Shown piece by piece: positions 1 to 64,000 of a stretch of 64,000 nucleotides of DNA. Position 1 is the first letter of the stretch, and each line of letters begins with the position of its first letter. The notes beneath the pieces are model-generated. The model did no database searches and had not been told where the DNA came from. It saw only the letters and a program-made list of their open reading frames with translations. Origin of the DNA: Celeribacter litoreus (GTDB lineage Bacteria; Pseudomonadota; Alphaproteobacteria; Rhodobacterales; Rhodobacteraceae); the NCBI RefSeq assembly GCF_020165855.1, contig NZ_JAIUFY010000008.1, positions 62,001-126,000 on the forward strand, given 5' to 3'. Both the position numbers and the translations under genes were made by a program.

Positions 1-364
1 CCGCGTGGCGCGACTCGAGATAGTTCCGGAAAAGCGCGTATTGCGCCTCAGTTGCCCATGGTGAGGTAGCTGCGCGTTTGAGGTAGTTGTTCTTCCTGAT
101 CGCGCGACGCTGGGACTTTGACGGCTCGAAATCCGCCACACGGATACGTGCAGAAAGGCAGGCGTTACAATCGGAACACGTCGGCCGATACAGCACGTTT
201 TGAGAGCGGCGGAACCCCTGTTTAGATAGGCTGTCATTGAGCTGATCTGCGTTCTCACCCTGCAGAGATGTGAACAGCTTACGCTCCATCCGCCCGTCGA
301 GATACGGGCAGGGCTGGGGCGCTGTCACATAGAACTGCGGAGCGAGAGGAAGAGAGTGCCGCAT
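1..364 (-). CDS. bpt: Aspartate/glutamate leucyltransferase, partial (3' end outside window)
   Basis: Reading leftward from the ATG at 362-364 gives the first 121 residues of a bacterial leucyl/arginyl-tRNA-protein transferase, which adds leucine to proteins with N-terminal Asp or Glu and marks them for ClpS/ClpAP degradation. The family signature is clear: [15 protein letters not shown] near residues 11-25, ERKLFTSL near 27, [12 protein letters not shown] near 49, then the Cys cluster CSDCNAC near 63-69 and SARIRV. The C-terminal acyltransferase half lies beyond base 1. There is no strong ribosome binding site. The 153 bases between this start and the upstream RDD gene hold only a G-rich run (about 478-500) that might form a weak minus-strand terminator. 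An RDD gene next to bpt is a usual arrangement in Rhodobacteraceae. Confidence 0.93.
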
Positions 365-517
365 AGCGTCAGTTGAACCGGAAAAGCCTTAAGGACGGGT
401 AATGATTTAAGTTGAAGGTATCACAAGCCCCGAATTTTCCAAGTCTTTCGCATGTCAAAATCGTTCGGGCGTGCGAAAGGAGGGGGGAAAGGGGGGAACG
501 TGCCCCCTCTTTCAGCA

Positions 518-988
518 TCAAAAGCGCGATGGACGATTGATCGCTGCAGTTCCGAGGATCAGGTCTCCGAGTCCCTGAGCGCGCGCCGTTGTGAGCATCA
601 GAACGACCGAGACGACCTGCGCAATGAAGACGCCAAAAGCAATCGTGAAGAGCGTCGTGTGCAAAAGCGCCATACCGAAATCAAATCGTTCGCCGCGCGA
701 GTCCCGAAACTCGATCCCCATGAGCCGCATCCCAAGAGTCGCAGAGGCGTTGGAGATGGTCACGACCCGATAGGCAAAGCCGACAACCGCAAAAAGTAGC
801 GGGAAAAAGAAGATCGCCGTGAATGCGGTAAAGGGCACGATCAGCGCGGCGATGATCGTCGTGATGATGAGGTCCACGACAAAGGCGAACAGCCGCTTCG
901 TCGGAACGGAGTCGTAAAACGCGGATTGCGTGTCGGGGTCAGGAAGGCCCCAGGGATCGTCGTTGTGATAGCTCATGTGTGTCATCAT
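518..988 (-). CDS. RDD family membrane protein
   Basis: About 156 residues. After a polar N-terminus the protein has two hydrophobic segments in its first half (LFAFVVDLIITTIIAALIVP and FTAIFFFPLLFAVVGFAYRV) and a third near the C-terminus (FTIAFGVFIAQVVSVVLML), the RDD topology. The sequence RLFAFVVDLI matches the family's conserved R-x-A-x-x-x-D start of the first helix, and TLGMRLMGIEFRD matches the conserved T-x-G-x-x-x-x-G-I-x-V stretch. RDD proteins are small inner-membrane proteins, some proposed to be ion transporters; no function is shown here. I chose the ATG at 986-988 because GAGG lies five bases before it; the reading frame is open further upstream. Confidence 0.85.
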   Translation of the reverse strand: MMTHMSYHNDDPWGLPDPDTQSAFYDSVPTKRLFAFVVDLIITTIIAALIVPFTAFTAIFFFPLLFAVVGFAYRVVTISNASATLGMRLMGIEFRDSRGERFDFGMALLHTTLFTIAFGVFIAQVVSVVLMLTTARAQGLGDLILGTAAINRPSRF

Positions 989-1077
989 TGTGCCTCGTGT
1001 GAGTGCCCGCAAGCCTGCTTTGGACTTTTCCTCGCGGCTGCGGGCGAAAGGGGGGGATCATCCCGCCCGTGAGAGGA

Positions 1078-1551
1078 TCAGGCCTCTTCTTTCTTGTCTT
1101 CGTCGCTGTCAACATCGACCGCTGCAGCACGTTTGGCGCGATCTTCCATGAACTCATCGAATTCGGCCTTGTCCTTTGCGGCGCGCAGGCGTTCGAGGAA
1201 ACTTTCGAACTGCTGCTGTTCCTCTTCGAGACGTTTGAGCGTTTCTGCCTTGTAGGCATCAAACGCGCTGTTGCCGGACGGGCGTGTCGCGGTGCGCATG
1301 GCACGGTAGGTTTCAGAGCGGGAGGCGCAACGGTCGGCGCGGGAGGAAGAGCGGCTGCAAGAGAACATTTTTTTACCCCAGATCATGTAGGCGAGAAGAG
1401 CGAGGCCGAGCGGCCAGACGAAAATGAAAGCGAGAACCATGCTGGCGATCCAGGCACCTTTGCCTTTGTCGTCAAGCCAGCTCTCCGCACTGCGCAACCA
1501 ACCCCACGGTTGGCTTTCGCGCGTCATGTGGATTTCTGCGTTGTGGGACAT
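1078..1551 (-). CDS. DUF2852 family membrane protein
   Basis: 157 residues. The hydrophobic segment at about 35-56 (ASMVLAFIFVWPLGLALLAY, then MIWGKKM) is the hallmark of DUF2852, a family of unknown function common in Alphaproteobacteria. The N-terminus contains PWGW. The second half is soluble and strongly charged: a Glu/Gln-rich helix around LKRLEEEQQQFESFLERLRAAKDKAEF is probably coiled coil, and the tail is acidic (VDVDSDEDKKEEA). The start at 1549-1551 has AGG seven bases upstream; the frame is open for 29 more codons. The upstream 220 bases are AT-rich (roughly 1640-1760) and probably hold the promoter. Single-gene unit; function unknown. Confidence 0.8.
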   Translation of the reverse strand: MSHNAEIHMTRESQPWGWLRSAESWLDDKGKGAWIASMVLAFIFVWPLGLALLAYMIWGKKMFSCSRSSSRADRCASRSETYRAMRTATRPSGNSAFDAYKAETLKRLEEEQQQFESFLERLRAAKDKAEFDEFMEDRAKRAAAVDVDSDEDKKEEA

Positions 1552-1771
1552 CTTTGAACCTTTGTGTGAACTTGGTGAACAGTTGGACGTCTTGGGTCTT
1601 TTGGACTTGCGGTGGCTTGGGATGTAAATCCCTTTCACATTACAAAAATGGGAGGGAAGGGCGTTTTGCGCAAGAGGTTATGTGAATGTTTTTTACATTA
1701 ACTTTATTTAATAATAAATTTCAGTTATTTAGTCGATATAAAATTCTTGGATCAGGAGTGTTTCGGGGGCG

Positions 1772-2242
1772 TCAGGCGGTGAAATCCGCCTCTGTCGCGC
1801 CGGAAATCCGGAGCAGGTCAGCGGGGTCAATCTCGAAAATATGGCGCGGCGTGCCAGCGGCGGCCCAGACTGTGTCAAAGGTGGCGAGTTTCGGATCAAA
1901 GTACGCGTGCGGCGGGGTGAGGTGGCCGACGGGGGATACGCCACCGATGGCGAAGCCTGTAACTTTGCGCACCTCTTTGCCGTCGGCGCGCTCAAGCGGT
2001 TCACCCGCGACCGCCGCGGCTTTTTCAACGTCGACCTGATCGCCGCCAGCTGTGATGAAGAGACAGATCGCGCCGCTCTCCACGCCTTTGAAAATGATCG
2101 ATTTCGCGATCTGGTCGATGTGGCAACCGGCCTGATCTGCGGCTTGCTGTGCGGTGCGGGTCATGCCGTCCATTTCGAGGATGTGAATCTCCAATCCGGC
2201 TTCTTTGAGCGCGGTTTCCACGCGTTTCAGACTTTTCGACAT
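1772..2242 (-). CDS. YbaK/EbsC-type aminoacyl-tRNA deacylase
   Basis: 156 residues, one YbaK/ProX domain. Members hydrolyse mischarged tRNAs such as Cys- or Ala-tRNAPro in trans. Visible landmarks are the early TAQQAADQAGCHIDQIAKSI segment, with the Ala-x-x-hydrophobic-Gly pattern and the conserved Lys (IAKSIIFK), a central ITAGGDQVDVEKAA, and GFAIGGVSPVGH, the glycine-rich loop typical of these deacylases. The length fits a stand-alone protein rather than an editing domain of ProRS. AAGGAG lies eight bases before the chosen ATG (2240-2242), which excludes the longer frame upstream. It is divergent from glnE, with about 89 bases between the two starts. Substrate specificity cannot be read from the sequence. 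Confidence 0.85.
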   Translation of the reverse strand: MSKSLKRVETALKEAGLEIHILEMDGMTRTAQQAADQAGCHIDQIAKSIIFKGVESGAICLFITAGGDQVDVEKAAAVAGEPLERADGKEVRKVTGFAIGGVSPVGHLTPPHAYFDPKLATFDTVWAAAGTPRHIFEIDPADLLRISGATEADFTA

Positions 2243-2331
2243 GAGAAGCTCCTTGTTTCGCGGCAAAAGACCATGGGATTTCCTCTTGCGCAAGCCTCTG
2301 AAAAGGCGTTGCTTTGGGTGAGGAGGACACC

Positions 2332-5112
2332 ATGACAACTGAGACCCGCATCACCCGTTTGCCACATGCCTTTGACGCGGAGCGGGGGGCTGAGGCGCGA
2401 GCGGCTGTTCCCGATCTCACGGGCGATCTAGCCGCTCTCGTTGGTGGCACCGGAGGAAGCGCGCCGTATTTGCATGGGTTGGTTCTCAAGGAGTCTCAAT
2501 GGCTTCCCGAAGCGCTCGCTGATCCGGAGGTGGCGCTCAAAGCGGAGATCGCGCGAATTGAGGCGCTCGCGCCGGATCAGGTCGACGTCGGTTTGCGCGT
2601 TGCCAAGCGCCGGGTCGCGCTTTTGGCGGCACTTTGTGATCTCGGCGGGATTTGGCAGCTCGCGGACGTGACCGGCGCACTTTCTTTGTTGGCGGATCGG
2701 GCAACCCATGTTGCGATCCGCGCGCATGTCGGGCGCGAGATTACAAAGGGCAAGATTCCCGGCCAGACCGAAGCGGATATCGAAAGTTGTGGCGGCATGT
2801 TCGCCCTCGCGATGGGGAAACATGGTGCGGGCGAGTTGAACTACTCCTCTGATATCGACCTCATTTGCCTCTTCGATGAGACCCGCTTTGACGGCGTGGA
2901 CCGCATGGAGGCGCGCGCAGGCTTTATCCGTGCGACGCGCAAGGCCATGGCGAGTCTCTCTGATCTCAAGGAAGACGGCTACGTCTTTCGCACCGACCTG
3001 CGGCTTCGCCCCGATCCTTCCGTGACGCCTGTCTGTTTCGCGATGGATGCGGCGGAGCGGTATTACGAGAGTGTCGGGCGGACGTGGGAGCGGGCGGCCT
3101 ACATCAAGGCGCGGACGTGCGCGGGGGATTTCGGGGCTGGTGAGCGGTTCCTCGACCACTTGACGCCGTTTGTCTGGCGCCGCCATCTCGACTTTCATGC
3201 GATCCGCGAAACCCATGACATGCGCCTGAAAATCCGTGCGCACAAAGGGTTGGGGCGGACGCTCAAGCTCGAAGGGCACAACATGAAGCTCGGCTATGGC
3301 GGCATTCGCGAGATCGAGTTCTTCGCTCAGACCCGCCAATTGATTGCGGGCGGGCGTGATCCCGATCTGCGGATCAGGGGCACGGTGCCTGCATTGGCAA
3401 AACTGGCAGAGAAGGGCTGGGTCGAAGAGAACGCCGCCGTTCAGCTCAGTGAGGACTATGTTGCGCATCGGGAGGTCGAGCATCGGCTCCAGATGCTCCG
3501 CGACCAACAGACCCATAGCCTACCGACCGCGCCAGAGGAATTCGACCGATTGGCCGCGCTCATGGGCAAGTCAGTTTCCGAAATGCGCGCCGAGATTTCC
3601 GAGCGCTGCGAACGTGTCAACGCGCTCACCGAGGACTTCTTTGCCCCCGGAGAGGCCGCGCCCGCGCCCGAGTTGTCGCGAGAGCAGAAAGACATCACTG
3701 ACCGTTGGTCGACCTATCCCTGCCTGCGGACCCAACGTGCGCAGGATATTTTCGAACGCCTGAAGCCGGAGATGCTCCGCCGCATCCAGCAGCTCGACAA
3801 ACCTGAAGAGGCGCTCGGCCATCTCGACGGTTTTTTGCGTGGGCTTCCGGCGGGGGTGCAACTCTTTGCGCTGTTTGAGGCGAACACTCAGCTCATCGAT
3901 TTGATCGTCGATATTGTCTCCACCGCGCCGCATCTGGCGCAGTATCTTGCGCGCAATTCCAAAGTGCTCGATGCCGTGATCGGCGGTGGGTTCTTTTCGC
4001 CATGGCCGGGGCGAGAAGCCCTGACCCAACTGTTGGAGCGGGAGTTGAAAGAGGCGGGCGACTACGAGGGGAAACTCGACGCCTGCCGCCGGTGGGCGAA
4101 GGAGTGGCACTTCCGCGTCGGAGTCCACCAACTTCGCGACCTGATCACCGCCGACGAAGCCGGTGCGCAATATTGTGATATTGCGGCGGCCTGTGTCGCG
4201 GCGCTTTATCCCGAGGTCGTCGAGGAATTCTCGCGCAAACATGGCCCGCCACCGGGTCTCGGGGCCTGCGTGCTCGGGATGGGGTCGCTCGGGGCGGGGC
4301 GTCTGACGGCGGCCTCCGACCTCGACATGATCGTGATCTACGATGCACAGGGCGTTGATATGTCCGAGGGGCGCAAGCCGCTCCAGTCGCGGACCTATTA
4401 CGCGCGTTTGACGCAAGCACTGATCACTGCAATGACCACCCAGACCGCCGAGGGGCGTCTCTATGAGGTGGACATGCGTTTGCGGCCTTCGGGGAAACAA
4501 GGGCCCGTCGCGACCTCGTTCGAGAGTTTCCAGACCTATCAAAGAACTGAAGCCTGGGTGTGGGAGCATCTCGCCCTCACGCGAGGTCGGACAATCGGCG
4601 GCGCGCCCAAGGTTCGGGAGGCCGTGGAAGCATTTCGGTCCGAACTCGTCGAAGAGATGAAGGACGAGGCGCGCATCCGCCGTGAGACCTGCGAGATGCG
4701 CGCGCGTCTTGCGGAGGCGAAGCCGGGCAGCATTTGGGATCCGAAAAACGGTCCGGGTCGCATGATGGATATCGAGTTGATGGCCGAAGCTGCTGCACTG
4801 ATTGCGGGCAGCGCGGAGCAGGATGTCTATGCGCAACTCGGGGCAGGGCGTGCCTGCGGGTGGTTCCGTGCGGATGAATATGCTCTCTTGGTGGAGACCT
4901 ATCGGCTTATGTGGCGGTTGCAATCTGCGGCGCGGTTGCTCACGGGCGGCGCGCTCGATCCGGAAGCGGTTGGTGCGGGAGGGCGTGCCTTTCTCCTCCG
5001 CTCCAACGGGGCCGTGAGTATGGATGCGCTCTCGGAGGAGTTGACGACGCGGGCGACGGCTGCGGCGGCAACTTTGACAGAGCTGCTTGAACGCCCCGTG
5101 CCACAGGATTAA
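2332..5112 (+). CDS. glnE: Bifunctional glutamine synthetase adenylyltransferase/deadenylylase
   Basis: 926 residues, near the usual length of about 945. GlnE adenylylates and deadenylylates glutamine synthetase in response to PII and glutamine, tuning nitrogen assimilation. Both nucleotidyltransferase domains are intact: the N-terminal deadenylylase carries GELNYSSDIDLICLFDE near residues 163-180, and the C-terminal adenylylase carries MGSLGAGRLTAASDLDM near 648-665. Each keeps the G-x-G-x-x-x-x-x-S-D-x-D catalytic pattern. GIREIEFFAQ near residue 330 and VDMRLRPSGKQG near 715 are further family blocks. GGAGGA just before the ATG at 2332 decides the start. A small gene follows after nine bases, so co-transcription is likely. 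Confidence 0.97.
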   Translation: MTTETRITRLPHAFDAERGAEARAAVPDLTGDLAALVGGTGGSAPYLHGLVLKESQWLPEALADPEVALKAEIARIEALAPDQVDVGLRVAKRRVALLAALCDLGGIWQLADVTGALSLLADRATHVAIRAHVGREITKGKIPGQTEADIESCGGMFALAMGKHGAGELNYSSDIDLICLFDETRFDGVDRMEARAGFIRATRKAMASLSDLKEDGYVFRTDLRLRPDPSVTPVCFAMDAAERYYESVGRTWERAAYIKARTCAGDFGAGERFLDHLTPFVWRRHLDFHAIRETHDMRLKIRAHKGLGRTLKLEGHNMKLGYGGIREIEFFAQTRQLIAGGRDPDLRIRGTVPALAKLAEKGWVEENAAVQLSEDYVAHREVEHRLQMLRDQQTHSLPTAPEEFDRLAALMGKSVSEMRAEISERCERVNALTEDFFAPGEAAPAPELSREQKDITDRWSTYPCLRTQRAQDIFERLKPEMLRRIQQLDKPEEALGHLDGFLRGLPAGVQLFALFEANTQLIDLIVDIVSTAPHLAQYLARNSKVLDAVIGGGFFSPWPGREALTQLLERELKEAGDYEGKLDACRRWAKEWHFRVGVHQLRDLITADEAGAQYCDIAAACVAALYPEVVEEFSRKHGPPPGLGACVLGMGSLGAGRLTAASDLDMIVIYDAQGVDMSEGRKPLQSRTYYARLTQALITAMTTQTAEGRLYEVDMRLRPSGKQGPVATSFESFQTYQRTEAWVWEHLALTRGRTIGGAPKVREAVEAFRSELVEEMKDEARIRRETCEMRARLAEAKPGSIWDPKNGPGRMMDIELMAEAAALIAGSAEQDVYAQLGAGRACGWFRADEYALLVETYRLMWRLQSAARLLTGGALDPEAVGAGGRAFLLRSNGAVSMDALSEELTTRATAAAATLTELLERPVPQD

Positions 5113-5121
5113 GGGCAGGGC

Positions 5122-5412
5122 ATGACAGAGCCAGATTTGCAGATTGATGAGAGCCTCGACCCAGGCGGGTTGATCCGGGAATCCTACCGGATCGAAAACC
5201 TTGGGCTGCCCGAGGCGCGGTCGATTTTTCTGGATTGGGCGATCAAACTGGAGCCTAGCCTGAAGCCAGTCATCGCGATCCGGCGTCTGCTCGCGATCTT
5301 GGAACCTCGTGCGCCTTATGACCATCCGATGAGCATCGTCTTGCGTGAAGGGCTCGGGAAATTGGCTGGGCCTGCTCAGCGACGGGGCGGCTCTCGCGCG
5401 CGCCGCCGCTGA
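5122..5412 (+). CDS. Small conserved protein downstream of glnE
   Basis: 96 residues, starting nine bases after the glnE stop with GGGCAGGG as ribosome binding site. I recall similar short proteins directly after glnE in other Rhodobacteraceae, with the pattern LIRESYRIE, RSIFLDWAIKL and YDHPMSIVLREGL, but I cannot name a characterised family. It has no signal peptide or membrane segment. The last 13 residues are unusually basic (QRRGGSRARRR) compared with the acidic start, which could be a genuine tail or a recent shift of the reading frame near the stop. The position suggests it is translated with GlnE; a regulatory role in nitrogen control would be a guess. It converges on eda with ten bases between the stops. 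Confidence 0.65.
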   Translation: MTEPDLQIDESLDPGGLIRESYRIENLGLPEARSIFLDWAIKLEPSLKPVIAIRRLLAILEPRAPYDHPMSIVLREGLGKLAGPAQRRGGSRARRR

Positions 5413-5422
5413 GGGAGTTTGC

Positions 5423-6064
5423 TTAGCGCGGCAGAACTGCTGCTTCGCGGGCGAGGGTTTCAATGCCTGCCCAATCGCCGCTCTCGACCAGACCGGACGG
5501 AGCGACCCAAGAGCCGCCGACGCACATCGTGTTGGAGAGCGACAGGTAGTCATTCGCATTCTTCAATGAAATGCCGCCGGTCGGACAGAACTTCATTTGC
5601 GGGAGAGGCGCGCCGATGGCTTTGAGCGCGGGCGCGCCGCCATTGGCTTCTGCCGGGAAGAACTTGGCGACGGTGTAGCCGCGTTCGAGCAGTTTCATCA
5701 CGTCAGACGCGGTGCATGTGCCAGCGAGCAGCGGCAGGTCGTTGGCCTCACATGCGTCGAGCAGGCGGTCCGTTGCGCCCGGAGACACGCCGAACTTTGC
5801 ACCGGCGGCCTTGGCGGCTTCGACGTCTTCGGAGGTCAACAGGGTGCCAGCCCCGACAACGCCGCCTTCGATCTGCGCCATCTCACGGATGACATCGAGC
5901 GCCACTGGCGTGCGCAGGGTCACTTCGAGCGCGGGCAATCCGCCTGCGACGAGGGCTTGGGCGAGGGGGGCGGCATGGGCCACCTCTTTGACGACGAGAA
6001 CCGGCACCACCGGGGCAAGCGCGCAGACCTCTGCGCATTTCAGGCTGGCTTCTTGCGGGGTCAT
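5423..6064 (-). CDS. eda: 2-dehydro-3-deoxyphosphogluconate aldolase (KDPG aldolase)
   Basis: 213 residues, full length. It cleaves KDPG to pyruvate and glyceraldehyde 3-phosphate, the last step of the Entner-Doudoroff pathway. The Schiff-base lysine is K134 in YTVAKFFPAE and the general base is E47 in LEVTLRT; the phosphate-binding GVSPGA (92-97) and FCPTGGI blocks are present. AAAAGGAGCGGAC gives a strong ribosome binding site before the ATG at 6062-6064. It follows edd on the same strand after about 40 bases, so the two form an edd-eda operon that probably responds to the palindrome upstream of edd. The enzyme may also act on 2-keto-4-hydroxyglutarate, as in E. coli. Confidence 0.96.
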   Translation of the reverse strand: MTPQEASLKCAEVCALAPVVPVLVVKEVAHAAPLAQALVAGGLPALEVTLRTPVALDVIREMAQIEGGVVGAGTLLTSEDVEAAKAAGAKFGVSPGATDRLLDACEANDLPLLAGTCTASDVMKLLERGYTVAKFFPAEANGGAPALKAIGAPLPQMKFCPTGGISLKNANDYLSLSNTMCVGGSWVAPSGLVESGDWAGIETLAREAAVLPR

Positions 6065-6105
6065 GTCCGCTCCTTTTCGAGTGTGGTCTGGATGTTAGAT
6101 GTGGG

Positions 6106-7911
6106 TCAGAAGAGAGAGCAGGCGCCCTCGGTCGCGGGGCCTGCGTTCCGACGGAAGTTTTCAAAGAGTTCGCGGCCGAGCCCGAAAGAGTTCGCGGTCA
6201 GGTCCACGGTGATGGCCTCACGATCTTCAAAGCCCTCTTCGAGAACTTCGAGTTCGCCGGTGGTCGCATTGACGCGCACCATGTCGCCGTCTTTGAGTTT
6301 CGCAATCGGACCGCCAGTGACGGCCTCGGGTGAAACGTGGATACAGGCCGGAACCTTGCCGGACGCGCCGGACATCCGCCCGTCGGTCACGAGCGCCACT
6401 TTCAACCCGCGGTCCTGAAGAACGGCGAGGGTTGGGGTGAGAGAGTGAAGCTCCGGCATGCCGTTGGCGCGCGGACCTTGGAAGCGGACGACGACCACGG
6501 TGTCCTCGGTGAATTCGCCGTTCTGGAATGCCGTCTTTACGTCGTGCTGATCGTGGAAGATGCGGGCTTTGGCCTCGACAACGTGGTGCTCGGGTTTCAC
6601 GGCAGAGACCTTCATCACGCCGCGCCCGAGGTTGCCTTTGAGTTCTTTCAGTCCGCCGGTTTTCTGGAACGGATCGCTGGCCGGACGGACGATCTTGTCA
6701 TTCGCGTTCTCGCGGTCGCCTTCAACAAAGGTGAGGACGCCGTCTTGGAGCTTCGGCTCTTTGGTGTAGAGCGAGAGGCCCGTGCCCGCGACAGTTTTCA
6801 CGTCTTCGTGCAGAAGGCCCGCGTCGAGCAGTTCGCCGATCAGATAGGACAACCCGCCCGCCGCGTGGAAGTGGTTCACGTCTGCAAGGCCGTTTGGATA
6901 GACCTTTGCGAGGAGCGGCACAGCGTCGGAAATGTCGGAGAAGTCCTGCAAATCGAGGATGATCCCCGCAGCGCGCGCCATCGCGGGCAGGTGCAGGACG
7001 AGGTTCGTAGAGCCACCAGTTGCCATCAGGCCGACAATGCCGTTCACAAAGGCTTTCTCATCGAGGATCTGGCCCGCTGGCGTATACTCATTGCCCGCCG
7101 CAGTAATCTGAAGCGCGCGCTTGGTCGCCTCACGGGTCAAGGCGTCGCGCATCGCGGTGCCCGGATTGACGAAGGACGCGCCGGGGAGGTGCAGCCCCAT
7201 GATCTCCATGAGCATCTGGTTTGAGTTTGCCGTGCCGTAGAAGGTGCAGGTGCCTTGGCCGTGATAGGCCTTCATCTCGCTGTCCATGAGTTCGCGACGG
7301 GAAATCTCACCTGTTGCGAATTTCTGGCGGACCTTTGCCTTTTCATCGTTGGTGATGCCAGAGGTCATTGGACCCGCAGGGATGTAGACGGTCGGAATGT
7401 GGCCGTAGGCGGCTGTGGCCATGATCAGGCCGGGAACGATCTTGTCACACACGCCCATGTAGACGGCGGCGTCGAAACAGTTGTGGGACATTCCGATCGA
7501 AGCAGACAAAGCAATCGTGTCCCGCGAGAACAGAGAGAGTTCCATGCCGACCTGACCTTGGGTCACACCGTCACACATCGCGGGCACGCCACCTGCGACC
7601 TGAGCAGTCGCGCCTTGGGCGCGGGCGACTTCACGGATGATGTCGGGATAATGCTCATAAGGTTTATGTGCCGAGAGCATATCGTTGTAAGCGGTGATGA
7701 TCCCGATATTGGGCGCACGACCGTCGGCGAGTGTCTCTTTGTCTTCACCCATGGCCGCGTAGGCGTGGGCCTGATTGCCGCATGTCAGGTGCGCGCGCAC
7801 TGGACCGGCGTCAGCCGCTTTGCCAATCATTTCGAGATAGGCACCCCGTGTATCTTCGGAGCGGGCGCGGATTCTATCGGTGACGGCTGCGATGGTGCTG
7901 TTCATAGACAT
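6106..7911 (-). CDS. edd: 6-Phosphogluconate dehydratase
   Basis: 601 residues, the normal length. A [4Fe-4S] enzyme of the IlvD/Edd family that dehydrates 6-phosphogluconate to KDPG. Landmarks: [17 protein letters not shown] near residues 75-90, [14 protein letters not shown] near 106-120, then [20 protein letters not shown] with the iron-sulfur cysteines, [13 protein letters not shown] near 292-304 and [12 protein letters not shown] near the C-terminus. The two signature Asp/Cys blocks separate it from IlvD. The start at 7909-7911 has AAAGG eight bases upstream; a second ATG two codons in is also possible. First gene of the edd-eda operon, with a perfect LacI-type operator 42 bases ahead of the start. 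Confidence 0.96.
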
Positions 7912-7952
7912 GAGACGGCCTTTCAGATCCTTGGCATGTGCGGCGAGTATTT

Positions 7953-7968
7953 AAGTTAGCGCTAACTT
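7953..7968. promoter_or_regulatory. LacI-type operator upstream of edd-eda
   Basis: AAGTTAGCGCTAACTT is a perfect 16-base palindrome centred on CG, the architecture of LacI/GalR-family operators (compare the GntR site, ATGTTACCGGTAACAT). It lies 42-57 bases upstream of the edd start, where a repressor would block transcription. No LacI-family gene is in the window, so the regulator would act from elsewhere. The palindrome is seen; the regulator is inferred. Confidence 0.6.
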
Positions 7969-8276
7969 TTTCGCAAACTAAGAGGTCCCCCGAGTTTTGT
8001 CCATGGTGAAGACGGTCGGAGTCATCTTAATTTCGGTGCTCTGCCCGAGATGTAGGGCCATTTTTCTATTTGGCAGGCGTGCAATTCGCTTTTTGCATGG
8101 AAGCTATGCATATTCCGTCCGAGGTTTGACATTTGTGCATGGCGGCTCTTCTGCATTAGCTCTCGTTTGGTCACGACCTATGACCTACATTCAAGTCAAC
8201 GGGAGGAACAACGCAGGTGTTGTTCACCACGTGCTCGAAGAAAGAGCGCGGATGACAAATGGATAAGGTGATCCAA
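7969..8276. other. Non-coding stretch between edd and a small gene
   Basis: About 310 bases with no convincing gene. A frame at 7997-8266 (+) lacks a ribosome binding site and resembles no family I know. The stretch must hold the promoter of the small gene at 8277 and presumably the edd promoter on the other strand. TTTGACAT near 8125 could be a -35 element, but I see no good -10 at the right distance. TTGCATGG and CTATGCAT near 8093-8110 are short TGCAT repeats of unknown meaning. Confidence 0.4.
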
Positions 8277-8426
8277 ATGAAAGTAGATAACGGTTATATT
8301 GACGTCCAGGCGATCGCACACGAAGCGCAGGAAATGCGCGCTCAGATGGTGCGCTCGATGGTTGTTGCTGCAGCTCACTGGATGCGTGGCCTCTTTTCCC
8401 GCCATCGCGCGGCAGAAGCTGTCTGA
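8277..8426 (+). CDS. 49-residue protein, RSP_7527-like
   Basis: A 49-residue frame beginning MKVDNGYIDVQAIAHEAQ and ending in RHRAAEAV. AAGGTGA lies six bases before the ATG at 8277, a better start than the ATG six codons upstream (8259). The layout, a short I/D-rich start, an amphipathic AxxMRAQMV helix, then a hydrophobic Trp-containing segment (MVVAAAHWMRGLF) and a basic end, resembles the very short RSP_7527-type proteins annotated in Rhodobacteraceae, some of which resemble stress-induced DUF1127 proteins in plan. Function unknown; the amphipathic helix could bind membrane or RNA. Terminator-like and operator-like hairpins follow it. The ribosome binding site and family resemblance make it a likely real gene. 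Confidence 0.65.
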   Translation: MKVDNGYIDVQAIAHEAQEMRAQMVRSMVVAAAHWMRGLFSRHRAAEAV

Positions 8427-8443
8427 ACCACGATGTTCAACAG

Positions 8444-8462
8444 GGATACCATTTTGGTATCC
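8444..8462. repeat. Inverted repeat, GGATACCA-TTT-TGGTATCC
   Basis: Perfect eight-base arms (8444-8451 and 8455-8462) around TTT, 17 bases after the stop of the 49-residue gene. TGGTAT-type arms are used by FCD-type GntR regulators, so an operator is possible. No T-run follows, so it is not an obvious terminator. Role unknown. Confidence 0.4.
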
Positions 8463-8482
8463 ATCACAAATTAGTGTATTTG

Positions 8483-8510
8483 AGGCAGCCGCTTAGGCTG
8501 CCTTAACTAT
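8483..8510 (+). terminator. Probable terminator after the 49-residue gene
   Basis: AGGCAGCC (8483-8490) pairs perfectly with GGCTGCCT (8496-8503) around a five-base loop, followed by TAACTATTTAAG. The stem is strong but the T-run is interrupted, so termination may be partial. Confidence 0.5.
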
Positions 8511-8567
8511 TTAAGGGCATTTGCTGGACGTGAGTCTCTACGCCTAATATAGGTTGAGGGTAAAGTC

Positions 8568-8599
8568 GCGGAATTGCTTCGCGATGATCTCAATTCCGC
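8568..8599. repeat. Inverted repeat, GCGGAATTG-N14-CAATTCCGC
   Basis: Nine-base perfect arms (8568-8576 and 8591-8599) separated by 14 bases, 59 bases ahead of the lipoprotein gene at 8658. It lies just upstream of a possible -10 (CATAAT, about 8611-8616). It could be an operator for a dimeric regulator or a hairpin near the 5' end of the transcript. No regulator is adjacent. Confidence 0.4.
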
Positions 8600-8657
8600 C
8601 AGATTTTGTCATAATTTGGTGTGGAAAGTTCTATCACGCCATTGTTTTGAGGCAGCT

Positions 8658-9281
8658 ATGAAAACATCACTAAAAATCGCGGTCGCATTTTCTCTGGCTG
8701 CCATTACGAGCGCTTGCACGACAGAGTCGTTAACTCGATCTCTCCCGTTCGAAGCTCCGTTTACGGGCGCGGAAGTCTCGGAGAACATGGTGACGCCTGA
8801 CTTCCGGGTCCAGAGCCTCGAAGTCATCGTTCCTGAAGATTTGACGGTTTCTGAAGATAACACGATCAAGCCGCGGGTTGATATTGTTTGGCACGAGGAT
8901 CCGTTCGGCAACCGCTATGCGCAGGTTCAGAGTGTCATGGAAGAGGGTCTTCGGATGGGGACCCGCACGCTGAGAGGCTCCCAGCCGGTGAAGGTTGAGG
9001 TCGAGTTGATCCGCTTCCACGCGCAAACCGATCGCGTTCGCTATTCGAAAATTCCCTCGGAGCACGAGATCGAATTCTACATGACGGTGACCGATGCACG
9101 TTCCGGCGAGGTTATCATTCCTGCGCGTTACGTGAACGCCACATTCCCTGCGTTCGGCGGTGAAATGGCGCTCGCCGCTGACATCGCGGGTATCACGCAG
9201 CGAAAGCGGATCACCGAGCGACTTTCGGATGTCATTGTTCAGGAACTGACCAGGCCAATTCCGGCACCGGCCACAATGTAG
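8658..9281 (+). CDS. DUF6778 family lipoprotein
   Basis: 207 residues. The N-terminus is a lipoprotein-type signal (MKTSLKIAVAFSLAAITSAC); the likely lipidated residue is C20, although Thr at position -3 is unusual for a lipobox. The rest has the pattern QSLEVIVPEDLTVSEDN, VDIVWHEDPFGNRYAQVQSV and RVRYSKIPSEHEIEFYMTV, which I associate with DUF6778, an alphaproteobacterial family of unknown function. The GDRxAQV-like centre (GNRYAQV) is the most recognisable block. The ATG at 8658 has GAGG seven bases upstream and gives the signal peptide; a longer frame upstream does not. Expected location is the periplasmic face of a membrane. Transcription probably ends at the hairpin at 9314. Confidence 0.7.
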   Translation: MKTSLKIAVAFSLAAITSACTTESLTRSLPFEAPFTGAEVSENMVTPDFRVQSLEVIVPEDLTVSEDNTIKPRVDIVWHEDPFGNRYAQVQSVMEEGLRMGTRTLRGSQPVKVEVELIRFHAQTDRVRYSKIPSEHEIEFYMTVTDARSGEVIIPARYVNATFPAFGGEMALAADIAGITQRKRITERLSDVIVQELTRPIPAPATM

Positions 9282-9313
9282 ATCCTCTTTCCAGAGCGAC
9301 AAAACAGAGATAT

Positions 9314-9341
9314 GAGGGCTGCATGACGCAGCCCTCTTTTT
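9314..9341 (+). terminator. Terminator hairpin carrying the next gene's RBS and start codon
   Basis: GAGGGCTGC (9314-9322) pairs perfectly with GCAGCCCTC (9328-9336) around the loop ATGAC, followed by TTTTTC, a textbook rho-independent terminator for the lipoprotein gene. The ATG in the loop (9323-9325) is the start of the RlmI-like methyltransferase, and the GAGGG of the left arm is its ribosome binding site. When folded, the RNA would end upstream transcription and hide this start. Confidence 0.75.
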
Positions 9342-10540
9342 CGTTCCCCACGATCCGCCTCAAACCGAAATCCAACGCCCGTGCCATTCGCCACGGCGCG
9401 CCTTGGGTTTATGACAATGAATTGGTCACTGACCGCCGTACGAAATCGCTCGCGCCGGGATCTTTGGCGATCCTTGAGGACGCAGATCGCAATTTCCTCG
9501 CGTTTGTTGGCGTAAACCCGAATTCGCGCATCTTCGCGCGGGTTCTGTCGCGTGATCCGGACGCCGTGATCGACCAGGCTTGGTTCGCGGCGAAGCTCTC
9601 TGTTGCACTCGCACATCGCGAAACGCTCTTTGATCAGCCCTTCTATCGCTTGGTCCACGCCGAAGCCGACGGGCTGCCGGGCGTTGTGATCGACCGCTTC
9701 GGCGATACCTGCGTTGTGCAGCCGAACGCGGCGTGGGCTGATGCGCTCATTGAGCCGCTTACCGCCGCGCTTCGCGAGGTGACCGGTGTCACAACTGTCG
9801 TCAAGAACGGGTCCGGTCGTGCGCGTGGTCTTGAGGGACTTGAAGAAACGGTAGATGTGCTCGCAGGACAGGTCGACGGCCACATTCCGGTGCCAATGAA
9901 CGGCGCGACCTACATGGCGGACCTGATGGGCGGCCAGAAGACCGGTCTCTTTTATGACCAGCGCCCCAATCATGCGTTCACGCAGCGCCTTGTTGCTGGC
10001 AAGAAAGTGCTCGACGTGTTTTCCCATGTCGGCGGGTTCGCCCTCGCGTCGCTTGCGGGCGGTGCGGCTTCTGCGCTGTCCGTTGATAGCTCGGCTGCGG
10101 CGCTCGAACTCGCGGAAAAAGGCGCTGGGGCGATGGGGAAGGCGGATGCTTTCTCGACCCGCAAAGGCGACGCATTTGATGTGCTCGCCGCCTTGGCAGA
10201 CGAAGGTGAAACTTTTGATGTCGTGATCTGTGATCCGCCGGCGTTTGCGCCGTCGAAACCTGCGCTCGAAAAGGGGCTACGTGCCTATGAACGTGTGGCG
10301 CGTATGGCCGCACCTTTGGTGCGGGATGGCGGGTATCTCGGGCTGTGCTCCTGCTCCCATGCGGCGGATCTCGAAAAATTCCGCACGGCCTCTAACCGTG
10401 GTATCGGCCGTGGTGTCGGGCATCTGGGCCGCTCCGCGCAGCTTATTCACACCGGATTTGCAGGTGCCGATCACCCGCTTATGCCGCAATTGGCGGAAAG
10501 CGGGTATCTCAAAGCGCTTTTCTACCGGATCACCTCGTGA
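9323..10540 (+). CDS. RlmI-like class I SAM-dependent rRNA methyltransferase
   Basis: 405 residues. Domain order fits the RlmI/YccW family, which makes 5-methylcytosine in 23S rRNA: an N-terminal PUA domain (about 8-85, with the typical RHGAPWVYDNEL), a central EEHEE-type region, then a Rossmann methyltransferase. Motifs: GLFYDQRPNH near 208-217, SAM-binding VLDVFSHVGGFALASL near 227-242, DPPAFAPSKP near 301-310 and CSCSH near 340. Its start codon and ribosome binding site lie inside a perfect terminator hairpin; no other in-frame start precedes the PUA domain. It overlaps the PIN gene by four bases (GTGA), so the two are translationally coupled. The exact target nucleotide is not shown by the sequence. 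Confidence 0.88.
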   Translation: MTQPSFSFPTIRLKPKSNARAIRHGAPWVYDNELVTDRRTKSLAPGSLAILEDADRNFLAFVGVNPNSRIFARVLSRDPDAVIDQAWFAAKLSVALAHRETLFDQPFYRLVHAEADGLPGVVIDRFGDTCVVQPNAAWADALIEPLTAALREVTGVTTVVKNGSGRARGLEGLEETVDVLAGQVDGHIPVPMNGATYMADLMGGQKTGLFYDQRPNHAFTQRLVAGKKVLDVFSHVGGFALASLAGGAASALSVDSSAAALELAEKGAGAMGKADAFSTRKGDAFDVLAALADEGETFDVVICDPPAFAPSKPALEKGLRAYERVARMAAPLVRDGGYLGLCSCSHAADLEKFRTASNRGIGRGVGHLGRSAQLIHTGFAGADHPLMPQLAESGYLKALFYRITS

Positions 10541-11076
10541 AAGTTCTCCTCGACGCCTGTGTTCTGTACCCGACGGTGATGCGGGAGGTGCTCCTCGGCG
10601 TCGCGCAGCGTGGGCTTTACACGCCTCTGTGGTCGGCACGCATCCTCGAAGAATGGGCGCGGGCTGCGCGCAAAATTGGGCCGACTGGAGAAGCGCAAGC
10701 GCGGGGCGAGGTGGCGCTTGTTCGTGCGGCATTTCCGAAGGCTGAGGTGCGCCGCCATGAGGGACTGGAAGCCCGCCTTTACCTCAAGGATGAGAATGAC
10801 ATTCACGTCCTGGCCGCCGCGATTGCAGGCGGGGCGGATGCGATTGTCACAGTGAATGCACAGGACTTCCCGCGTCATGTGCTCGCAGAAGAGGGGCTGG
10901 AGCGGTGGGATCCGGATGGATTTCTCTGGCGGCTTTGGTCGGATCACCCTGATGCGGTGTCTGAGGCGGTTGAAAGCGTGCGACAGGAAGCCGAGCGCCT
11001 GTCAGGTGAGGCGTGGGAAACCCGCCGTCTCTTAAAGAAAGCGCGCCTGCCGCGTCTCGGCAAAGCACTCTCCTGA
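10537..11076 (+). CDS. PIN domain protein, RSP_2648-like
   Basis: 179 residues beginning at GTG (10537), which overlaps the upstream stop. PIN domains are Mg-dependent ribonucleases with a cluster of acidic residues; here LLDACVLYP (D7), the central acidic NDIHVLAAA and TVNAQDFPRH supply the expected Asp residues. Toxin-antitoxin VapC proteins are usually shorter (about 130 residues) and sit behind an antitoxin gene; here the partner is a methyltransferase and there is no antitoxin-like frame, so a housekeeping RNA-processing role is more likely than a toxin. This longer PIN type is annotated across Rhodobacteraceae. The C-terminal 50 residues form charged helices. It converges on the M48 gene with six bases between. 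Confidence 0.78.
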   Translation: MKVLLDACVLYPTVMREVLLGVAQRGLYTPLWSARILEEWARAARKIGPTGEAQARGEVALVRAAFPKAEVRRHEGLEARLYLKDENDIHVLAAAIAGGADAIVTVNAQDFPRHVLAEEGLERWDPDGFLWRLWSDHPDAVSEAVESVRQEAERLSGEAWETRRLLKKARLPRLGKALS

Positions 11077-11082
11077 GTCGGG

Positions 11083-11763
11083 TCAGACCCACTTCGCTTC
11101 GTTGCTCTCAATCGCTGCAATCCGCTCTGCCGTTTTCGGGTGGCTCAGGAGCCATGCGGGACTTGAGGCACCGTGCGCGCCGGTGAGGGTTTCGAGCTTT
11201 TTGAACAGGTTTTTTTGTGGCTCGGTGCCAATCCCCGCCTTGATCAGAAGCGCGGTCGCATAAGCATCCGCCTCATACTCGTCATTGCGCGAAAGTTTCG
11301 CTGCGAGGAGACCCGTCACCCACGTCGCGATATACGCCCCGATCCCGGGCAGAACCCGAGACAGGATCATCGCAAGCGCGGTTCTGAGAGCGTTCTGTCC
11401 AGAAAAGTCGATCATCCGCCGTTTGCTATGTCCGAGCGCGACGTGTCCGAGTTCGTGGGCGATCACGGAGGCCATTTCCTCGGCGCTGATCTGGCCCAAG
11501 CGGAATTTGTCGTAAAACCCGCGTGTGATGTAGACTTTGCCATCGGGGGAGGCGAGTCCGTTCACGGGCTCAATCTCGTAGAGATAGACTCGCACACGCG
11601 GAAGATCGAGCGCCTGTGCCAATCGTTTGAACACGGGAGCAAGCTTTGGGTCGACCAGTTCCGAAGACCGCTCCGCCAACTCGCGCGTCGTGCGCCAAGC
11701 AGAGAAACGATACATCGCGAGGCCCCAGAGCAGGGCGAGGAGGAGCGGCGTGAATTTTAACAT
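11083..11763 (-). CDS. M48 family zinc metalloprotease (short)
   Basis: 226 residues. An N-terminal hydrophobic segment (LLLALLWGLAMYRF) acts as membrane anchor or uncleaved signal. The zinc site is HELGH at 103-107, with the third ligand in EYEAD at 162-166. The preceding LASPDGKVYITRGFYD is the substrate-binding strand region of M48 peptidases. A second hydrophobic stretch (YIATWVTGLLAAKL) follows the zinc motif. It lacks TPR repeats, unlike the M48 protein at 36754. Likely role: membrane-associated quality control of envelope proteins, as for HtpX or LoiP; the substrate is unknown. No clear ribosome binding site; the ATG at 11761-11763 is the only one ahead of the anchor. Confidence 0.87.
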   Translation of the reverse strand: MLKFTPLLLALLWGLAMYRFSAWRTTRELAERSSELVDPKLAPVFKRLAQALDLPRVRVYLYEIEPVNGLASPDGKVYITRGFYDKFRLGQISAEEMASVIAHELGHVALGHSKRRMIDFSGQNALRTALAMILSRVLPGIGAYIATWVTGLLAAKLSRNDEYEADAYATALLIKAGIGTEPQKNLFKKLETLTGAHGASSPAWLLSHPKTAERIAAIESNEAKWV

Positions 11764-11835
11764 GCCGCTAATATGGGCATGTCTGGCGGCGAGGAAAAGG
11801 CCAGACCTGCGCCGCCGCTGTTTTACTGCTTACCT

Positions 11836-12615
11836 TCAATAGCCTTTTGTAAAGAGGCCCGTCAGGGGGCGTACTGCGTCAAACTGTCGGTCGCGCAGCG
11901 AGGGTAGGGCTTGTGCGGGCCGACCTGGACGCCATGTGAGGACTGCTGACAGCCCTGTCTCAGTCGTCTGACCCGCCCCAAGTGGGCTATCGTCATCAAC
12001 GACGCTATAAATAGCACTCATTGTGAGATCGATTGGAGCGGTCTCGAAAGACCACGTGGCGCTGAGTGTCGCGGTGATGTCCCGCACGTCGAGCACGGCT
12101 TCTTCCAGATCATAGGCAGAGACACCGAAGCCGAGCGCGAGTTGATCCGATACAGCCGTCTCGAAACCGATGTCTCCGAAGATGAAATCATTCCCGCCGG
12201 GCGTATAGAGCCCGACACCCGTGCGCATGTGCATCTGGGTTGCGCCAGAGCCGAGGGCCCACATGCCTTCGATCCCGACCGCGCCCATGCCTGCAGAGGT
12301 GTCGTTTACATCCGTGTAGCTCGCGAAAAGACCGTACTTGGCGCCCTCCTGCGGCTGCATGTAAAGGTGGGCGGAGAGGGTGCCTTGCCAGTGATCGGAA
12401 AAGGATGTGGTCCCCAAATCGAGCTGGAGCCCGTGATGTCCGGTGATCGCATAATCGAGGGTGCCGTCGGCCATTGCGATGTTTTCCCCGCCCCAGCTCT
12501 CATATCCGAGCGAGGTTTGCGCGCCGAGAAATCCGAGCGTGTTTTCCGCAAAGGCTTGGAGCGGCGACAGAGAGATCACAGCCGCTGCGATCGGGAAGAG
12601 CGTGAAGTGTGTCAT
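11836..12615 (-). CDS. Exported beta-barrel-like protein
   Basis: 259 residues. MTHFTLFPIAAAVISLSPLQAFA is a classic signal peptide, probably cut after AFA. The mature part is rich in Gly, Thr, Ser and aromatics, with repeated amphipathic strand patterns (NTLGFLGAQTSLGYESW, GLQLDLGTTSF, ATLSATWSFE, GLSAVLTWRP), as in outer-membrane barrels. The very end is FTKGY rather than the Phe-terminal motif many barrel proteins carry, so membrane insertion is not certain. I chose the ATG at 12613-12615, with GAGG nine bases upstream, because it places the signal peptide at the N-terminus. I cannot assign a named family or substrate. The 145 bases upstream are AT-rich and look like a promoter region. Confidence 0.6.
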   Translation of the reverse strand: MTHFTLFPIAAAVISLSPLQAFAENTLGFLGAQTSLGYESWGGENIAMADGTLDYAITGHHGLQLDLGTTSFSDHWQGTLSAHLYMQPQEGAKYGLFASYTDVNDTSAGMGAVGIEGMWALGSGATQMHMRTGVGLYTPGGNDFIFGDIGFETAVSDQLALGFGVSAYDLEEAVLDVRDITATLSATWSFETAPIDLTMSAIYSVVDDDSPLGAGQTTETGLSAVLTWRPGRPAQALPSLRDRQFDAVRPLTGLFTKGY

Positions 12616-12760
12616 GGCGAAAGACCTCATCAGGGACGGCAAATGCGCCGCCATCAAATATCGAGGTCAATTTGGCATGAGTTTAGAGTTTAATAAAATG
12701 TTAACTTAACAATTGGTTAATGGAATGAGTTAATTTAAATTTTCACGATATTCGCTGAGC

Positions 12761-13945
12761 TTAGCGGCCGAGCAACTTCATGCCGCGCTCCAGCCCTTCA
12801 AGGGTCATGGGGACCATGCGGTCCTCAAAAATCTCGCGGATCATCGTGATCGAATGGGTATAGCGCCAATGTGCTTCCGGTACGGGATTGAGCCAGAGAT
12901 GGTCCGGCCAGCTTTCGCGTGCACGGCTCAGCCAAACGGCGCCGGCCTCGTCGTTCCAGTGTTCGTTCGCGCCACCCGGAATGGCGATCTCGTAGGGGCT
13001 CATGGAGGCGTCGCCGACAAATATACATTTGTAGTCTTTGCTGTAGGTGCGCATCACCTCATGGGTCGGAATCTTCTCGCTCCACCGCCGCATGTTGTCG
13101 CGCCACACGCCCTCATATAAGCAGTTGTGGAAGTAGTAATATTCGAGGTGTTTGAACTCGGACCGCGCGGCGGAGAAGAGTTCTTCTACGATTTTGATGT
13201 GATCGTCCATCGACCCGCCCACATCGAAGAACATGAGCACTTTGACCGCGTTGTGCCGTTCGGGTCGCGTTTTGACGTCGAGGTAGCCGTGCTCTGCCGT
13301 CGCACGAATGGTGCCGTCGAGATCAAGTTCTTCATGCGCACTCGTCCGCGCCCATTTGCGCAGGCGCTTCATCGCGACCTTGATGTTGCGGGTGCCGATT
13401 TCGACGCTGTCGTCGAGGTTCCGGAATTCGCGCTTGTCCCAGACTTTCACGGCCTTGCGATGGCGGCTTTTGTCCTGACCGATGCGCACGCCCTCGGGAT
13501 TGTAGCCATAGGCCCCAAACGGAGAAGTGCCGCCCGTGCCGATCCACTTGTTGCCGCCCTCATGGCGGCCCTTTTGCTCTTCGAGACGCTTTTTGAGCGT
13601 TTCCATGAGCTTGTCGAACCCGCCCATGGCTACGATCTCCGCCATTTGCTCGGGCGTCATGTGGCGCTCGAACTGTTTGCGAAGCCACTCTTCAGGGAGA
13701 TCGAGCGCGTTCAGGACCTCTTCTGAGGAAATGCTCTCAAGTCCCTGAAATGCAGCGGAAAAGGCGCGATCAAAGCGATCTATGTGACGCTCGTCCTTGA
13801 CCATGATCGCGCGGGCGAGGAAGTAGAATTCCTCGATGTCATAGGTCGCGATCCCCTGATCCATCGCTTCCAGGAACGCCAAGAACTCACGCAGGCTGAC
13901 TGGAACCCCTTCTTTGCGCAGACTGTCAAAAAAGGGCAGGAACAT
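12761..13945 (-). CDS. CoxE-like von Willebrand factor A domain protein
   Basis: 394 residues. CoxE/VWA proteins work with MoxR-type AAA+ ATPases in maturation of metalloenzymes or in stress responses. The N-terminal half is helical and charged (FFDSLRKEGVPVSLREFL start, HMTPEQMAEIVAMGGFDKLM). The middle has a glycine-rich loop (GGNKWIGTGGTSPFGAYGYNP). The VWA domain starts near residue 230 with MFFDVGGSMDDH; the metal-binding motif reads D-x-G-x-S rather than D-x-S-x-S, which I believe is normal for this subfamily. It is last in a minus-strand cluster with a MoxR ATPase four genes upstream and follows the 54-residue gene after four bases. Confidence 0.88.
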   Translation of the reverse strand: MFLPFFDSLRKEGVPVSLREFLAFLEAMDQGIATYDIEEFYFLARAIMVKDERHIDRFDRAFSAAFQGLESISSEEVLNALDLPEEWLRKQFERHMTPEQMAEIVAMGGFDKLMETLKKRLEEQKGRHEGGNKWIGTGGTSPFGAYGYNPEGVRIGQDKSRHRKAVKVWDKREFRNLDDSVEIGTRNIKVAMKRLRKWARTSAHEELDLDGTIRATAEHGYLDVKTRPERHNAVKVLMFFDVGGSMDDHIKIVEELFSAARSEFKHLEYYYFHNCLYEGVWRDNMRRWSEKIPTHEVMRTYSKDYKCIFVGDASMSPYEIAIPGGANEHWNDEAGAVWLSRARESWPDHLWLNPVPEAHWRYTHSITMIREIFEDRMVPMTLEGLERGMKLLGR

Positions 13946-13949
13946 CGTG

Positions 13950-14114
13950 TTAAATCCAGCGGTCAGCGACGACGCCGATAAACAGGCCGACAAGTCCGAA
14001 GATCAGTGCGAAGACCAGCATGTACTGAATTTTGTCGGCGCGGTTGCCATTGCGCTTGGAGGCAAGGCGCCAGCCCCAGGCCCCACCCAACACGGTCAGA
14101 ATAATCCCGATCAT
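13950..14114 (-). CDS. 54-residue two-helix membrane protein
   Basis: MIGIILTVLGGAWGWRLA, then a basic loop (SKRNGNRADK), then a second helix (MLVFALIFGLVGLFIGVV) ending ADRWI. Two transmembrane segments with positively charged residues between them suggest a hairpin with the loop in the cytoplasm. GGGAGAAG six bases before the ATG at 14112-14114 supports this start over a longer frame. Homologues I remember in this family have been labelled apolipoprotein acyltransferase, which a 54-residue protein cannot be. It sits four bases before the VWA gene, so the two are probably translated together; a membrane partner for the VWA protein is a reasonable inference. Confidence 0.65.
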   Translation of the reverse strand: MIGIILTVLGGAWGWRLASKRNGNRADKIQYMLVFALIFGLVGLFIGVVADRWI

Positions 14115-14167
14115 TGCGCTCTTCTCCCTACGCCTTTCTTCGGACCGCTGTCGCTTTCCGACATCGC

Positions 14168-15559
14168 TCAACGCGCCAGCGCGGCAATCTCGGAAAGACG
14201 GGTCCGGACCTCATCGTCTTCGCCAAACCCATACCGTGCCCAGCCCAGACTGTCGAGATATAGGGTGCGCGCTTCTGCCGGTCGACCAAGTTTCAACAAA
14301 GCTGTGGATTCCGTCATGAGAAGAGACGACAGAAGAGCAGCATTCTCTGCGTCCTTCGCCGCGGGAATGGCTTCTGCGGCGAGTTCGTAGGCGCGGCTGT
14401 AATTGCCTTCGGAGAGGGCGAGCGCGGCTTGTTGCATGGAAACATGCGCGGCGTGAAACCGTGTTTCCGGACGTGATTTGAAGGTTTCATGCGCTCGGTT
14501 CAACGCCATGTAGGTCGCCGCGCGATCAGAGGCGACAGAGAGCCGCCCGTAGAGCATCCATGAAAATCCGGTGCGCGTGTCCTGCCAGTCGGACGCGGTT
14601 GCGATCCGGACGGCGTCAGAGGCCGCCTGTCGACGTGTCGAAAGAGCGCTGTCGCCAAGTGCGGTCAAAATAGCGGTTTGCCATGCCTCCGGCGTCGGCG
14701 CCGCGAGGGGCGTCGAGGTATAGCGACCTTTCGGATTGATGCGATCAAAAATGCCCGGGAGCGCGGCGGCGACCTCCGGCTTTTTCATGCCTGAACGCAG
14801 CGCGGGGTCATATGTGGCGCGCAGGATCATCATGTCGAACGGTGTCAGAACGGAGTGTATGTTGTCATCGTTGAACACCGAGTCGGGCAGTCGGAAAAGG
14901 TCGTTTAACGGCCCGAGGGCCTGGGCAAGCTCTTCGTGCAGGCAGTCACGGATTTCCTGTGGCGCTTCGTCATAAGGGATGAAAATCGCGATCCGCTCGC
15001 GCGTTTTTACTTTCGTCCAACTCACAGTGTCGCGGCGCGCTTTGGTAAAGTCTTGCCAGCTCGACACGTTCGGCACGACGATGCAGGCCGTATTGGGCGC
15101 GCGGCGCGCGAGGCGGTCTTTTGGAAGCGTCTCGATCGTGATCGACGCGTCCCGATTAGAGGAGACCCGACGGATCGAGAGGTCTGCCTCGGACTCGATC
15201 CGTTTGAGGACCAGACCGAGGTCATGGTTGAGCGACACCGGAATGTTGTCTCCGGTGACACGTATCGTGATCGGCCCCTCGAAACGGGAGAACTGCGGCA
15301 ACTCGACGCCGGTTTCCAAGCGGAAGCTCAGGTCCAGAAAATCCCGCGCGAGCGAGGCATTTGATCGCGACAGCGGAGGAGGGGCGACCTCCTCGAAGAG
15401 CTTCATGGGGGGGAGCTCTGTGGCTGCCTCTGGCAGGGCCGCCGTATCATACCGCGCAACAGAGTAGTCGTCACACCCCGCCAAAAGACCGTAGCCAAGT
15501 GCCGCGGCGAGAAGAGGGCGCGTCAGGCGCGAAAGGCGTGCGGTCTCGAAAAATGTCAT
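14168..15559 (-). CDS. DUF2927 family lipoprotein
   Basis: 463 residues. The signal LLAAALGYGLLAGC has a good lipobox (LAGC, lipidated Cys at about 29). The DUF2927 core spans about residues 70-270: RDFLDLSFRLETG, DLSIRRV, CIVVPN, then the diagnostic CLHEELAQALGPLNDLFRLP and SVFNDDNIHSVLT. The HEE-x-x-Q-x-L-G sequence looks like a degenerate zincin motif, but catalysis is not established for the family. The C-terminal 190 residues are helical and TPR-like (AHVSMQQAALALSEGNYSRAYELA). No ribosome binding site is visible before the ATG. It lies between the MoxR/GNAT genes and the small membrane and VWA genes, all on one strand. Confidence 0.82.
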   Translation of the reverse strand: MTFFETARLSRLTRPLLAAALGYGLLAGCDDYSVARYDTAALPEAATELPPMKLFEEVAPPPLSRSNASLARDFLDLSFRLETGVELPQFSRFEGPITIRVTGDNIPVSLNHDLGLVLKRIESEADLSIRRVSSNRDASITIETLPKDRLARRAPNTACIVVPNVSSWQDFTKARRDTVSWTKVKTRERIAIFIPYDEAPQEIRDCLHEELAQALGPLNDLFRLPDSVFNDDNIHSVLTPFDMMILRATYDPALRSGMKKPEVAAALPGIFDRINPKGRYTSTPLAAPTPEAWQTAILTALGDSALSTRRQAASDAVRIATASDWQDTRTGFSWMLYGRLSVASDRAATYMALNRAHETFKSRPETRFHAAHVSMQQAALALSEGNYSRAYELAAEAIPAAKDAENAALLSSLLMTESTALLKLGRPAEARTLYLDSLGWARYGFGEDDEVRTRLSEIAALAR

Positions 15560-15657
15560 GAAGTCTGTCGAAAAAATGCGGAGGCCCCGAGCCTACCAAG
15601 TCGCAATTGATCCGTAAATCTTCTTTGAATTACAGGGCGCCAACCGGCGGAATTGCG

Positions 15658-16098
15658 TCAGCGCTGATATTTGATGAAGGGCGTGAGGGAGCCGATCCGG
15701 TCGTAGAGCTTGCGCGCGGTCTCATTGAAATGCTGCGTGGTCCAGTAGACGGCTGGCGTTCCGTTCTCATCTGCGAGCGCATAGACCGCCTCGATGAGGG
15801 CACGCCCCGCGCCTGTGCCGCGTGCGTCCTCGGACACGAAAAGGTCCTGAAGATAGGTGACATCTTCGACCCGCCAGTTGTGTGCGTGAAAGATGTAATG
15901 GACGAGACCAACCAGTTTGCCGTCTTTCTCAGCAACCAATGCCCCGCGCTCTGTGTGCTCGGGATCAATCAGGCGTCGAAAGGTGGTGGTGTAGACTTCC
16001 TCACTCACTTCGCTTTCATAGAAAGTGAGATAGCCAGACCAGAGTTCGCGCCACTCGGCTTCATCGGCGGCGGTCAGGGGGCGGATGTTCAACGTCAT
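15658..16098 (-). CDS. GNAT family N-acetyltransferase
   Basis: 146 residues, a single GNAT domain: N-terminal RPLTAADEAEWRELW, central GLVHYIFHAHNWRVEDVTYLQDLFVSEDARGTGAGRAL with the acetyl-CoA pyrophosphate loop (R-x-T-G-A-G-R), then YALADENGTPAVYW and a final TQHFNETARKLYDRIG, the C-terminal helix typical of the family. TTAGGAG lies six bases before the ATG. It starts nine bases after the MoxR stop, so it is co-transcribed with the ATPase. The substrate (a small amine or a protein N-terminus) cannot be told. Confidence 0.9.
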   Translation of the reverse strand: MTLNIRPLTAADEAEWRELWSGYLTFYESEVSEEVYTTTFRRLIDPEHTERGALVAEKDGKLVGLVHYIFHAHNWRVEDVTYLQDLFVSEDARGTGAGRALIEAVYALADENGTPAVYWTTQHFNETARKLYDRIGSLTPFIKYQR

Positions 16099-16107
16099 GG
16101 TCCGCTC

Positions 16108-16950
16108 CTAACGCCGCTGGCTGCGCGCCATAAAGGCGAGGCGCTCAAAGAGGGCGACGTCCTGCTCGTTCTTCAAGAGCGCGCCATGCAGTTTCGGGAG
16201 TGCATTGGCGCCATCGCGCGCGAGGTCCTCGGGCGAGAGATCTTCGGCGAGCAGAAGTTTGAGCCAGTCGAGCACTTCGGATGTGGACGGCTTTTTCTTG
16301 AGCCCCTGCGTCTCGCGGATTTCGTAGAACTGCGTGAGCGCCGTGGTCAGGAGCCGATCCTTGAGGCCCGGGAAGTGTACGTTCACAATGGCCTTCATCG
16401 TCTCCATGTCCGGAAAACGGATGTAGTGAAAGAAACACCGGCGTAGAAATGCGTCGGGCAGTTCCTTTTCGTTGTTCGACGTGATGATCACGACCGGACG
16501 CTGTTTCGCGGTGATGGTCTCGCCTGTCTCGTAGACGTGGAACGCCATCTTATCGAGTTCCTGAAGCAGGTCGTTCGGAAACTCGATGTCGGCCTTGTCG
16601 ATTTCATCGATCAAAAGAACGACCTTTTGGTCGGCCGAAAACGCTTCCCAGAGTTTGCCCTTCTTGATGTAGTTGCCCACATCCTCGACACGCGGGTCGC
16701 CCAACTGGCTGTCGCGCAGGCGCGAAACAGCGTCGTATTCGTAGAGACCTTGCTGGGCGCGCGTGGTCGATTTGATGTTCCATTCGATCATGTCGAGGCC
16801 GAGCGCATTCGCAACCTGACGCGCGAGTTCTGTCTTGCCCGTGCCAGGCTCACCTTTGACGAGCAGCGGTCGTTCAAGCGCAATTGCTGCATTTACCGCC
16901 ACTGTCAGATCACGCGGGGCTACATATTCAGCAGTCGAGGAGAATCTCAT
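16108..16950 (-). CDS. MoxR family AAA+ ATPase
   Basis: 280 residues. Walker A GEPGTGKT at about 33-40, Walker B VVLLIDEID at about 110-118, sensor 1 VIITSNNEKELPDAFLRRC (arginine finger region) near 155-173. MoxR ATPases act as chaperones that remodel or activate partner proteins, usually together with VWA proteins encoded nearby. Here the VWA partner (12761-13945) is four genes downstream on the same strand rather than adjacent. I start at the ATG at 16948-16950; a GTG one codon earlier is possible. The following gene is nine bases away. Confidence 0.92.
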   Translation of the reverse strand: MRFSSTAEYVAPRDLTVAVNAAIALERPLLVKGEPGTGKTELARQVANALGLDMIEWNIKSTTRAQQGLYEYDAVSRLRDSQLGDPRVEDVGNYIKKGKLWEAFSADQKVVLLIDEIDKADIEFPNDLLQELDKMAFHVYETGETITAKQRPVVIITSNNEKELPDAFLRRCFFHYIRFPDMETMKAIVNVHFPGLKDRLLTTALTQFYEIRETQGLKKKPSTSEVLDWLKLLLAEDLSPEDLARDGANALPKLHGALLKNEQDVALFERLAFMARSQRR

Positions 16951-17084
16951 CACGGTTTTGGCCTGTATGTAAAGTCTTTGAGCCAGATCATAACGGGGCC
17001 GCGGAAAGGTGCAATACGAGGGTTTTTGTGTGGTGACATCCTTTACAAAACACGTTAAACGGGCGTCAAAATGGAGGTGGCCAC

Positions 17085-17558
17085 ATGGCTGACAATACCA
17101 TGAATTTGACCAACGGAGTTGATGAGGTGAGCGAGATGAAGGCCGAGACCTTCCTGCCTGATGATTATCGTCCGGCTGAGGACGAACCTTTTATGAATGA
17201 GCGTCAGCTCGAGTATTTCCGCAGAAAGCTATTGGATTGGAAGGCAGAGTTGCTCGACGAGAGCCGCCACACAATCGAAGGCCTGCAGGACAGCACCCGC
17301 AACATCCCGGACATTACGGACCGTGCCTCTGAAGAGACCGATCGCGCTCTCGAACTTCGCACCCGTGACCGTCAGCGGAAGTTGGTTGTGAAAATCGACG
17401 CCGCTCTGCGCCGCATCGACGAAGGTGAATATGGCTACTGCGAAAAAACCGGTGAGCCGATCTCTCTGAAGCGTCTGGATGCCCGCCCGATCGCGACGAT
17501 GACCTTGGAGGCGCAGGAGCGTCACGAGCGTCGCGAAAAAGTGCACCGCGACGACTGA
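17085..17558 (+). CDS. dksA: RNA polymerase-binding transcription factor DksA, single-cysteine type
   Basis: 157 residues. DksA binds the secondary channel of RNA polymerase and works with ppGpp to reset transcription of stable RNA and amino-acid genes. The coiled-coil tip carries D76, D79 and A81 (DITDRASEE), matching the functional D71/D74/A76 of E. coli. The zinc-finger region is degenerate: only C119 (GYCEKTGEP) remains of four cysteines, as in other alphaproteobacterial DksA proteins that fold without structural zinc. The C-terminal helix TLEAQERHERREK is conserved. GGAGGTGG before the ATG at 17085 is a strong ribosome binding site. A terminator follows at 17625. Confidence 0.94.
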   Translation: MADNTMNLTNGVDEVSEMKAETFLPDDYRPAEDEPFMNERQLEYFRRKLLDWKAELLDESRHTIEGLQDSTRNIPDITDRASEETDRALELRTRDRQRKLVVKIDAALRRIDEGEYGYCEKTGEPISLKRLDARPIATMTLEAQERHERREKVHRDD

Positions 17559-17624
17559 GATTGACCAAGCGCGTCACCGAATGTGTCACAATGACCACGT
17601 GACGGCGCAGGGAAAGATATGGCA

Positions 17625-17654
17625 AAACACCGGGGCAATGCTCCGGTGTTTTTC
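17625..17654 (+). terminator. Terminator after dksA
   Basis: AAACACCGG (17625-17633) pairs with CCGGTGTTT starting at 17643, followed by more T. It lies 67 bases after the dksA stop and separates it from the monooxygenase gene. Confidence 0.8.
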
Positions 17655-17729
17655 ATTTCAGACGATTGAATTTGCAGACAGATCAATCGGTGAGGACATG
17701 GCGGAGCCATCAGACAGAGGAGAGCGGGC

Positions 17730-18890
17730 ATGTTGATCGGTGAGGACATCGGCATTCTTGGCGCAGGCGTTGCGGGATTGGCCGTGGCGCGGGCTCTTGC
17801 GCTTCGTGGTGCGAAAGTCACCGTATACGAACAGGCCCCCGAAATCCGCGAGGTTGGCGCAGGGCTGCAAATCTCGCCGAACGGTGTGCGGGTTTTGGCT
17901 GGCCTCGGTCTTGATCCGGTTTCGCGTGCGGTCCGTTCCAAAGGTGTTCGGTTGATGGACGGCTACATGGGGCGGGAGGTGCTCTACCTCGATCTCGCCG
18001 CCTATCGGCCAAACGACGATTTCCTCCTGATGCACCGCGCGGATCTCATTGATCTTCTTCATCAGGGTGCACGTGATGTCGATGTGGATATCCGCCTCCA
18101 TCACAAAGTGGAAGACATAGACGGCGATGAAGATGGCGTTACGCTGAACTTTGAGGGCGGGGCGACGGCGCGTCATGGCATCGTGCTCGGTGCGGACGGG
18201 TTGCATTCGAAACTGCGCCCTATGCTCAACGGCCCAGCCAAACCTTTCTTCACCGGCCAGACCGCGTGGCGGGCGACCGTTCCGGCATTGGGCGGAGAGC
18301 CTGAGGTCGCGATGGTCCACATGGCAGCGGGACGCCACGTCGTTTCCTATCCCCTGCGCGGCGGGGAGATAATCAACATCGTTGCCGTTGAAGAGCGCTC
18401 GGATTGGATCGAGGAAGGCTGGTTCCACGAAGGCGACCCCGAGGAACTCCGCCGCAATTTCTCGAACTTCTGCCCTGGCATTACCGCGTTGCTCGGACGT
18501 GTGGAACAGGTTTCCCGTTGGGGCCTCTTCCGTCATCCGGTCGCCGTGCGCTGGCATTCGGACCGCACGGCGCTCTTGGGCGATGCGGCGCACCCTACGC
18601 TTCCGTTCTTGGCGCAAGGGGCTGTGATGGCACTCGAAGATGCGTGGGTCTTGGCGGACTGTTTGGGAAAGCTTCCGCTCGATCAAGCGTTGCCAGCCTA
18701 TCAAATGTGCCGCCGCCCGCGTGTGACCCGCGTCATTGAGGCGGCGAACGCAAACGCGAGGAACTATCACCTCAGCGGGCCGAAACGGTTCCTCGGGCAC
18801 ACGGCCCTGCGCCTCGCCGGACAGCTCGCGCCGAAACAGGCGGTGGAGAAATTCGCGTGGCTCTACGATTATGACGTGACCGCCGAGTAG
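17730..18890 (+). CDS. FAD-dependent monooxygenase (salicylate hydroxylase-like)
   Basis: 386 residues, a class A flavoprotein hydroxylase that would use NAD(P)H and O2 on an aromatic or similar substrate. FAD-binding GAGVAGLAVARAL at 11-23 followed by the ribose-binding E (VYEQAP), VGAGLQISPNG at about 42-52, the DG-type motif VLGADGLHSKLR near 152-163, and the second FAD motif LLGDAAHPTLPFLAQGAVMALEDA near 285-308. The latter block with HPTLPFLAQGA is typical of salicylate and 3-hydroxybenzoate hydroxylase relatives. AGAGGAG precedes the ATG. It is alone between two terminators, with no aromatic-degradation genes nearby, so the substrate is unknown. Confidence 0.88.
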   Translation: MLIGEDIGILGAGVAGLAVARALALRGAKVTVYEQAPEIREVGAGLQISPNGVRVLAGLGLDPVSRAVRSKGVRLMDGYMGREVLYLDLAAYRPNDDFLLMHRADLIDLLHQGARDVDVDIRLHHKVEDIDGDEDGVTLNFEGGATARHGIVLGADGLHSKLRPMLNGPAKPFFTGQTAWRATVPALGGEPEVAMVHMAAGRHVVSYPLRGGEIINIVAVEERSDWIEEGWFHEGDPEELRRNFSNFCPGITALLGRVEQVSRWGLFRHPVAVRWHSDRTALLGDAAHPTLPFLAQGAVMALEDAWVLADCLGKLPLDQALPAYQMCRRPRVTRVIEAANANARNYHLSGPKRFLGHTALRLAGQLAPKQAVEKFAWLYDYDVTAE

Positions 18891-18910
18891 CGCCACGCGT
18901 TTCAGACATG

Positions 18911-18948
18911 AAAAACGCCGCACTCCCTCCGGAGGCGCGGCGTTTTCA
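18911..18948. terminator. Bidirectional terminator between the monooxygenase gene and tpiA
   Basis: AAAAACGCCGC (18911-18921) pairs with GCGGCGTTTT (18937-18946) around a GC-rich inner part (CTCC/GGAG). T-runs on both strands suit the convergent genes on either side. Confidence 0.85.
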
Positions 18949-18964
18949 ATTCCATGTTTCAAAC

Positions 18965-19711
18965 TCAGGCGTTTTCGAGCGCTGTGACGATGCCGGAGAA
19001 ATCCGCAGCTTTCAGAGACGCTCCGCCCACGAGTGCTCCATCCACATTCGAGGTTGCAAAGATTTCGTCGGCGTTGGTGGGTTTTACAGAACCACCGTAA
19101 AGCAGCGGAATATCTGCTGCGCCGCCACCAAAACGGTCGCTCAGGGTCGCGCGCATGTCGTCGTGGACTTCGGCGATTTGTTCTAGTGTCGGGATTTTGC
19201 CGGTGCCGATGGCCCAGACAGGTTCGTAAGCAATGACGAGTTTTGCAAGATCAACAGAGTCAGGCAGGGAGCCCGCAAGCTGGCTACGGATCACAGCAAG
19301 AGTTTCACCGGCTTCGCGTTGTTCGAGGGTTTCGCCAACGCAGACGACTGCGACGAGGCCTGCCTCAATGGCGGCAACCGTCTTTGCTGAAATCAGCGCG
19401 TCGGTTTCGCCATGATCGGCGCGGCGCTCGGAGTGACCGAGGATCACATAGCCGCACCCTGCATCGACCAGCATCTCTGCGGAGATATCGCCCGTGTGTG
19501 CGCCTGAGGAGTTGGTGTGGCAATCCTGACCGCCAACGGCGACCTTTGAGCCTGATAGCGCGTCCGCCATTGCTCCGACGAGCGTGAAGGGCGGGCAGAG
19601 CAGGATATCGACGGAGGGCGCGGGGAACATCTCTGCGAGTGCGGTTGCTTCGGTCAGGCTTGCTTTCAGCCCGTTCATCTTCCAGTTGCCTGCCGCCAAT
19701 TTGCGTGCCAT
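18965..19711 (-). CDS. tpiA: Triosephosphate isomerase
   Basis: 248 residues, normal length. Interconverts dihydroxyacetone phosphate and glyceraldehyde 3-phosphate. All catalytic residues are present: K11 in GNWKMNG, H93 in ILGHSERR, E163 in [19 protein letters not shown] forms the C-terminal phosphate loop. AAAGGAG precedes the ATG at 19709-19711, which removes a seven-codon upstream extension. It links the Entner-Doudoroff products and the glycerol pathway genes (glpK, glpD) found elsewhere in this window to central metabolism. It stands alone, ending at the bidirectional terminator. Confidence 0.98.
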
Positions 19712-19846
19712 GCGCCGCTCTCCTTTTGTCAATTTCCAGACTGGGTTGGCCGCATCATTGCAGCCAATGACCGACAGTCAAGTCTTTGACGGTCATGGGC
19801 GCATTGACATCGCTCAGTTTTTACAGAAATCGCGGGGAGGCTGGCT

Positions 19847-20212
19847 TCAGGCGTTGTCCGAAAGGCTTTCGTCGAACTTGATCGACTCGCCGCATCCACA
19901 CTCATCGACTACGTTCGGGTTCTTGAACTTGAAGCCCGCTTCGAGCAGGGACACCTCATAATCGATCTCGGTGCCAAAGAGGAACATCTGCGCCATCGGT
20001 GCGATCATCACGCGGGCGCCGTCCTGTTCGACGACCTCATCCATCGGGTCGATCTCGGAGACATAGTCCATGGTGTATTCCATGCCAGCGCAGCCGCCCT
20101 TTTTCACACCAATGCGCAGACCCTTGGAGCCGTCTTTCTCCATGAGTTTCGCAATCTGCGCCGCCGCAACGGGGGTCATAGTCACTGCCTGTTTTCCGGG
20201 AATGCCGAACAT
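19847..20212 (-). CDS. IscA/SufA/ErpA-type iron-sulfur carrier
   Basis: 121 residues. A-type carriers receive Fe-S clusters and hand them to apoproteins. The three invariant cysteines are C41 (GGCAGMEY), C105 and C107 (DECGCGES). The N-terminus MFGIPGKQAVTMTPVAAAQI and the spacing fit the HesB/IscA family; which subtype (SufA, IscA or ErpA) I cannot decide by eye. AAAGGAG precedes the ATG. It lies downstream of sufT on the same strand, but a strong terminator separates the two, so it likely has its own promoter in 20213-20303. Confidence 0.93.
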   Translation of the reverse strand: MFGIPGKQAVTMTPVAAAQIAKLMEKDGSKGLRIGVKKGGCAGMEYTMDYVSEIDPMDEVVEQDGARVMIAPMAQMFLFGTEIDYEVSLLEAGFKFKNPNVVDECGCGESIKFDESLSDNA

Positions 20213-20303
20213 GTGCGTGTCTCCTTTGGGCTCAATCTAGTGATTCAGCGGTTTAATTCCAAGCGGGAGACGCTGTGCGACGATGAACAATCTCGCGAGC
20301 GTC

Positions 20304-20331
20304 AAAAAAAGCGGCCTTTCGGGCCGCTTTT
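20304..20331 (-). terminator. Terminator of sufT
   Basis: On the minus strand GCGGCC-CGAAA-GGCCGC is followed by seven T. This is a strong rho-independent terminator 23 bases after the sufT stop. Confidence 0.9.
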
Positions 20332-20353
20332 CGCATCTCCGGAATGGACCGGA

Positions 20354-20731
20354 TTACATAAAGCCCAGTTCGAGGCGGGCTTCGTCCGACATCATTTCCA
20401 TTCCCCACGGCGGGTTCCATGTCAGTTCGACGTCGACCTGTTTGACGCCGGGAAGCGGTTCGACCGCATCGGCGACCCAGCCAGGCATCTCGCCGGCGAC
20501 CGGGCAGCCGGGCGCGGTGAGGGTCATGATCACACGGACTTCGTTTTCGTCATTGATCTCAATCGTATAGACGAGGCCCAGATCATAGATGTTGACCGGA
20601 ATTTCGGGGTCGTAAACGGTCCGGCACGCCTCAACAATCGCTTCGTGAAGCGGGTGTTCCGTGCTCGACGGTTTGATCAGTGGGGTACCTTCAACGGGCC
20701 CGTCTTCTGGGGTCTGTGCCTGATCGCTCAT
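20354..20731 (-). CDS. sufT: SufT-type iron-sulfur assembly protein (DUF59/MIP18)
   Basis: 125 residues. The MIP18 core is complete: IVEACRTVYDPEIPVNIYDLGLVYTI at about 32-57, VIMTLTAPGCPVAGEM with the conserved Cys in the 70s-80s, then VDVELTWNPPWGMEMM. DUF59 proteins such as SufT help deliver Fe-S clusters, especially under high demand. TAGGAG before the ATG supports the start. It is normally the last gene of a suf operon; here no sufBCDS genes lie within the window and the next gene upstream is the RimB-RimK fusion, so it seems to be separated from the main suf cluster. Confidence 0.9.
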   Translation of the reverse strand: MSDQAQTPEDGPVEGTPLIKPSSTEHPLHEAIVEACRTVYDPEIPVNIYDLGLVYTIEINDENEVRVIMTLTAPGCPVAGEMPGWVADAVEPLPGVKQVDVELTWNPPWGMEMMSDEARLELGFM

Positions 20732-20858
20732 GCGCGCTCTCCTATTTCCGACTGATCATATAAGGAATGGGGCGGGGAAGGTCCAGTGGTAGAGGGTCAG
20801 AACCCGCCCGATGCACAGTCCTTGATCGTTTTTGTCTGCTTGCCGCGTCGCTCTGCTC

Positions 20859-22268
20859 TCAGGATTTAAGACGCGATTTACGTGCAGGGGCTGGTCGCAC
20901 GCGTCGTTCGATCATGTCGAACAGAGGTGCGGCGAGGTTCTTGCCTGTCGTCGTCTCCGCGCCCTCGAACCCCGGCGAAGAGTTGACTTCGAGCACCTTT
21001 GGCCCGTCCTCGGCGCGCAGGAGATCCACACCTGCCATCCGTAGGCCGAGCGCTTTGGCGGACCGGAGCGCTGTTTCGCGCTCTTCCTTCGTGATCCGAA
21101 CCTTGGTCGCCTTGCCGCCGAGGTGAAGGTTGGACCGGAAGTCTCCGCCCGAGGACGACCGTTTGATCGCGGCGACGACCTTGCCGTCGATGACGACGCA
21201 GCGGATGTCCTCACCGGCGGCTTCTTTGACGAAGTGCTGAACGAGGAAGTTTGCTTTCAAGCCACGAAACGCCGAAATCACCGATTGCGCGGCTTTCTTC
21301 GTCTCCGCGAGCACGACACCGCGTCCTTGAGTGCTTTCCAGAAGCTTCACGATCAGCGGGGCCTGACCCGCGAGGGCGATCAGGTTGTCGGTGTCTTTTG
21401 GAGAGGCCGCGAACGCGGTCGTCGGCATGCCGATCCGGTGACGTGCGAGGATTTGGTGGGCCTGAAGCTTGTCCCGCGATTGGGTGATCCCCTCGGAGCT
21501 GTTCACGCAATAGGTGCCGATGGTCTCGAATTGGCGGATTACGGCGGTGCCGTATGAGGTGACGGAGGCACCGATCCGCGGGATCACAGCGTCATAGCGC
21601 GGCAGGCGCTTGCCATCGTAATAGATTTCCGGTGCGAGCGCGTTGATCGCCATGTAGCAGCGCGTGGTGTCGATGACTTCGACGACGTGCCCGCGCGCTT
21701 CGCCCTCATCGACGAGACGGCGGGTGGAATAGTTGTCAGGCTCTCGTGACAGAACAGCAATGCGCAAAGCACGCGGCGCACCGGTCCCGCGAATGGAGGC
21801 GCTGAAATAGACGCTATCGCTCAATTTGGGTTGGCAAAAGCTCTCGGACGGCTGCACGACCATATCGTCCATGATCGCCTGACGCCCGAGCAGCATCCGG
21901 TAGGCCATGTTGCCCCGATTGGTCAGCGTCACTTCGATGGGCCACGTTCTGTCGCCCATCTTGATGTCTGTCGAGATGACATAACGCAGTTCGGTTTCCC
22001 CGTTCGAAGACGTCACTTCGCGGCGGTCCACAACATCAGCGGAACAGGAAATAACGATGTCCTCGCGTCCCGGCACAGGGTGCACGTTGAAGCGCACCTT
22101 CGGCGCATCCGATTTGCCGAAGGGTTCAATCTCGAATGCGTGCAGGGCCGAGGTCTTGGCGCCTGTGTCCACTTTGACTTTCAGTGCGGGGAGGCCCAGC
22201 CCGGGGAGGGAAGCCCATTCTTCCCAGCCCAAGGTAAAATTCGGGGCAAGAGGCGCTTTGTCCGGCAT
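20859..22268 (-). CDS. rimK: RimB-RimK fusion: retropepsin-like protease plus ATP-grasp glutamate ligase
   Basis: 469 residues with two parts. Residues about 12-150 are the RimB/ATP-dependent zinc protease type, a retropepsin fold with the catalytic D34-T-G triad (KVDTGAKTSALHAF) and the flap-side NRGNMAYRMLLGRQAIMD. Residues about 165-460 are RimK: IAVLSREPDNYSTRRL, YDAVIPRIGASVTSYG, then ATP-grasp blocks LIVKLLESTQGRGVVLAE and GVDLLRAEDGPKVLEVNSSPGFEG. RimK adds glutamates to the C-terminus of ribosomal protein S6 and RimB trims or tunes this; the two are usually separate neighbouring genes. The fusion would tie ligase and protease in a 1:1 ratio. Only a weak ribosome binding site (GTGAGA). 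Confidence 0.9.
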   Translation of the reverse strand: MPDKAPLAPNFTLGWEEWASLPGLGLPALKVKVDTGAKTSALHAFEIEPFGKSDAPKVRFNVHPVPGREDIVISCSADVVDRREVTSSNGETELRYVISTDIKMGDRTWPIEVTLTNRGNMAYRMLLGRQAIMDDMVVQPSESFCQPKLSDSVYFSASIRGTGAPRALRIAVLSREPDNYSTRRLVDEGEARGHVVEVIDTTRCYMAINALAPEIYYDGKRLPRYDAVIPRIGASVTSYGTAVIRQFETIGTYCVNSSEGITQSRDKLQAHQILARHRIGMPTTAFAASPKDTDNLIALAGQAPLIVKLLESTQGRGVVLAETKKAAQSVISAFRGLKANFLVQHFVKEAAGEDIRCVVIDGKVVAAIKRSSSGGDFRSNLHLGGKATKVRITKEERETALRSAKALGLRMAGVDLLRAEDGPKVLEVNSSPGFEGAETTTGKNLAAPLFDMIERRVRPAPARKSRLKS

Positions 22269-22571
22269 AGGTCGATCTCACAAAATAGGGGGAAGCCGCG
22301 GGCAACACACTCCGATCCGGCCAGATGCGCCAAATGGCACCTCTTCGGCTCTATGACAAGAGACTTTGACAGTTTCGTAAAGGCTTTTCTTGGTGCGAAG
22401 AAAAACGGCGAATGTCCGACGCTTTGCCCGTAATTGTCTCGCTGAAGCGCATTTCAGAGCATGCAAGCGCAAACATTCGATCTTGCACCGTCAAACGTTT
22501 GGTCAAAGGCGCAGGTGGGCGCAGGCTAAAGCCCATAAATTGAGAATAGACACTGAACGGGGACGGAAGAC
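22269..22571. other. Divergent intergenic region of rimK and the purine permease gene
   Basis: About 300 bases with no credible gene. The only structure I see is a perfect 10-base palindrome CAAACGTTTG at 22492-22501, about 70 bases before the permease start, a possible operator. I looked for a purine riboswitch and found none of its conserved features. Confidence 0.4.
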
Positions 22572-23933
22572 ATGAGTGAAGAAAAATTAATGCCTTTGGT
22601 TTATCAACTCGGAGACGTGCCGCCGCCGCCAAAAGCGGCTTTGGCGGCTTTCCAACACGTTTTGGCGTCCATTGTCGGGATCGCGACGCCGTCGCTGATT
22701 ATTGGCGGGGCGCTCGGACTTGGCGAGTACACGCCCTATCTCATCGCGATGGCGTTTTTCGTCTCGGGTGTGGCGACCTTTATCCAGTGCAAGACGATCG
22801 GGCCTGTCGGCTCCGGTCTCCTGTCGCTACAAGGGACATCCTTTGCCTTCCTCGGCGCCATTCTCGCCGCGGGTTTCGCGGTCAAAGGGCAGGGCGGAAC
22901 GCCCGAAGATATCCTCGCAATGATCTTTGGTCTGTGTCTCTTCGGCTCTCTGGTGGAGATCATTCTTTCCCAGTTCCTCGATAAACTGAAACGGATCATT
23001 ACGCCGACCGTGACGGGTATCGTGATCACTGTGATCGGCCTGTCCCTCATCAGAGCGGGCTTTACCGATTTCGCAGGTGGCGCGCGGGCCGGTGAAGATC
23101 TCGGCAAGCCGCTTTATCTGCTCATGGGGTCGCTGGTTGTTGCGGTCATTCTCGTCATGACCTTTATCGGCAAACCCATGCTCCGCATCTCCGCGATCAT
23201 GATCGGACTCGTTGTCGGAACCATCGTGTCGAGCTTCTTTGGTATGGTGAACTTTGGTGCGCTCGGGAACGCGAGCCTCTTTGCGCTGCCGATCCCGTTC
23301 AAATACGGCATTGATTTCGACTTCGGCCTCTTCGTGCCAATTGCCTTCCTCTATCTTGTGACCGCCATCGAAACCTCCGGTGACCTCACCGCAAACTCCG
23401 TGATTTCCGGCGAGCCGGTCGAGGGGCCGGTGTACATGAAGCGGATCAAGGGCGGTGTTTTGGGCGATGGTGTGAACTCCGCGATTGCCGCCGTGTTCAA
23501 CACCTTTCCGAACACGACCTTTTCGCAGAACAATGGTGTGATCCAAATGACTGGCGTCGCCTCGCGGCATGTGGGGCTCTATGCGGGCGGTATTCTCGTT
23601 CTGCTCGGCCTCTTCCCGATCATCGGCAGCCTGTTCCTGATCATTCCCAAACCGGTGCTCGGTGGCGCGACGCTCGTGCTGTTCTCCACGATTGCTGTGG
23701 CGGGGATCCGCATCCTGTCGTCCGAAGAAATGAACCTGCGCCGCGTCTATATCATGGCGGTGTCCTTCGGCCTCGCGCTCGGTGTGACGCTCGTGCCGGA
23801 CGCCACACAGAACCTGCCGACCTTCCTCAAACAGGTCTTTGCAGCGCCGATCACGCTTGCGGGTCTGTCTGCGATTATCCTCTCGCTCGCGATCCCAGAG
23901 GACGCGAAGGCGACGATTGAAGCGGCGGAGTAA
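22572..23933 (+). CDS. NCS2 nucleobase:cation symporter (xanthine/urate type)
   Basis: 453 residues with about 12 to 14 hydrophobic segments. The family motif appears as ITAIETSGDLTANS-like text (VTAIETSGDLTANSVISGEP) in the middle, followed by GDGVNSAIAAVFNTFPNTTFSQNNGVIQMTGVASR in which Q, N and T/S residues form the substrate-binding helix, and GGATLVLFSTIAVAGIRIL. GSGLLSLQGTSFAFLG near residue 80 is the first-half signature. TFSQNNG and IQMTGVASRHVG fit the xanthine/uric acid branch better than the uracil branch, but I would not fix the substrate. GGAAG precedes the ATG. A terminator follows. Confidence 0.9.
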   Translation: MSEEKLMPLVYQLGDVPPPPKAALAAFQHVLASIVGIATPSLIIGGALGLGEYTPYLIAMAFFVSGVATFIQCKTIGPVGSGLLSLQGTSFAFLGAILAAGFAVKGQGGTPEDILAMIFGLCLFGSLVEIILSQFLDKLKRIITPTVTGIVITVIGLSLIRAGFTDFAGGARAGEDLGKPLYLLMGSLVVAVILVMTFIGKPMLRISAIMIGLVVGTIVSSFFGMVNFGALGNASLFALPIPFKYGIDFDFGLFVPIAFLYLVTAIETSGDLTANSVISGEPVEGPVYMKRIKGGVLGDGVNSAIAAVFNTFPNTTFSQNNGVIQMTGVASRHVGLYAGGILVLLGLFPIIGSLFLIIPKPVLGGATLVLFSTIAVAGIRILSSEEMNLRRVYIMAVSFGLALGVTLVPDATQNLPTFLKQVFAAPITLAGLSAIILSLAIPEDAKATIEAAE

Positions 23934-23957
23934 CCCGCCTCGATCCAGAGAACTTTG

Positions 23958-23990
23958 AACCCGCTCCAGCTTTGGGGCGGGTTTTCCTTT
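23958..23990 (+). terminator. Terminator after the NCS2 permease gene
   Basis: AACCCGCTCC (23958-23967) pairs, with one G-T wobble, with GGGGCGGGTT (23974-23983), followed by TTCCTTT. Confidence 0.8.
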
Positions 23991-24057
23991 GTGCCTGAGC
24001 TTTGACGCCGTTGCGACCTCTCTGGTCGCGCGCCGATTTTGCGGGTAAATCCGGCCT

Positions 24058-25203
24058 ATGACCCAAGACACCCAAACCCCGCGATTCTCCTTTTCACTCA
24101 ACGCGACCGACGGCCGTGCCCGCACGGGTGTGATCTCCACGCCGCGCGGTGACATCCGCACGCCTGCTTTTATGCCGGTCGGGACGGCTGCGACCGTGAA
24201 GGCGATGATGCCGGAGAGTGTGCGGGCGACTGGGGCGGATGTTCTGCTCGGCAACACCTATCACCTGATGCTGCGCCCAACGGCGGAGCGGATCGCCAAT
24301 CTCGGCGGGTTGCACAAGTTCATGAACTGGGAGCGCCCGATCCTCACCGACAGCGGCGGGTTTCAGGTCATGTCTCTCTCTGATCTGCGCAAGCTGACGG
24401 AAGAGGGGGTCACCTTCCGCTCTCATGTGGACGGGTCCAAGCACTTCCTGTCGCCGGAGCGGTCGATGGAAATCCAGAAGCTCCTCGGCTCCGACATTGT
24501 CATGTGTTTCGACGAATGCCCCGCGCTGCCCGCGGACCGCAAACGGATCGCGGAGTCGATGCGCCTGTCGATGCGGTGGGCGCAGCGGTCTAAGGATGCG
24601 TTCGGAGACCGTCCTGGCCATGCGCTCTTCGGGATTCAACAGGGCGGCCTAGAGAAAGATTTTCGCGAGGAAAGCGCCGAGGCGCTCAAAGAGATCGGGT
24701 TTGACGGATACGCCATCGGCGGCCTCGCCGTCGGTGAAGGGCAGGACCTCATGTTCCAGACCCTCGATTTCGCGCCTGAGTTCCTCCCGCAGGACAAGCC
24801 ACGTTACCTTATGGGCGTCGGCAAACCGGACGATATCGTCGGGGCCGTAAAGCGTGGCGTCGATATGATGGACTGCGTGCTTCCGTCCCGTTCCGGCCGC
24901 ACCGGTCAGGCATGGACGCGTCGCGGACAGGTCAACATCAAGAACGCCCGCCACGCCGATGATCCGCGCCCGCTCGATGAGCAGTGCACATGTCCGGCTT
25001 GCTCCAATTACTCGCGGGCCTACCTTCATCATGTGTATCGCAGCCACGAGATGATTTCAGGGATGCTGCTCACCTGGCACAACCTGCATTATTTCCAAGA
25101 GATCATGCAGGGGATGCGCGACGCGATTGCAGCGGGCACGTTCGAGGCGTGGGAGAAGGACTTCCATGACACCCGCGCGCTCGGAGATATCGAACCTGTC
25201 TGA
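24058..25203 (+). CDS. tgt: tRNA-guanine(34) transglycosylase
   Basis: 381 residues, full length. Exchanges G34 for preQ1 in tRNAs for Asp, Asn, His and Tyr during queuosine synthesis. Landmarks: [10 protein letters not shown] near 64-73, active-site [10 protein letters not shown] near 97-106, [11 protein letters not shown] near 149-159, GIQQGG near 190, the nucleophile block [11 protein letters not shown] near 270-280, and the zinc site [16 protein letters not shown] near 309-324. No strong ribosome binding site precedes the ATG at 24058. The next gene starts within 14 bases of the stop. Confidence 0.97.
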
Positions 25204-25216
25204 GGAGGCCTGCGCC

Positions 25217-25783
25217 ATAAAACCGTTTGTTCCGTTTCTCTCGCTTGGCCTTTTGGCCGCCACACCCGTTATTGCGGAGGAAAGCCTCTGCGGATGGACA
25301 GATGAGGCCAAAGTTGTCCGCGCCATTGCTGGAACATTTGACAGTGCCCTTGCGGTTCAGATCGAAGCGGACCTGCTCTCCACGCGCCAACTGGTCGACG
25401 ATCGCGTGTCAGTTGAGGCGGACGGACATTTCACCGACGCCTTTCTCGACGAACTGCTCGGTGCGCCGCTCCCGCTGACGCTCGGGCCGGTCTTCTACGA
25501 TGTCGATGCAGTTGATGACCTCTTGGAAACAACGGGCAGCGACTGGATTGCGGATGCGGTATCGCTCACACCTTGCGGGCCGGAGGGTCTGCCACAGCTC
25601 TCGGCGGCGTTCGAGGCCGGAGAGGGCCTCTATGGACAGGTGACCCTTATTCCCTATTTCACTGACAAGATCGTGATGCTGATCCAGATGGATTATCTCG
25701 GAGAGTGGGGGATGTCGGAGATCACGGGAACCGCGCTTCTCACGCCGAACGGGCTCGCGCCAGACGCTCAATCAACCGAATAA
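25217..25783 (+). CDS. Exported protein of unknown function, probable ATA start
   Basis: From the ATA at 25217 the protein has 188 residues and begins with a signal peptide, IKPFVPFLSLGLLAATPVIA followed by EES. GAGGAGG (25202-25208) sits exactly eight bases before this ATA, while no ATG, GTG or TTG lies at a suitable distance. The nearest in-frame ATG (25166) is inside tgt and would put 17 polar residues ahead of the signal peptide. So the start is either a true ATA, or a once-normal ATG that mutated. The mature part contains three Cys (in SLCGWTDE, LTPCGPEG) and an acidic, strand-rich body (GQVTLIPYFTDKIVMLIQMDYLGEWG). I do not recognise the family. Confidence 0.6.
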   Translation: MKPFVPFLSLGLLAATPVIAEESLCGWTDEAKVVRAIAGTFDSALAVQIEADLLSTRQLVDDRVSVEADGHFTDAFLDELLGAPLPLTLGPVFYDVDAVDDLLETTGSDWIADAVSLTPCGPEGLPQLSAAFEAGEGLYGQVTLIPYFTDKIVMLIQMDYLGEWGMSEITGTALLTPNGLAPDAQSTE

Positions 25784-26118
25784 CCGACCCGTGCCGTGGC
25801 GCACGCATTGCCAAGAATTCGCGCACATCTTCACTCTCTCTTCACTTCCCCGGATTATCTGTTGAATTGGTTTGATTTTCCGGCGCCCATGCGCGGGAAG
25901 AACCTCAAACACCGCCCCAGAACGGGACACTCCAGCCTCAGATCGTCGATTCCGGCCTTGCAGGTGCCGCCCATGAAAGGCAGACTGTTTCAAAAGCCGC
26001 AACTTGACTTGGTTGAAACGCCCCGTGGGTGCCCCCACATATAGTTACCAAGACAGGAAAGGATCGTAGGTTGCCGCCAATGCGGGGCCGGGTTCTTTTG
26101 CCAAGATAAGGAATGACT
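25784..26118. other. Intergenic region upstream of lon
   Basis: About 330 bases. Its last 100 bases hold the heat-shock promoter of lon (26013-26040). The remainder shows no gene I can support: frames on both strands (25796-26044 plus; 25772-26038 minus) have no ribosome binding site or family resemblance. Confidence 0.5.
26013..26040 (+). promoter_or_regulatory. Heat-shock (RpoH) promoter of lon
   Basis: TTGAAA (26013-26018), 14 bases, then CCCCACAT (26033-26040), close to the RpoH consensus CTTGAAA / CCCCAT-T with its usual 13-15 base spacer. It lies about 79 bases before the lon start. lon is a classic RpoH target, which supports the match. Confidence 0.75.
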
Positions 26119-28524
26119 ATGCACGAGCAAATCCAATCCTATCCCGTACTCCCGCTGCGCGATATCGTGGTGTTCCCCCATATGGTGGTGCCCCTCTTTG
26201 TCGGCCGCGAGAAATCGGTAAAGGCGCTCGAAGAAGTGATGAGTCAGGATAAACAAATCCTGCTCTCGGCCCAGATCGATCCGTCGGTTGATGATCCGGA
26301 AGAAGACGGCATCTACCGCGTTGGCGTTCTGGCCAATGTGCTTCAACTTCTGAAACTCCCCGATGGCACCGTGAAGGTGCTCGTCGAGGGCGAGAAGCGT
26401 GTGCGCCTGACGCAGTTCATCGAGAACGAAAATCACTTCGAAGCGGAAGTTGAACCGCTCGAAGAGACCGTCGGTGATGAAGCCGCTGTAGAAGCCCTCC
26501 TGCGCTCCGTGCGCGAGGAGTTCGAGCACTACGCCAAAGTGAAAAAGAACGTCCCGGAAGAGGCGCTTGTCGCCGTGTCCGAGAGCCGTGAACCTGCCAA
26601 GCTCGCCGACCTCGTGTCCGGTCATCTCGGCGTCGAAGTTGAACAGAAGCAACAGCTTCTCGAAACGCTCTCCATCGCTGAGCGCCTTGAGGCCGTGTAC
26701 GGTCTGATGCAGGGCGAGCTGTCGGTTCTTCAGGTCGAGAAAAAGATCAAGACCCGCGTGAAGTCGCAGATGGAGAAAACCCAGCGCGAGTACTACCTGA
26801 ATGAGCAGATGAAGGCCATTCAGAAGGAACTCGGCGACGGCGAGGATGGCTCTGACGAGATCACCGAACTCGAAGAGAAAATCGCGGCGACGAAACTCTC
26901 CAAAGAGGCCAAGGAAAAGGCTGAGGGCGAGCTGAAAAAGCTCAAAAACATGAGCCCGATGTCTGCAGAGGCCACTGTTGTGCGCAACTATCTCGACTGG
27001 ATGCTGTCCATTCCGTGGGGCACGAAGTCGCGCGTGAAGAAAGACTTGGGGCGTGCCGAAGATATTCTCGACACCGATCACTACGGTCTCGAGAAGGTCA
27101 AAGAGCGCATCGTTGAGTATCTCGCCGTGCAAAGCCGCTCCCAAAAACTCAAAGGCCCGATCATGTGCCTCGTGGGTCCTCCGGGTGTTGGTAAGACCTC
27201 CCTCGGGAAGTCTGTTGCGAAAGCCACGGGGCGCGAATTCATTCGTATCTCCCTCGGGGGCGTGCGTGACGAATCCGAGATCCGCGGTCACCGCCGGACC
27301 TACATCGGCTCCATGCCGGGCAAGATCATTCAGGCCCTGAAAAAAGCCAAAACCACGAACCCGCTCATCCTGCTCGACGAGATCGACAAGATGGGGCAGG
27401 ACTTCCGTGGCGATCCGGCGTCGGCCATGCTCGAAGTGCTTGATCCGGAACAGAACTCGACCTTCGTGGACCACTATCTCGAAGTGGAATACGACCTGTC
27501 GAATGTGATGTTCCTGACCACGTCCAACAGCTATAACATGCCGGGGCCGCTTCTCGACCGGATGGAGATCATTCCGCTCTCGGGTTACACCGAGGAGGAG
27601 AAATCCGAGATCGCGAAACAGCACCTGATCCCGAAACAGGTGAAGGCGCATGGCCTCAAAGCGAAGGAATTCGAGATTTCCGACGGCGCGATCATGGATG
27701 TGATCCGCTACTACACCCGCGAAGCGGGCGTGCGGAACCTCGAGCGTGAATTCGCAAAAGTCGCGCGGAAAGCTGTGACGAAGATCGTTCGCAAAGAGGT
27801 TGAAACGGTGTCTGTCAGCTCTGACAACATCGAGGACTTCCTCGGCGTGAAGAAGTTCCGTTACGGCCTCGCCGAGAAGGAAGATCAGATCGGTGTCGTG
27901 ACCGGACTCGCCTACACCTCTGTCGGTGGCGATCTCTTGCAGATTGAGGCGCTCAAACTGCCTGGTAAGGGCCGGATGAAGACCACGGGTAAGCTCGGCG
28001 ATGTGATGAAAGAGAGCATCGACGCAGCAAGCTCCTACGTCCGCTCCATCGCGCCGTCGATCGGTGTGAAGCCGCCGCTCTTTGACACGATGGACATCCA
28101 CGTCCACGTACCGGATGGCGCGACGCCGAAGGACGGTCCGAGTGCGGGTCTCGCCATGGTTACGACCATCGTGTCGGTACTGACGCAGATTCCGGTGCGC
28201 AAGGATATCGCTATGACCGGCGAGGTCTCGCTGCGCGGGAATGCGACGGCCATTGGCGGCTTGAAGGAGAAACTCCTTGCGGCGCTTCGTGGCGGTATCA
28301 AAACGGTGCTGATCCCCGAGGAAAACGTCAAAGACCTCGCGGACATTCCGGACAACGTGAAAGAGGGGCTGGAAATCATCCCCGTGACCCATGTGTCCGA
28401 GGTGCTTAAACATGCGCTCGTCCGGACGCCGGAACCGGTAGAATGGGACGAGGCCGCCGAAGAGGCCGCACGTCTTGCGAAACTCGAGGTGAAGCCTGGA
28501 TCGCAATCTCCGACCGCGCACTAA
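26119..28524 (+). CDS. lon: ATP-dependent protease La (Lon)
   Basis: 801 residues, full length. Lon degrades misfolded and selected regulatory proteins. N-terminal substrate domain beginning [19 protein letters not shown], a coiled-coil middle ([12 protein letters not shown]), AAA+ module with Walker [10 protein letters not shown] at about 353-361 and Walker [14 protein letters not shown], and the protease domain with the catalytic dyad S675 (GPSAGLAM) and K718 (LKEKLLAAL), spaced 43 residues apart as in E. coli. I start at the ATG at 26119 because AAGGA lies six bases before it; the ATG two codons earlier would be too close. A heat-shock promoter precedes it and a terminator follows. Confidence 0.98.
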
Positions 28525-28546
28525 CCGCATCGCAATTCAATCACCG

Positions 28547-28575
28547 AAAAGCCGGCCCTTTGGTCGGCTTTTTGA
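28547..28575 (+). terminator. Terminator after lon
   Basis: AAAAGCCGGCC (28547-28557) pairs, with one wobble, with GGTCGGCTTTT (28562-28572) and T continues. It lies 22 bases after the lon stop. Confidence 0.85.
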
Positions 28576-28773
28576 TTTAATATCAGGCATCTGTGCGAGT
28601 TTTTGTAAATACGGTATGAACTTTGTCTTTGCGAACGTATTGGGGTTTGCGGTTGCTCTACCGAGCAGCCTAGGGTGCCTTAGTATGTAACCGAAGTGAG
28701 GTGAGGGCGTTTGATTGCTCCGCGCGGCATCCGAAGCAAATGCCCCGTTCTCACAGATGTAACGAGCGAAAGA

Positions 28774-29064
28774 ATGACTATGAATAAGAAAGATATGATC
28801 GCGAAAGTGGCGGAAATCTCCGGCGTGAAGCGGTCTGATGCGAAGAAGGCCATGGAAGCCACGCTTCAAATTCTCGGCGATACGCTTCAGGAGGGGAACG
28901 GCCTAAATGTGCCTCCGCTTGGAAAGATGGCCGTGAACCGTCAAAAAGAGAGCGACGGTGCCTATGTGATCGTCGCGAAACTCCGCCGCTCCAAAGCGAT
29001 GCTCAGCGATGAGCCGAAGGAAACGAGTGAAGACGCCGAGGCTGCGGAGGCGACGGCCAAGTGA
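28774..29064 (+). CDS. HU/IHF family DNA-binding protein with acidic tail
   Basis: 96 residues. HU proteins bend and compact DNA as dimers. The helical N-terminal half fits (MNKKDMIAKVAEISGVKRSDAKKAMEATLQILGDTL), followed by VPPLGKMAVNRQK in place of the usual GFGtF-x-V strand. The DNA-binding beta arm (normally with R-N-P-x-T-G) is much shortened here, and the protein ends in an acidic, Ala-rich tail (SDEPKETSEDAEAAEATAK). So it is a divergent HU-like protein, not the main HU. Start is either 28774 or the ATG at 28780; the ribosome binding site is weak (GAGCGAAAG). Many proteins of this type follow lon in Rhodobacteraceae. Confidence 0.8.
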   Translation: MTMNKKDMIAKVAEISGVKRSDAKKAMEATLQILGDTLQEGNGLNVPPLGKMAVNRQKESDGAYVIVAKLRRSKAMLSDEPKETSEDAEAAEATAK

Positions 29065-29143
29065 GCCGTTTCGGCGGGTCGATGCTTCGGTGAAAAACCC
29101 TCTTGCACTCTCGAAACCCAAAGGCTAAACACCGCGCCACGGC

Positions 29144-29218
29144 GGGTGATTAGCTCAGTGGTAGAGCGCTTCGTTCACATCGAAGATGTCAGGAGTTCAA
29201 ATCTCTTATCACCCACCA
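29144..29218 (+). tRNA. tRNA-Val (anticodon CAC)
   Basis: The seven-base acceptor stem GGGTGAT pairs with ATCACCC, the anticodon arm is CTTCG-TTCACAT-CGAAG with anticodon CAC (reads GTG), the T-loop is TTCAAAT, and CCA is encoded at 29216-29218. A GC-rich terminator hairpin follows at 29229. No integrated element or repeat of the tRNA 3' end is visible nearby. Confidence 0.97.
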
Positions 29219-29228
29219 TCCAGTTTCT

Positions 29229-29262
29229 AAAAGGCGTCCTGAAGAAGGGCGCCTTTTGCTTT
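29229..29262 (+). terminator. Terminator after tRNA-Val
   Basis: AAAAGGCG (29229-29236) pairs with CGCCTTTT (29250-29257), followed by GCTTTT, ten bases after the tRNA. Confidence 0.8.
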
Positions 29263-29336
29263 TGTGCGGCGCGGGCGGGTCTTGCTCGGTGATAAACTCA
29301 CAGACGGCAGGGCGCCGAAAGCGTCATAGAGGGAGC

Positions 29337-29561
29337 ATGAAATTCATCGATTCCCTCCCGCTTCACACCCTGATCATGGCGTCCTTGCTGCTCGGCCTCG
29401 CGCCGTTCGTGCCGGAGCCACATCTTTGGGAAAAATTGAAGATGCTCTTCTCCGGCACGCTGGTGAAGCCGATCGACATATTCGATCTGGTCCTGCACGG
29501 CGGGCCGCTGATCCTCTTGGGGATCAAGCTGTCCCGCGGTCACTCTGCACCGGAAGAATAA
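29337..29561 (+). CDS. 74-residue membrane protein (labelled RND transporter in relatives)
   Basis: MKFIDSLPLHTLIMASLLLGLAPFVPEPHLWEKL, then LFSGTLVKPIDIFDLVLHGGPLILLGIKL. Two hydrophobic segments with the conserved PEPHLWEKLKML loop between them. Relatives in many proteobacteria are labelled RND transporter, but a 74-residue, two-helix protein cannot be a transporter alone; the true role is unknown. GAGGGAGC directly before the ATG supports the start at 29337. The gene sits alone between tRNA-Val and a bidirectional terminator. Confidence 0.8.
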   Translation: MKFIDSLPLHTLIMASLLLGLAPFVPEPHLWEKLKMLFSGTLVKPIDIFDLVLHGGPLILLGIKLSRGHSAPEE

Positions 29562-29600
29562 AAAACGCCCCGCCAGTTTGTCCGGCGGGGCGCAATTTTT
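29562..29600. terminator. Bidirectional terminator
   Basis: CGCCCCGCC (29566-29574) pairs perfectly with GGCGGGGCG (29584-29592), flanked by AAAAA on the left and ATTTTT on the right, so it works for both the small membrane gene and the convergent dipeptidase gene. Confidence 0.92.
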
Positions 29601-29611
29601 ATTAGCTGTGA

Positions 29612-30997
29612 TCAGGCCTTCGAAACTGCGTCCAGAATGCGGGCCCAGCTACGCACGCCTTTGTGGAAGTTTTTGAGGCCGTATTTCTCGTTCGGGGAGT
29701 GGATGCGGTCATCATCATCGGCATAGCCCACGAGCATCGAGTCGAGGCCGAGGATCGTGGTGAAGAAGCCCGCAATCGGGATGGAGCCGCCCATGCCTGC
29801 GAACACGGCCTCACGCTCCCATTCATCAGAGAGGGCGAGACGCGCGGCTTCGAATTCGGCGCGGGATGTGTTCATGACGGCCGCAGGAGAGCCGTCGAGG
29901 TCCTGGTTCCACGTCACTTTGGCGTCTGTCGGCAGATGCGCCTCGACATGCGCGCGCAGGTTTTCGCGAATGGCGTCGGGGTCCTGATCGCCAACAAGGC
30001 GGCAGGTGATTTTGCAATGTGCTTCGGACGGGATCACCGTTTTGGTGCCGGGTCCCTGATAGCCGCCCCAAAGCCCGTTGATCTCGAGCGTCGGGCGCGC
30101 CCATTGCTGTTCAAGGGTGGAGTAGGCGGTCTCGCCATGCGGGACCGTCATTCCAACGGAGGAGAGATAGTCCTGTTCATCAAAGCCGCAGCCTTTCCAT
30201 TGCTCAAGGATCGGTTCCGGCACCTCGTGCACGCCGTTATAAAAGTCCTTGATGGTCACGCGACCCTCATCGTCGTGGAAGGTCGAGATGATTTTGGAAA
30301 TCTCGCGCAGCGGATTGAGGGCAGGGCCGCCGTAATGGCCGGAATGCAGGTCCATGGTCGGGCCGGTCAGGGTAAACTCGTCTTTGAGCATGCCACGCAA
30401 TTGTGAACAAATGGACGGCACACCGGGTGCTACCATAGAGGTGTCGCAGATAAGTGCGAGGTCGGCGGCGAGTTTATCTTTGTTGGCATCCATGAACGGG
30501 ATGAGAGACGGGGAGCCGCTTTCCTCTTCGCCTTCAAAGAAGAAGGTGATGGTACAGGGCATTTCGCCATGCTCCGCGATCCACGCGCGGCAGGCCTCCA
30601 CGAAGGTCATGAGCTGGCCTTTGTCGTCAGAGGCACCACGACCACGGATGACTTTGCCCGTCGGGCGTTCTTCGATGAATGGTTCGAACGGCGCGTGATC
30701 CCAAAGATCAACCGGATCAACAGGTTGCACGTCGTAGTGACCGTAGAATAGGAGATGCGGACCACCCGTGCCGATCTTGCCCCAGACCATCGGGTGACCC
30801 GGTGTCTCGCACAGTTCCGCTTCGGCGCCCAAGGATTTCAGGTCTTCGACAAGCCACTGTGCCGCTTTAAGGCAGTCGCCTTTGAAGGCAGGGTCGGTAG
30901 AGATCGACGGAATGCGGAGCAAATCCATCAAGCGCGCGAGGGCGTTATCGAGATCGCTATCAATGCGGGAAAGGACCGGATCGAGACGCGTGTTCAT
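29612..30997 (-). CDS. M20 family dipeptidase
   Basis: 461 residues. A zinc-dependent di- or carboxypeptidase with a catalytic domain and an inserted dimerisation domain. Metal and catalytic blocks: FYGHYDVQPVDP (His and Asp) near 83-94, GRGASDDKGQLMTF near 119-132, FFFEGEEESGSP (catalytic Glu pair) near 152-163, LICDTSM near 184, HSGHYGG near 218, and the C-terminal DDDDRIHSPNEKY with the last His ligand. HYDVQPVDP and the length put it in the CNDP/Dug1-like dipeptidase group. AAAGG stands nine bases before the ATG. It shares a divergent upstream region of about 260 bases with hemA. Confidence 0.93.
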   Translation of the reverse strand: MNTRLDPVLSRIDSDLDNALARLMDLLRIPSISTDPAFKGDCLKAAQWLVEDLKSLGAEAELCETPGHPMVWGKIGTGGPHLLFYGHYDVQPVDPVDLWDHAPFEPFIEERPTGKVIRGRGASDDKGQLMTFVEACRAWIAEHGEMPCTITFFFEGEEESGSPSLIPFMDANKDKLAADLALICDTSMVAPGVPSICSQLRGMLKDEFTLTGPTMDLHSGHYGGPALNPLREISKIISTFHDDEGRVTIKDFYNGVHEVPEPILEQWKGCGFDEQDYLSSVGMTVPHGETAYSTLEQQWARPTLEINGLWGGYQGPGTKTVIPSEAHCKITCRLVGDQDPDAIRENLRAHVEAHLPTDAKVTWNQDLDGSPAAVMNTSRAEFEAARLALSDEWEREAVFAGMGGSIPIAGFFTTILGLDSMLVGYADDDDRIHSPNEKYGLKNFHKGVRSWARILDAVSKA

Positions 30998-31079
30998 TAT
31001 AGGAAACCTTTGAGATCATTTGTGATGTTTTGCCGCAGACTACTCCTCTGAAATCCAGTGTCCAGAGGTAGGGCATGGG

Positions 31080-31093
31080 TTGACATAGATCAT
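31080..31093 (+). promoter_or_regulatory. Probable FnrL site upstream of hemA
   Basis: TTGACATAGATCAT matches the FNR/FnrL consensus TTGAT-N4-ATCAA at eight of ten positions and keeps the N4 spacing. It lies about 170 bases before the hemA start. FnrL-controlled, oxygen-responsive hemA is established in Rhodobacter; a direct role here is inferred. Confidence 0.55.
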
Positions 31094-31260
31094 TCTGAAA
31101 GGGTTTTTAGTCATTCTAAGAAGGTCGAAAGGCCGAGGTCTCGCAAATGCCCTCTTTCGTATGCCACTAAGGCATTATGTTGCGAAATGTGAATATATCT
31201 CGCAATTTTCAAATTAGGCAGTTAAAACAAGCAGACCAGAGACGCGCGAAAGGATCAAAA

Positions 31261-32490
31261 GTGGACTACACGGCTAAGCTAGAGGAAGCCCTGCAACGTT
31301 TGCATGATGAGGGTCGCTACCGCACCTTTATCGATATCGAACGTAAGCGTGGCCAATTCCCGCATGCAACGTGGACACGCGAAGATGGCACCCAGCAGCC
31401 GGTCACCGTCTGGTGCGGCAACGACTATCTTGGCATGGGGCAAAATCCGGTCGTGCTCGAAGCCATGAAAGAGGCCGTGGATAACGCAGGTGCCGGCTCT
31501 GGTGGCACGCGCAACATCTCTGGCACCACGGTGTATCACAAGCGTCTCGAAGCCGAACTCGCCGATCTTCATCAGAAAGAGGCCGCTCTGGTCTTTTCTT
31601 CCGCTTACATCGCGAATGACGCGACGCTCTCGACGCTGCCGACGCTTTTCCCGGGTCTGATCATCTACTCCGATGAGCTGAACCACGCCTCGATGATCGA
31701 AGGCATTCGTCGCAATGGTGGGGCGAAACGCATCTTCCGTCACAATGACGTTGCGCATCTGCGTGAGTTGCTCGCCGCCGACGATCCGAGCCTTCCGAAA
31801 CTGATCGCGTTTGAATCGGTCTACTCGATGGACGGTGACTTTGGTCCGATCGAAGAAATTCTCGACCTGGCCGACGAATTCAATGCGCTGACCTACATTG
31901 ACGAAGTTCACGCCGTTGGCATGTATGGTGCACGCGGTGCCGGTGTTGCTGAGGCACAGGGCCTGATGGGCCGCATCGACATCATCAACGGCACACTTGG
32001 CAAAGCCTTCGGTGTGTTTGGTGGTTACATCGCAGCCTCGGAGAAAATGTGTGATGCTGTGCGCTCCTATGCGCCCGGCTTCATCTTTACGACATCCATT
32101 CCGCCGGCAGTTGCCGCAGGTGCCGCAGCGTCCATCGCGTTCCTGAAAGGCGAGGGTGGTGTGAAGCTGCGCGAAGAGCATCAGACACAGGCGAAAATCC
32201 TGAAGACCCGTCTCAAGGCGCTCGGCCTTCCGATCACCGATCATGGCTCCCATATCGTGCCGTTGATCGTGGGCGATCCGGTGCACACGAAACTCATGTC
32301 CGACATGATGCTCGAACACTATGGCATCTACGTCCAGCCGGTGAACTTTCCGACCGTTCCGCGTGGCACAGAACGTCTGCGTTTTACGCCGTCTCCAGTG
32401 CACGGATCGGGTGAAATGGACCATCTGATCAAAGCCTTGGACGCGCTTTGGAGCCACTGTGCGCTGAATCGTGCCGAAATGGCGGGTTAA
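31261..32490 (+). CDS. hemA: 5-Aminolevulinate synthase
   Basis: 409 residues. Condenses glycine and succinyl-CoA to 5-aminolevulinate, the first step of haem and bacteriochlorophyll synthesis by the C4 route of Alphaproteobacteria. Landmarks: [16 protein letters not shown] near 18-33, [40 protein letters not shown], and the PLP lysine K248 in [13 protein letters not shown], the same number as in Rhodobacter capsulatus. The start is GTG (31261), with AAAGGA seven bases ahead and the protein opening as (V/M)[10 protein letters not shown], like known HemA proteins. Regulation by oxygen through an upstream FnrL-like site is likely. Confidence 0.98.
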
Positions 32491-32611
32491 CCCTCTTATC
32501 TACTGTGCGGCTCTGTAAACCATGTGGTAATGATTCCATAGAACAAGCGGCGAATCGTAGAAACAAGCGGGTCGCGTGTTCTTGGGGATGAGACCAATTT
32601 GGGGCAGTGCA

Positions 32612-33811
32612 ATGATCAGGCGGTGGAGCAAACCACCTGTCGAGGAACAGGATCATCCGCGCGGGTTTGATGACTTCGAACTGCGCTTAGGCGATGTTAT
32701 GCGCGGTGAACGTGCGACCATCGGTAAATCGCTTCTCGACGTTCAGCGCGAACTCAAGATCAAAGCCACCTACATTGCAGCCATCGAAAACGCAGATCCG
32801 TCTGTTTTCGAGACGCAAGGGTTCATCGCGGGCTACGTGCGCTCTTATGCGCGTTATCTTGGCCTCGATCCCGAGTGGGCATTTGCGCGGTTTTGTGAGG
32901 AAAGTGGCTTTTCAGTCGCGCATGGTATGTCGCCGGCGGCTTCGATCAAGCGGACGGCAACGACGGCTGCGGCTGCTCAAAAGACCGCTCCCAAGGATCC
33001 GTTTGCTGACCCGAACGCAACGTTCGTGCCGCGCGGGCAGGGGTTCTTTTCGCGCATCGAGCCTGGGGCCCTCGGGTCGACTGCGGTACTGCTCGGGTTG
33101 CTTGGCCTGATCGGCTATGGCGGTTGGTCTGTCTTGCAAGAAATTCAAAAAGTGACTCTCGCACCCGTTGAAGAGGCGCCGAGTGTCATGTCCGAAGTCG
33201 CGCCGCTCGGTGAGAGCACTCAAATGGCTGCGCTTGATGAAAGTATCGGCCTGGCGACGCCATCTGCCGAAGCTTTTGATCGTCTTTACCGTCCGCAGGC
33301 CCTTGATTTGCCTGTGCTCGTTCCGCGTGATGGTCCGATTGCGACGCTTGACCCGCGCTCCGTCGGTGTCTTGGCCGTGCCGCAGCCATCTGAATCCGAG
33401 AGCCGTCTTGAGGCGCTGTCGACCCAAATGGCGGAGGCAGCCCTGATCGAAGATGAGGTTCAGGTGACGGCTGAGGATGTGCCAGAGCTCGCGCTGGTCG
33501 CAGTTCTGCCGTCTTGGGTCCGTGTTCAGGCTGCCGATGGTTCTGTGATCTTCGAGAAAGTCCTCGATGCCGGTGAACGCTACGTCGTGCCGTCGATGGA
33601 GCAGGCCCCCGTTTTGCGCACTGGCAATGCGGGCGGGATGTATTTCTCCGTCAATGGTCAGGCGTATGGCCCCATCGGAGCCTCTGGCGTGGTTGTCAAA
33701 AACATCGCGCTGTCCGTCCCTGACGTGTCTCAGACATTCGCAGCGGTTGATCTCGACACAGATGCGCGCGTTGCCGACGCATTTGCCGTCGCACAAAACA
33801 CCGCCGAATAA
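32612..33811 (+). CDS. RodZ-like protein: cytoplasmic HTH, one TM helix, periplasmic DUF4115
   Basis: 399 residues. Residues about 20-95 form a helix-turn-helix (LRLGDVMRGERATIGKSLLD, KIKATYIAAIENADPS, GFIAGYVRSYARYLGLDP), residues about 162-180 a transmembrane helix (STAVLLGLLGLIGYGGWSVL), and the C-terminal part a DUF4115-type domain (WVRVQAADGSVIFEKVLDAGERYVVP to VVVKNIALSVPDV). RodZ links MreB to the cell-wall machinery; the middle region here is long, acidic and Pro-rich. GGGG precedes the chosen ATG (32612); earlier in-frame starts (32576, 32588) would add a tail not seen in relatives. It lies just before ispG, a common arrangement for rodZ. Confidence 0.85.
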   Translation: MIRRWSKPPVEEQDHPRGFDDFELRLGDVMRGERATIGKSLLDVQRELKIKATYIAAIENADPSVFETQGFIAGYVRSYARYLGLDPEWAFARFCEESGFSVAHGMSPAASIKRTATTAAAAQKTAPKDPFADPNATFVPRGQGFFSRIEPGALGSTAVLLGLLGLIGYGGWSVLQEIQKVTLAPVEEAPSVMSEVAPLGESTQMAALDESIGLATPSAEAFDRLYRPQALDLPVLVPRDGPIATLDPRSVGVLAVPQPSESESRLEALSTQMAEAALIEDEVQVTAEDVPELALVAVLPSWVRVQAADGSVIFEKVLDAGERYVVPSMEQAPVLRTGNAGGMYFSVNGQAYGPIGASGVVVKNIALSVPDVSQTFAAVDLDTDARVADAFAVAQNTAE

Positions 33812-33835
33812 TTTGCCTGCAAATGCAGATGTGAT

Positions 33836-33859
33836 GAGGGGGCGCTTGCTCCCTCTTTT
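33836..33859 (+). terminator. Terminator between rodZ-like gene and ispG
   Basis: GAGGGGGC (33836-33843) and GCTCCCTC (33848-33855) pair with one mismatch around GCTT, followed by TTTT. Confidence 0.7.
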
Positions 33860-33900
33860 CGCATTCTCTATCTAGAGGGCAAGCAATCGAGAGAGGCCCC

Positions 33901-35028
33901 ATGTCCCACAATCCTGTTCGTCCCTGGCGCAATATCGACCGCCGCGAGAGCCGCAAGATTTGGGTGGGCAATGTGCCTGTCGGGGGTGACGCGCCGATCT
34001 CGGTCCAGACGATGACCAACACGCTCACGCATGACGTGAAGGCGACGCTCGATCAGGTGATCCGAGCCGCCGACGCAGGGGCCGATATCGTGCGGGTGTC
34101 AGTGCCTGATAAAGAAAGCTCTGCCGCGCTCAAAGAGATCTGCCGCGAGAGCCCCGTGCCCATCGTGGCCGACATCCACTTCCACTACATGCGCGGGATC
34201 GAAGCCGCAGAGGCGGGCGCGGCCTGTCTCCGGATCAACCCGGGCAACATCGGCGATGAGAAGCGCGTCAAGGACGTGATCAAAGCCGCGCGGGACAACA
34301 ATTGTTCCATTCGTATCGGTGTTAACGCGGGGTCGCTCGAAAAGCACCTTTTGGAGAAATACGGTGAGCCGTGCCCCGAGGCGATGGTCGAGAGCGGTCT
34401 CGATCACATCAAGATCCTTGAGGACAACGACTTCCACAATTTCAAAATCTCGGTGAAGGCGTCTGACGTCTTCCTGTCGGCCGCCGCCTATCAGGCGCTC
34501 GCAGAGGCCACGGATGCCCCGATCCACCTTGGCATCACAGAGGCCGGTGGCCTCATGTCCGGCACGATCAAATCTGCCATTGGTTTGGGGCAACTTCTCT
34601 GGATGGGCATCGGGGATACGCTCCGCGTGAGCCTCTCGGCTGATCCGGTGGAAGAGGTCAAAGTCGGCTACGAAATTCTCAAATCCCTCGGCCTGCGCCA
34701 CCGCGGCGTAAACATCATTTCCTGCCCGTCCTGCGCGCGGCAGGGGTTTGATGTGATCAAAACGGTTGAAGAGCTTGAAAAGCGTCTGGAGCATATCAAA
34801 ACGCCAATGAGCCTTTCGATCATCGGGTGCGTGGTAAACGGCCCGGGTGAAGCGCTCATGACCGACGTCGGTTGGACCGGTGGCGGGGCAGGGCACGGGA
34901 TGGTCTATCTCGGCGGGACCCAGTCGCACAAAGAATCCAACGCGAACATGATCGAGCACATCGTCGAACAGGTCGAGAAAAAGGCCGAAGAGATCGAAAG
35001 TGCTCAGGCCGAAGAACCCGCCGAATGA
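33901..35028 (+). CDS. ispG: 4-Hydroxy-3-methylbut-2-enyl diphosphate synthase
   Basis: 375 residues. A [4Fe-4S] enzyme of the MEP isoprenoid pathway that converts ME-cPP to HMBPP with two electrons from flavodoxin or ferredoxin. Family blocks: [25 protein letters not shown] near 21-45, IVADIHFHY near 88, RINPGNIG near 110, then the cluster cysteines in [13 protein letters not shown] near 272-284 and a third in [12 protein letters not shown] near 308-319. The acidic, Ala/Glu-rich C-terminus ([17 protein letters not shown]) is a tail beyond the fold. GAGAGG precedes the ATG. Confidence 0.97.
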
Positions 35029-35147
35029 TCTCGGTCCGGCGCGCGTGTGGGCCGGTGCTTGTGCTGGGTCAATGAGCGATCCTTCCTCTTTTGGTAGCCT
35101 ATAGAGGCCGTAGGGCCTCGCCTTGCGGCACCAAGGGAGGACATATC

Positions 35148-35918
35148 ATGACGATTTTTCAATGGGGCCGCCGCCTTTTGGCTGGCGCTATTCTCGCATT
35201 CCCGCTTGCGGCAGCGCCGCCCGCACAGGCCGAAACGGTTATCGGATCAAATATCGACAGCCGCGTTCTGTTGGGGTTTGAGGTCGAGGGGGCCAAGCTT
35301 CAAGACATGATGCCGGAGGGCTGGACCGCTGTCTCATTCCCGTCCGGACCCACGCAGGGCGTGACGCTCCTGCTGTCGCTCGAAGACCGCTTCCTCGCCC
35401 GAGACGCGGACGGCGCGCCTAGGCCAGAGTGGAACAGCCGGACCGTGGCACTTCTGGCGCTCGGCAAAGGGGAGGCGGGCGTTCGGCTCTTTGTTTTGAA
35501 GGCCTATTCGTCACTCGAGGGGGAGGGATTCTTCGGGAATGCGACCTCTGCGAGTGTCCTGAGGCACACTGAAACTGATGGGCCCGCGTCGGGTGCACGG
35601 TCGCGTGTGGAGCAATGGAGCGCGGTCACAGCGACGGGAGAGGCGCTCACCGTCGATCTGGCGTTCCAGTCAGGGCGACCTGTGTGGGGAGAGCGGGAGT
35701 TGGCGGTTTATTCAAACATCGATCCGGATCGCGTGGTGCTCAACGCTTACGAACAGCTTGTCGATGTGGCGATGAGTGCCGCGATGGGAAAACCGCTCGA
35801 TGGAACTCTGTCGATGACAAATACGCTTCCGGAATGGGCGGATGTTTTCGACGGCTCTGAAAGGCTTCGTGTTGTGATGGACATTCCGGTCTATGTCCGT
35901 ACGCAGATGCTTCCGTAG
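35148..35918 (+). CDS. Exported protein of unknown function
   Basis: 256 residues. The N-terminus is a signal peptide (RRLLAGAILAFPLAAAPPAQA then ETV). The mature part opens NIDSRVLLGFEVEGAKLQDMMPEGWTAV, which faintly recalls the start of acetoacetate decarboxylase-like proteins, but I would not assign a function. A conserved-looking middle (RFLARDADGAPRPEWNSRTVALLAL) is followed by DVFDGSERLRVVMDIPVYVR near the end. GGGAGGACATATC before the ATG at 35148 is a strong ribosome binding site; a frame open further upstream is not needed. It stands alone between ispG and the DsbA-like gene. A hairpin without a T-run lies just after its stop. Confidence 0.75.
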   Translation: MTIFQWGRRLLAGAILAFPLAAAPPAQAETVIGSNIDSRVLLGFEVEGAKLQDMMPEGWTAVSFPSGPTQGVTLLLSLEDRFLARDADGAPRPEWNSRTVALLALGKGEAGVRLFVLKAYSSLEGEGFFGNATSASVLRHTETDGPASGARSRVEQWSAVTATGEALTVDLAFQSGRPVWGERELAVYSNIDPDRVVLNAYEQLVDVAMSAAMGKPLDGTLSMTNTLPEWADVFDGSERLRVVMDIPVYVRTQMLP

Positions 35919-35925
35919 GAGGCGT

Positions 35926-35948
35926 GGCGGCGATAGAGGGTCGCCGCC
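35926..35948. terminator. Strong hairpin between convergent genes, no T-run
   Basis: GGCGGCGA (35926-35933) pairs perfectly with TCGCCGCC (35941-35948) around seven bases. It sits exactly between two convergent genes, where a terminator is expected, but lacks a T-run on either side. Confidence 0.4.
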
Positions 35949-35960
35949 GCCCAAGCTCGG

Positions 35961-36722
35961 TTATTCGTCGCGCAGTTCGGCGACCAGTTCGACCATTGCG
36001 TCGTAGGGCACGTAGCCGCGTAGGAGCATGTCGCCCATCACGAAAGACGGCGTGCCGGAGATTTGCATCTGCTGTGCGAGCGCGTAGTTGGTCTGGATTT
36101 CGGTGTTGACCTCTTCGCTGTCGAGGGCGGCAAAAACGGCGTCTGCATCAATGTCGAGTTTCTTTGCGAGGCGGCGCAGGTAGCCTTCGGAAATGTCGGA
36201 CGGTCCCGCCATCAGAGCGTGATGCAGCTCTTTGTATTCCTCTTCACCGACAACGTATTTCGTCGCGAGTGCGAACCGCGCGGCCAGAACGGAGGCGTCA
36301 CCGAGGATCGGGAATTCTTTGATGATCAGTTTGATGTTGCCATCTTTTTCCATGAGCGCGTTGACGTCCGGATAGGCCTTTTTGCAGTAGCCGCAGCGGT
36401 AGTCGGAGAACTCCACCATCACGATATCGCCTTCGGGGTTGCCGTAGGCCACATCCCAGGAGGCATTGAAGATCTGATCGGAATAGGCCGCGATCATGTC
36501 TGCATCAGAGGCGGTCTGGGCCTCTTCCTGTTGCTGCTGGTAGAGCGCGTAGGCTTCTACGATGATGCTCGGGTTTTCGAGGATATAGGCCCGGACTTCT
36601 GCACCGAAGGCCTCCCTCTCCGCGTCGGACATGTTCTCGACGTCAAAAGCGGCAGCGCCAAAGGCAAAACAGGTGCTCGCAATGGCGGCCACGCCGAGGC
36701 GCAAAGCGGATTTCAGGAACAT
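35961..36722 (-). CDS. DsbA-family periplasmic thioredoxin-like protein
   Basis: 253 residues. A signal peptide (MFLKSALRLGVAAIASTCFA, then FGAAAF) is followed by a helical N-terminal extension (SDAEREAFGAEVRAYILENPSIIVEAYALYQQQQEEAQ) and a DsbA-like thioredoxin domain with the redox pair C110-G-Y-C113 (FSDYRCGYCKKAYP) and the cis-proline block SGTPSFVMG near 229. The CGYC active site and the long N-terminal helix with Gln/Glu repeats resemble the copper-resistance and isomerase branch (ScsC/DsbG-like COG1651 proteins) more than oxidising DsbA (CPHC). Likely role: disulfide shuffling or metal handling in the periplasm. It follows the M48-TPR gene on the same strand after 31 bases. Confidence 0.9.
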   Translation of the reverse strand: MFLKSALRLGVAAIASTCFAFGAAAFDVENMSDAEREAFGAEVRAYILENPSIIVEAYALYQQQQEEAQTASDADMIAAYSDQIFNASWDVAYGNPEGDIVMVEFSDYRCGYCKKAYPDVNALMEKDGNIKLIIKEFPILGDASVLAARFALATKYVVGEEEYKELHHALMAGPSDISEGYLRRLAKKLDIDADAVFAALDSEEVNTEIQTNYALAQQMQISGTPSFVMGDMLLRGYVPYDAMVELVAELRDE

Positions 36723-36753
36723 CGTCACTCTCTTTTCTCCCCATAGGAATATG

Positions 36754-38091
36754 TCAGCGCTTCTTCCCGAGCGCACCTTCACACGCGTCTACCACATCTT
36801 GGGCACGGTTCCACCCAACAGTTCCGTGACCGAGGGACGCACTGGCGCGTTGGGCTTGTGGAAGGGCCGCGGCGCAATCGCCGCGCAACAGATGTGCCTC
36901 GGAGGCATTGAGCGCAGCCATCGCCTCATTTCCTGCCTTTGCGTAGGCGCCGGCCAAATGACGGAGAAGTTTTGGATCATAGCTATCCCGCGCGCGGGCG
37001 CTCTCTAGCGCCTTGATCGCGGGATTCAGGTTCGACGCAGTGCCGGTTGCGAGAAGGGCCCGGCCCAGTCCCGCCTGAATTTGCGCGTTGCGCGGGGCCT
37101 TTTGCGCGGCGCGCTGATAGGCGCGGACAGCGGAATCGAATTCGCGGTTTTCCAAGAGGATTTGGCCCTGGAGTTCCGCGTAGAATGGATCGTCCGGACG
37201 TATCGACACGAGTTTGTTGATTGTCGAAATCGCCTGATCGCGATCCGGTAAACGGTGTAGCGCGACCGCGCGGCGCATGAGCGCAATGTCAGACGTGTCG
37301 GAGGCTTTCACACGTCGGAGGGTGAAGGACGGCGGACGTATGAAGGCCTCGAGTTTGCCACGTGCGCGGGCGTACCAATAATCAGCGCTTGCGTCCGGTT
37401 GACCGTTATTCGGAGTGGCGGCAACAAATCCCTGCAAAGCGCGGAGGCGGTCGCGGCTCAGGGGATGGGTGCGTGCATACGGGTCCTGACGGGCGGAGGA
37501 GAGCACCTCTTGGCCGCGGAACATGTCGAGCACGTCGACCATGGCCTGCGGTGGCACACCGGCGTTGGCCATAAACCGGATGCCCGCCTGATCGGCGGAG
37601 GCCTCTTGCGCGCGAGTATGGCCCAACAGCACGCCCTGCGCCGATCCTGCGACGCCCATGGCCATACCGGCCGCGCCAGAGGGCTCAGCCCCCGCCGCGA
37701 GCGCGGCACCTGAGAGCAGCAAGCCAAGGGCTGCAGTGCGGGTCGCCATATCAACTTGTCCGTAACGCTGCACGATGTGCCCGCCGGTGATGTGCGCCGC
37801 CTCATGGGCGATGACGGCCTGAAGTTCGGCCGCAGAGTCGAGACGAAGGATGAGGCCGGAATGGATGAATATGTGCGAATTATCCAACACAAAGGCGTTC
37901 GGGCTGTCGTCTGCGATGATCAGGATGTTCATGCGCGACGGCGATAGGCCCGCCGCCTCAAAGATCGGACGGGCGAGACGGCCGAGCGTATATTCAATAT
38001 CCGGATCGCGCAGGATCGTCTGTGCCTGTGCGATGACAGGCATCAGTCCGATTATAAGAGCCGCACAGGCCCTGCGCACCATCCGTCGCAT
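36754..38091 (-). CDS. BepA-like M48 metalloprotease with TPR repeats
   Basis: 445 residues. Signal peptide MRRMVRRACAALIIGLMPVIAQAQ, zinc motif HEAAH at 96-100, a Gly/Ala-rich hydrophobic stretch (ALGLLLSGAALAAGAEPSGAAG) after it, then EASADQAGIRFM with the third zinc ligand. The C-terminal half is a TPR superhelix (repeats such as FYAELQGQILLENREFDSAV and AQIQAGLGRALLATGTA). This is the BepA/YfgC plan: a periplasmic chaperone-protease that helps assemble or clears stalled outer-membrane proteins such as LptD. AGAGGGGG seven bases before the ATG (38089-38091) decides the start. With the DsbA-like gene after it, this pair looks like an envelope quality-control unit. Confidence 0.92.
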   Translation of the reverse strand: MRRMVRRACAALIIGLMPVIAQAQTILRDPDIEYTLGRLARPIFEAAGLSPSRMNILIIADDSPNAFVLDNSHIFIHSGLILRLDSAAELQAVIAHEAAHITGGHIVQRYGQVDMATRTAALGLLLSGAALAAGAEPSGAAGMAMGVAGSAQGVLLGHTRAQEASADQAGIRFMANAGVPPQAMVDVLDMFRGQEVLSSARQDPYARTHPLSRDRLRALQGFVAATPNNGQPDASADYWYARARGKLEAFIRPPSFTLRRVKASDTSDIALMRRAVALHRLPDRDQAISTINKLVSIRPDDPFYAELQGQILLENREFDSAVRAYQRAAQKAPRNAQIQAGLGRALLATGTASNLNPAIKALESARARDSYDPKLLRHLAGAYAKAGNEAMAALNASEAHLLRGDCAAALPQAQRASASLGHGTVGWNRAQDVVDACEGALGKKR

Positions 38092-38149
38092 TGCAATTCC
38101 CCCTCTGGGCTGGCACAGATTTCGCCGAGAAAAGCATAGGAGCGCCCCG

Positions 38150-39301
38150 ATGAAAACCTCGCAACGATCTGTGGTTGATCCCTTTATTGTGATGGACGTC
38201 ATGGAAGCGGCGCGTGCCGCCGAGGAAGCGGGGCGTGACATCATCCACATGGAGGTCGGGCAGCCCTCGACCGGCGCACCGAAACTTGCGCGGGAGCGGT
38301 TGGTTGCCGCGATGGAGACCAATCCGCTCGGCTACACCGTCGGCTTGGGCCTGCCGGAACTGCGCAAGGAGATCGCGGCGCAGTATAAGACGCTTTATAA
38401 TGTGGAGCTGGATTGGAACCGAGTGGTGATCACCTCCGGCTCTTCGGGTGCGTTCCTCCTCGCGTTCACGGCGCTTTTCGACGCGGGGGCAAAGGTGGGG
38501 CTGGGCGAGCCGGGCTATCCCTCCTATCGCCAAATTCTTTCTGCGCTCAACATCGAGCCGGTCGGCCTGCCAACGTCGCTCGAAAACCGGTTGCAGCCAG
38601 TGCCATCCGACATTCCCGACGGTCTGGACGGGCTCATCGTCGCAAGCCCGGGAAACCCGTCCGGCACGATGCTCGATCTCGACGCGATGAAGGCGCTGGT
38701 CGCGGCCTGTGAGGAGAAGGGGCTGACCTTTATCTCGGACGAGATCTATCACGGCATCCAATATGAAGGCCGCGCTGTGTCTGCCCTTGAGGTGACGGAT
38801 GACGTTTATGTCATCAACTCGTTTTCCAAATACTATTCCATGACGGGTTGGCGCATCGGTTGGATGGTTGTGCCGGAGGACCATGTGCGCACGCTTGAGC
38901 GCCTCGCGCAGAACATGTTCATCTGCCCGTCCCACGCGGCGCAGGTCGCAGCACTTGGCGCTTTGGAAGCCCGCGAGGAATGCGAAGCCCATGTCGAGGT
39001 CTATGCCGAAAACCGCCGCCTCATGATGGAGGGGCTACCCAAGGCTGGTTTCTCCAAGATCGCACCGCCGGACGGAGCTTTCTTCATCTATGTCGATGTG
39101 TCGGACCACACCACGGACAGCAAAGCCTTCTGTGACGAAATCCTCGAAAAAGCGGGGGTTGCCGTGACACCGGGGCTCGACTTCGACCCGCGCCGCGGGG
39201 CGCAAACTCTGCGCTTTTCCTACGCGCGCTCGACCGAGGACATCCGCGAAGGTCTAGAACGGTTGACGTCCTTTATGGCGTCGAGGTTGCCGCGCGGGTA
39301 A
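38150..39301 (+). CDS. PLP-dependent aminotransferase, class I/II
   Basis: 383 residues, an aspartate-aminotransferase-fold enzyme. Landmarks: HMEVGQPSTGAP near 34-45, GYTVGLGLPELRKEIA near 63-78, SSGAFLLAFTALFDAG, ASPGNPSGTML near 165, SDEIYHGIQY near 195, and the PLP lysine in NSFSKYYSMTGWRIGW near 224-239, with the C-terminal RFSYARS arginine block that binds the substrate carboxylate. TAGGAG before the ATG (38150) supports the start, 58 bases from the divergent M48 gene. The amino donor and acceptor cannot be told from the sequence. Confidence 0.9.
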   Translation: MKTSQRSVVDPFIVMDVMEAARAAEEAGRDIIHMEVGQPSTGAPKLARERLVAAMETNPLGYTVGLGLPELRKEIAAQYKTLYNVELDWNRVVITSGSSGAFLLAFTALFDAGAKVGLGEPGYPSYRQILSALNIEPVGLPTSLENRLQPVPSDIPDGLDGLIVASPGNPSGTMLDLDAMKALVAACEEKGLTFISDEIYHGIQYEGRAVSALEVTDDVYVINSFSKYYSMTGWRIGWMVVPEDHVRTLERLAQNMFICPSHAAQVAALGALEAREECEAHVEVYAENRRLMMEGLPKAGFSKIAPPDGAFFIYVDVSDHTTDSKAFCDEILEKAGVAVTPGLDFDPRRGAQTLRFSYARSTEDIREGLERLTSFMASRLPRG

Positions 39302-39310
39302 GAGCGAGAC

Positions 39311-40063
39311 TCAGTCTGCGTTGAGCGCCTTCAAGGTCTCGGGGCTCTGACTCTCGAGCCACTCTTTCATGCTCATTGAGTCGCTGTACAGGCTCTCGTA
39401 GTAGTGTTCCAAGAGGGCTTGGTAGCCGACTTGGATAAAGAGGATACGTTGTTTTTCAACCGGCAAATCCAAGGCCTTCGTTGAAAGTGACTGTCCGTTC
39501 ATGGCCTTGTTCCACGCGGCGTCGAGCTGATCAGTCTTGCTGCTTTCAACCCCCTCAAGTTTAGCGATGTTGAGGAGAAGCTTGGCAAGTTCCAGGTTCG
39601 GCTCGAGATAGCGATCTTCGGTCAGCCGCATGCCAAGGTGATAGGCCGCCTCACCATATCCGCCTGCAATCGCGGCGTGGACAAAATAAAGTCCTGTCTC
39701 CTGGTCCATCGCAATGCCGTCGCAATCTCCCCGGATCTGGCAAAAGCCAAGGTTCGATTGAGAAACTGGATAGCCCATTTCGGCGGCCGTGACCAAATAG
39801 CTGACGGAGGCCAGCGCCATCCATTCATCGGTCTCTCCCGTCTCACAGTTGTCATAGACCCATCGTAACTCATGCATCGCGACGGGATCGCCGTTTTTTA
39901 GACCATCGCGCAACGTTTCGTAGGCAACTTCATCGCCCGCGCAGGTCTTGTCGCCGAGCTGGTTCATCGCCTCGCGTCGCGATTGCCATTTTTCCGGCAG
40001 CGGTTCTGCCATGGCAGGCGTGATAAGGAGGGCGGCGAGCAAGCTAGAGATCAAAAAACGCAT
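39311..40063 (-). CDS. Exported Sel1-like repeat protein
   Basis: 250 residues with a signal peptide (MRFLISSLLAALLITPAMA). The body has Sel1/TPR-like helical repeats: GDPVAMHELRWVY, AEMGYPVSQSNLGFCQIRGD and AIAGGYGEAAYHLGMRLTEDRY, each following the A-x-x-G-x-x-x-A-x-x-x-L-G pattern. Three Cys lie near the repeats (KTCAG, DNCE, FCQIRGDC), which could form disulfides in the periplasm. Sel1 proteins mediate protein-protein contacts; no specific partner is suggested. It converges on the aminotransferase gene with nine bases between and diverges from the amidase gene. No strong ribosome binding site. Confidence 0.75.
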   Translation of the reverse strand: MRFLISSLLAALLITPAMAEPLPEKWQSRREAMNQLGDKTCAGDEVAYETLRDGLKNGDPVAMHELRWVYDNCETGETDEWMALASVSYLVTAAEMGYPVSQSNLGFCQIRGDCDGIAMDQETGLYFVHAAIAGGYGEAAYHLGMRLTEDRYLEPNLELAKLLLNIAKLEGVESSKTDQLDAAWNKAMNGQSLSTKALDLPVEKQRILFIQVGYQALLEHYYESLYSDSMSMKEWLESQSPETLKALNAD

Positions 40064-40224
40064 TGGGGAGTGTCGGTCCTGTCTGAAATGAATTTCGGGG
40101 ACTTTGTTGGGAAAATGTCATCAGGTCAAACGCTTGCGGTCAATGTGAGGTATTTCAAGAGACTGTGTCTGGTTTTTGTGCAAGGACATGGTATCTCATG
40201 GTCAAAAGATCGAATGAGGGCGTA

Positions 40225-41460
40225 ATGCGGGCGTTGATTTTAAAAGCTATTCTGGCTCTGGTGCTGACCTTCGGCCTCTTGACGCTTCGGGCCGAAGCGC
40301 AAACCAGTGCGATGACGGCATTGGCGCGCGCCAACAGCGAAGAGTCGGCTTTGGTCGATCAGGGCGACAGTGTCGAGATGATGCTTCGCGTGTCGCAACC
40401 GGTGCCCTTCCGCATTTTTACTCTGGATGAACCACGGCGCATGGTTGTCGACTTTTCCGAAGTCGACTGGACAGGCTTTGACACCGATGCTTTCGATACG
40501 GCCTCTGGTGTGAGTGCCGTCCGCGTCGGTGGTTTTACACCCGGCTGGTCGCGCATGGTGATTGATCTCGCAGGGCCCTATGCGCTGGTCCATGCACAAA
40601 TGTCGCGCGATGAAAACGGGGCAGTGTTGACCCTCAATCTCGATCCGACCGAGGCGGATGAATTTGCGCTCCACGCAGGAACACCGCCGGATGCGCAGCT
40701 GGTGCGGCGGAATTCCGACGACACGACAAGCGCACCACGTTCCGCGCGTTTCGGCGAGGGGCCGCTGCGGGTCGTGCTTGACCCTGGGCATGGTGGTATT
40801 GACCCGGGTGCCGAACGAGAAGACGTCAAAGAGGCAGATATCATGCTGACCTTTGCACGTGAACTCGAAGATGTTCTGAACAGAGCCGGCAGGTTCGAAG
40901 TCACGCTCACGCGGACTGCAGATGTCTTTGTCCCACTCGAAACACGGATTTCACTCGCGCGCGAGGCCGAAGCAGATGTTTTCCTATCGTTGCACGCGGA
41001 TGCGATCGCAGAGGGACGTGCGGAAGGGGCCACAGTCTACACGCTCGCTGCGCGCGCTTCGGATACAGCGTCACAAAAGCTTGCGGAGCGTCATGATCGG
41101 GCAGATCTACTTGCCGGTGTGGATCTGAGTGCGACCGACGATGTGATTGCTGCGGTCCTGATGGATATGGCGCGCACCGAGACGGTGCCGCGGACGGACC
41201 GCCTTGCGGATAGTCTCGTGAAAGAATTGCAAGACTCCGTCGGGATGCACAAACGCCCCCGCCTTGAGGCCGGTTTCTCGGTGCTCAAGGCGCCGGATTT
41301 GCCATCCGTGCTGATCGAACTGGGTTTCCTCTCTTCGGAGAAAGACCGCGAAAAGCTCGCAGACCCGGCATGGCGCACAAAGGCGGCTTGGGCGATCCGC
41401 GATGCGCTCTTCCGTTGGGAGGACGCTGAAATCGCGCTTCAAGATAAACTTCGGAAATAA
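40225..41460 (+). CDS. N-acetylmuramoyl-L-alanine amidase (AmiC type, AMIN plus Amidase_3)
   Basis: 411 residues. Signal peptide (MRALILKAILALVLTFGLLTLRAEA), then an AMIN domain (about 45-160, with FTLDEPRRMVVDFSEV and GFTPGWSRMVIDL), a linker, and the zinc amidase catalytic domain. Zinc ligands and catalytic residues: His in VLDPGHGGIDPGA near 192, Glu in DVKEADIML near 208, His in DVFLSLHADAI near 254, and Glu in VLIELGFLSS near 366. It cleaves the amide between N-acetylmuramic acid and the stem peptide and splits septal murein in daughter-cell separation; AMIN directs septal targeting. GAGGGC precedes the ATG. PBP1A follows two genes later. Confidence 0.95.
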   Translation: MRALILKAILALVLTFGLLTLRAEAQTSAMTALARANSEESALVDQGDSVEMMLRVSQPVPFRIFTLDEPRRMVVDFSEVDWTGFDTDAFDTASGVSAVRVGGFTPGWSRMVIDLAGPYALVHAQMSRDENGAVLTLNLDPTEADEFALHAGTPPDAQLVRRNSDDTTSAPRSARFGEGPLRVVLDPGHGGIDPGAEREDVKEADIMLTFARELEDVLNRAGRFEVTLTRTADVFVPLETRISLAREAEADVFLSLHADAIAEGRAEGATVYTLAARASDTASQKLAERHDRADLLAGVDLSATDDVIAAVLMDMARTETVPRTDRLADSLVKELQDSVGMHKRPRLEAGFSVLKAPDLPSVLIELGFLSSEKDREKLADPAWRTKAAWAIRDALFRWEDAEIALQDKLRK

Positions 41461-41521
41461 CGCTCTGCGGTCCGCGATGTAATCGCGGGCATGCTGTGCG
41501 CGGCCCGTTCGGCAACGAACG

Positions 41522-42133
41522 TCAGTCGACGTGTTTTCGCGCCAGCCAGACCGAGTGCCCCTCGCAATCGGGGTCTTCGGGCACAAATGTGATCACGTCA
41601 ATTTTGTAGCGGGCCATGACGGCGGTGTAGACTTCCGGTGCGAGAGAGGCATGATAAACCGTCTCGTTTTCTATCCTTCCGACGGCTTCGCCCTCGTCCG
41701 GCCCGGACGTGAAGAGGATGACGCCACCGGGCGCCAGATGTTTGTTGATCGTCCCGAACATCCGTTTTTGATCTTCGCCGGTGAGATGGAACAGGCTGTC
41801 CCAAGCGAGAATGGCGTCGAAGTCTTCGCCGAGGTCGAGCCCACGCATGTCCGCATGGATTGCACGCGCACGGGGGAGGTTCATCTGAAAGAGCGAGATC
41901 ATGCTCGCGGCCCCGTCGACACCGGTCACTTCACACCGCCGATCGTAGAGATACTGGGAAATCGGGCGGCCAGAGCCGCAGCCGAGATCGAGAACGCGAC
42001 GGCGGCCGTGATAATGGGGTGCATAGCCCAACATCCGGTCGAGCCAGCGACGCTCGATCAGAGTCTTGGTTCGCGCGATGTCAAAAGCGCGCGCCTGACG
42101 TTCGTAAGTGGGCAAAATGTCTTCCGGTTTCAT
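41522..42133 (-). CDS. Class I SAM-dependent methyltransferase
   Basis: 203 residues. The SAM motif is VLDLGCGSGRPISQYL near 47-62, followed by VTGVDGAASMISL (acidic loop), AIHADMRGLDLGEDFDAILAWDSLFHL and HLAPGGVILFTSG. This is the UbiE/ubiquinone-like small Rossmann methyltransferase pattern; the substrate is unknown. The start ATG at 42131-42133 opens MKPEDILPTYERQARAFD. The gene is convergent with the amidase and divergent from PBP1A; the 190 bases between hold the PBP1A promoter, with no other gene. Confidence 0.85.
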   Translation of the reverse strand: MKPEDILPTYERQARAFDIARTKTLIERRWLDRMLGYAPHYHGRRRVLDLGCGSGRPISQYLYDRRCEVTGVDGAASMISLFQMNLPRARAIHADMRGLDLGEDFDAILAWDSLFHLTGEDQKRMFGTINKHLAPGGVILFTSGPDEGEAVGRIENETVYHASLAPEVYTAVMARYKIDVITFVPEDPDCEGHSVWLARKHVD

Positions 42134-42322
42134 ACTTTGGCAAATACGCGCTCCACCGTTTCGCCACAAGAACCGGTGTTCACGAACGGCGCGTTTCTGC
42201 TCACATTTCCGAGGGGGATGTTTTGACCCGGGCGCATGGCCTGTATATGGAGAGACAAGCCCGTGCAACTTTCTCTGAGTCTGCGCGTTCAATGCTATGA
42301 CAAGCTGGTAGGAAGTTACGAC

Positions 42323-44836
42323 GTGCTCAGGTTTATCCTCTCCTTTTTCGGGACGATTTTTTCGTGGATCACCACGGGACTGTTCCTGATTGCTGTCGTG
42401 ATCGGCGGCATTTTCTGGATGTATGGTCGGGATTTGCCGAACCACGAGACGCTCGCGCAATACCAGCCGCCGACGATTTCCCGCATTTACTCGGGCGAGG
42501 GACGCATCATCGACGAATTTGCGCGTGAGCGTCGTCTCTATACGCCGCCGGCAGAAATCCCTGATCTGGTGAAGCAGGCGTTTATCTCCGCCGAGGACAA
42601 GAACTTCTACAATCACAAAGGCTATGACCTTCGCGGGATGGTTGCGGCGGCTGTGACCGCTGCGCGGGGTGGTCCGCTTCGTGGTGCGTCGACGATCACC
42701 CAGCAGGTGATGAAGAACTTCCTGCTGTCGTCCGAACGGTCTGCGGAACGGAAGATCAAGGAACTCATCCTCGCGACCCGTTTGGAACAGTCGCTGAGCA
42801 AAGACGAAATCCTTGGTCTCTATCTGAACGAGATCGACCTCGGTGTGCGGTCTTTCGGCGTGACCGCAGCCGCGCAGAGCTATTTCAACAAATCCTTGTC
42901 TGAACTGGCGCCCGAAGAGGCCGCGTTCCTCGCGATCCATCCGAAGGCCCCGTATTCCTATAATCCGGCGAAGAACTACGAGGGCGCGCTCCAGCGCAGG
43001 AACTTCGTGCTGCGTGAGATGTATGAGAACGGCTACCTGACCCAAGTGGCTTATGAAGCTGCGCGTGCTGCACCGATCAAGACTGTGCAGACGGGCGATT
43101 ATCCGTCCTACCGCGAGAACCTGCCGCCGCGCGATTACTTCACCGATGAAATCCGTCGTCAGCTGTCGAAAAACTTCGGCGAAGAGGAGTTCTTTGAGGG
43201 CGGCCTATCGATCCGTGCGACCATCGATCCGGAGATGCAGACCATCGCGGCGCATAGCCTTCAACGCCGTCTCGAAGAGATTGATCGCGGATTGCAGGTC
43301 TGGCGCGGCACGGGCGAGACGATTGATCCGACGACGCTCGACTCGGACGCATGGATTGACGCTCTGGCCGAGGTGCGCGTGGCGCGTGACATCACGCTCG
43401 ACGGTAAATGGTATGTCGGGGCGGTCAAAGAGGTGGGCAATCAGTCTCTGACGGTCATGGTCGAGGATGGCGTGGGTGAGGTCTCCGTTCCGCGCGAGGA
43501 CATCAAATGGATGCGCGGCTCTTTCGTCGATAATTTCACGCGCGGCGATGTGGTCCATCTGCGCCGCTTCACGTCCGGTGACAACGGCACGGGCGATCTC
43601 ATCCGCTGGAGCCTGCGTCAGGTGCCGGAAGTGCAGGGTGCGTTCATGGCAATGGACGTTCAGACCGGCCGTGTGATTTCGATGCAGGGTGGGTTCTCCT
43701 ACCAGAACTCCGTGTTTAACCGCGCCACACAGGCGACCCGCCAGCCGGGGTCTTCTTTCAAGCCGTTCGTCTATGCGGCGGCGCTCGACTCCGGTTTTTC
43801 TCCGGCATCTATCGTTGTCGACGCCCCGATCGAGATCAACACCCCCCAAGGTGTCTGGCGTCCTCAGAACGCGTCGCGCGAATTCTACGGCCCGACGCCC
43901 CTGCGGACGGGGATCGAACAATCGCGGAACCTGATGACCATCCGTCTCGCCCAAGAGGTCGGCATGGACGTCGTTGCGGGATATGCGGAGCGCTTTGGGG
44001 TCTACGACCAGATGGGCCAGTATCTCGCGTCCTCGCTCGGCGCAGAGGAATCCACCGTGTTCAAGATGGTTTCTGCCTACGCCATGTTTGCAAACGGCGG
44101 GGAGAAGGTGGAGCCGACCCTCGTGGACCGTGTGCAGGACCGATATGGCCGGACAATTTATCGCCATGACCAACGCGTGTGTGAAGACTGCGAAGTGGCG
44201 TCCCTCCAATCCGGTGTGGCACCGAAGATCGTGTCGAACCGCGAACGCATGATTGATGCCATCACGGCCTATCAGCTCACCTCCATGATGCAGGGCGTCG
44301 TGACACGCGGGACCGCTGCGGGCCGTGTGAATCTGCCGGTTCCGGTGGCGGGTAAAACGGGGACGACGAACGAAGGCAAAGACGCTTGGTTCATCGGCTT
44401 TACCTCCAACATCGTGGCAGGGTGCTACATCGGCTATGACACACCGCGCGCGATGCGCGGGGCCTCTGGTGGTGGCTTCTGCGGACCTGTGTTCAACAGC
44501 TTCATGCAGGAAGCCGTCAAGAAATACGGCGGCGGTAAATTCAAGGTCCCGCCGGGTGGTCACTTCATCAAAATCGACCGTTTCAGCGGCGCGCGCCTTT
44601 CTGACGATGCATCCGGACCCAACGTTGTAGCAGAGTATTTCCGTGACGGTGAAGAACCGGTGTTCGGCCTGACCTACGACGGCGGGTTCGCCATGGGGTC
44701 CAACCTGCCGCTCTATGAGGAAGCGGGCGGGTTTGTCGGTGACGGGATGCAAGAAGTGCAGACCAATTCGGGACAAACCATCAAAGTACCTGAAAAGGCG
44801 GATGTGAGCACCTTGTCGTCTGGTGGTCTTTACTAG
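42323..44836 (+). CDS. mrcA: Penicillin-binding protein 1A (bifunctional)
   Basis: 837 residues from the GTG at 42323, which has AGGAAG seven bases upstream and opens (V/M)LRFILSFFGTIFSWI, the usual membrane anchor; earlier in-frame codons lack a ribosome binding site. The glycosyltransferase domain has AEDKNFYNHKGYDLRG near 88-103 and ASTITQQVMKNFLLS near 122-136. The transpeptidase has the SxxK serine S477 (PGSSFKPF), SxN (EQSRNLM) and KTGTTN near 680. A middle OB-like insert (about 360-430) contains DGVGEVSVPREDIKWM. It polymerises and crosslinks peptidoglycan. A Gly-rich, Ser-rich C-terminal tail ends in SSGGLY. No transcription partner is evident. Confidence 0.96.
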   Translation: MLRFILSFFGTIFSWITTGLFLIAVVIGGIFWMYGRDLPNHETLAQYQPPTISRIYSGEGRIIDEFARERRLYTPPAEIPDLVKQAFISAEDKNFYNHKGYDLRGMVAAAVTAARGGPLRGASTITQQVMKNFLLSSERSAERKIKELILATRLEQSLSKDEILGLYLNEIDLGVRSFGVTAAAQSYFNKSLSELAPEEAAFLAIHPKAPYSYNPAKNYEGALQRRNFVLREMYENGYLTQVAYEAARAAPIKTVQTGDYPSYRENLPPRDYFTDEIRRQLSKNFGEEEFFEGGLSIRATIDPEMQTIAAHSLQRRLEEIDRGLQVWRGTGETIDPTTLDSDAWIDALAEVRVARDITLDGKWYVGAVKEVGNQSLTVMVEDGVGEVSVPREDIKWMRGSFVDNFTRGDVVHLRRFTSGDNGTGDLIRWSLRQVPEVQGAFMAMDVQTGRVISMQGGFSYQNSVFNRATQATRQPGSSFKPFVYAAALDSGFSPASIVVDAPIEINTPQGVWRPQNASREFYGPTPLRTGIEQSRNLMTIRLAQEVGMDVVAGYAERFGVYDQMGQYLASSLGAEESTVFKMVSAYAMFANGGEKVEPTLVDRVQDRYGRTIYRHDQRVCEDCEVASLQSGVAPKIVSNRERMIDAITAYQLTSMMQGVVTRGTAAGRVNLPVPVAGKTGTTNEGKDAWFIGFTSNIVAGCYIGYDTPRAMRGASGGGFCGPVFNSFMQEAVKKYGGGKFKVPPGGHFIKIDRFSGARLSDDASGPNVVAEYFRDGEEPVFGLTYDGGFAMGSNLPLYEEAGGFVGDGMQEVQTNSGQTIKVPEKADVSTLSSGGLY

Positions 44837-44947
44837 AGCCCTGAACGTGACGGGAAGGCCACCTTTCATAGTTTGGCCCCCCTTGTGTCCTGACCTTCGG
44901 CGGCGTATCTGTCACCGAACCCGAAAACCTAAAGATAGGTGAGAGCC

Positions 44948-46072
44948 GTGCGCGCAGAGATTCAGAACATTGTTGGGAAAATCGAGAAATCCCTTGGGCT
45001 TTTGAAACAGCGCCTGGATTGGGAAACGGCTCCACACCGTCTCGAAGAGTTCAACGCGATGATTGAGGATCCGACCCTGTGGGACGATCCTGCGCGTGCG
45101 CAGAAACTGATGCGGGAGCGTCAGGTGCTTATGGACGCGATGAAGGTCGCGACCGGCATCGAGACCGACATGAACGACAACATCGAACTCATTGAACTGG
45201 GCGAGATGGAAGAAGATCAGGAAGTCATCACCGACGCTGAAAATGCGCTCAAGGCGCTCGCTGTCACCGCCGCCGAGAAAGAACTCGAAGCCTTGCTCGA
45301 CGGTGAGGCTGATGCAAACGACACCTTCCTCGAGATCAACGCTGGCGCGGGTGGCACGGAGGCCTGTGACTGGGCGTCGATGCTACAGCGTATGTATGTT
45401 CGTTGGGCGGAGAAAAAGGGATACAAAGTCGAGCTTCAGTCCGAAGAAGCGGGCTCGGAAGCGGGGATCAAATCCTGTGCCTACAAAATCTCCGGTCACA
45501 ACGCTTATGGTTGGCTGAAGTCGGAGAGCGGTGTGCACCGTCTCGTCCGTATCTCGCCCTTCGGCAAGGGCACGCGCGAGACCTCGTTTGCCTCCGTTTG
45601 GGTCTATCCGGTCGTTGACGACAACATCGAAATCGAAGTGAACCCCGCCGACATCCGCATCGACACGTATCGTTCGTCCGGTGCAGGTGGTCAGCACGTG
45701 AACACGACGGACTCCGCCGTCCGGATCACCCACGCGCCAACGGGCATCGTTGTGACCTCATCCGAGAAGTCGCAGCACCAGAACCGCGATATCGCCATGA
45801 AGGCCCTGAAATCGCGCCTCTATCAACTTGAACTCGACCGCCGTTCCGAAGCAATCAACGAAGCGCATGAAAACAAGGGGTCCGCAGGCTGGGGCAACCA
45901 GATTCGCTCCTACGTTTTGCAGCCATACCAAATGGTGAAAGACCTGCGCACAAACTTCGAGACCGCGAACACGTCTGGTGTGCTTGATGGTGATCTCGAC
46001 GGGTTCATGGCCGCGACCCTTGCGATGAATGTCGCCGGTAAGTCGCGTGCGGATGCACAATCCGACGACTAA
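44948..46072 (+). CDS. prfB: Peptide chain release factor 2
   Basis: 374 residues. Recognises UGA and UAA stop codons; the tripeptide SPF (RISPFGKGTRE near 206) and the catalytic GGQ (SGAGGQHVNTTDSAV near 250) are both visible. The N-terminal coiled-coil has RLDWETAPHRLEEFNAMIEDP. Two GTG starts are possible (44939 and 44948); I take the second, since AGGTGAG lies about three bases before it and the product then opens with the conserved (M)RAEIQN. No in-frame UGA interrupts the early codons, so unlike E. coli prfB there is no programmed frameshift. A terminator follows. Confidence 0.96.
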   Translation: MRAEIQNIVGKIEKSLGLLKQRLDWETAPHRLEEFNAMIEDPTLWDDPARAQKLMRERQVLMDAMKVATGIETDMNDNIELIELGEMEEDQEVITDAENALKALAVTAAEKELEALLDGEADANDTFLEINAGAGGTEACDWASMLQRMYVRWAEKKGYKVELQSEEAGSEAGIKSCAYKISGHNAYGWLKSESGVHRLVRISPFGKGTRETSFASVWVYPVVDDNIEIEVNPADIRIDTYRSSGAGGQHVNTTDSAVRITHAPTGIVVTSSEKSQHQNRDIAMKALKSRLYQLELDRRSEAINEAHENKGSAGWGNQIRSYVLQPYQMVKDLRTNFETANTSGVLDGDLDGFMAATLAMNVAGKSRADAQSDD

Positions 46073-46102
46073 ATCGCACATCCTCACTTTTTGAGAACTC
46101 GG

Positions 46103-46136
46103 AAAGGCGCCCGGTTGGGGCGCTTTTTCTTTTTGT
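46103..46136 (+). terminator. Terminator after prfB
   Basis: AGGCGCCC (46105-46112) pairs, with a wobble, with GGGCGCTT (46118-46125), followed by TTTCTTTTT. Confidence 0.8.
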
Positions 46137-46178
46137 AACAGTGGGTTGTAGGTCTTGTTGTCGAAAACTATTTCAAAA

Positions 46179-46200
46179 ATTCATCTTTTAAACTGTGAAT
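46179..46200. promoter_or_regulatory. Inverted repeat upstream of pmpA, ATTCA-N12-TGAAT
   Basis: ATTCA (46179-46183) and TGAAT (46196-46200) form a perfect pair of five-base arms in an AT-rich region 137 bases before pmpA. SqrR/BigR sites in related bacteria are ATTC-N8-GAAT palindromes, so this resembles one with a longer spacer (GAAT/ATTC arms, N14). I propose it as the operon's regulatory site with low confidence. Confidence 0.35.
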
Positions 46201-46336
46201 GTGACAAACTCACCGACAGATGCCGTGAGGATCTGCATACTCTTCCCAACAATGACGCGAAAAGCGACGCAACAAGGAAACGCACAATGATGAATCGCTC
46301 TGAGTCCCGAGCTTCCGCAAGAGGAGGCAACGCTCA

Positions 46337-46783
46337 ATGACAGATGGAACCGTTACGGAATTTACGCCGCTGATCTCGTTGATCGGGGGTCTGATGATCG
46401 GCGCCTCTGCCGTCCTTCTGATGCTGCTGCGCGGCCGAGTTTTCGGTGCGACCGGCATTCTCGCGGGCTTCATGAGCCCGCAGGGGTCCTCAGATTGGGC
46501 ATGGCGTGCGGCGCTGCTCTTCGGGATGGCGACTGGTCCGATCGCATATCTGATCGTGACCGGAGAGATGCCGGACATTCAGGTGCCTGTGTCGACCGGT
46601 GCACTGATCGTCGGTGGCTTCATCGTCGGGATCGGCGTGACCTACGGTTCCGGCTGCACCTCGGGCCATGGCGTCTGCGGTATGGCGCGACTGAGCCCGC
46701 GGTCCATCGTCGCGACACTGTCGTTTATGGTGTCTACAGCAGTCACAGTGTTTGTGATCCGTCACGTGATCGGAGGGGTGTAA
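46337..46783 (+). CDS. pmpA: YeeE/YedE family sulfur transport protein, PmpA-type
   Basis: 148 residues with four or five membrane segments. The signature is GVTYGSGCTSGHGVCGMARLSPRS near residues 95-117, with two Cys in the thiosulfate/sulfur-permeation path described for YeeE. PmpA and PmpB are half-size pairs of this family encoded together and linked to persulfide metabolism; together they would form one full-length YeeE-like channel. GAGGAGG eight bases before the ATG supports the start. pmpB follows directly (3 bases). First gene of the sulfur operon and nearest to the upstream inverted repeat. Confidence 0.9.
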   Translation: MTDGTVTEFTPLISLIGGLMIGASAVLLMLLRGRVFGATGILAGFMSPQGSSDWAWRAALLFGMATGPIAYLIVTGEMPDIQVPVSTGALIVGGFIVGIGVTYGSGCTSGHGVCGMARLSPRSIVATLSFMVSTAVTVFVIRHVIGGV

Positions 46784-46786
46784 GAG

Positions 46787-47230
46787 ATGGCTTTGTTTCT
46801 AACCTATCTGATCGGCCTCCTGTTCGGGATCGGGATTTCGATTTCCGGTATGGCCAACCCTGCGAAGGTCCTGAACTTCTTTGACTTTTCAGGCACTTGG
46901 GATCCGTCCTTGATCTTTGTGATGGGCGGCGCGCTGATCGTGTCCTTCTTCGGCTACCGCTGGGTGTTCAAGAAATTCGAGACCCCCGCAGTCGAGCCGC
47001 GTTTCGTTCTGCCGACGTCCAAAGTGATCGACGTACGTCTCGTTGGTGGCTCGCTCGTGTTCGGTGTCGGCTGGGGGATTGCGGGCTTCTGTCCCGGTGG
47101 CGCCCTGCCTGTGCTCGGGTCCTTTGATCCGAACGTCTGGATTTTCTTTGTTGCCCTCGTGGCTGGCATCTTTGCCGCCAAATACATGATGAAACTGACG
47201 GCAGCGCGTGCTGCCCGATCCGCCTCCTGA
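46787..47230 (+). CDS. pmpB: YeeE/YedE family (DUF6691) protein, PmpB-type
   Basis: 147 residues. Four hydrophobic segments: LTYLIGLLFGIGISISGM, LIFVMGGALIVSFFGYRWVF, LVGGSLVFGVGWGIAGFCPGGALPVLG and WIFFVALVAGIFAAKYMM. The Cys in GWGIAGFCPGGA is the counterpart of the sulfur-handling cysteine in the second half of YeeE. GMANPAKVLNFFDF at about 21-34 is the classic opening block. The start is three bases after the pmpA stop, so translation is coupled. Together with PmpA it probably brings in a reduced sulfur species (thiosulfate, sulfide or persulfide). Confidence 0.9.
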   Translation: MALFLTYLIGLLFGIGISISGMANPAKVLNFFDFSGTWDPSLIFVMGGALIVSFFGYRWVFKKFETPAVEPRFVLPTSKVIDVRLVGGSLVFGVGWGIAGFCPGGALPVLGSFDPNVWIFFVALVAGIFAAKYMMKLTAARAARSAS

Positions 47231-47263
47231 GGCGGGAACCAAGACTTGAGAGGAGAGAGTCCC

Positions 47264-48154
47264 ATGTCTTCTAACTATCCTGTCGATCTGACGACCCAGC
47301 CGGATGTGAAAGCATTCTTTGATCCGGCCACCTGGACGATTTCCTATGTCGTGAAAGACCCGGCCTCCAACTCCTGCGCCGTTGTCGATAGCGTCATGGA
47401 CATCGACTATGCCGCTGGCCGCATCTCCTATGAGAGCGCCGACCAGATCATCGAGTATGTCAAAGAAAACGATCTCAAGGTCGAATGGCTGATCGAGACC
47501 CACGTTCACGCTGACCACCTGTCTGCTGCGCCCTACATTCAGGACAAAGTGGGCGGTAAAATCGGCATCGGCGAGAACATCGTCGTAGTTCAGGACGTGT
47601 TCGGTAAAGTCTTCAACGAAGGCACCGAGTTCCAGCGCGACGGCTCCCAGTTCGACCGCCTCTTCAAAGACGGTGACACCTATCATGTCGGCGAGATGCA
47701 GTGCTTTGCGATGCACACTCCGGGTCACACCCCGGCCTGCATGGTGCATGTGATGGGCAACGCGACCTTTACCGGTGACACCCTGTTCATGCCGGATGGC
47801 GGCTCTGCACGTGCCGACTTCCCGGGTGGGGATGCGGGTGTGCTCTACGACTCGATCCAGAAGGTTCTGGCACTGCCAGACGATATGCGCCTCTTTATGT
47901 GCCACGACTACGGCCCGAACGGCCGTGATATCGAGTGGGAAACCACCGTGGGCGCCGAGAAAGAGCACAATATCCACGTCGGTGGCGGCAAATCCAAAGA
48001 GGATTTCGTCAAATTCCGCACGGAGCGCGATGCCCAACTCGCCATGCCGCGCCTGATTATTCCCTCTCTTCAGGTGAACATGCGCGCTGGTGAATTGCCG
48101 CCGCCGGATCAAGACGGTAAGACTTTCCTCAAAGTTCCGGTCAACGGTCTCTGA
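47264..48154 (+). CDS. blh: MBL-fold persulfide dioxygenase-type hydrolase (Blh)
   Basis: 296 residues. Metallo-beta-lactamase fold with the metal motif H80-V-H82-A-D84-H85 (ETHVHADHLSAAPYI), a further His in MHTPGHTPACMVH near 155 and an Asp/His pair in FTGDTLFMPDGG and MCHDYGPNGRD. The ARADFPGG-containing region (GGSARADFPGGDA) is typical of the ETHE1-related persulfide dioxygenases that oxidise glutathione or protein persulfide to sulfite with iron. GAGAGGAGAGAG before the ATG (47264) decides the start. Its place after pmpAB and before the DUF442 proteins is the arrangement known for blh in other proteobacteria. Confidence 0.93.
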   Translation: MSSNYPVDLTTQPDVKAFFDPATWTISYVVKDPASNSCAVVDSVMDIDYAAGRISYESADQIIEYVKENDLKVEWLIETHVHADHLSAAPYIQDKVGGKIGIGENIVVVQDVFGKVFNEGTEFQRDGSQFDRLFKDGDTYHVGEMQCFAMHTPGHTPACMVHVMGNATFTGDTLFMPDGGSARADFPGGDAGVLYDSIQKVLALPDDMRLFMCHDYGPNGRDIEWETTVGAEKEHNIHVGGGKSKEDFVKFRTERDAQLAMPRLIIPSLQVNMRAGELPPPDQDGKTFLKVPVNGL

Positions 48155-48214
48155 TTTGTCTTTCTCGACGGGTTGGGGGCGGGCGGTCCGGCCCCAACGC
48201 ACGAGGAGACACTC

Positions 48215-48628
48215 ATGGAATTCAACAAGATCAACGACGCCATCACCGTCAGCGGTCAGATCACGCCGGAAGAGGTGAAAACCCTCGCAGAGAAGGGCTT
48301 TAAAATCCTGATCTGCAACCGTCCGGACCAAGAGATCGGACCGGAGATGTCGTCCGAGGTCATGGCAGAGGCCGCCGCAGAGGCAGGGCTCGCCTTTCAC
48401 TACCTTCCGGTTGTTCCGGGAATGCTCACGCAGGACCTCATTGAAGAGACCGCCCGCATTCTCGAAGCAGCAGAAGGTCCAGTTTATGCCTACTGCCGGT
48501 CTGGCACCCGCTCTTGCAACGTCTGGGGACTGTCTCAGGCCGGTAAAGAGGCCGCTGACCGCATCATCGAACAAGGCGCTGGGGCCGGTTACGACCTGAA
48601 CGGCCTGCGTCCTCACTTGGGCGACTAA
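48215..48628 (+). CDS. DUF442 (TIGR01244) sulfur transferase/phosphatase-like protein
   Basis: 137 residues of one beta-lactamase-associated phosphatase-like domain: FNKINDAITVSGQITPEEV, ILICNRPDQE, LAFHYLPVVPG, then the P-loop Y-C94-R-S-G-T-R-S. This is a protein tyrosine phosphatase-type CX5R loop; in this family it probably carries sulfane sulfur as a rhodanese would rather than a phosphate, but that is inferred from context. GAGGAGA precedes the ATG (48215). The next gene carries a second copy of the same domain fused to a flavoprotein, with the same Cys at position 94. Confidence 0.88.
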   Translation: MEFNKINDAITVSGQITPEEVKTLAEKGFKILICNRPDQEIGPEMSSEVMAEAAAEAGLAFHYLPVVPGMLTQDLIEETARILEAAEGPVYAYCRSGTRSCNVWGLSQAGKEAADRIIEQGAGAGYDLNGLRPHLGD

Positions 48629-48711
48629 GCTTTCCACGATCTTCTCGTGCGGGGGCATCTACGCCCCCCTGTCTATAGGCCCTGAAAAGGGGCGCGCGAG
48701 GAGAACGGACA

Positions 48712-50388
48712 ATGGAAATCAAAAAGATCACGGACGGCCTGTCTGTGTCCGGCCAAATTCAGCCGGAAGATATGGAAAAGCTCAAACGCCGCGGTTTCCG
48801 CGCGGTGGTGTGCAACCGTCCGGATGGCGAAGCCCCCGACCAGCCAACGCATGAAGAAATGGCTGCGGCGGCAGCTAACGCCGGTCTCGAATTCCTCTAT
48901 CTGCCGGTCACTCCAGGGATCGTGACCGAAGAAACCGCGCAGGCCTTTCGTCAGGCTCTGACCGAATTGCCCGGTCCGGTTTTCGGTTATTGCCGCACTG
49001 GCACCCGCACCACGACGCTCTGGTCGCTCGCGATGGCGAAAGAGAAATCAGTCGTCGATATCCTCGCCGCGACCAAAGCCGCTGGCTACGATATGTCCGG
49101 TGTGGCGCGTCGGATCGCCAATGGCGGCGTAACTCCAACGGACTCCGTCGAAGATGCGAAATTCGATGTTGTGATCGTTGGCGGCGGGGCCGCAGGGATC
49201 GCCGTCGCGTCCTCGCTCAAGCAGCGCAAATCCGATCTCGAGATCGCGATCATTGACCCGTCCGATGTGCATTACTATCAGCCCGGTTGGACAATGGTCG
49301 GCGGCGGTGTCTTTGATGCGCAGACCACTGCGAAAACCATGGGCGGCCTGATCCCGCGCGGGGTGCATTGGCTCAAATCGGCCGTGGCTGCGTTCGAACC
49401 CAAAAACAACGCTGTGATCCTCGATGGATGCCGGGTCGTGAAATACGACCGCCTCGTCGTCTGTCCGGGGCTCAAGCTCGACTGGGACCGCATCGAAGGT
49501 CTTACAGATACCCTCGGAAAGAACGGCGTCACGTCGAATTACCGTTACGATCTCGCGCCTTACACGTGGAAGTTGGTGCAGGAAACCAAAGGCGGCAAGG
49601 CCATCTTCACCCAGCCGCCGATGCCGATCAAATGCGCTGGCGCGCCGCAAAAGGCGATGTATCTTTCTGCCTATGAGTGGGAACAGCGCGGCGTACTCAA
49701 GAACATCGACATCCAGTTCATGAACGCGGGCGGTGTGCTCTTTGGGGTGAAGGACTATGTGCCTGCGCTCGAAAAATATGTCGATCGCTACGGTATTGAT
49801 CTCAACTTCTTCCACAACCTGAAATCCATTGACGGCCCCGCGAAGAAGGCGACGTTCACGGTCTCCAAACCGGACACTGAGCCGACCGAGGTCACTGTTG
49901 ATTTCGACATGATCCATGTGGTGCCGCCGCAGGTCGCGCCGGACTTCATCCGCGTGTCGCCGCTCGCAGATGCCGCGGGCTGGGTCGATGTGGATCAGCA
50001 GACCCTCCGCCACGCGAGCTTTGACAACATCTGGTCGCTCGGGGATGTCATGAACGCGCCGAACGCCAAAACCGCCGCCGCCGCCCGTTTTCAGGCCGCT
50101 GTGGTCGCCGAAAACATGGTCTCTGATATCAACGGCAAATCGCCAGAAGCGGCCTACAATGGCTACGGGTCCTGTCCGCTCACCGTCGAGAAGGGCAAGA
50201 TCGTTCTGGCGGAGTTCGGATATGGCGGCGCTCTGCTGCCGTCCTTCCCGAAATGGGCGCTCGACGGGACAAAACCGACCCGCCGCGCATGGTGGCTCAA
50301 AGAGCAGATCCTCCCGCCGATCTATTGGAAGGCCATGCTCCGCGGCAAGGAATGGATGATCAAACCTGAAAAGGTCTCCGCAAAATAA
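48712..50388 (+). CDS. DUF442 domain fused to sulfide:quinone reductase-like flavoprotein
   Basis: 558 residues. Residues 1 to about 135 are a DUF442 domain with the P-loop Y-C94-R-T-G-T-R. Residues about 150-558 are an FAD/NAD(P) oxidoreductase: dinucleotide motif VVIVGGGAAGIAVAS near 153-167, HYYQPGWTMVGGG near 187-199, and two cysteines placed like the redox pair of sulfide:quinone reductase, C308 (IKCAGAPQK) and C488 (YGSCPLTVE), with SLGDVMNAPNAKTAAA near 442-457 binding FAD. The C-terminal amphipathic region (WWLKEQILPPIYWKAML) is likely the membrane and quinone-binding end. It should oxidise sulfide to persulfide and pass electrons to quinone, the fused domain taking the sulfur. GAGGAGA supports the start. 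Confidence 0.93.
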   Translation: MEIKKITDGLSVSGQIQPEDMEKLKRRGFRAVVCNRPDGEAPDQPTHEEMAAAAANAGLEFLYLPVTPGIVTEETAQAFRQALTELPGPVFGYCRTGTRTTTLWSLAMAKEKSVVDILAATKAAGYDMSGVARRIANGGVTPTDSVEDAKFDVVIVGGGAAGIAVASSLKQRKSDLEIAIIDPSDVHYYQPGWTMVGGGVFDAQTTAKTMGGLIPRGVHWLKSAVAAFEPKNNAVILDGCRVVKYDRLVVCPGLKLDWDRIEGLTDTLGKNGVTSNYRYDLAPYTWKLVQETKGGKAIFTQPPMPIKCAGAPQKAMYLSAYEWEQRGVLKNIDIQFMNAGGVLFGVKDYVPALEKYVDRYGIDLNFFHNLKSIDGPAKKATFTVSKPDTEPTEVTVDFDMIHVVPPQVAPDFIRVSPLADAAGWVDVDQQTLRHASFDNIWSLGDVMNAPNAKTAAAARFQAAVVAENMVSDINGKSPEAAYNGYGSCPLTVEKGKIVLAEFGYGGALLPSFPKWALDGTKPTRRAWWLKEQILPPIYWKAMLRGKEWMIKPEKVSAK

Positions 50389-50448
50389 TCGGCCTGAAGC
50401 GGGTCTCTCGATCCGCCTCGCGCACACGCATAATAAGGACGTTTCCCC

Positions 50449-52230
50449 GTGTCTCTTCAAAGCTCATTCGATCCCAAGAAACTCAAACGCTACCTGCCCA
50501 TTCTGGACTGGGGATCGCGCTATAACGCGTCGACATTTGCCAATGACGGGATCGCCGCCATTATTGTGACGATCATGCTGATCCCGCAATCGCTCGCCTA
50601 TGCGCTGTTGGCGGGTCTTCCTGCGCAGATGGGTCTTTACGCCTCCATCCTGCCTCTCGTGGCCTACGCGGTTTTCGGCACATCGCGGGCGCTCGCGGTC
50701 GGTCCGGTGGCTGTTGTCTCGCTTATGACAGCGGCGTCTGTGGGGAACATGGCGCTTCAGGGCACGGCGGAATATGCGGCAGCGGCGATCACGCTGGCGT
50801 TCTTGTCCGGTCTGATCCTGCTCGTGATGGGGATTTTCCGCCTCGGGTTCTTTGCGAACTTCCTGTCACACCCTGTGATTGCAGGCTTCATCACGGCGTC
50901 CGGAATTCTGATCGCCGCCTCGCAGGTGAAGCATATTTTCGGCGTGTCTGCGGGGGGACATACGTTGCCTGAGCGCTTGGTCCAACTGGCGGAGAACATT
51001 GGCGAGACCAACCTGATCACGTTGGTGATCGGTGTCGCGGCCACGGCGTTCCTGTTCTGGGTGCGCAAGGGGCTCAAACCTCTGCTTCTGTCCAAGGGTG
51101 TGTCGCCGCGTATGGCAGATATCGCGACGAAGGCCGGTCCAGTGGCTGCGGTCGTCGTCACCACGCTGATCACCTTTGTCTTCGGCCTGCACAATCACGG
51201 CGTCAAAATCGTGGGCGAGGTGCCGCGAGGTCTGCCACCGCTCACCCTGCCGCATTTCAGCCCGACGATCTGGTCGCAACTCTTCGGTTCCGCGATCCTC
51301 ATCTCCATCATCGGCTTTGTGGAATCCGTATCGGTCGCCCAGACGCTCGCCGCGAAAAAACGCCAGCGCATTGTTCCGGATCAGGAGCTGATTGGTCTCG
51401 GCGCGTCCAACATCGCGGCGGCGGTCTCCGGCGGCTATCCGGTGACCGGTGGCTTCGCGCGCTCTGTTGTGAACTTCGATGCGGGGGCTGAGACACCCGC
51501 GGCAGGGGCGTTCACCGCCGTAGGTATCGCGCTCGCCGCGCTGTTCCTCACGCCGCTTCTCTACTTCTTGCCGGTTGCGACGCTGGCTGCGACGATCATC
51601 GTGGCGGTTCTGTCTCTGGTGGATTTCTCGATCCTCAAGAGCACATGGGGCTACTCAAAAACCGATTTCGCCGCCGTTCTCGCGACGATCCTCCTGACGC
51701 TCGGGTTTGGTGTGGAGACGGGCGTGTCCTCTGGTGTGATCCTCTCGATCGCGATGCACCTCTACAAAACCTCGCGGCCGCATATTGCAGAGGTCGGTTT
51801 GGTGCCGGGTACGGAGCATTTCCGCAACATCAACCGTCACGACGTTCTGACGACGACGGATGTGGTGACGATCCGTGTGGACGAGAGCCTCTATTTCGCA
51901 AATGCGCGGTTCCTAGAGGACTATGTTCTCGACCGGATTGCGGACGACAAGGACATCAAACACGTGGTCCTCATGTGTCCGGCGGTGAACGAGATCGACC
52001 AATCGGCACTTGAGGCGCTCGAAGAGATCAACAAGCGTCTCGACGATGGCGGGATCAAGCTTCACCTCTCCGAGGTGAAAGGCCCTGTGATGGACCGCCT
52101 GCAGAAATGCCATTTCCTGCACGAGCTGACGGGGCAAGTGTTCCTGAGCCAGTATGCCGCGATGAAGGCGCTCGGGGATGTGACGGTGCCGCCGGTGGCG
52201 TCAGAGACCGACGAAGACAAGGTGGCCTGA
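50449..52230 (+). CDS. SulP family anion transporter with STAS domain
   Basis: 593 residues. Ten or more membrane segments in the first 410 residues (AFANDGIAAIIVTIMLIPQSLAYALLAGLP-like opening, ALAVGPVAVVSLMTAAS, FVESVSVAQTLAAKKRQRI), then a cytoplasmic STAS domain near 440-580 (TIRVDESLYFANARFLEDYVLDRI, VVLMCPAVNEIDQSALEALEEI). SulP proteins move sulfate, bicarbonate and related anions. As the last gene of the sulfide/persulfide operon it most likely exports or exchanges the sulfite or sulfate produced. The start is GTG (50449), with AAGGA nine bases ahead. A terminator follows 18 bases after the stop. Confidence 0.92.
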   Translation: MSLQSSFDPKKLKRYLPILDWGSRYNASTFANDGIAAIIVTIMLIPQSLAYALLAGLPAQMGLYASILPLVAYAVFGTSRALAVGPVAVVSLMTAASVGNMALQGTAEYAAAAITLAFLSGLILLVMGIFRLGFFANFLSHPVIAGFITASGILIAASQVKHIFGVSAGGHTLPERLVQLAENIGETNLITLVIGVAATAFLFWVRKGLKPLLLSKGVSPRMADIATKAGPVAAVVVTTLITFVFGLHNHGVKIVGEVPRGLPPLTLPHFSPTIWSQLFGSAILISIIGFVESVSVAQTLAAKKRQRIVPDQELIGLGASNIAAAVSGGYPVTGGFARSVVNFDAGAETPAAGAFTAVGIALAALFLTPLLYFLPVATLAATIIVAVLSLVDFSILKSTWGYSKTDFAAVLATILLTLGFGVETGVSSGVILSIAMHLYKTSRPHIAEVGLVPGTEHFRNINRHDVLTTTDVVTIRVDESLYFANARFLEDYVLDRIADDKDIKHVVLMCPAVNEIDQSALEALEEINKRLDDGGIKLHLSEVKGPVMDRLQKCHFLHELTGQVFLSQYAAMKALGDVTVPPVASETDEDKVA

Positions 52231-52248
52231 ACGCTCTGACAAGTTGAT

Positions 52249-52280
52249 AAAACGCCCTTCCGATCTCGGGAGGGCGTTTT
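52249..52280. terminator. Bidirectional terminator after the sulfur operon
   Basis: AAAACGCCCT (52249-52258) pairs with AGGGCGTTTT (52271-52280), with A/T runs at both ends, serving the SulP gene and the convergent kinase gene. Confidence 0.9.
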
Positions 52281-52283
52281 GCG

Positions 52284-53006
52284 TTAGGCTCCCATCCGCG
52301 CTTTGAGGACCCGCGCGACGATCTGCGCATGATCCGGCTCGATCAGCCACGAACACGCCGCTTCCCACGCGAGGGCGGCGGTTTTCTCTGCGGCTGTGGC
52401 CGATGCTGGGCGCGTGCGGAGCGTGTCAAACGCGAGGACATCGACGCGCGCCTCGTCCCAGTCAAGGAGCGCGGGGCCATCAGGCGTGTGCAGCAGGTTG
52501 CCTGCCGCCAAATCCCCGTGAATGACCCCGAGCGGACCGTCACAGGCAGTCCACGCCTTTCGACAGAGTGCGAGCAGGTCGGCGGGCAGGGCGGCGAGAT
52601 CGACGTCACCGCCGTCCATGACCGTTAGGAGGTCGCGGGAACTCGCAAAGCCGGGACGTTGGTCCATTTGGCCAACTTCGCTATGGAACCGGTCGATATG
52701 GCCCGCGATTTGGGGGAGGTCTTCTGCGAGGAACGGACGCCCGTCGATAACCGGCTCGCAGGTCCATCCATCGCCATTCAGTCGCCCGTCCTGTGTCTCG
52801 ATCAATTGCGGCACGATAAATCCGGCGCGCTCTGCGACCTCCAAGACGGGAGGTAGCCAGCGCAATTGCGCCTCGGTGCGACGCGTCGATTTGAACACGA
52901 CATCGCGTTTGAGTTCCGTCGTCCGGAACACCGCATTCCGATGCCCGCCGCCGACGGGTTCAATCGGGGCGTCGATGCCCCAGAGGTGAACGGGTGGTAG
53001 GGTCAA
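52284..53006 (-). CDS. Small-molecule kinase, aminoglycoside/homoserine phosphotransferase type
   Basis: 240 residues. Kinase core of the APH/ChoK superfamily: GGGHRNAVFRTTEL near 19-32 (nucleotide loop), RDVVFKSTRRTEAQL with the ATP Lys near 37, the catalytic VIHGDLAAGNLLH near 163-175 (Asp in HGDxxxxN) and the Mg-binding LLDWDEARVD near 183-192. Length and context do not reveal the substrate; an amino sugar, homoserine or similar alcohol is possible. There is no ATG at the N-terminus: the best start is TTG (53004-53006) with AAGG eight bases upstream. It is convergent with the SulP gene. Confidence 0.8.
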   Translation of the reverse strand: MTLPPVHLWGIDAPIEPVGGGHRNAVFRTTELKRDVVFKSTRRTEAQLRWLPPVLEVAERAGFIVPQLIETQDGRLNGDGWTCEPVIDGRPFLAEDLPQIAGHIDRFHSEVGQMDQRPGFASSRDLLTVMDGGDVDLAALPADLLALCRKAWTACDGPLGVIHGDLAAGNLLHTPDGPALLDWDEARVDVLAFDTLRTRPASATAAEKTAALAWEAACSWLIEPDHAQIVARVLKARMGA

Positions 53007-53209
53007 TTGATCAACCTTGCTGGACGAAAGTTAAAACTTCTGACACGTGAATGCCCAGGCGCACGTGAGGGATCGTTTACTCGTATGTGCCGACGGGTCA
53101 ACGGATTTTGCAGGAGGGTCGCGCGGATTTGCGGATTTGACAGGGGGTAGGAAAGCTGTTTCGGTCCCGCGAACAATCCTGCTGATTGAGCGGCTGCAAG
53201 GAGAACGGA

Positions 53210-55618
53210 ATGACACTCAAACTCGACACTGGATGGCGCTTGCGCGATGAGACTGGCGCGCATGAATTTGAGGCCAATCTGCCTTTCGATGTGGTGTCGT
53301 CGCTCTATGACTGCGGCGCGATTCCCGATCCGTATTGGGGACGGAATGCCGAGGGGTTGCGGTGGATTGCTGAGCGGAAGTGGACGGCAACGCGGAGCTT
53401 TTCACTCACTGACACGGCGGACGAGCTTGTCCTCTCTGGCCTCGACGGGGTCGTAGATGTTCTGATCAATGGCCAGAGCGTTCTCACAACCGAGAATGCG
53501 TTCCGGACGTGGCGGGTCAATCTCTTCGAGGTGGCGAATGAGGGCGAGAACGAGATCACGCTGCGGTTCCGGTCGGTCATTGAAGAAGCTGCCAAACGAC
53601 AGGCCGCGCAGCCGTTCATTCAACCCTATGCCGAAATGAATTGCCCAATTCCCAACATTAACATGCTGCGCAAACAGCAGTGCGATTTCGGGTGGGATTG
53701 GAACTGTGCGCTCGCGCCCTTTGGCGTCGCTGGCATGATCCAGATCGAGCCAGCGGGTGCGCCGCGCATCACGCATATCAATGTCGATCAGGAACACCAC
53801 GATATCGAGTCGGAGAGTGTCTCGCTCACCGTCGTTGCAGACCTCTCGAATGTGCCCGACGGTTCTGAAGTGAAAATGCAGTTCGCGGACCGCGAGCGGA
53901 TCGCCGTCGCTGAAAACAACCGCGCCGAAGCAAAGTTCTTTGTCGAGGTGCCGGAGTTCTGGTGGCCTGCGGGGCAGGGGGCGCAGACGCTTTACGATCT
54001 GTCGGTCGAGGTCGTCGGGCGCCGTGTGACCCGCCGCATCGGCCTTCGCCGGATTGAACATGTGACCCATGTGGACGACCACGGGCGGGGCTTCAAATTC
54101 CGTGTGAATGGCCGTGATGTTTACGCCAAAGGCGCAGCGTGGATTCCCGCAGACGCGCTCTCTGGCCGTATCCGTCAGGACCACGTACGCGCGCTGCTTC
54201 AGTCCGCTGTGGACGCCAATATGAACATGATCCGCGTGTGGGGCGGCGGGCGATATGAGCCGGATTGGTTCTATGATCTGTGCGACGAACTCGGACTGAT
54301 GGTCTGGCAGGACTTTATGTTCGCCTGCGCCATGTATCCTGCGGACCCCGCGTTTCTGGAAAATGTCGGCGAAGAGGTGCGGGAGCAGGTCCGGCGTCTG
54401 TCACATCACGCTTGTCTGGCGCTCTGGTGCGGGGACAATGAAATCATCGGGATGCTCGAGGAATTGCCGGAAGCGCGCAAGCACCGCGACCGCTATCTCG
54501 TGCAATATGACCGCCTCAATCGCCATGTTGAAGCCGTGCTCAAAGCCGAGGACCAGAACGCAAATTGGTGGCCGTCTTCGCCGTCGCTCGGGCCGCTCGA
54601 CTTCGGGGACGCATGGCACAGAGACAGCTCCGGTGACATGCATGTCTGGAGCGTATGGCACGAGAACAAACCGTTCGAGACCTACCGCGATCTCACCCCG
54701 CGTTTCGTGAGCGAGTTCGGGTTCCAATCCTATCCCTCGCTAGATGTGATCGCGTCCTTTGCGGAGCCGAAAGATTTCAACATCGCGGCGCCGGTGATGG
54801 AAAGCCACCAAAAGAACGCGGGCGGAAACGAGCGGATCGCGGCGACGTTGATGCGCGAATTCCGTTTCCCCGAGGGGTTCGGAAATTTCGTATACCTCTC
54901 GCAAATCCAGCAGGGGCTCGCGCTCAAAACGGCCGTCTCCGCGTGGCGTGCGCAAAAGGGGCACAACTGGGGTGTTCTCTATTGGCAGCTCAACGACACA
55001 TGGCCTTGCGCCTCGTGGTCGACGCTCAATTATGGCGGCGGCTGGAAGCTCTCGCATCACATGGCGCAGCGGTTCTATGCGCCTGTGTTTGTCGCTGTAG
55101 TGCCAGAGGCCGACACATATGTTTTCAAAGTTATGAATGACTTGCCGGAGAATGTTGAAGTCTCCGTGCAGGTCGCGGCGGTGAATATGTCCGGCGAAGC
55201 GCGACCGCTCGCGGATGCCGTGATTTCGGCGTGGCCGAGCAAGGCGCTCGAACTCTTTGAGTTGCCGAAGGAGGCTCTGCAAGAGGACGAGATTTTCGTC
55301 TATACTTGGCAATATGACGGTGGGGCGAGCGGCGATTTCTTCGCGCCGAAGCCGTGGAAAAGCTACGATATGATCGATCCGGAGATTACGGTGGAAGTCA
55401 CACGGGACGCGGGGAAATATGAGATTGTTCTGACGAGCACGGCACTCGCGCCCTTCGTTGCGCTTGAGGCCACTGTCGCTGGGCATTTCAGCGCGAATGC
55501 GATCATGCTTTTGCCGGGAATGCCTGCGACAATCACGTTTGAGCCAAAGGAGCTGAACGCCAAGGCGGAATTCACGCTCCGCGACCTGTACTCGGCGACC
55601 TATGGAGGGACTCAATGA
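53210..55618 (+). CDS. Beta-mannosidase, glycoside hydrolase family 2
   Basis: 802 residues, no signal peptide, so cytoplasmic. GH2 plan: N-terminal jelly-roll (LPFDVVSSLYDCGAIPDPYWGRN, then WIAERKWTATRSFSL), an Ig-like domain, and a TIM barrel with the acid/base E411 in LALWCGDNEIIGML and the nucleophile E502 in FVSEFGFQSYP. C-terminal LYWQLNDTWPCASWSTLNYGGGWK is the mannosidase-type substrate loop. It removes terminal beta-mannose from oligosaccharides. AAGGAG before the ATG (53210) decides the start. The last four bases (ATGA) overlap the next gene, a mannose/lyxose isomerase, which suggests released mannose goes straight to fructose. Confidence 0.93.
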   Translation: MTLKLDTGWRLRDETGAHEFEANLPFDVVSSLYDCGAIPDPYWGRNAEGLRWIAERKWTATRSFSLTDTADELVLSGLDGVVDVLINGQSVLTTENAFRTWRVNLFEVANEGENEITLRFRSVIEEAAKRQAAQPFIQPYAEMNCPIPNINMLRKQQCDFGWDWNCALAPFGVAGMIQIEPAGAPRITHINVDQEHHDIESESVSLTVVADLSNVPDGSEVKMQFADRERIAVAENNRAEAKFFVEVPEFWWPAGQGAQTLYDLSVEVVGRRVTRRIGLRRIEHVTHVDDHGRGFKFRVNGRDVYAKGAAWIPADALSGRIRQDHVRALLQSAVDANMNMIRVWGGGRYEPDWFYDLCDELGLMVWQDFMFACAMYPADPAFLENVGEEVREQVRRLSHHACLALWCGDNEIIGMLEELPEARKHRDRYLVQYDRLNRHVEAVLKAEDQNANWWPSSPSLGPLDFGDAWHRDSSGDMHVWSVWHENKPFETYRDLTPRFVSEFGFQSYPSLDVIASFAEPKDFNIAAPVMESHQKNAGGNERIAATLMREFRFPEGFGNFVYLSQIQQGLALKTAVSAWRAQKGHNWGVLYWQLNDTWPCASWSTLNYGGGWKLSHHMAQRFYAPVFVAVVPEADTYVFKVMNDLPENVEVSVQVAAVNMSGEARPLADAVISAWPSKALELFELPKEALQEDEIFVYTWQYDGGASGDFFAPKPWKSYDMIDPEITVEVTRDAGKYEIVLTSTALAPFVALEATVAGHFSANAIMLLPGMPATITFEPKELNAKAEFTLRDLYSATYGGTQ

Positions 55619-56304
55619 AGCGATCCACGATCAACGAGATCATCCGCGAGTCGGATGCCTTTATGAAATCCTTCGGCTTCACTTTGCCGCCGTTTGCGTA
55701 TCTGTCGCCGGAGCAATTGCAGGCCCATGTCGTGGAAAACAGTCCGATGATCCGCGACCATATGCTCGGGTGGGATATCACCGACTACGGGCAGGGCGAT
55801 TTTGAGAATCTCGGGCTGTTCCTGTTCACTGTGCGCAACGGCTCAGCCGCCAATGTGGCGCAGGGCATGGGGCCGCTCTATGCGGAAAAACTGCTGATCT
55901 CCGAGGAAAACCAGATCAGCCCGATGCACCACCATATCAAAAAGACGGAAGACATCATCAACCGCGGCGGCGCGACGCTCGTGCTCGAACTTTGGACGCG
56001 TGGTGACGAGGGTGGTCTCGATCCGAATGCGCCGGTTGAGGTGATGACCGACGGACAGAAGCGGGTGCTCAAAGCCGGTGAACATCTCGCGCTTGCGCCG
56101 GGTGAGAGCGTTACACTGGAGCCGTGGCATTGGCATGCGTTCTGGGGGGAGGGCGGTCGGGCTCTGATCGGGGAAGTGTCGAATGTGAACGACGACCGGA
56201 CGGACAATATCTTCCGCGACCCGATCGGGCGCTTTTCGACCATAGAGGAAGACACCGCGCCGCTGCATCTGTTGGTGAGTGATTACGACGCTTGGCTCGC
56301 CTGA
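55615..56304 (+). CDS. D-lyxose/D-mannose isomerase, cupin type
   Basis: 229 residues, a cupin enzyme of the YdaE/EcSI type that converts D-lyxose to D-xylulose and D-mannose to D-fructose. Likely Mn ligands: H105 and H107 in SPMHHHIKKTED, E112 in the same stretch, and H174 in LEPWHWHAFW. WGWDITDYG-like opening (GWDITDYGQGDFENLGLFLF near 52-71) is a family block. Coupled to the beta-mannosidase gene by a four-base overlap, so mannose as substrate is the natural reading here. A TolB-like gene follows after 80 bases on the same strand. Confidence 0.9.
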   Translation: MKRSTINEIIRESDAFMKSFGFTLPPFAYLSPEQLQAHVVENSPMIRDHMLGWDITDYGQGDFENLGLFLFTVRNGSAANVAQGMGPLYAEKLLISEENQISPMHHHIKKTEDIINRGGATLVLELWTRGDEGGLDPNAPVEVMTDGQKRVLKAGEHLALAPGESVTLEPWHWHAFWGEGGRALIGEVSNVNDDRTDNIFRDPIGRFSTIEEDTAPLHLLVSDYDAWLA

Positions 56305-56384
56305 GAGGAGGGCAGGCTGCGCCAAGTCATTGTGGCCTGTCTAACGCCCCTCTATGATTGACGAAAATAACGGGAGAATCCGCC

Positions 56385-57218
56385 ATGGCGGGATGGGTGT
56401 CGCGTCTGATGATTTATGATCTGGAGGAGGCCGAGGCCTCCCCAGTGCTTGAGACCGGTATGGAGATCGCCGCGCCGAACTGGACTCCGGATGGCTCTGC
56501 TCTAATCGTGAATGGCGAAGGCAGCCTGTTCTGGGTCGATCTGGATGAACCAGACCTGTTGGAAATCGACACTGGCCTCTGCATCAATTTGAATAATGAC
56601 CACGGCGTTTCTCCGGACGGAGATACGCTCTTTTTCACCGATCACACCTATGGTGGTCCGGCGAAAATCTGGCGGCAGAATATCGGCGATGACAGTGATC
56701 CCGTGCAAGTAACACGCAAAGAGCCGTCGTGGTTTCATGGCATTTCTCCTGATGGGCACATGATCTGTTACGCTGCCGTGCGTGAGGGGCTGTTCGGCAT
56801 CTACACCGCGCGGGCCGACGGATCGCACGAGAACTGCGTTATCGAGGGCGCACATCACTACGACGGGCCTGATTTCTCCCATTGCGGGCAATGGATTTGG
56901 TTCAACTCAGACCGGTCCGGCACGTCCGAGATTTGGCGCGTGCGCACGGATGGCTCGGGACTTGAGCGTATGACCGAGGATGCCGAGGTCAACTGGTTCC
57001 CGCATCCCGCGCCTGACGGCGAGAAAGTCGTCTACATGGCCTATTCCGAAGGGATTGTAGGGCACCCTGCGGGGATGCATGTCGATTTGCGGCTCTGGAC
57101 GTCAAAAGACCGAAAACCGGAAACGCTTGTGTCGCTCTATGGCGGGCAGGGGACGTTTAACTCCCCATGCTGGTCGCCGGACGGGATGGCTTTTGCCTAT
57201 GTCGAATACGCGGAGTGA
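56385..57218 (+). CDS. TolB-like WD40/PD40 propeller protein
   Basis: 277 residues, no signal peptide. At least six PD40 repeats, each with a P-D-G and a Trp or aromatic strand: NWTPDGSALIV, HGVSPDGDTLFFTDH, HGISPDGHMICYAA, DFSHCGQWIWFNSDRSG, HPAPDGEKVVYMAY and SPCWSPDGMAFAYV. The repeat after residue 165 has Ser-His-Cys-Gly in place of the usual Pro-Asp-Gly. Without export signals it is not TolB of the Tol-Pal complex; cytoplasmic propellers of this type in sugar operons sometimes bind or hydrolyse oligosaccharides, which is only inferred here. GGGAGA before the ATG (56385). It is convergent with glpK, ten bases apart. Confidence 0.8.
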   Translation: MAGWVSRLMIYDLEEAEASPVLETGMEIAAPNWTPDGSALIVNGEGSLFWVDLDEPDLLEIDTGLCINLNNDHGVSPDGDTLFFTDHTYGGPAKIWRQNIGDDSDPVQVTRKEPSWFHGISPDGHMICYAAVREGLFGIYTARADGSHENCVIEGAHHYDGPDFSHCGQWIWFNSDRSGTSEIWRVRTDGSGLERMTEDAEVNWFPHPAPDGEKVVYMAYSEGIVGHPAGMHVDLRLWTSKDRKPETLVSLYGGQGTFNSPCWSPDGMAFAYVEYAE

Positions 57219-57227
57219 GCGACAGGT

Positions 57228-58700
57228 TTAGTCGCTCAGTGTCCGACGGATCGCATCTTTCCAGCCGCTGTATTTCTCTTCGCGTAGAGCCTCGTCCATC
57301 GTGGGGGAGAACGTCGCGTCGACGGCCCATTGCCGTGCGAACTCTTTCGGTTCCGGATAGAGCCCCACGGACAGCCCCGCGAGATAGGCCGCCCCGAGCG
57401 CGGTTGTCTCCAGATTGCGGGGGCGGTCTACGGGTGCACCGAGGACATCGGCGAGAAACTGCATCGCAAAGTCATTGCCGGACAGCCCGCCATCGACGCG
57501 AAGGGTCGTGTCCTGATCCGTCTCCCAATCCGCTTTCATCGCCTCGATGAGATCGCGTGTCTGGTAGCCGACGCTTTCGAGGGCCGCGCGCGCGAATTCA
57601 TTCGGGCCTGTGTTGCGCGTGAGGCCGAACATGGCACCCCGCGCCTCCGCATCCCACCACGGCGCGCCGAGGCCGGTGAACGCGGGCACCAGATAGACGG
57701 TTTGCTCCGGATCGGCCTTTTGCGCCATCTCAAGCGTCTCGGACGCGTTGCCAATCATGCCCAACCCGTCCCTGAGCCACTGCACCACCGCGCCCGCGAC
57801 AAAGATCGAGCCTTCGAGCGCATAGGTCGGTTTGCCGTCGAGTTGATACGCGATGGTCGTCAGCAGGCGGTTCTCGGACCGCACCGGCGTCTCGCCGGTG
57901 TTCAGGAGCGCAAAGCATCCCGTCCCGTAGGTCGATTTCATCATGCCGGGTGTGAAGCAGGCCTGACCGACCGTCGCGGCCTGCTGGTCTCCAGCAACGC
58001 CACGGATCGGGATCGTATCGCCAAAGAGCGTCGTTTCCCCGAAATCCCCTGAGCTATCACGCACTTCGGGCAGCATCTCGAGCGGGATGCCGAGGCGGTC
58101 GCAGATCGTTTCGTCCCATTGGTGTTCATAGATGTTGTAGAGCATCGTGCGACAGGCGTTCGTGGCATCCGTTGCATGCACGCGGCCCTCGGTGAGGAGC
58201 CAGATAAGCCATGTATCCACCGTCCCGAATTTGAGCTGACCCGTCCGCGCCATCTCATGCGCGCCCTCATATTGATCCAAAATCCATGCGAGTTTGGTCG
58301 CGGAGAAATAGGGATCGAGCAGCAGTCCGGTGCGGGCAGTGACCTCTTCCTCAAACCCGTCCTTGCGCAGCCGCGCGCAGAGATCGGCCGTCCGGCGGTC
58401 CTGCCAGACGATGGCTTTGTGGAGTGGTTCGCCCGTCTCCGCGTCCCAGACAACGGTGGTCTCTCGTTGGTTCGTGAGGCCAATCGCCGCAGGGCGCGTG
58501 CGCGTCTCATCAAGGATCTGTTGGATGCAGTGTTTTGAAGTATGCCACAAATCCATGGCGTCATGTTCGACCCATCCAGAGCGGGGGAAATGCTGGGCGA
58601 ATTCCTCCTGCGCGCTCGTGATCGGGGTCAGGCCGCTGTCAAACAGGATCGCACGGGTAGAAGTGGTGCCCTGATCAAGGGCGATAATCGTTTCGCTCAT
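57228..58700 (-). CDS. glpK: Glycerol kinase
   Basis: 490 residues, full length FGGY kinase. Phosphorylates glycerol to glycerol 3-phosphate. Landmarks: [17 protein letters not shown] near 7-23, [27 protein letters not shown] near 77-94, [24 protein letters not shown] near 158-168, [25 protein letters not shown] near 330-354 and [19 protein letters not shown] near 400-418. GGGAGG before the ATG. It follows glpD on the same strand after about 18 bases, so glpD-glpK form an operon. No glpF or glpR gene is in the window. Confidence 0.97.
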
Positions 58701-58718
58701 AAAATGCCTCCCAGTGCC

Positions 58719-60323
58719 TCAACGATAGGGCGATGGGGGCGAGGCGACAAGCGAGGGCGCGTGATGGCGCATCCAGTCATCTACTGCGGCGATTTCGGCG
58801 GCGGACATGTAGAGCCCGAGCTTGGTGCGGCGCCAGAGCACATCTTCGGCGGTGCATGCGAATTCTTCCCGCACGAGATAGCGCAGCTCGGCCTCTGTAA
58901 GCCCATGGCCGAAGTCGTCTCCGAGATCATCAAAGGTCACTGCGCCCTCAAGGATCATCTTTGCGTTGCGGCCATAGAGGTGGATCAAGCGGTCCGCGAG
59001 GTCGGGCGTTAGGAAGGGGAATTCGGCTGTGAGGGCCATCACTTCCTCAGACGCGTTGCCGTAAGTAAAGGCACCCGGCAGTGGCGCGCCCGCCGTCCAC
59101 GGGCCTTCGCCTGTCACATGGTCGGAGAGTTTCTCAAGCGCCGCCTCGGCGAGTTTGCGATATGTCGTGATCTTCCCGCCGAACACGTTGAGCAGAGGTG
59201 CGCCATTTTCGTCGAGCGACAACACGTATTCCCGCGTCGCGGCCGTGGCCGAACTCGCCCCGTCTTCATAGAGCGGGCGCACGCCGGAGAAGGAGTGCAG
59301 AATGTCTGCCTCTGTGAGCGGCGTCTTCAGGTATTGATTTGCGAAGTTCAGGAGGTAGCTCTTCTCTTCCGGCGTGGCATGCGCCTCCAAAGGGTCGCTT
59401 TCATGCGCGCCCTCCGTTGTCCCGATCATCGTCAGGTCTTTCTGATAGGGCAGGAAGAAGATGATCCGCCCATCGGTGCCTTGTAGGAAGTAGGCCTTGT
59501 TATGCTCCGCGAGGCGTTTCACGATGATGTGGGAGCCGCGCACGAGGCGCACGGACTCCTTGGAGTTCATCCCGACAACGCCCGTGATGATATCGGCGAC
59601 CCACGGCCCGCCGGCGTTTACCAAGGCCTTTGCGTAGAACGTGCCCTTGCCTGCGACCTCGATCACCCATTGGTCTCCGTCGCGTCGCGCAAAGGTCACC
59701 TTTGCACCCGTCATGATCTGCGCCCCATGCGCACGGGCGTCCATCGCGTTCAGGATCACAAGGCGTGCATCATCCACCCAGACGTCGGAATATTCGAACG
59801 CGCGTCTGAACCCCTCTTTGAGCGGTGCGCCTTCCGGTCGTCCCTTGAGATCATAGCCCGTCGTGCCAGGGAGGATCTTCCGTTTGCCGAGTGTATCATA
59901 CATCCACAGCCCGATCCGGATGATCCAGCCGGGGCGCTGCCCCTTCAGCCAAGGCATCGTGTAGCGGAGGAGTTTCGAGATCGGCGTGTCCGCCTCAAAT
60001 CGCATGTCTTTCGAAATCGGCAGGATAAACCGCATGGGAAAGGCGATATGCGGCATGGCTTGGAGCAGCACTTCGCGTTCTTCGAGCGCCTCACGCACCA
60101 GTCGAAACTCGCCGAATTCGAGATAGCGCAGCCCGCCGTGGAAGAGCTTGGAGGACGCAGACGATGTGGCCTGCGCCAGATCGCCCATTTCCGCCAAAGC
60201 GACCTTAATCCCGCGTCCTGCGGCGTCGCGCGCAATGCCGCATCCGTTGACCCCGCCGCCAATAATAAAGAGATCGTAGACAGTGTCTGCGCGGGTGGTC
60301 GGGGAGTCGATGTCGTGAGGCAT
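58719..60323 (-). CDS. glpD: Aerobic glycerol-3-phosphate dehydrogenase
   Basis: 534 residues. A membrane-associated FAD enzyme that oxidises glycerol 3-phosphate to dihydroxyacetone phosphate and passes electrons to quinone. FAD motif FIIGGGVNGCGIARDAAGRGI near 19-39, then TSSASSKLFHGGLRYLE near 54-70, VNAGGPWVADI near 236-246, VRGSHIIVKR near 256-266, and FSGVRPLYEDG near 344-354. The C-terminal FGHGLTEAELRYLVREEFACTAEDVLWRRTKLGL block is the usual quinone-side domain. The ATG at 60321-60323 has AGGAC upstream. It links glycerol use to TpiA. An inverted repeat lies in the divergent region shared with the siroheme synthase gene. Confidence 0.97.
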   Translation of the reverse strand: MPHDIDSPTTRADTVYDLFIIGGGVNGCGIARDAAGRGIKVALAEMGDLAQATSSASSKLFHGGLRYLEFGEFRLVREALEEREVLLQAMPHIAFPMRFILPISKDMRFEADTPISKLLRYTMPWLKGQRPGWIIRIGLWMYDTLGKRKILPGTTGYDLKGRPEGAPLKEGFRRAFEYSDVWVDDARLVILNAMDARAHGAQIMTGAKVTFARRDGDQWVIEVAGKGTFYAKALVNAGGPWVADIITGVVGMNSKESVRLVRGSHIIVKRLAEHNKAYFLQGTDGRIIFFLPYQKDLTMIGTTEGAHESDPLEAHATPEEKSYLLNFANQYLKTPLTEADILHSFSGVRPLYEDGASSATAATREYVLSLDENGAPLLNVFGGKITTYRKLAEAALEKLSDHVTGEGPWTAGAPLPGAFTYGNASEEVMALTAEFPFLTPDLADRLIHLYGRNAKMILEGAVTFDDLGDDFGHGLTEAELRYLVREEFACTAEDVLWRRTKLGLYMSAAEIAAVDDWMRHHAPSLVASPPSPYR

Positions 60324-60382
60324 TTCTGGCTTTGTCCTAAGTTTTAGAGACCCCCTAAGGCTGTGGCATGACAGCTATTTGT

Positions 60383-60421
60383 CAAGTGCAGGTTTTTCTT
60401 CACAATCTTTGTGCGCACTTG
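60383..60421. repeat. Inverted repeat CAAGTGC-N25-GCACTTG in the glpD/cysG-like divergent region
   Basis: Seven-base perfect arms (60383-60389 and 60415-60421), 60 bases ahead of glpD on one side and 55 bases ahead of the siroheme gene on the other. The spacing is about three turns plus, so two sites for one regulator or a hairpin are possible. No regulator is adjacent; low confidence. Confidence 0.3.
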
Positions 60422-60476
60422 CCATTTCTCTATGGATGGGGGACTCTGCCACAAATCCCATCAAGAAGGTAGCCGC

Positions 60477-61457
60477 ATGAAATTCTTTCCCATGTTCCTC
60501 CGGATGCAGGACCGCGATGTGCTCATTGTCGGTGGAGGCGAAACAGCGGCGCAGAAGGCGCGGTTGATGCTCAAATCCGAAGCGCGCCTGACCTTTGTGG
60601 CGCCGGAGTTGGATATCGAGCTGGAGGCCTTGGTGCATGAGGGGAAGGCTTTTCATGTGTCCGGCGCGATCACGCCCGAAACCTTCAGGGACGCGCAACT
60701 CGTCTTTATCGGCACTGGTTGTCCGGGGATTGATGCCTGTCTGCATGATCTCGCCAAACTCGGCGGGGCGCTCGTGAATGTCGTCGACCAACCGCATCTC
60801 TGTGAGGCGACGACGCCCTCTATTGTGGACCGTGATCCGCTCGTAGTCGCAATTGGCACCGAAGGGGCAGCCCCCGTTCTGGCCCGTCAGGTAAAAACAC
60901 GGCTGGAGGAAATTCTCGAACCACGCCTTGGCGATCTCGTGGCTTTTGGTGGTCGGATGCGTGAGGCCGTGGCCTTCCGCGTGCCGCGTGAGAAACGGCG
61001 CGGGTTCTGGCGGTGGGTCTATACGGACGCGCCGCGCAAGCTCTACGCGCGAGGCGCAGAGCGCGAGGCGATGGAACAGATCAAGGCCGCGATTGAGGCG
61101 GGCGGTGCGCCGTCAGATAAGGGCGCGGGGCAGGTGAGCCTCTTGCCCGTGTCTGCGACCGATCCGGACCTTCTGACCCTGCGCGCCGTGCAGCGGCTTC
61201 AAGAGGCCGATCTGGTGGTTTGTGCGGACCCGTCCTTCGCGCCGATGTTGGAACTTGCCCGCCGTGATGCGGAAAGGGTGATCGTTGGACAGGATCACGG
61301 CACAGAGGACTGGTTGCTGTCGGATCAGCGGAATGTCGTTCTGGAAGACTTCGAGAAAGGCGCGCGGGTTGTCTGGCTCGTCGCGCGGCGCGATGCGGAA
61401 CGGGCGGCGCTCGGGCTGCCGGATGATGTCGAACGTGTGCCTGCGGTCAGGGTATAG
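60477..61457 (+). CDS. Siroheme synthase with truncated, degenerate methyltransferase domain
   Basis: 326 residues. Residues 1 to about 210 are a normal CysG-type precorrin-2 dehydrogenase/sirohydrochlorin ferrochelatase: NAD loop VLIVGGGETAAQKARLML near 15-32, then LVFIGTG, NVVDQPHLCEATTPSIVDRDPLVVAIGTEGAAPVLARQVKTRLEEIL, and the dimer region. Residues about 219-326 resemble only the first third of the uroporphyrinogen III methyltransferase domain (VSLLPVSATDPDLLTLRAVQRLQEADLVVC), where the glycine-rich G-A-G-P-G-D loop is lost and the later GGDPF motif is absent. So methylation must come from another protein (a separate CobA/SUMT). The ATG at 60477 opens MKFFPMFLRM. Adenine deaminase follows nine bases later. 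Confidence 0.88.
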   Translation: MKFFPMFLRMQDRDVLIVGGGETAAQKARLMLKSEARLTFVAPELDIELEALVHEGKAFHVSGAITPETFRDAQLVFIGTGCPGIDACLHDLAKLGGALVNVVDQPHLCEATTPSIVDRDPLVVAIGTEGAAPVLARQVKTRLEEILEPRLGDLVAFGGRMREAVAFRVPREKRRGFWRWVYTDAPRKLYARGAEREAMEQIKAAIEAGGAPSDKGAGQVSLLPVSATDPDLLTLRAVQRLQEADLVVCADPSFAPMLELARRDAERVIVGQDHGTEDWLLSDQRNVVLEDFEKGARVVWLVARRDAERAALGLPDDVERVPAVRV

Positions 61458-61466
61458 GAGAGAGAT

Positions 61467-63161
61467 ATGAGCGATTTGGAACATCGGATTGCCGTCGCGC
61501 GCGGCGAAGCGCCTGCAGATATCGTGCTCAAGAACGGGATGATCTTCGACCTGATGACGGGCGAACTCATTGCGGGCGATGTGGCAATTGTCGGCGACCG
61601 GATCGCGGGTGTGTTCGAGAGTTATGAGGGCAAGCGCGAGATCGACGTCACTGGCAAAATTCTCGTCCCCGGATTCATCGACACGCATTTGCACATCGAA
61701 AGCTCTCTGGTTACGCCGTTTGAATTTGACCGCTGCGTCCTTCCGCGTGGGGTGACGACGGCGATCTGTGATCCGCACGAAATCGGCAACGTCATTGGCG
61801 CGGCAGGTATCAGGTATTTCCAAGAAGCGTCGCAGCACACACTCATGGATATCAAGGTGCAGCTTAGCTCCTGCGTGCCCTCCACCCATATGGAGACCTC
61901 AGGCGCGGAGTTGCTCGCAGAGGACCTCGCAGAGTTGATGGGGCATCCGTCCGGTATCGGCCTCGCGGAATTCATGAACTATCCGGGGGTGATCTATCGA
62001 GACCCCGAAGCGATGAAGAAAATCCGCCTCTATGAGGACGCCCATATCGACGGCCATTGCCCGCAGCTCTCAGGACGCGATCTCAATGCCTATATCTCCG
62101 CCGGTATCCGGACAGAGCATGAGGCCACGACCGTCGAAGAGGCGCGTGAGAAGCTTCGCAAGGGGATGCGGGTGCTGATCCGTGAGGGGTCGGTGTCGAA
62201 GGATACGCACGCGCTGCAACCGCTGCTCACGCATTTCACCGCGCCGTATATGTGCCTGTGCACCGACGACCGGAACCCGCTCGACATCGGGGAATATGGC
62301 CATCTCGATTACGTCATCCGGACGCTCATCGAGTTGGGTAGTCCTGCGCTGGCCGTCTACCGCGCTGCCACTTTATCGGCGGCAGAGGCTTTTGGTCTCA
62401 AAGATCGCGGCATGATCGCGCCGGGGAAACGGGCGGACATTGTGGTGCTCGATAGTCTCGAAAGATGTAATGCCGACATGGTCTTCGCCGGTGGTGTCGA
62501 AGTGAATGACGCCGCCTTCGCCGCGCGTGGCCATGTCGCGCCGGTGGGGCGTGGCTCTGTCAAAGCACCGCAGGTGCGCGCCGAGGATTTCCGCACGACC
62601 GGCAACCGCGAAGAGGTCGATGTGATCGGCATTCTCGAAGGCAAGATCATCACGGAGCACCTCAAGGAAACCGTGCCGATTGTGGACGGTGACAAGGCCC
62701 CCGATCCGGCGCGCGATCTGACACGCATCACGGTGATCGAACGCCACGGCAAGAACGGCAATATCGCGAGCGGGTTTGTGAAGGGGTTTGGCCTAAAGGC
62801 GGGCGCGATTGCGTCGACCGTTTGCCATGACCACCACAACATTGCCTGCGTCGGCGTGGACTACGACGACATGGCGCTTGCTGCCAATCGTCTTTCCGAG
62901 ATCGAGGGCGGGTTCGTTGTGGTGAAAGACGGGGAGGTCCTCGCGGAACTTGCGCTGCCGGTCGCGGGGCTGATGAGCCTTTTGCCGTTCGAGGATGTGC
63001 GCGACCAACTTGTCGATTTGCGGGCTGCTGCGCGGACGCTTGGGGTGACTTTGGAAGAGCCGTTCCTGCAACTCGCGTTCCTCGCGCTGCCGGTCATTCC
63101 GGCGCTCAAGATCACCGATCGCGGCATGGTCGATGTGACGAAGTTCGAGATCATTTCCTGA
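61467..63161 (+). CDS. ade: Adenine deaminase
   Basis: 564 residues, amidohydrolase fold. Converts adenine to hypoxanthine. Metal ligand block [18 protein letters not shown] near 71-88, [16 protein letters not shown] near 98-113, the [12 protein letters not shown] segment near 166-177, DGHCPQLSG near 194, [25 protein letters not shown] near 212-236 and [11 protein letters not shown] with a metal Asp near 268. The C-terminal region [19 protein letters not shown] is also typical. ATAGGAG precedes the ATG. It sits nine bases behind the siroheme synthase gene, a pairing with no clear metabolic reason. Confidence 0.95.
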
Positions 63162-63204
63162 ATTCGTCGCCGTGTATTTTCGGCGGCGGCTGACTTGTCA
63201 CAAT

Positions 63205-63226
63205 AAGTGAACTGTTTAGTTCACTT
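63205..63226. promoter_or_regulatory. Perfect 9-base inverted repeat, TetR-type operator candidate
   Basis: AAGTGAACT (63205-63213) and AGTTCACTT (63218-63226) flank GTTT. Arms of this size with the core GAACTGTTTAGTTC are typical of TetR-family operators. It lies 80 bases before the small lipoprotein gene and 44 bases after adenine deaminase. No TetR-family gene is in the window. It could instead act as a weak terminator, but the stem is AT-rich and its T-run short. Confidence 0.5.
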
Positions 63227-63306
63227 TTGCGCCCTGTGCGCCTTGATCTTGCAGGGGACAGGGCAGATATCAGCGGTGATAGTTCGTTTATTCACGGAGA
63301 AACCAA

Positions 63307-63489
63307 ATGAAGTCTCTCATCCTCCCCGCTGCTCTCATGTCGCTCACACTCGCCGCCTGTGCACCGATGGATAAATATCCGGTATCGCAATGCACGACGG
63401 CGGATCACTATCCGGTGGCTTGCCAAGACATCCACGAAGGCGACCATCCGCAGGACCTTCACGGCCTCGACGCGCTAATGGTGAATTAA
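63307..63489 (+). CDS. 60-residue His-rich lipoprotein
   Basis: MKSLILPAALMSLTLAACAP is a lipoprotein signal with a good lipobox (L-A-A-C, lipidated C18). The mature part has only about 42 residues and contains two more Cys (SQCTTADHYPVAC), five His and many Asp (HEGDHPQDLHGLDAL), so metal binding or a disulfide loop is possible. GGAG before the ATG supports translation. It is a stand-alone gene with a TetR-type palindrome upstream and no identifiable family. Its stop overlaps the stop of the convergent HAD gene (shared TTAA). Confidence 0.65.
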   Translation: MKSLILPAALMSLTLAACAPMDKYPVSQCTTADHYPVACQDIHEGDHPQDLHGLDALMVN

Positions 63490-64000
63490 GCGTTTTGAAA
63501 GAGGACGTCGGTCGAGAGATGGTCGACACAGGCCTCTGCCGACGAAAAATCGTCTGACGCAGTGTAAGCGGAGGGCGTGGCAATCACACGAAGGCCCGCC
63601 CTTTGCGCGGATGTGACGCCATTCTCGCTGTCCTCGAACGCGAGACAGGCGTGTGCCGGTAGGCTCAAACGCAGGAGCGCGAGCAGATAGACATCCGGTG
63701 CGGGTTTCTTATTCGCGACCTCGTCCCCTGCGGCGACCACGTCGAACACTTCATTGGCGGGCCGTCCCCAGCCGCATTGGCAGAGCGCATCGACATTCGG
63801 GCGGTTTGTCGTCGTCGCAACCGCGAGTTTGAGGCCCCGCGCGCGGGCCACTTCGATCACCTCCCGCACACCGGGCCGGAGGGTCAGGTCGCCGCGTGCG
63901 AGGATGTCTGCGTAAGTGCGCGTCTTGGTTTCGTGTAGCGTCGCGATCTCGTTGTCCGTCGGAAGTTCCGCACCGAGCGTCTCGCGATAATGGCGCATCC
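63486..64000 (-). CDS. CbbY-type HAD phosphatase, partial (5' end outside window)
   Basis: The last 171 or so residues of a HAD-superfamily phosphatase. Visible HAD motifs: motif II threonines in AVATTTNRPNVDAL, motif III lysine in EVANKKPAPDVYLLAL, and motif IV in CLAFEDSENGVTSAQRAGL. Around these, the sequence (LRPGVREVIEVARARGLKLAVATTTNRPNVDAL) matches CbbY, the xylulose-1,5-bisphosphate phosphatase encoded with rubisco genes in Rhodobacter, more closely than generic phosphoglycolate phosphatases. Motif I (DxDGT) must lie beyond base 64000, so catalytic competence cannot be checked here. Its first ATG in this window (codon at 63996-63998) is internal, not the start. Confidence 0.85.
   Translation of the reverse strand, partial: MRHYRETLGAELPTDNEIATLHETKTRTYADILARGDLTLRPGVREVIEVARARGLKLAVATTTNRPNVDALCQCGWGRPANEVFDVVAAGDEVANKKPAPDVYLLALLRLSLPAHACLAFEDSENGVTSAQRAGLRVIATPSAYTASDDFSSAEACVDHLSTDVLFQNA

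Follow-up and report, generated by a model that had tools for sequence, protein, structure and literature searches.

We found that a six-gene row in Celeribacter litoreus joins two gene modules that occur apart in other genomes, one comprising a split YeeE/YedE transporter (PmpAB), a persulfide dioxygenase (PDO) and a standalone DUF442 sulfurtransferase, and the other a fusion of DUF442 with sulfide:quinone reductase (SQR) and a SulP transporter. We propose that the row is an operon that most likely takes in sulfur or sulfide, converts it to sulfite by oxidation, and carries the product over the membrane. It lies in a 64,000-nucleotide stretch of contig NZ_JAIUFY010000008.1 (hereafter, the window), and the open reading frame (ORF) listing of the window confirmed the placement given in a preliminary description, with six genes in series on one strand at 46337–52230 (+). 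Start codons within longer ORFs were picked by ribosome-site-like sequence. The features are as follows.

46101–46129 (+), terminator-like hairpin, putative upstream boundary of the operon, after a gene that we take to be prfB-like (ORF 44939–46072)
46200–46219 (+), 20-bp block with a candidate Crp/Fnr operator, with identical copies upstream of pmpA in three named Celeribacter genomes, which represent one lineage
46337–46783 (+), pmpA, C-terminal half of a YeeE/YedE transporter; Cys107, Cys114
46787–47230 (+), pmpB, N-terminal half of a YeeE/YedE transporter; DUF6691; Cys102
47264–48154 (+), pdo, persulfide dioxygenase without a DUF442 domain; THVHADH 79–85, HTPGHT 151–156, TGDTLF 170–175
48215–48628 (+), standalone DUF442 (BLH_phosphatase/TIGR01244) sulfurtransferase; Cys94 within YCRSGTRS
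48712–50388 (+), DUF442–SQR fusion gene, DUF442 in front and SQR at the rear
48712–49122 (+), DUF442 domain of the fusion, residues 1–137; Cys94
49162–50388 (+), SQR domain of the fusion, residues 151–558; nearest solved relative human SQOR
50449–52230 (+), sulP, SLC26/SulP anion transporter with STAS domain; GTG start
52256–52274 (+), terminator-like hairpin, putative downstream boundary of the operon, after sulP

Most of the family assignments made at first reading held. PmpA matches PF04143 (model positions 180–309 of 310) and PmpB matches PF20398 (DUF6691) in Pfam/NCBIfam searches; with their conserved cysteines they are two short YeeE/YedE halves as defined in PMC11582611. The dioxygenase had been named Blh, which proved wrong: it is a metallo-beta-lactamase that covers the 423-position Blh model (NF040641) at 139–422 only and scores 387 bits against a cut-off of 625, and with the DUF442 part absent a Blh identity was ruled out. 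It is ETHE1-like, carries the PDO metal-ligand motifs (within which the iron-binding residues presumably lie), and matches metallo-beta-lactamase/PDO chains in the PDB, including ETHE1 (4chl). The DUF442 sulfurtransferase domain of Blh is found here as the standalone gene (PF04273/TIGR01244) and as the front of the SQR, where PF04273 and a flavin disulfide oxidoreductase share one ORF; the two DUF442 units score 135.4 and 128.8 bits with TIGR01244 (cut-off 85.85), and each has Cys94 in a CRxGTR motif. SulP is identified by PF00916 and STAS matches above their cut-offs and by TIGR00815.

The SQR domain of the fusion has a flavoprotein fold and scores 310 bits with human SQOR. In the alignment with SQOR, its C308 and C488 fall on two cysteines that we take to be the redox pair of that enzyme, and Cys94, Cys308 and Cys488 are invariant in 23 aligned fusions. 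Foldseek confirmed the SQOR fold (target TM 0.82–0.84); the AlphaFold model of the fusion has a mean pLDDT of 80, with the last 70 residues poor. Of 149 genomes sampled from the family, 38 carry a DUF442–SQR fusion, and word searches of the open-access literature found no published description of such a fusion.

Judged from its sequence, the co-directional row is probably an operon. The intergenic gaps from pmpA to sulP are, in order, 3, 33, 60, 83 and 60 bp, and consensus matching found no plus-strand terminator- or promoter-like site in these five gaps and no promoter-like (sigma-70-type) match upstream of pmpA. The consensus matches numbered 12 terminator-like sites versus 5.1 in shuffles and one promoter-like site versus 2.2. 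The gene order is not due to chance, because the same order recurs in other genomes.

We compared operon structure across genomes, as the preliminary description had suggested, and found that the order recurs and the SulP linkage is kept, while in other genomes the genes stand as two modules. The 80 named loci used here are the best 80 of at least 587 confirmed matches and are skewed to close relatives. Within this best-80 set, 75 of 80 loci have SulP no more than 400 bp beyond the fusion, PDO is missing beside SQR in 25 of 79, and PmpB is missing within 3.5 kb upstream in 49 of 79. Since both PDO and PmpB are often unlinked, the genes do not form an obligate unit, and calling the operon "complete" was too strong, PDO and PmpAB often being encoded elsewhere; what stood was a conserved co-directional set whose families form a sulfide/sulfane-sulfur oxidation route. 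Loss of PDO was ruled out, as all 25 genomes without PDO beside SQR encode one elsewhere, and in the 20 of these genomes that were fetched the unlinked PDO adjoins PmpAB (20/20) and almost always comes with a standalone DUF442 (19/20). Because these three stand together elsewhere in other genomes, the window can be read as joining two modules, an arrangement that recurs in many genera. In the family sample, SulP was downstream in 33 of 37 fusion loci other than that of C. litoreus itself (27/29 and 6/8). Through the comparison, what was a gene list becomes two modules that recur and a transporter that travels with SQR.

A DUF442 tree (midpoint root, 137 columns, fusions subsampled to 43 of 118) placed the standalone DUF442 of the window apart from the fusion domains. 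Four Celeribacter-type standalone genes cluster with 19 standalone DUF442 of PDO–PmpAB operons (support 100/93), so a recent duplication of the fusion's DUF442 is not supported; locus L125 is an exception, its standalone DUF442 grouping with its own fusion (89/98).

The pathway as a whole is very likely, all of its activities in C. litoreus being predicted ones. We read the operon as serving the oxidation of sulfide and zero-valent sulfur in the cytoplasm. PmpAB would import zero-valent sulfur or polysulfide, arriving as glutathione persulfide (GSSH). The import of sulfide or persulfide proposed earlier was not borne out by work on the homologous YedE1E2, which imports rather than exports zero-valent sulfur and gives GSSH (PMC10812762). 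The SQR half of the fusion would oxidize H2S, passing electrons to quinone, and its sulfur would move to the DUF442 cysteine of the fusion, and to the standalone DUF442, and then to glutathione; the hand-over inside the fusion is part of the prediction, and coupling of a DUF442 sulfurtransferase to a dioxygenase has been described (PMC5823870). PDO would convert GSSH and O2 to sulfite, SulP would move sulfite or sulfate over the membrane, most likely outward, and the Sox system of the genome, which carries a sox cluster, could complete the oxidation of the exported oxyanion. Rhodobacteraceae belong to the heterotrophs in which sulfur-oxidation genes are found (PMC12345210). The fusion offers a clean test system for distinguishing direct transfer of the SQR sulfur from its release.

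That the linked transporter is SulP rather than TauE was upheld: a phmmer search with the genome's seven TauE-family proteins (E 1e-9) found no TauE relative near the best 80 of at least 587 loci. Clusters of pdo, sqrB and sulP are known in Methylophaga (PMC6548844), and the linkage is therefore not new. At two loci (L132 and L133) PDO, DUF442 and SulP occur without SQR, an arrangement that connects SulP with the oxidation route proper, and we infer that it exports an oxyanion. SulP proteins as a class carry many anions, and many members are importers or exchangers. It is accordingly quite possible, if not our favored reading, that this SulP imports sulfate, transports a different anion (bicarbonate, for instance) or works by exchange, and that sulfite leaves through a TauE-family protein; any of the seven TauE-family genes, all located elsewhere in the genome, could serve. 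SulP scores above the general sulP cut-off and far below those for DauA and BicA, which assigns it no substrate, and its solved relatives span sulfate transporters to prestin (290 bits). The best-scoring of these relatives, however, is plant sulfate transporter 4.1 (310 bits), and the repeated linkage to sulfane-sulfur oxidation genes favors a product-side role.

The loci that lack a neighboring pdo (25 of 79 in the best-80 set), together with the sox cluster and the finding that the DUF442 of Blh takes thiosulfate as donor in vitro (PMC5823870), could also fit a fusion that makes thiosulfate instead of glutathione persulfide, with SQR sulfur passing through DUF442 to sulfite and thiosulfate being exported to Sox. 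We consider this unlikely: with a PDO elsewhere in every one of those 25 genomes, persulfide oxidation is still available to them, and in the window pdo and the fusion are part of one gene row. It is more doubtful still that pmpA–pmpB–pdo–DUF442 and DUF442–SQR–sulP are separate transcription units that happen to be adjacent; the same modules do occur apart, and the widest gap of the operon (83 bp) falls at their junction, but no plus-strand terminator- or promoter-like site was matched there (a weak test), and the joined order is widespread among genera.

Control of the single operon that we favor would probably lie with a Crp/Fnr regulator, encoded beside sox in the same genome, acting through a predicted site at 46201–46213 (GTGACAAACTCAC), a candidate Crp/Fnr operator one mismatch from GTGAC-N3-GTCAC. 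In 33 of the best 80 loci (of at least 587) a Crp/Fnr regulator that has Cys77 and, in most cases, Cys83 is encoded near the operon, and the element lies upstream in 25 of these 33 versus 4 of 44 loci without the regulator; the motif was read partly from the same related loci and then counted, which makes its letters, though not the presence of the regulator, partly circular. Loci L054, L102 and L112 are too short upstream for the element count, yet count towards the 42 of the Fisher test. Across the 149 family genomes, the association of regulator and fusion was weak (14/38 versus 22/111, one-sided p 0.03). Regulator orthologs were taken as the 36 above 236 bits, a gap picked after viewing the list, and one count over them gave at least 18 of 36 among the matches listed, for genomes with positions. 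The 190-bit line for "the same regulator" was also set after viewing the list, and raising it to 230 bits loses locus L113 (3/4 versus 1); L106 lay outside the set compared. At E 1e-30, regulator matches occur in 14 of 46 genomes, nine of them at 113–156 bits.

Genome-wide, the element at up to one mismatch has 114 sites versus 59 for the reversed pattern, so the listing is uninformative as a regulon. The window holds three further one-mismatch sites, the sole exact site in the genome falls within an ORF whose surroundings show no obvious sulfur genes, and the genome's own sox and SQR2 stretches have no element even when one mismatch is allowed. Control of the SqrR/BigR type from within the operon was ruled out, as the eight ArsR-type (PF01022) matches in the genome all lie on contigs other than that of the window; a BigR-like ArsR of the sox cluster reaches 98.2, the cut-off being 155.

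Known sulfane-sulfur sensors include those of the ArsR, CsoR, sigma54 and MarR types, and word searches of the open-access literature found no published description of such a Crp/Fnr sulfide regulator. We tentatively suggest that this regulator (Cys77, Cys83) may be a novel sulfane-sulfur sensor, controlling PDO/SQR operons via GTGAC-N3-GTCAC in Rhodobacterales and in several further groups of alphaproteobacteria, and that the operon under its control uses an SQR that bears its own sulfurtransferase and would pass sulfur to persulfide without release; its target, its signal and its sensor role are all predicted. Regulator and DNA site together provide a specific, testable candidate control point in a culturable genus.

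The chemistry is familiar, and the domain fusion pattern, the transporter and the probable switch vary a known design. In the cst operon of Staphylococcus aureus, the sulfurtransferase is the multidomain CstA and the regulator is CstR, in place of the DUF442 and the probable Crp/Fnr control here. Both operons bring sulfurtransferase, dioxygenase and SQR together; in cst (CstA, CstB, SQR), an operon under regulation, the SQR is of type II (PMC9995734). The bigR operon of Xylella and Agrobacterium (BigR, the DUF442–ETHE1 protein Blh, and a TauE-related sulfite transporter) shares the DUF442 and PDO domains and the predicted product, sulfite (PMC5823870). The operon in the window differs in that DUF442 is detached from PDO and is both SQR-fused and standalone, SulP takes the place of TauE, and neither a BigR-type ArsR repressor nor a TauE exporter is present, a Crp/Fnr-linked element standing instead of a BigR gene. 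The mto clusters of Methylophaga thiooxydans (mtoX ... pdo, sqrB, sulP) likewise hold pdo, SQR and sulP, there called a sulfate/sulfite permease, but are tied to methanethiol oxidase, and the portion of that report available to us mentions no DUF442 fusion and no PmpAB (PMC6548844). YedE1E2 of Cupriavidus pinatubonensis and Sinorhizobium meliloti resembles PmpAB in its two short YedE halves, which are usually neighbors and have one conserved cysteine each, essential in the Cupriavidus pair; pdo is present in 177 of 212 genomes with the pair, and the available part of the account describes no SQR fusion or SulP linkage (PMC10812762). Human mitochondrial SQOR, finally, has both cysteines in common with the bacterial SQR domain, and the bacterial protein differs from it by its additional N-terminal DUF442 domain.

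Six co-directional genes that the preliminary description had read as a pathway importing and oxidizing sulfide or persulfide were borne out at 46337-52230 by open reading frames and by family scans, which identified PmpA, PmpB, a persulfide dioxygenase (PDO), DUF442, a fusion of DUF442 to sulfide:quinone reductase (SQR), and SulP. The gene row is real and conserved, and the proposed pathway is very likely correct in its main lines, with one label wrong and one substrate doubtful. Consensus scans placed the row between two terminator-like hairpins:

46101-46129: terminator-like hairpin, upstream boundary, after a gene we take to be prfB-like
46337-52230, + strand: pmpA, pmpB, pdo, standalone DUF442, DUF442-SQR fusion, sulP, with gaps of 3, 33, 60, 83 and 60 bp
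52256-52274: terminator-like hairpin, downstream boundary

These scans detected neither a terminator nor a promoter on the + strand within the gaps, nor a promoter match before pmpA, and a single transcript for all six genes would be plausible. The closest named relatives of the operon in this 3.66 Mb genome were, among the matches listed, those of Celeribacter species, with fusion proteins 90, 87, and 86% identical over the best segment.

Arrangements at other loci indicate that the operon combines two modules, PDO-PmpAB-DUF442 and DUF442-SQR-SulP. At 75 of 80 named loci, which are the best of 587 confirmed ones, SulP begins no more than 400 bp downstream of the fusion; it lies farther away at one (L096) and was not found at four (L037, L052, L094, L104). 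In the 79 of these best 80 loci with enough upstream sequence, PDO precedes the fusion at 54, PmpB at 30, PmpA at 29, and a separate DUF442 at three, all Celeribacter. SulP also followed the fusion at 27 of 29 loci of the family sample (~1.5 kb flank) and at six of eight further family loci; among these further loci, L125 additionally carries a separate DUF442. All 25 genomes without PDO beside SQR encode it elsewhere (64-69% identity); in the 20 of these genomes whose distant PDO stretches were compared, PmpA and PmpB always adjoin PDO, a standalone DUF442 is present in 19 (all except L158), and no SQR or SulP was among the matches listed. Two loci (L132, L133) carry PDO-DUF442-SulP without SQR, with their DUF442 on the fusion side of the DUF442 tree. 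Genes presumed to encode cytochrome bd oxidase subunit-like proteins lie near the fusion operon at 8-9 of the best 80 of 587 loci (L039, L041, L061, L064, L065, L075, L082, L104, L110).

The dioxygenase had been labeled Blh, wrongly: only positions 139-422 of the Blh model were matched (387 bits; cut-off, 625), and the protein is the PDO part of Blh lacking its DUF442 part. DUF442 occurs twice elsewhere in the operon, once standalone and once fused to SQR; in the bigR operon, the part of the literature consulted describes the DUF442 domain of Blh as having sulfurtransferase activity that is coupled to its dioxygenase part (PMC5823870). The nearest PDB relative of the fusion's SQR part is human SQOR (310 bits; Foldseek target TM 0.82-0.84). 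Both activities appear to have been kept, as neither Cys94 in the DUF442 domain nor Cys308 and Cys488 in the SQR domain vary among 23 aligned fusions. The fusion begins with DUF442 and by inspection lacks a signal peptide, and we therefore read it as probably cytoplasmic. The full fusion occurs in 38 of 149 genomes sampled from the family, this one included, and a close unfused SQR in two (G136, G090).

At 33 of the 80 named loci (best 80 of 587), the operon has a Crp/Fnr-family gene nearby, 2.9 kb away at L071 and on the opposite strand at L094. In C. litoreus it stands apart from the operon:

G000:C9:21950-22603 (L150:17951-18607 in the sox-cluster stretch of this genome): Crp/Fnr regulator, just after the sox genes

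In an alignment of 38 rows (37 genes, the C. litoreus protein counted twice), Cys77 and, in the recognition helix, R180, E181, and R185 are invariant, and Cys83 is present in 35; we take the three helix residues to be those that recognize TGTGA half-sites in E. coli CRP. Of 36 orthologs of the regulator in the family sample, at least 18 are encoded no more than 10 kb from a gene for SQR or DUF442. Other controls of the operon must exist, since the regulator is present in 22 of 111 family genomes without the fusion and absent from 24 of 38 with it. The small membrane protein adjoining the C. litoreus regulator (L150:18612-18932) is PF11127 YgaP-like, and a protein similar by eye lies near the operon at nine of the best 80 of 587 loci. 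At ten of these 80, a presumed Rrf2/NsrR-like regulator gene lies upstream of the operon (e.g., L085:5132-5617).

Among the best 80 of 587 loci, leaving out three whose upstream sequence was short, exact GTGAC-N3-GTCAC occurred upstream at 17 of 33 loci with the regulator versus one of 44 without. Allowing one mismatch, the counts were 25/33 versus 4/44 (one-sided Fisher, P = 1.5e-9, with related loci); the motif was read from some of the loci later counted, making the contrast partly circular as to its letters. Background in regulator loci was 0.009 and 0.027 per 450 bp, eight other half-site spacings reached at most 2/33 and 3/44, and widening the upstream stretch to 600 bp raised the regulator loci with the element to 30/33. 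The four loci with the element and no nearby regulator are three Celeribacter and L113; of the 46 genomes in which no regulator lies nearby, five have a relative scoring above 190 bits, namely the genomes of these four loci and of L059 (Fisher, P = 3e-5, with the 190-bit line chosen after the list was seen and the three Celeribacter forming one lineage). The window's copy (46201-46213) has one mismatch and lies inside a 20-bp block (46200-46219) common to three Celeribacter without mismatch, unlike the remaining upstream region, which differs among them. That the two-cysteine protein might be a sulfane-sulfur sensor controlling the operon through this element, together with an SQR-attached sulfurtransferase, is a tentative proposal that, taken whole, we consider somewhat improbable.

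SulP scored 440 bits against the general sulP model (cut-off 380) and fell below the cut-offs of the DauA and BicA models; its best-scoring solved relatives are plant sulfate transporter 4.1 (310 bits) and prestin (290). The genes to which it is linked favor a substrate from the sulfite/sulfate side, and we infer export only as a putative direction. With this genome's seven TauE-family proteins as queries, no TauE relative was found near the best 80 of 587 loci or in further sets of 12 and 20 stretches. Two listed matches were discounted as the antisense frame of one query stretch. A sox cluster is encoded in this genome, so any exported oxyanions or thiosulfate could undergo further oxidation by Sox. 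The cluster has one SoxY and, in a row, a sulfite-oxidase-type molybdoprotein, cytochrome c, and SoxB-like proteins; its remaining gene letters are our assumption from gene order. At its start, an ArsR regulator adjoins a full-length YeeE gene (L150:6844-8321) and scores 98.2 bits against the BigR model (cut-off 155).

A second SQR-like protein (L151:10993-12321, contig C8 of this genome) has by inspection a twin-arginine-like leader; a DUF5368 gene lies downstream, and the genes directly upstream are presumably cytochrome bd oxidase-like. This protein could generate extracytoplasmic zero-valent sulfur that PmpAB would then import. PmpA and PmpB match the C-terminal and N-terminal halves of YeeE proteins, respectively, according to the portion consulted of PMC11582611. 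The proposed import of sulfide by PmpAB is doubtful: as far as the sections consulted describe, YedE1E2, a pair of the same kind, imports zero-valent sulfur with formation of GSSH, does not speed up its export, and requires a conserved cysteine in each half (PMC10812762), so by analogy zero-valent sulfur is the more likely substrate.

What makes the operon interesting is the reshuffling of its domains, its make-up from two modules, and the pairing of regulator and element, each of which can be tested. The SulP linkage as such is already known, since PMC6548844, in the part consulted, describes pdo, sqrB, and sulP as clustered in Methylophaga and designates SulP a sulfate/sulfite permease.
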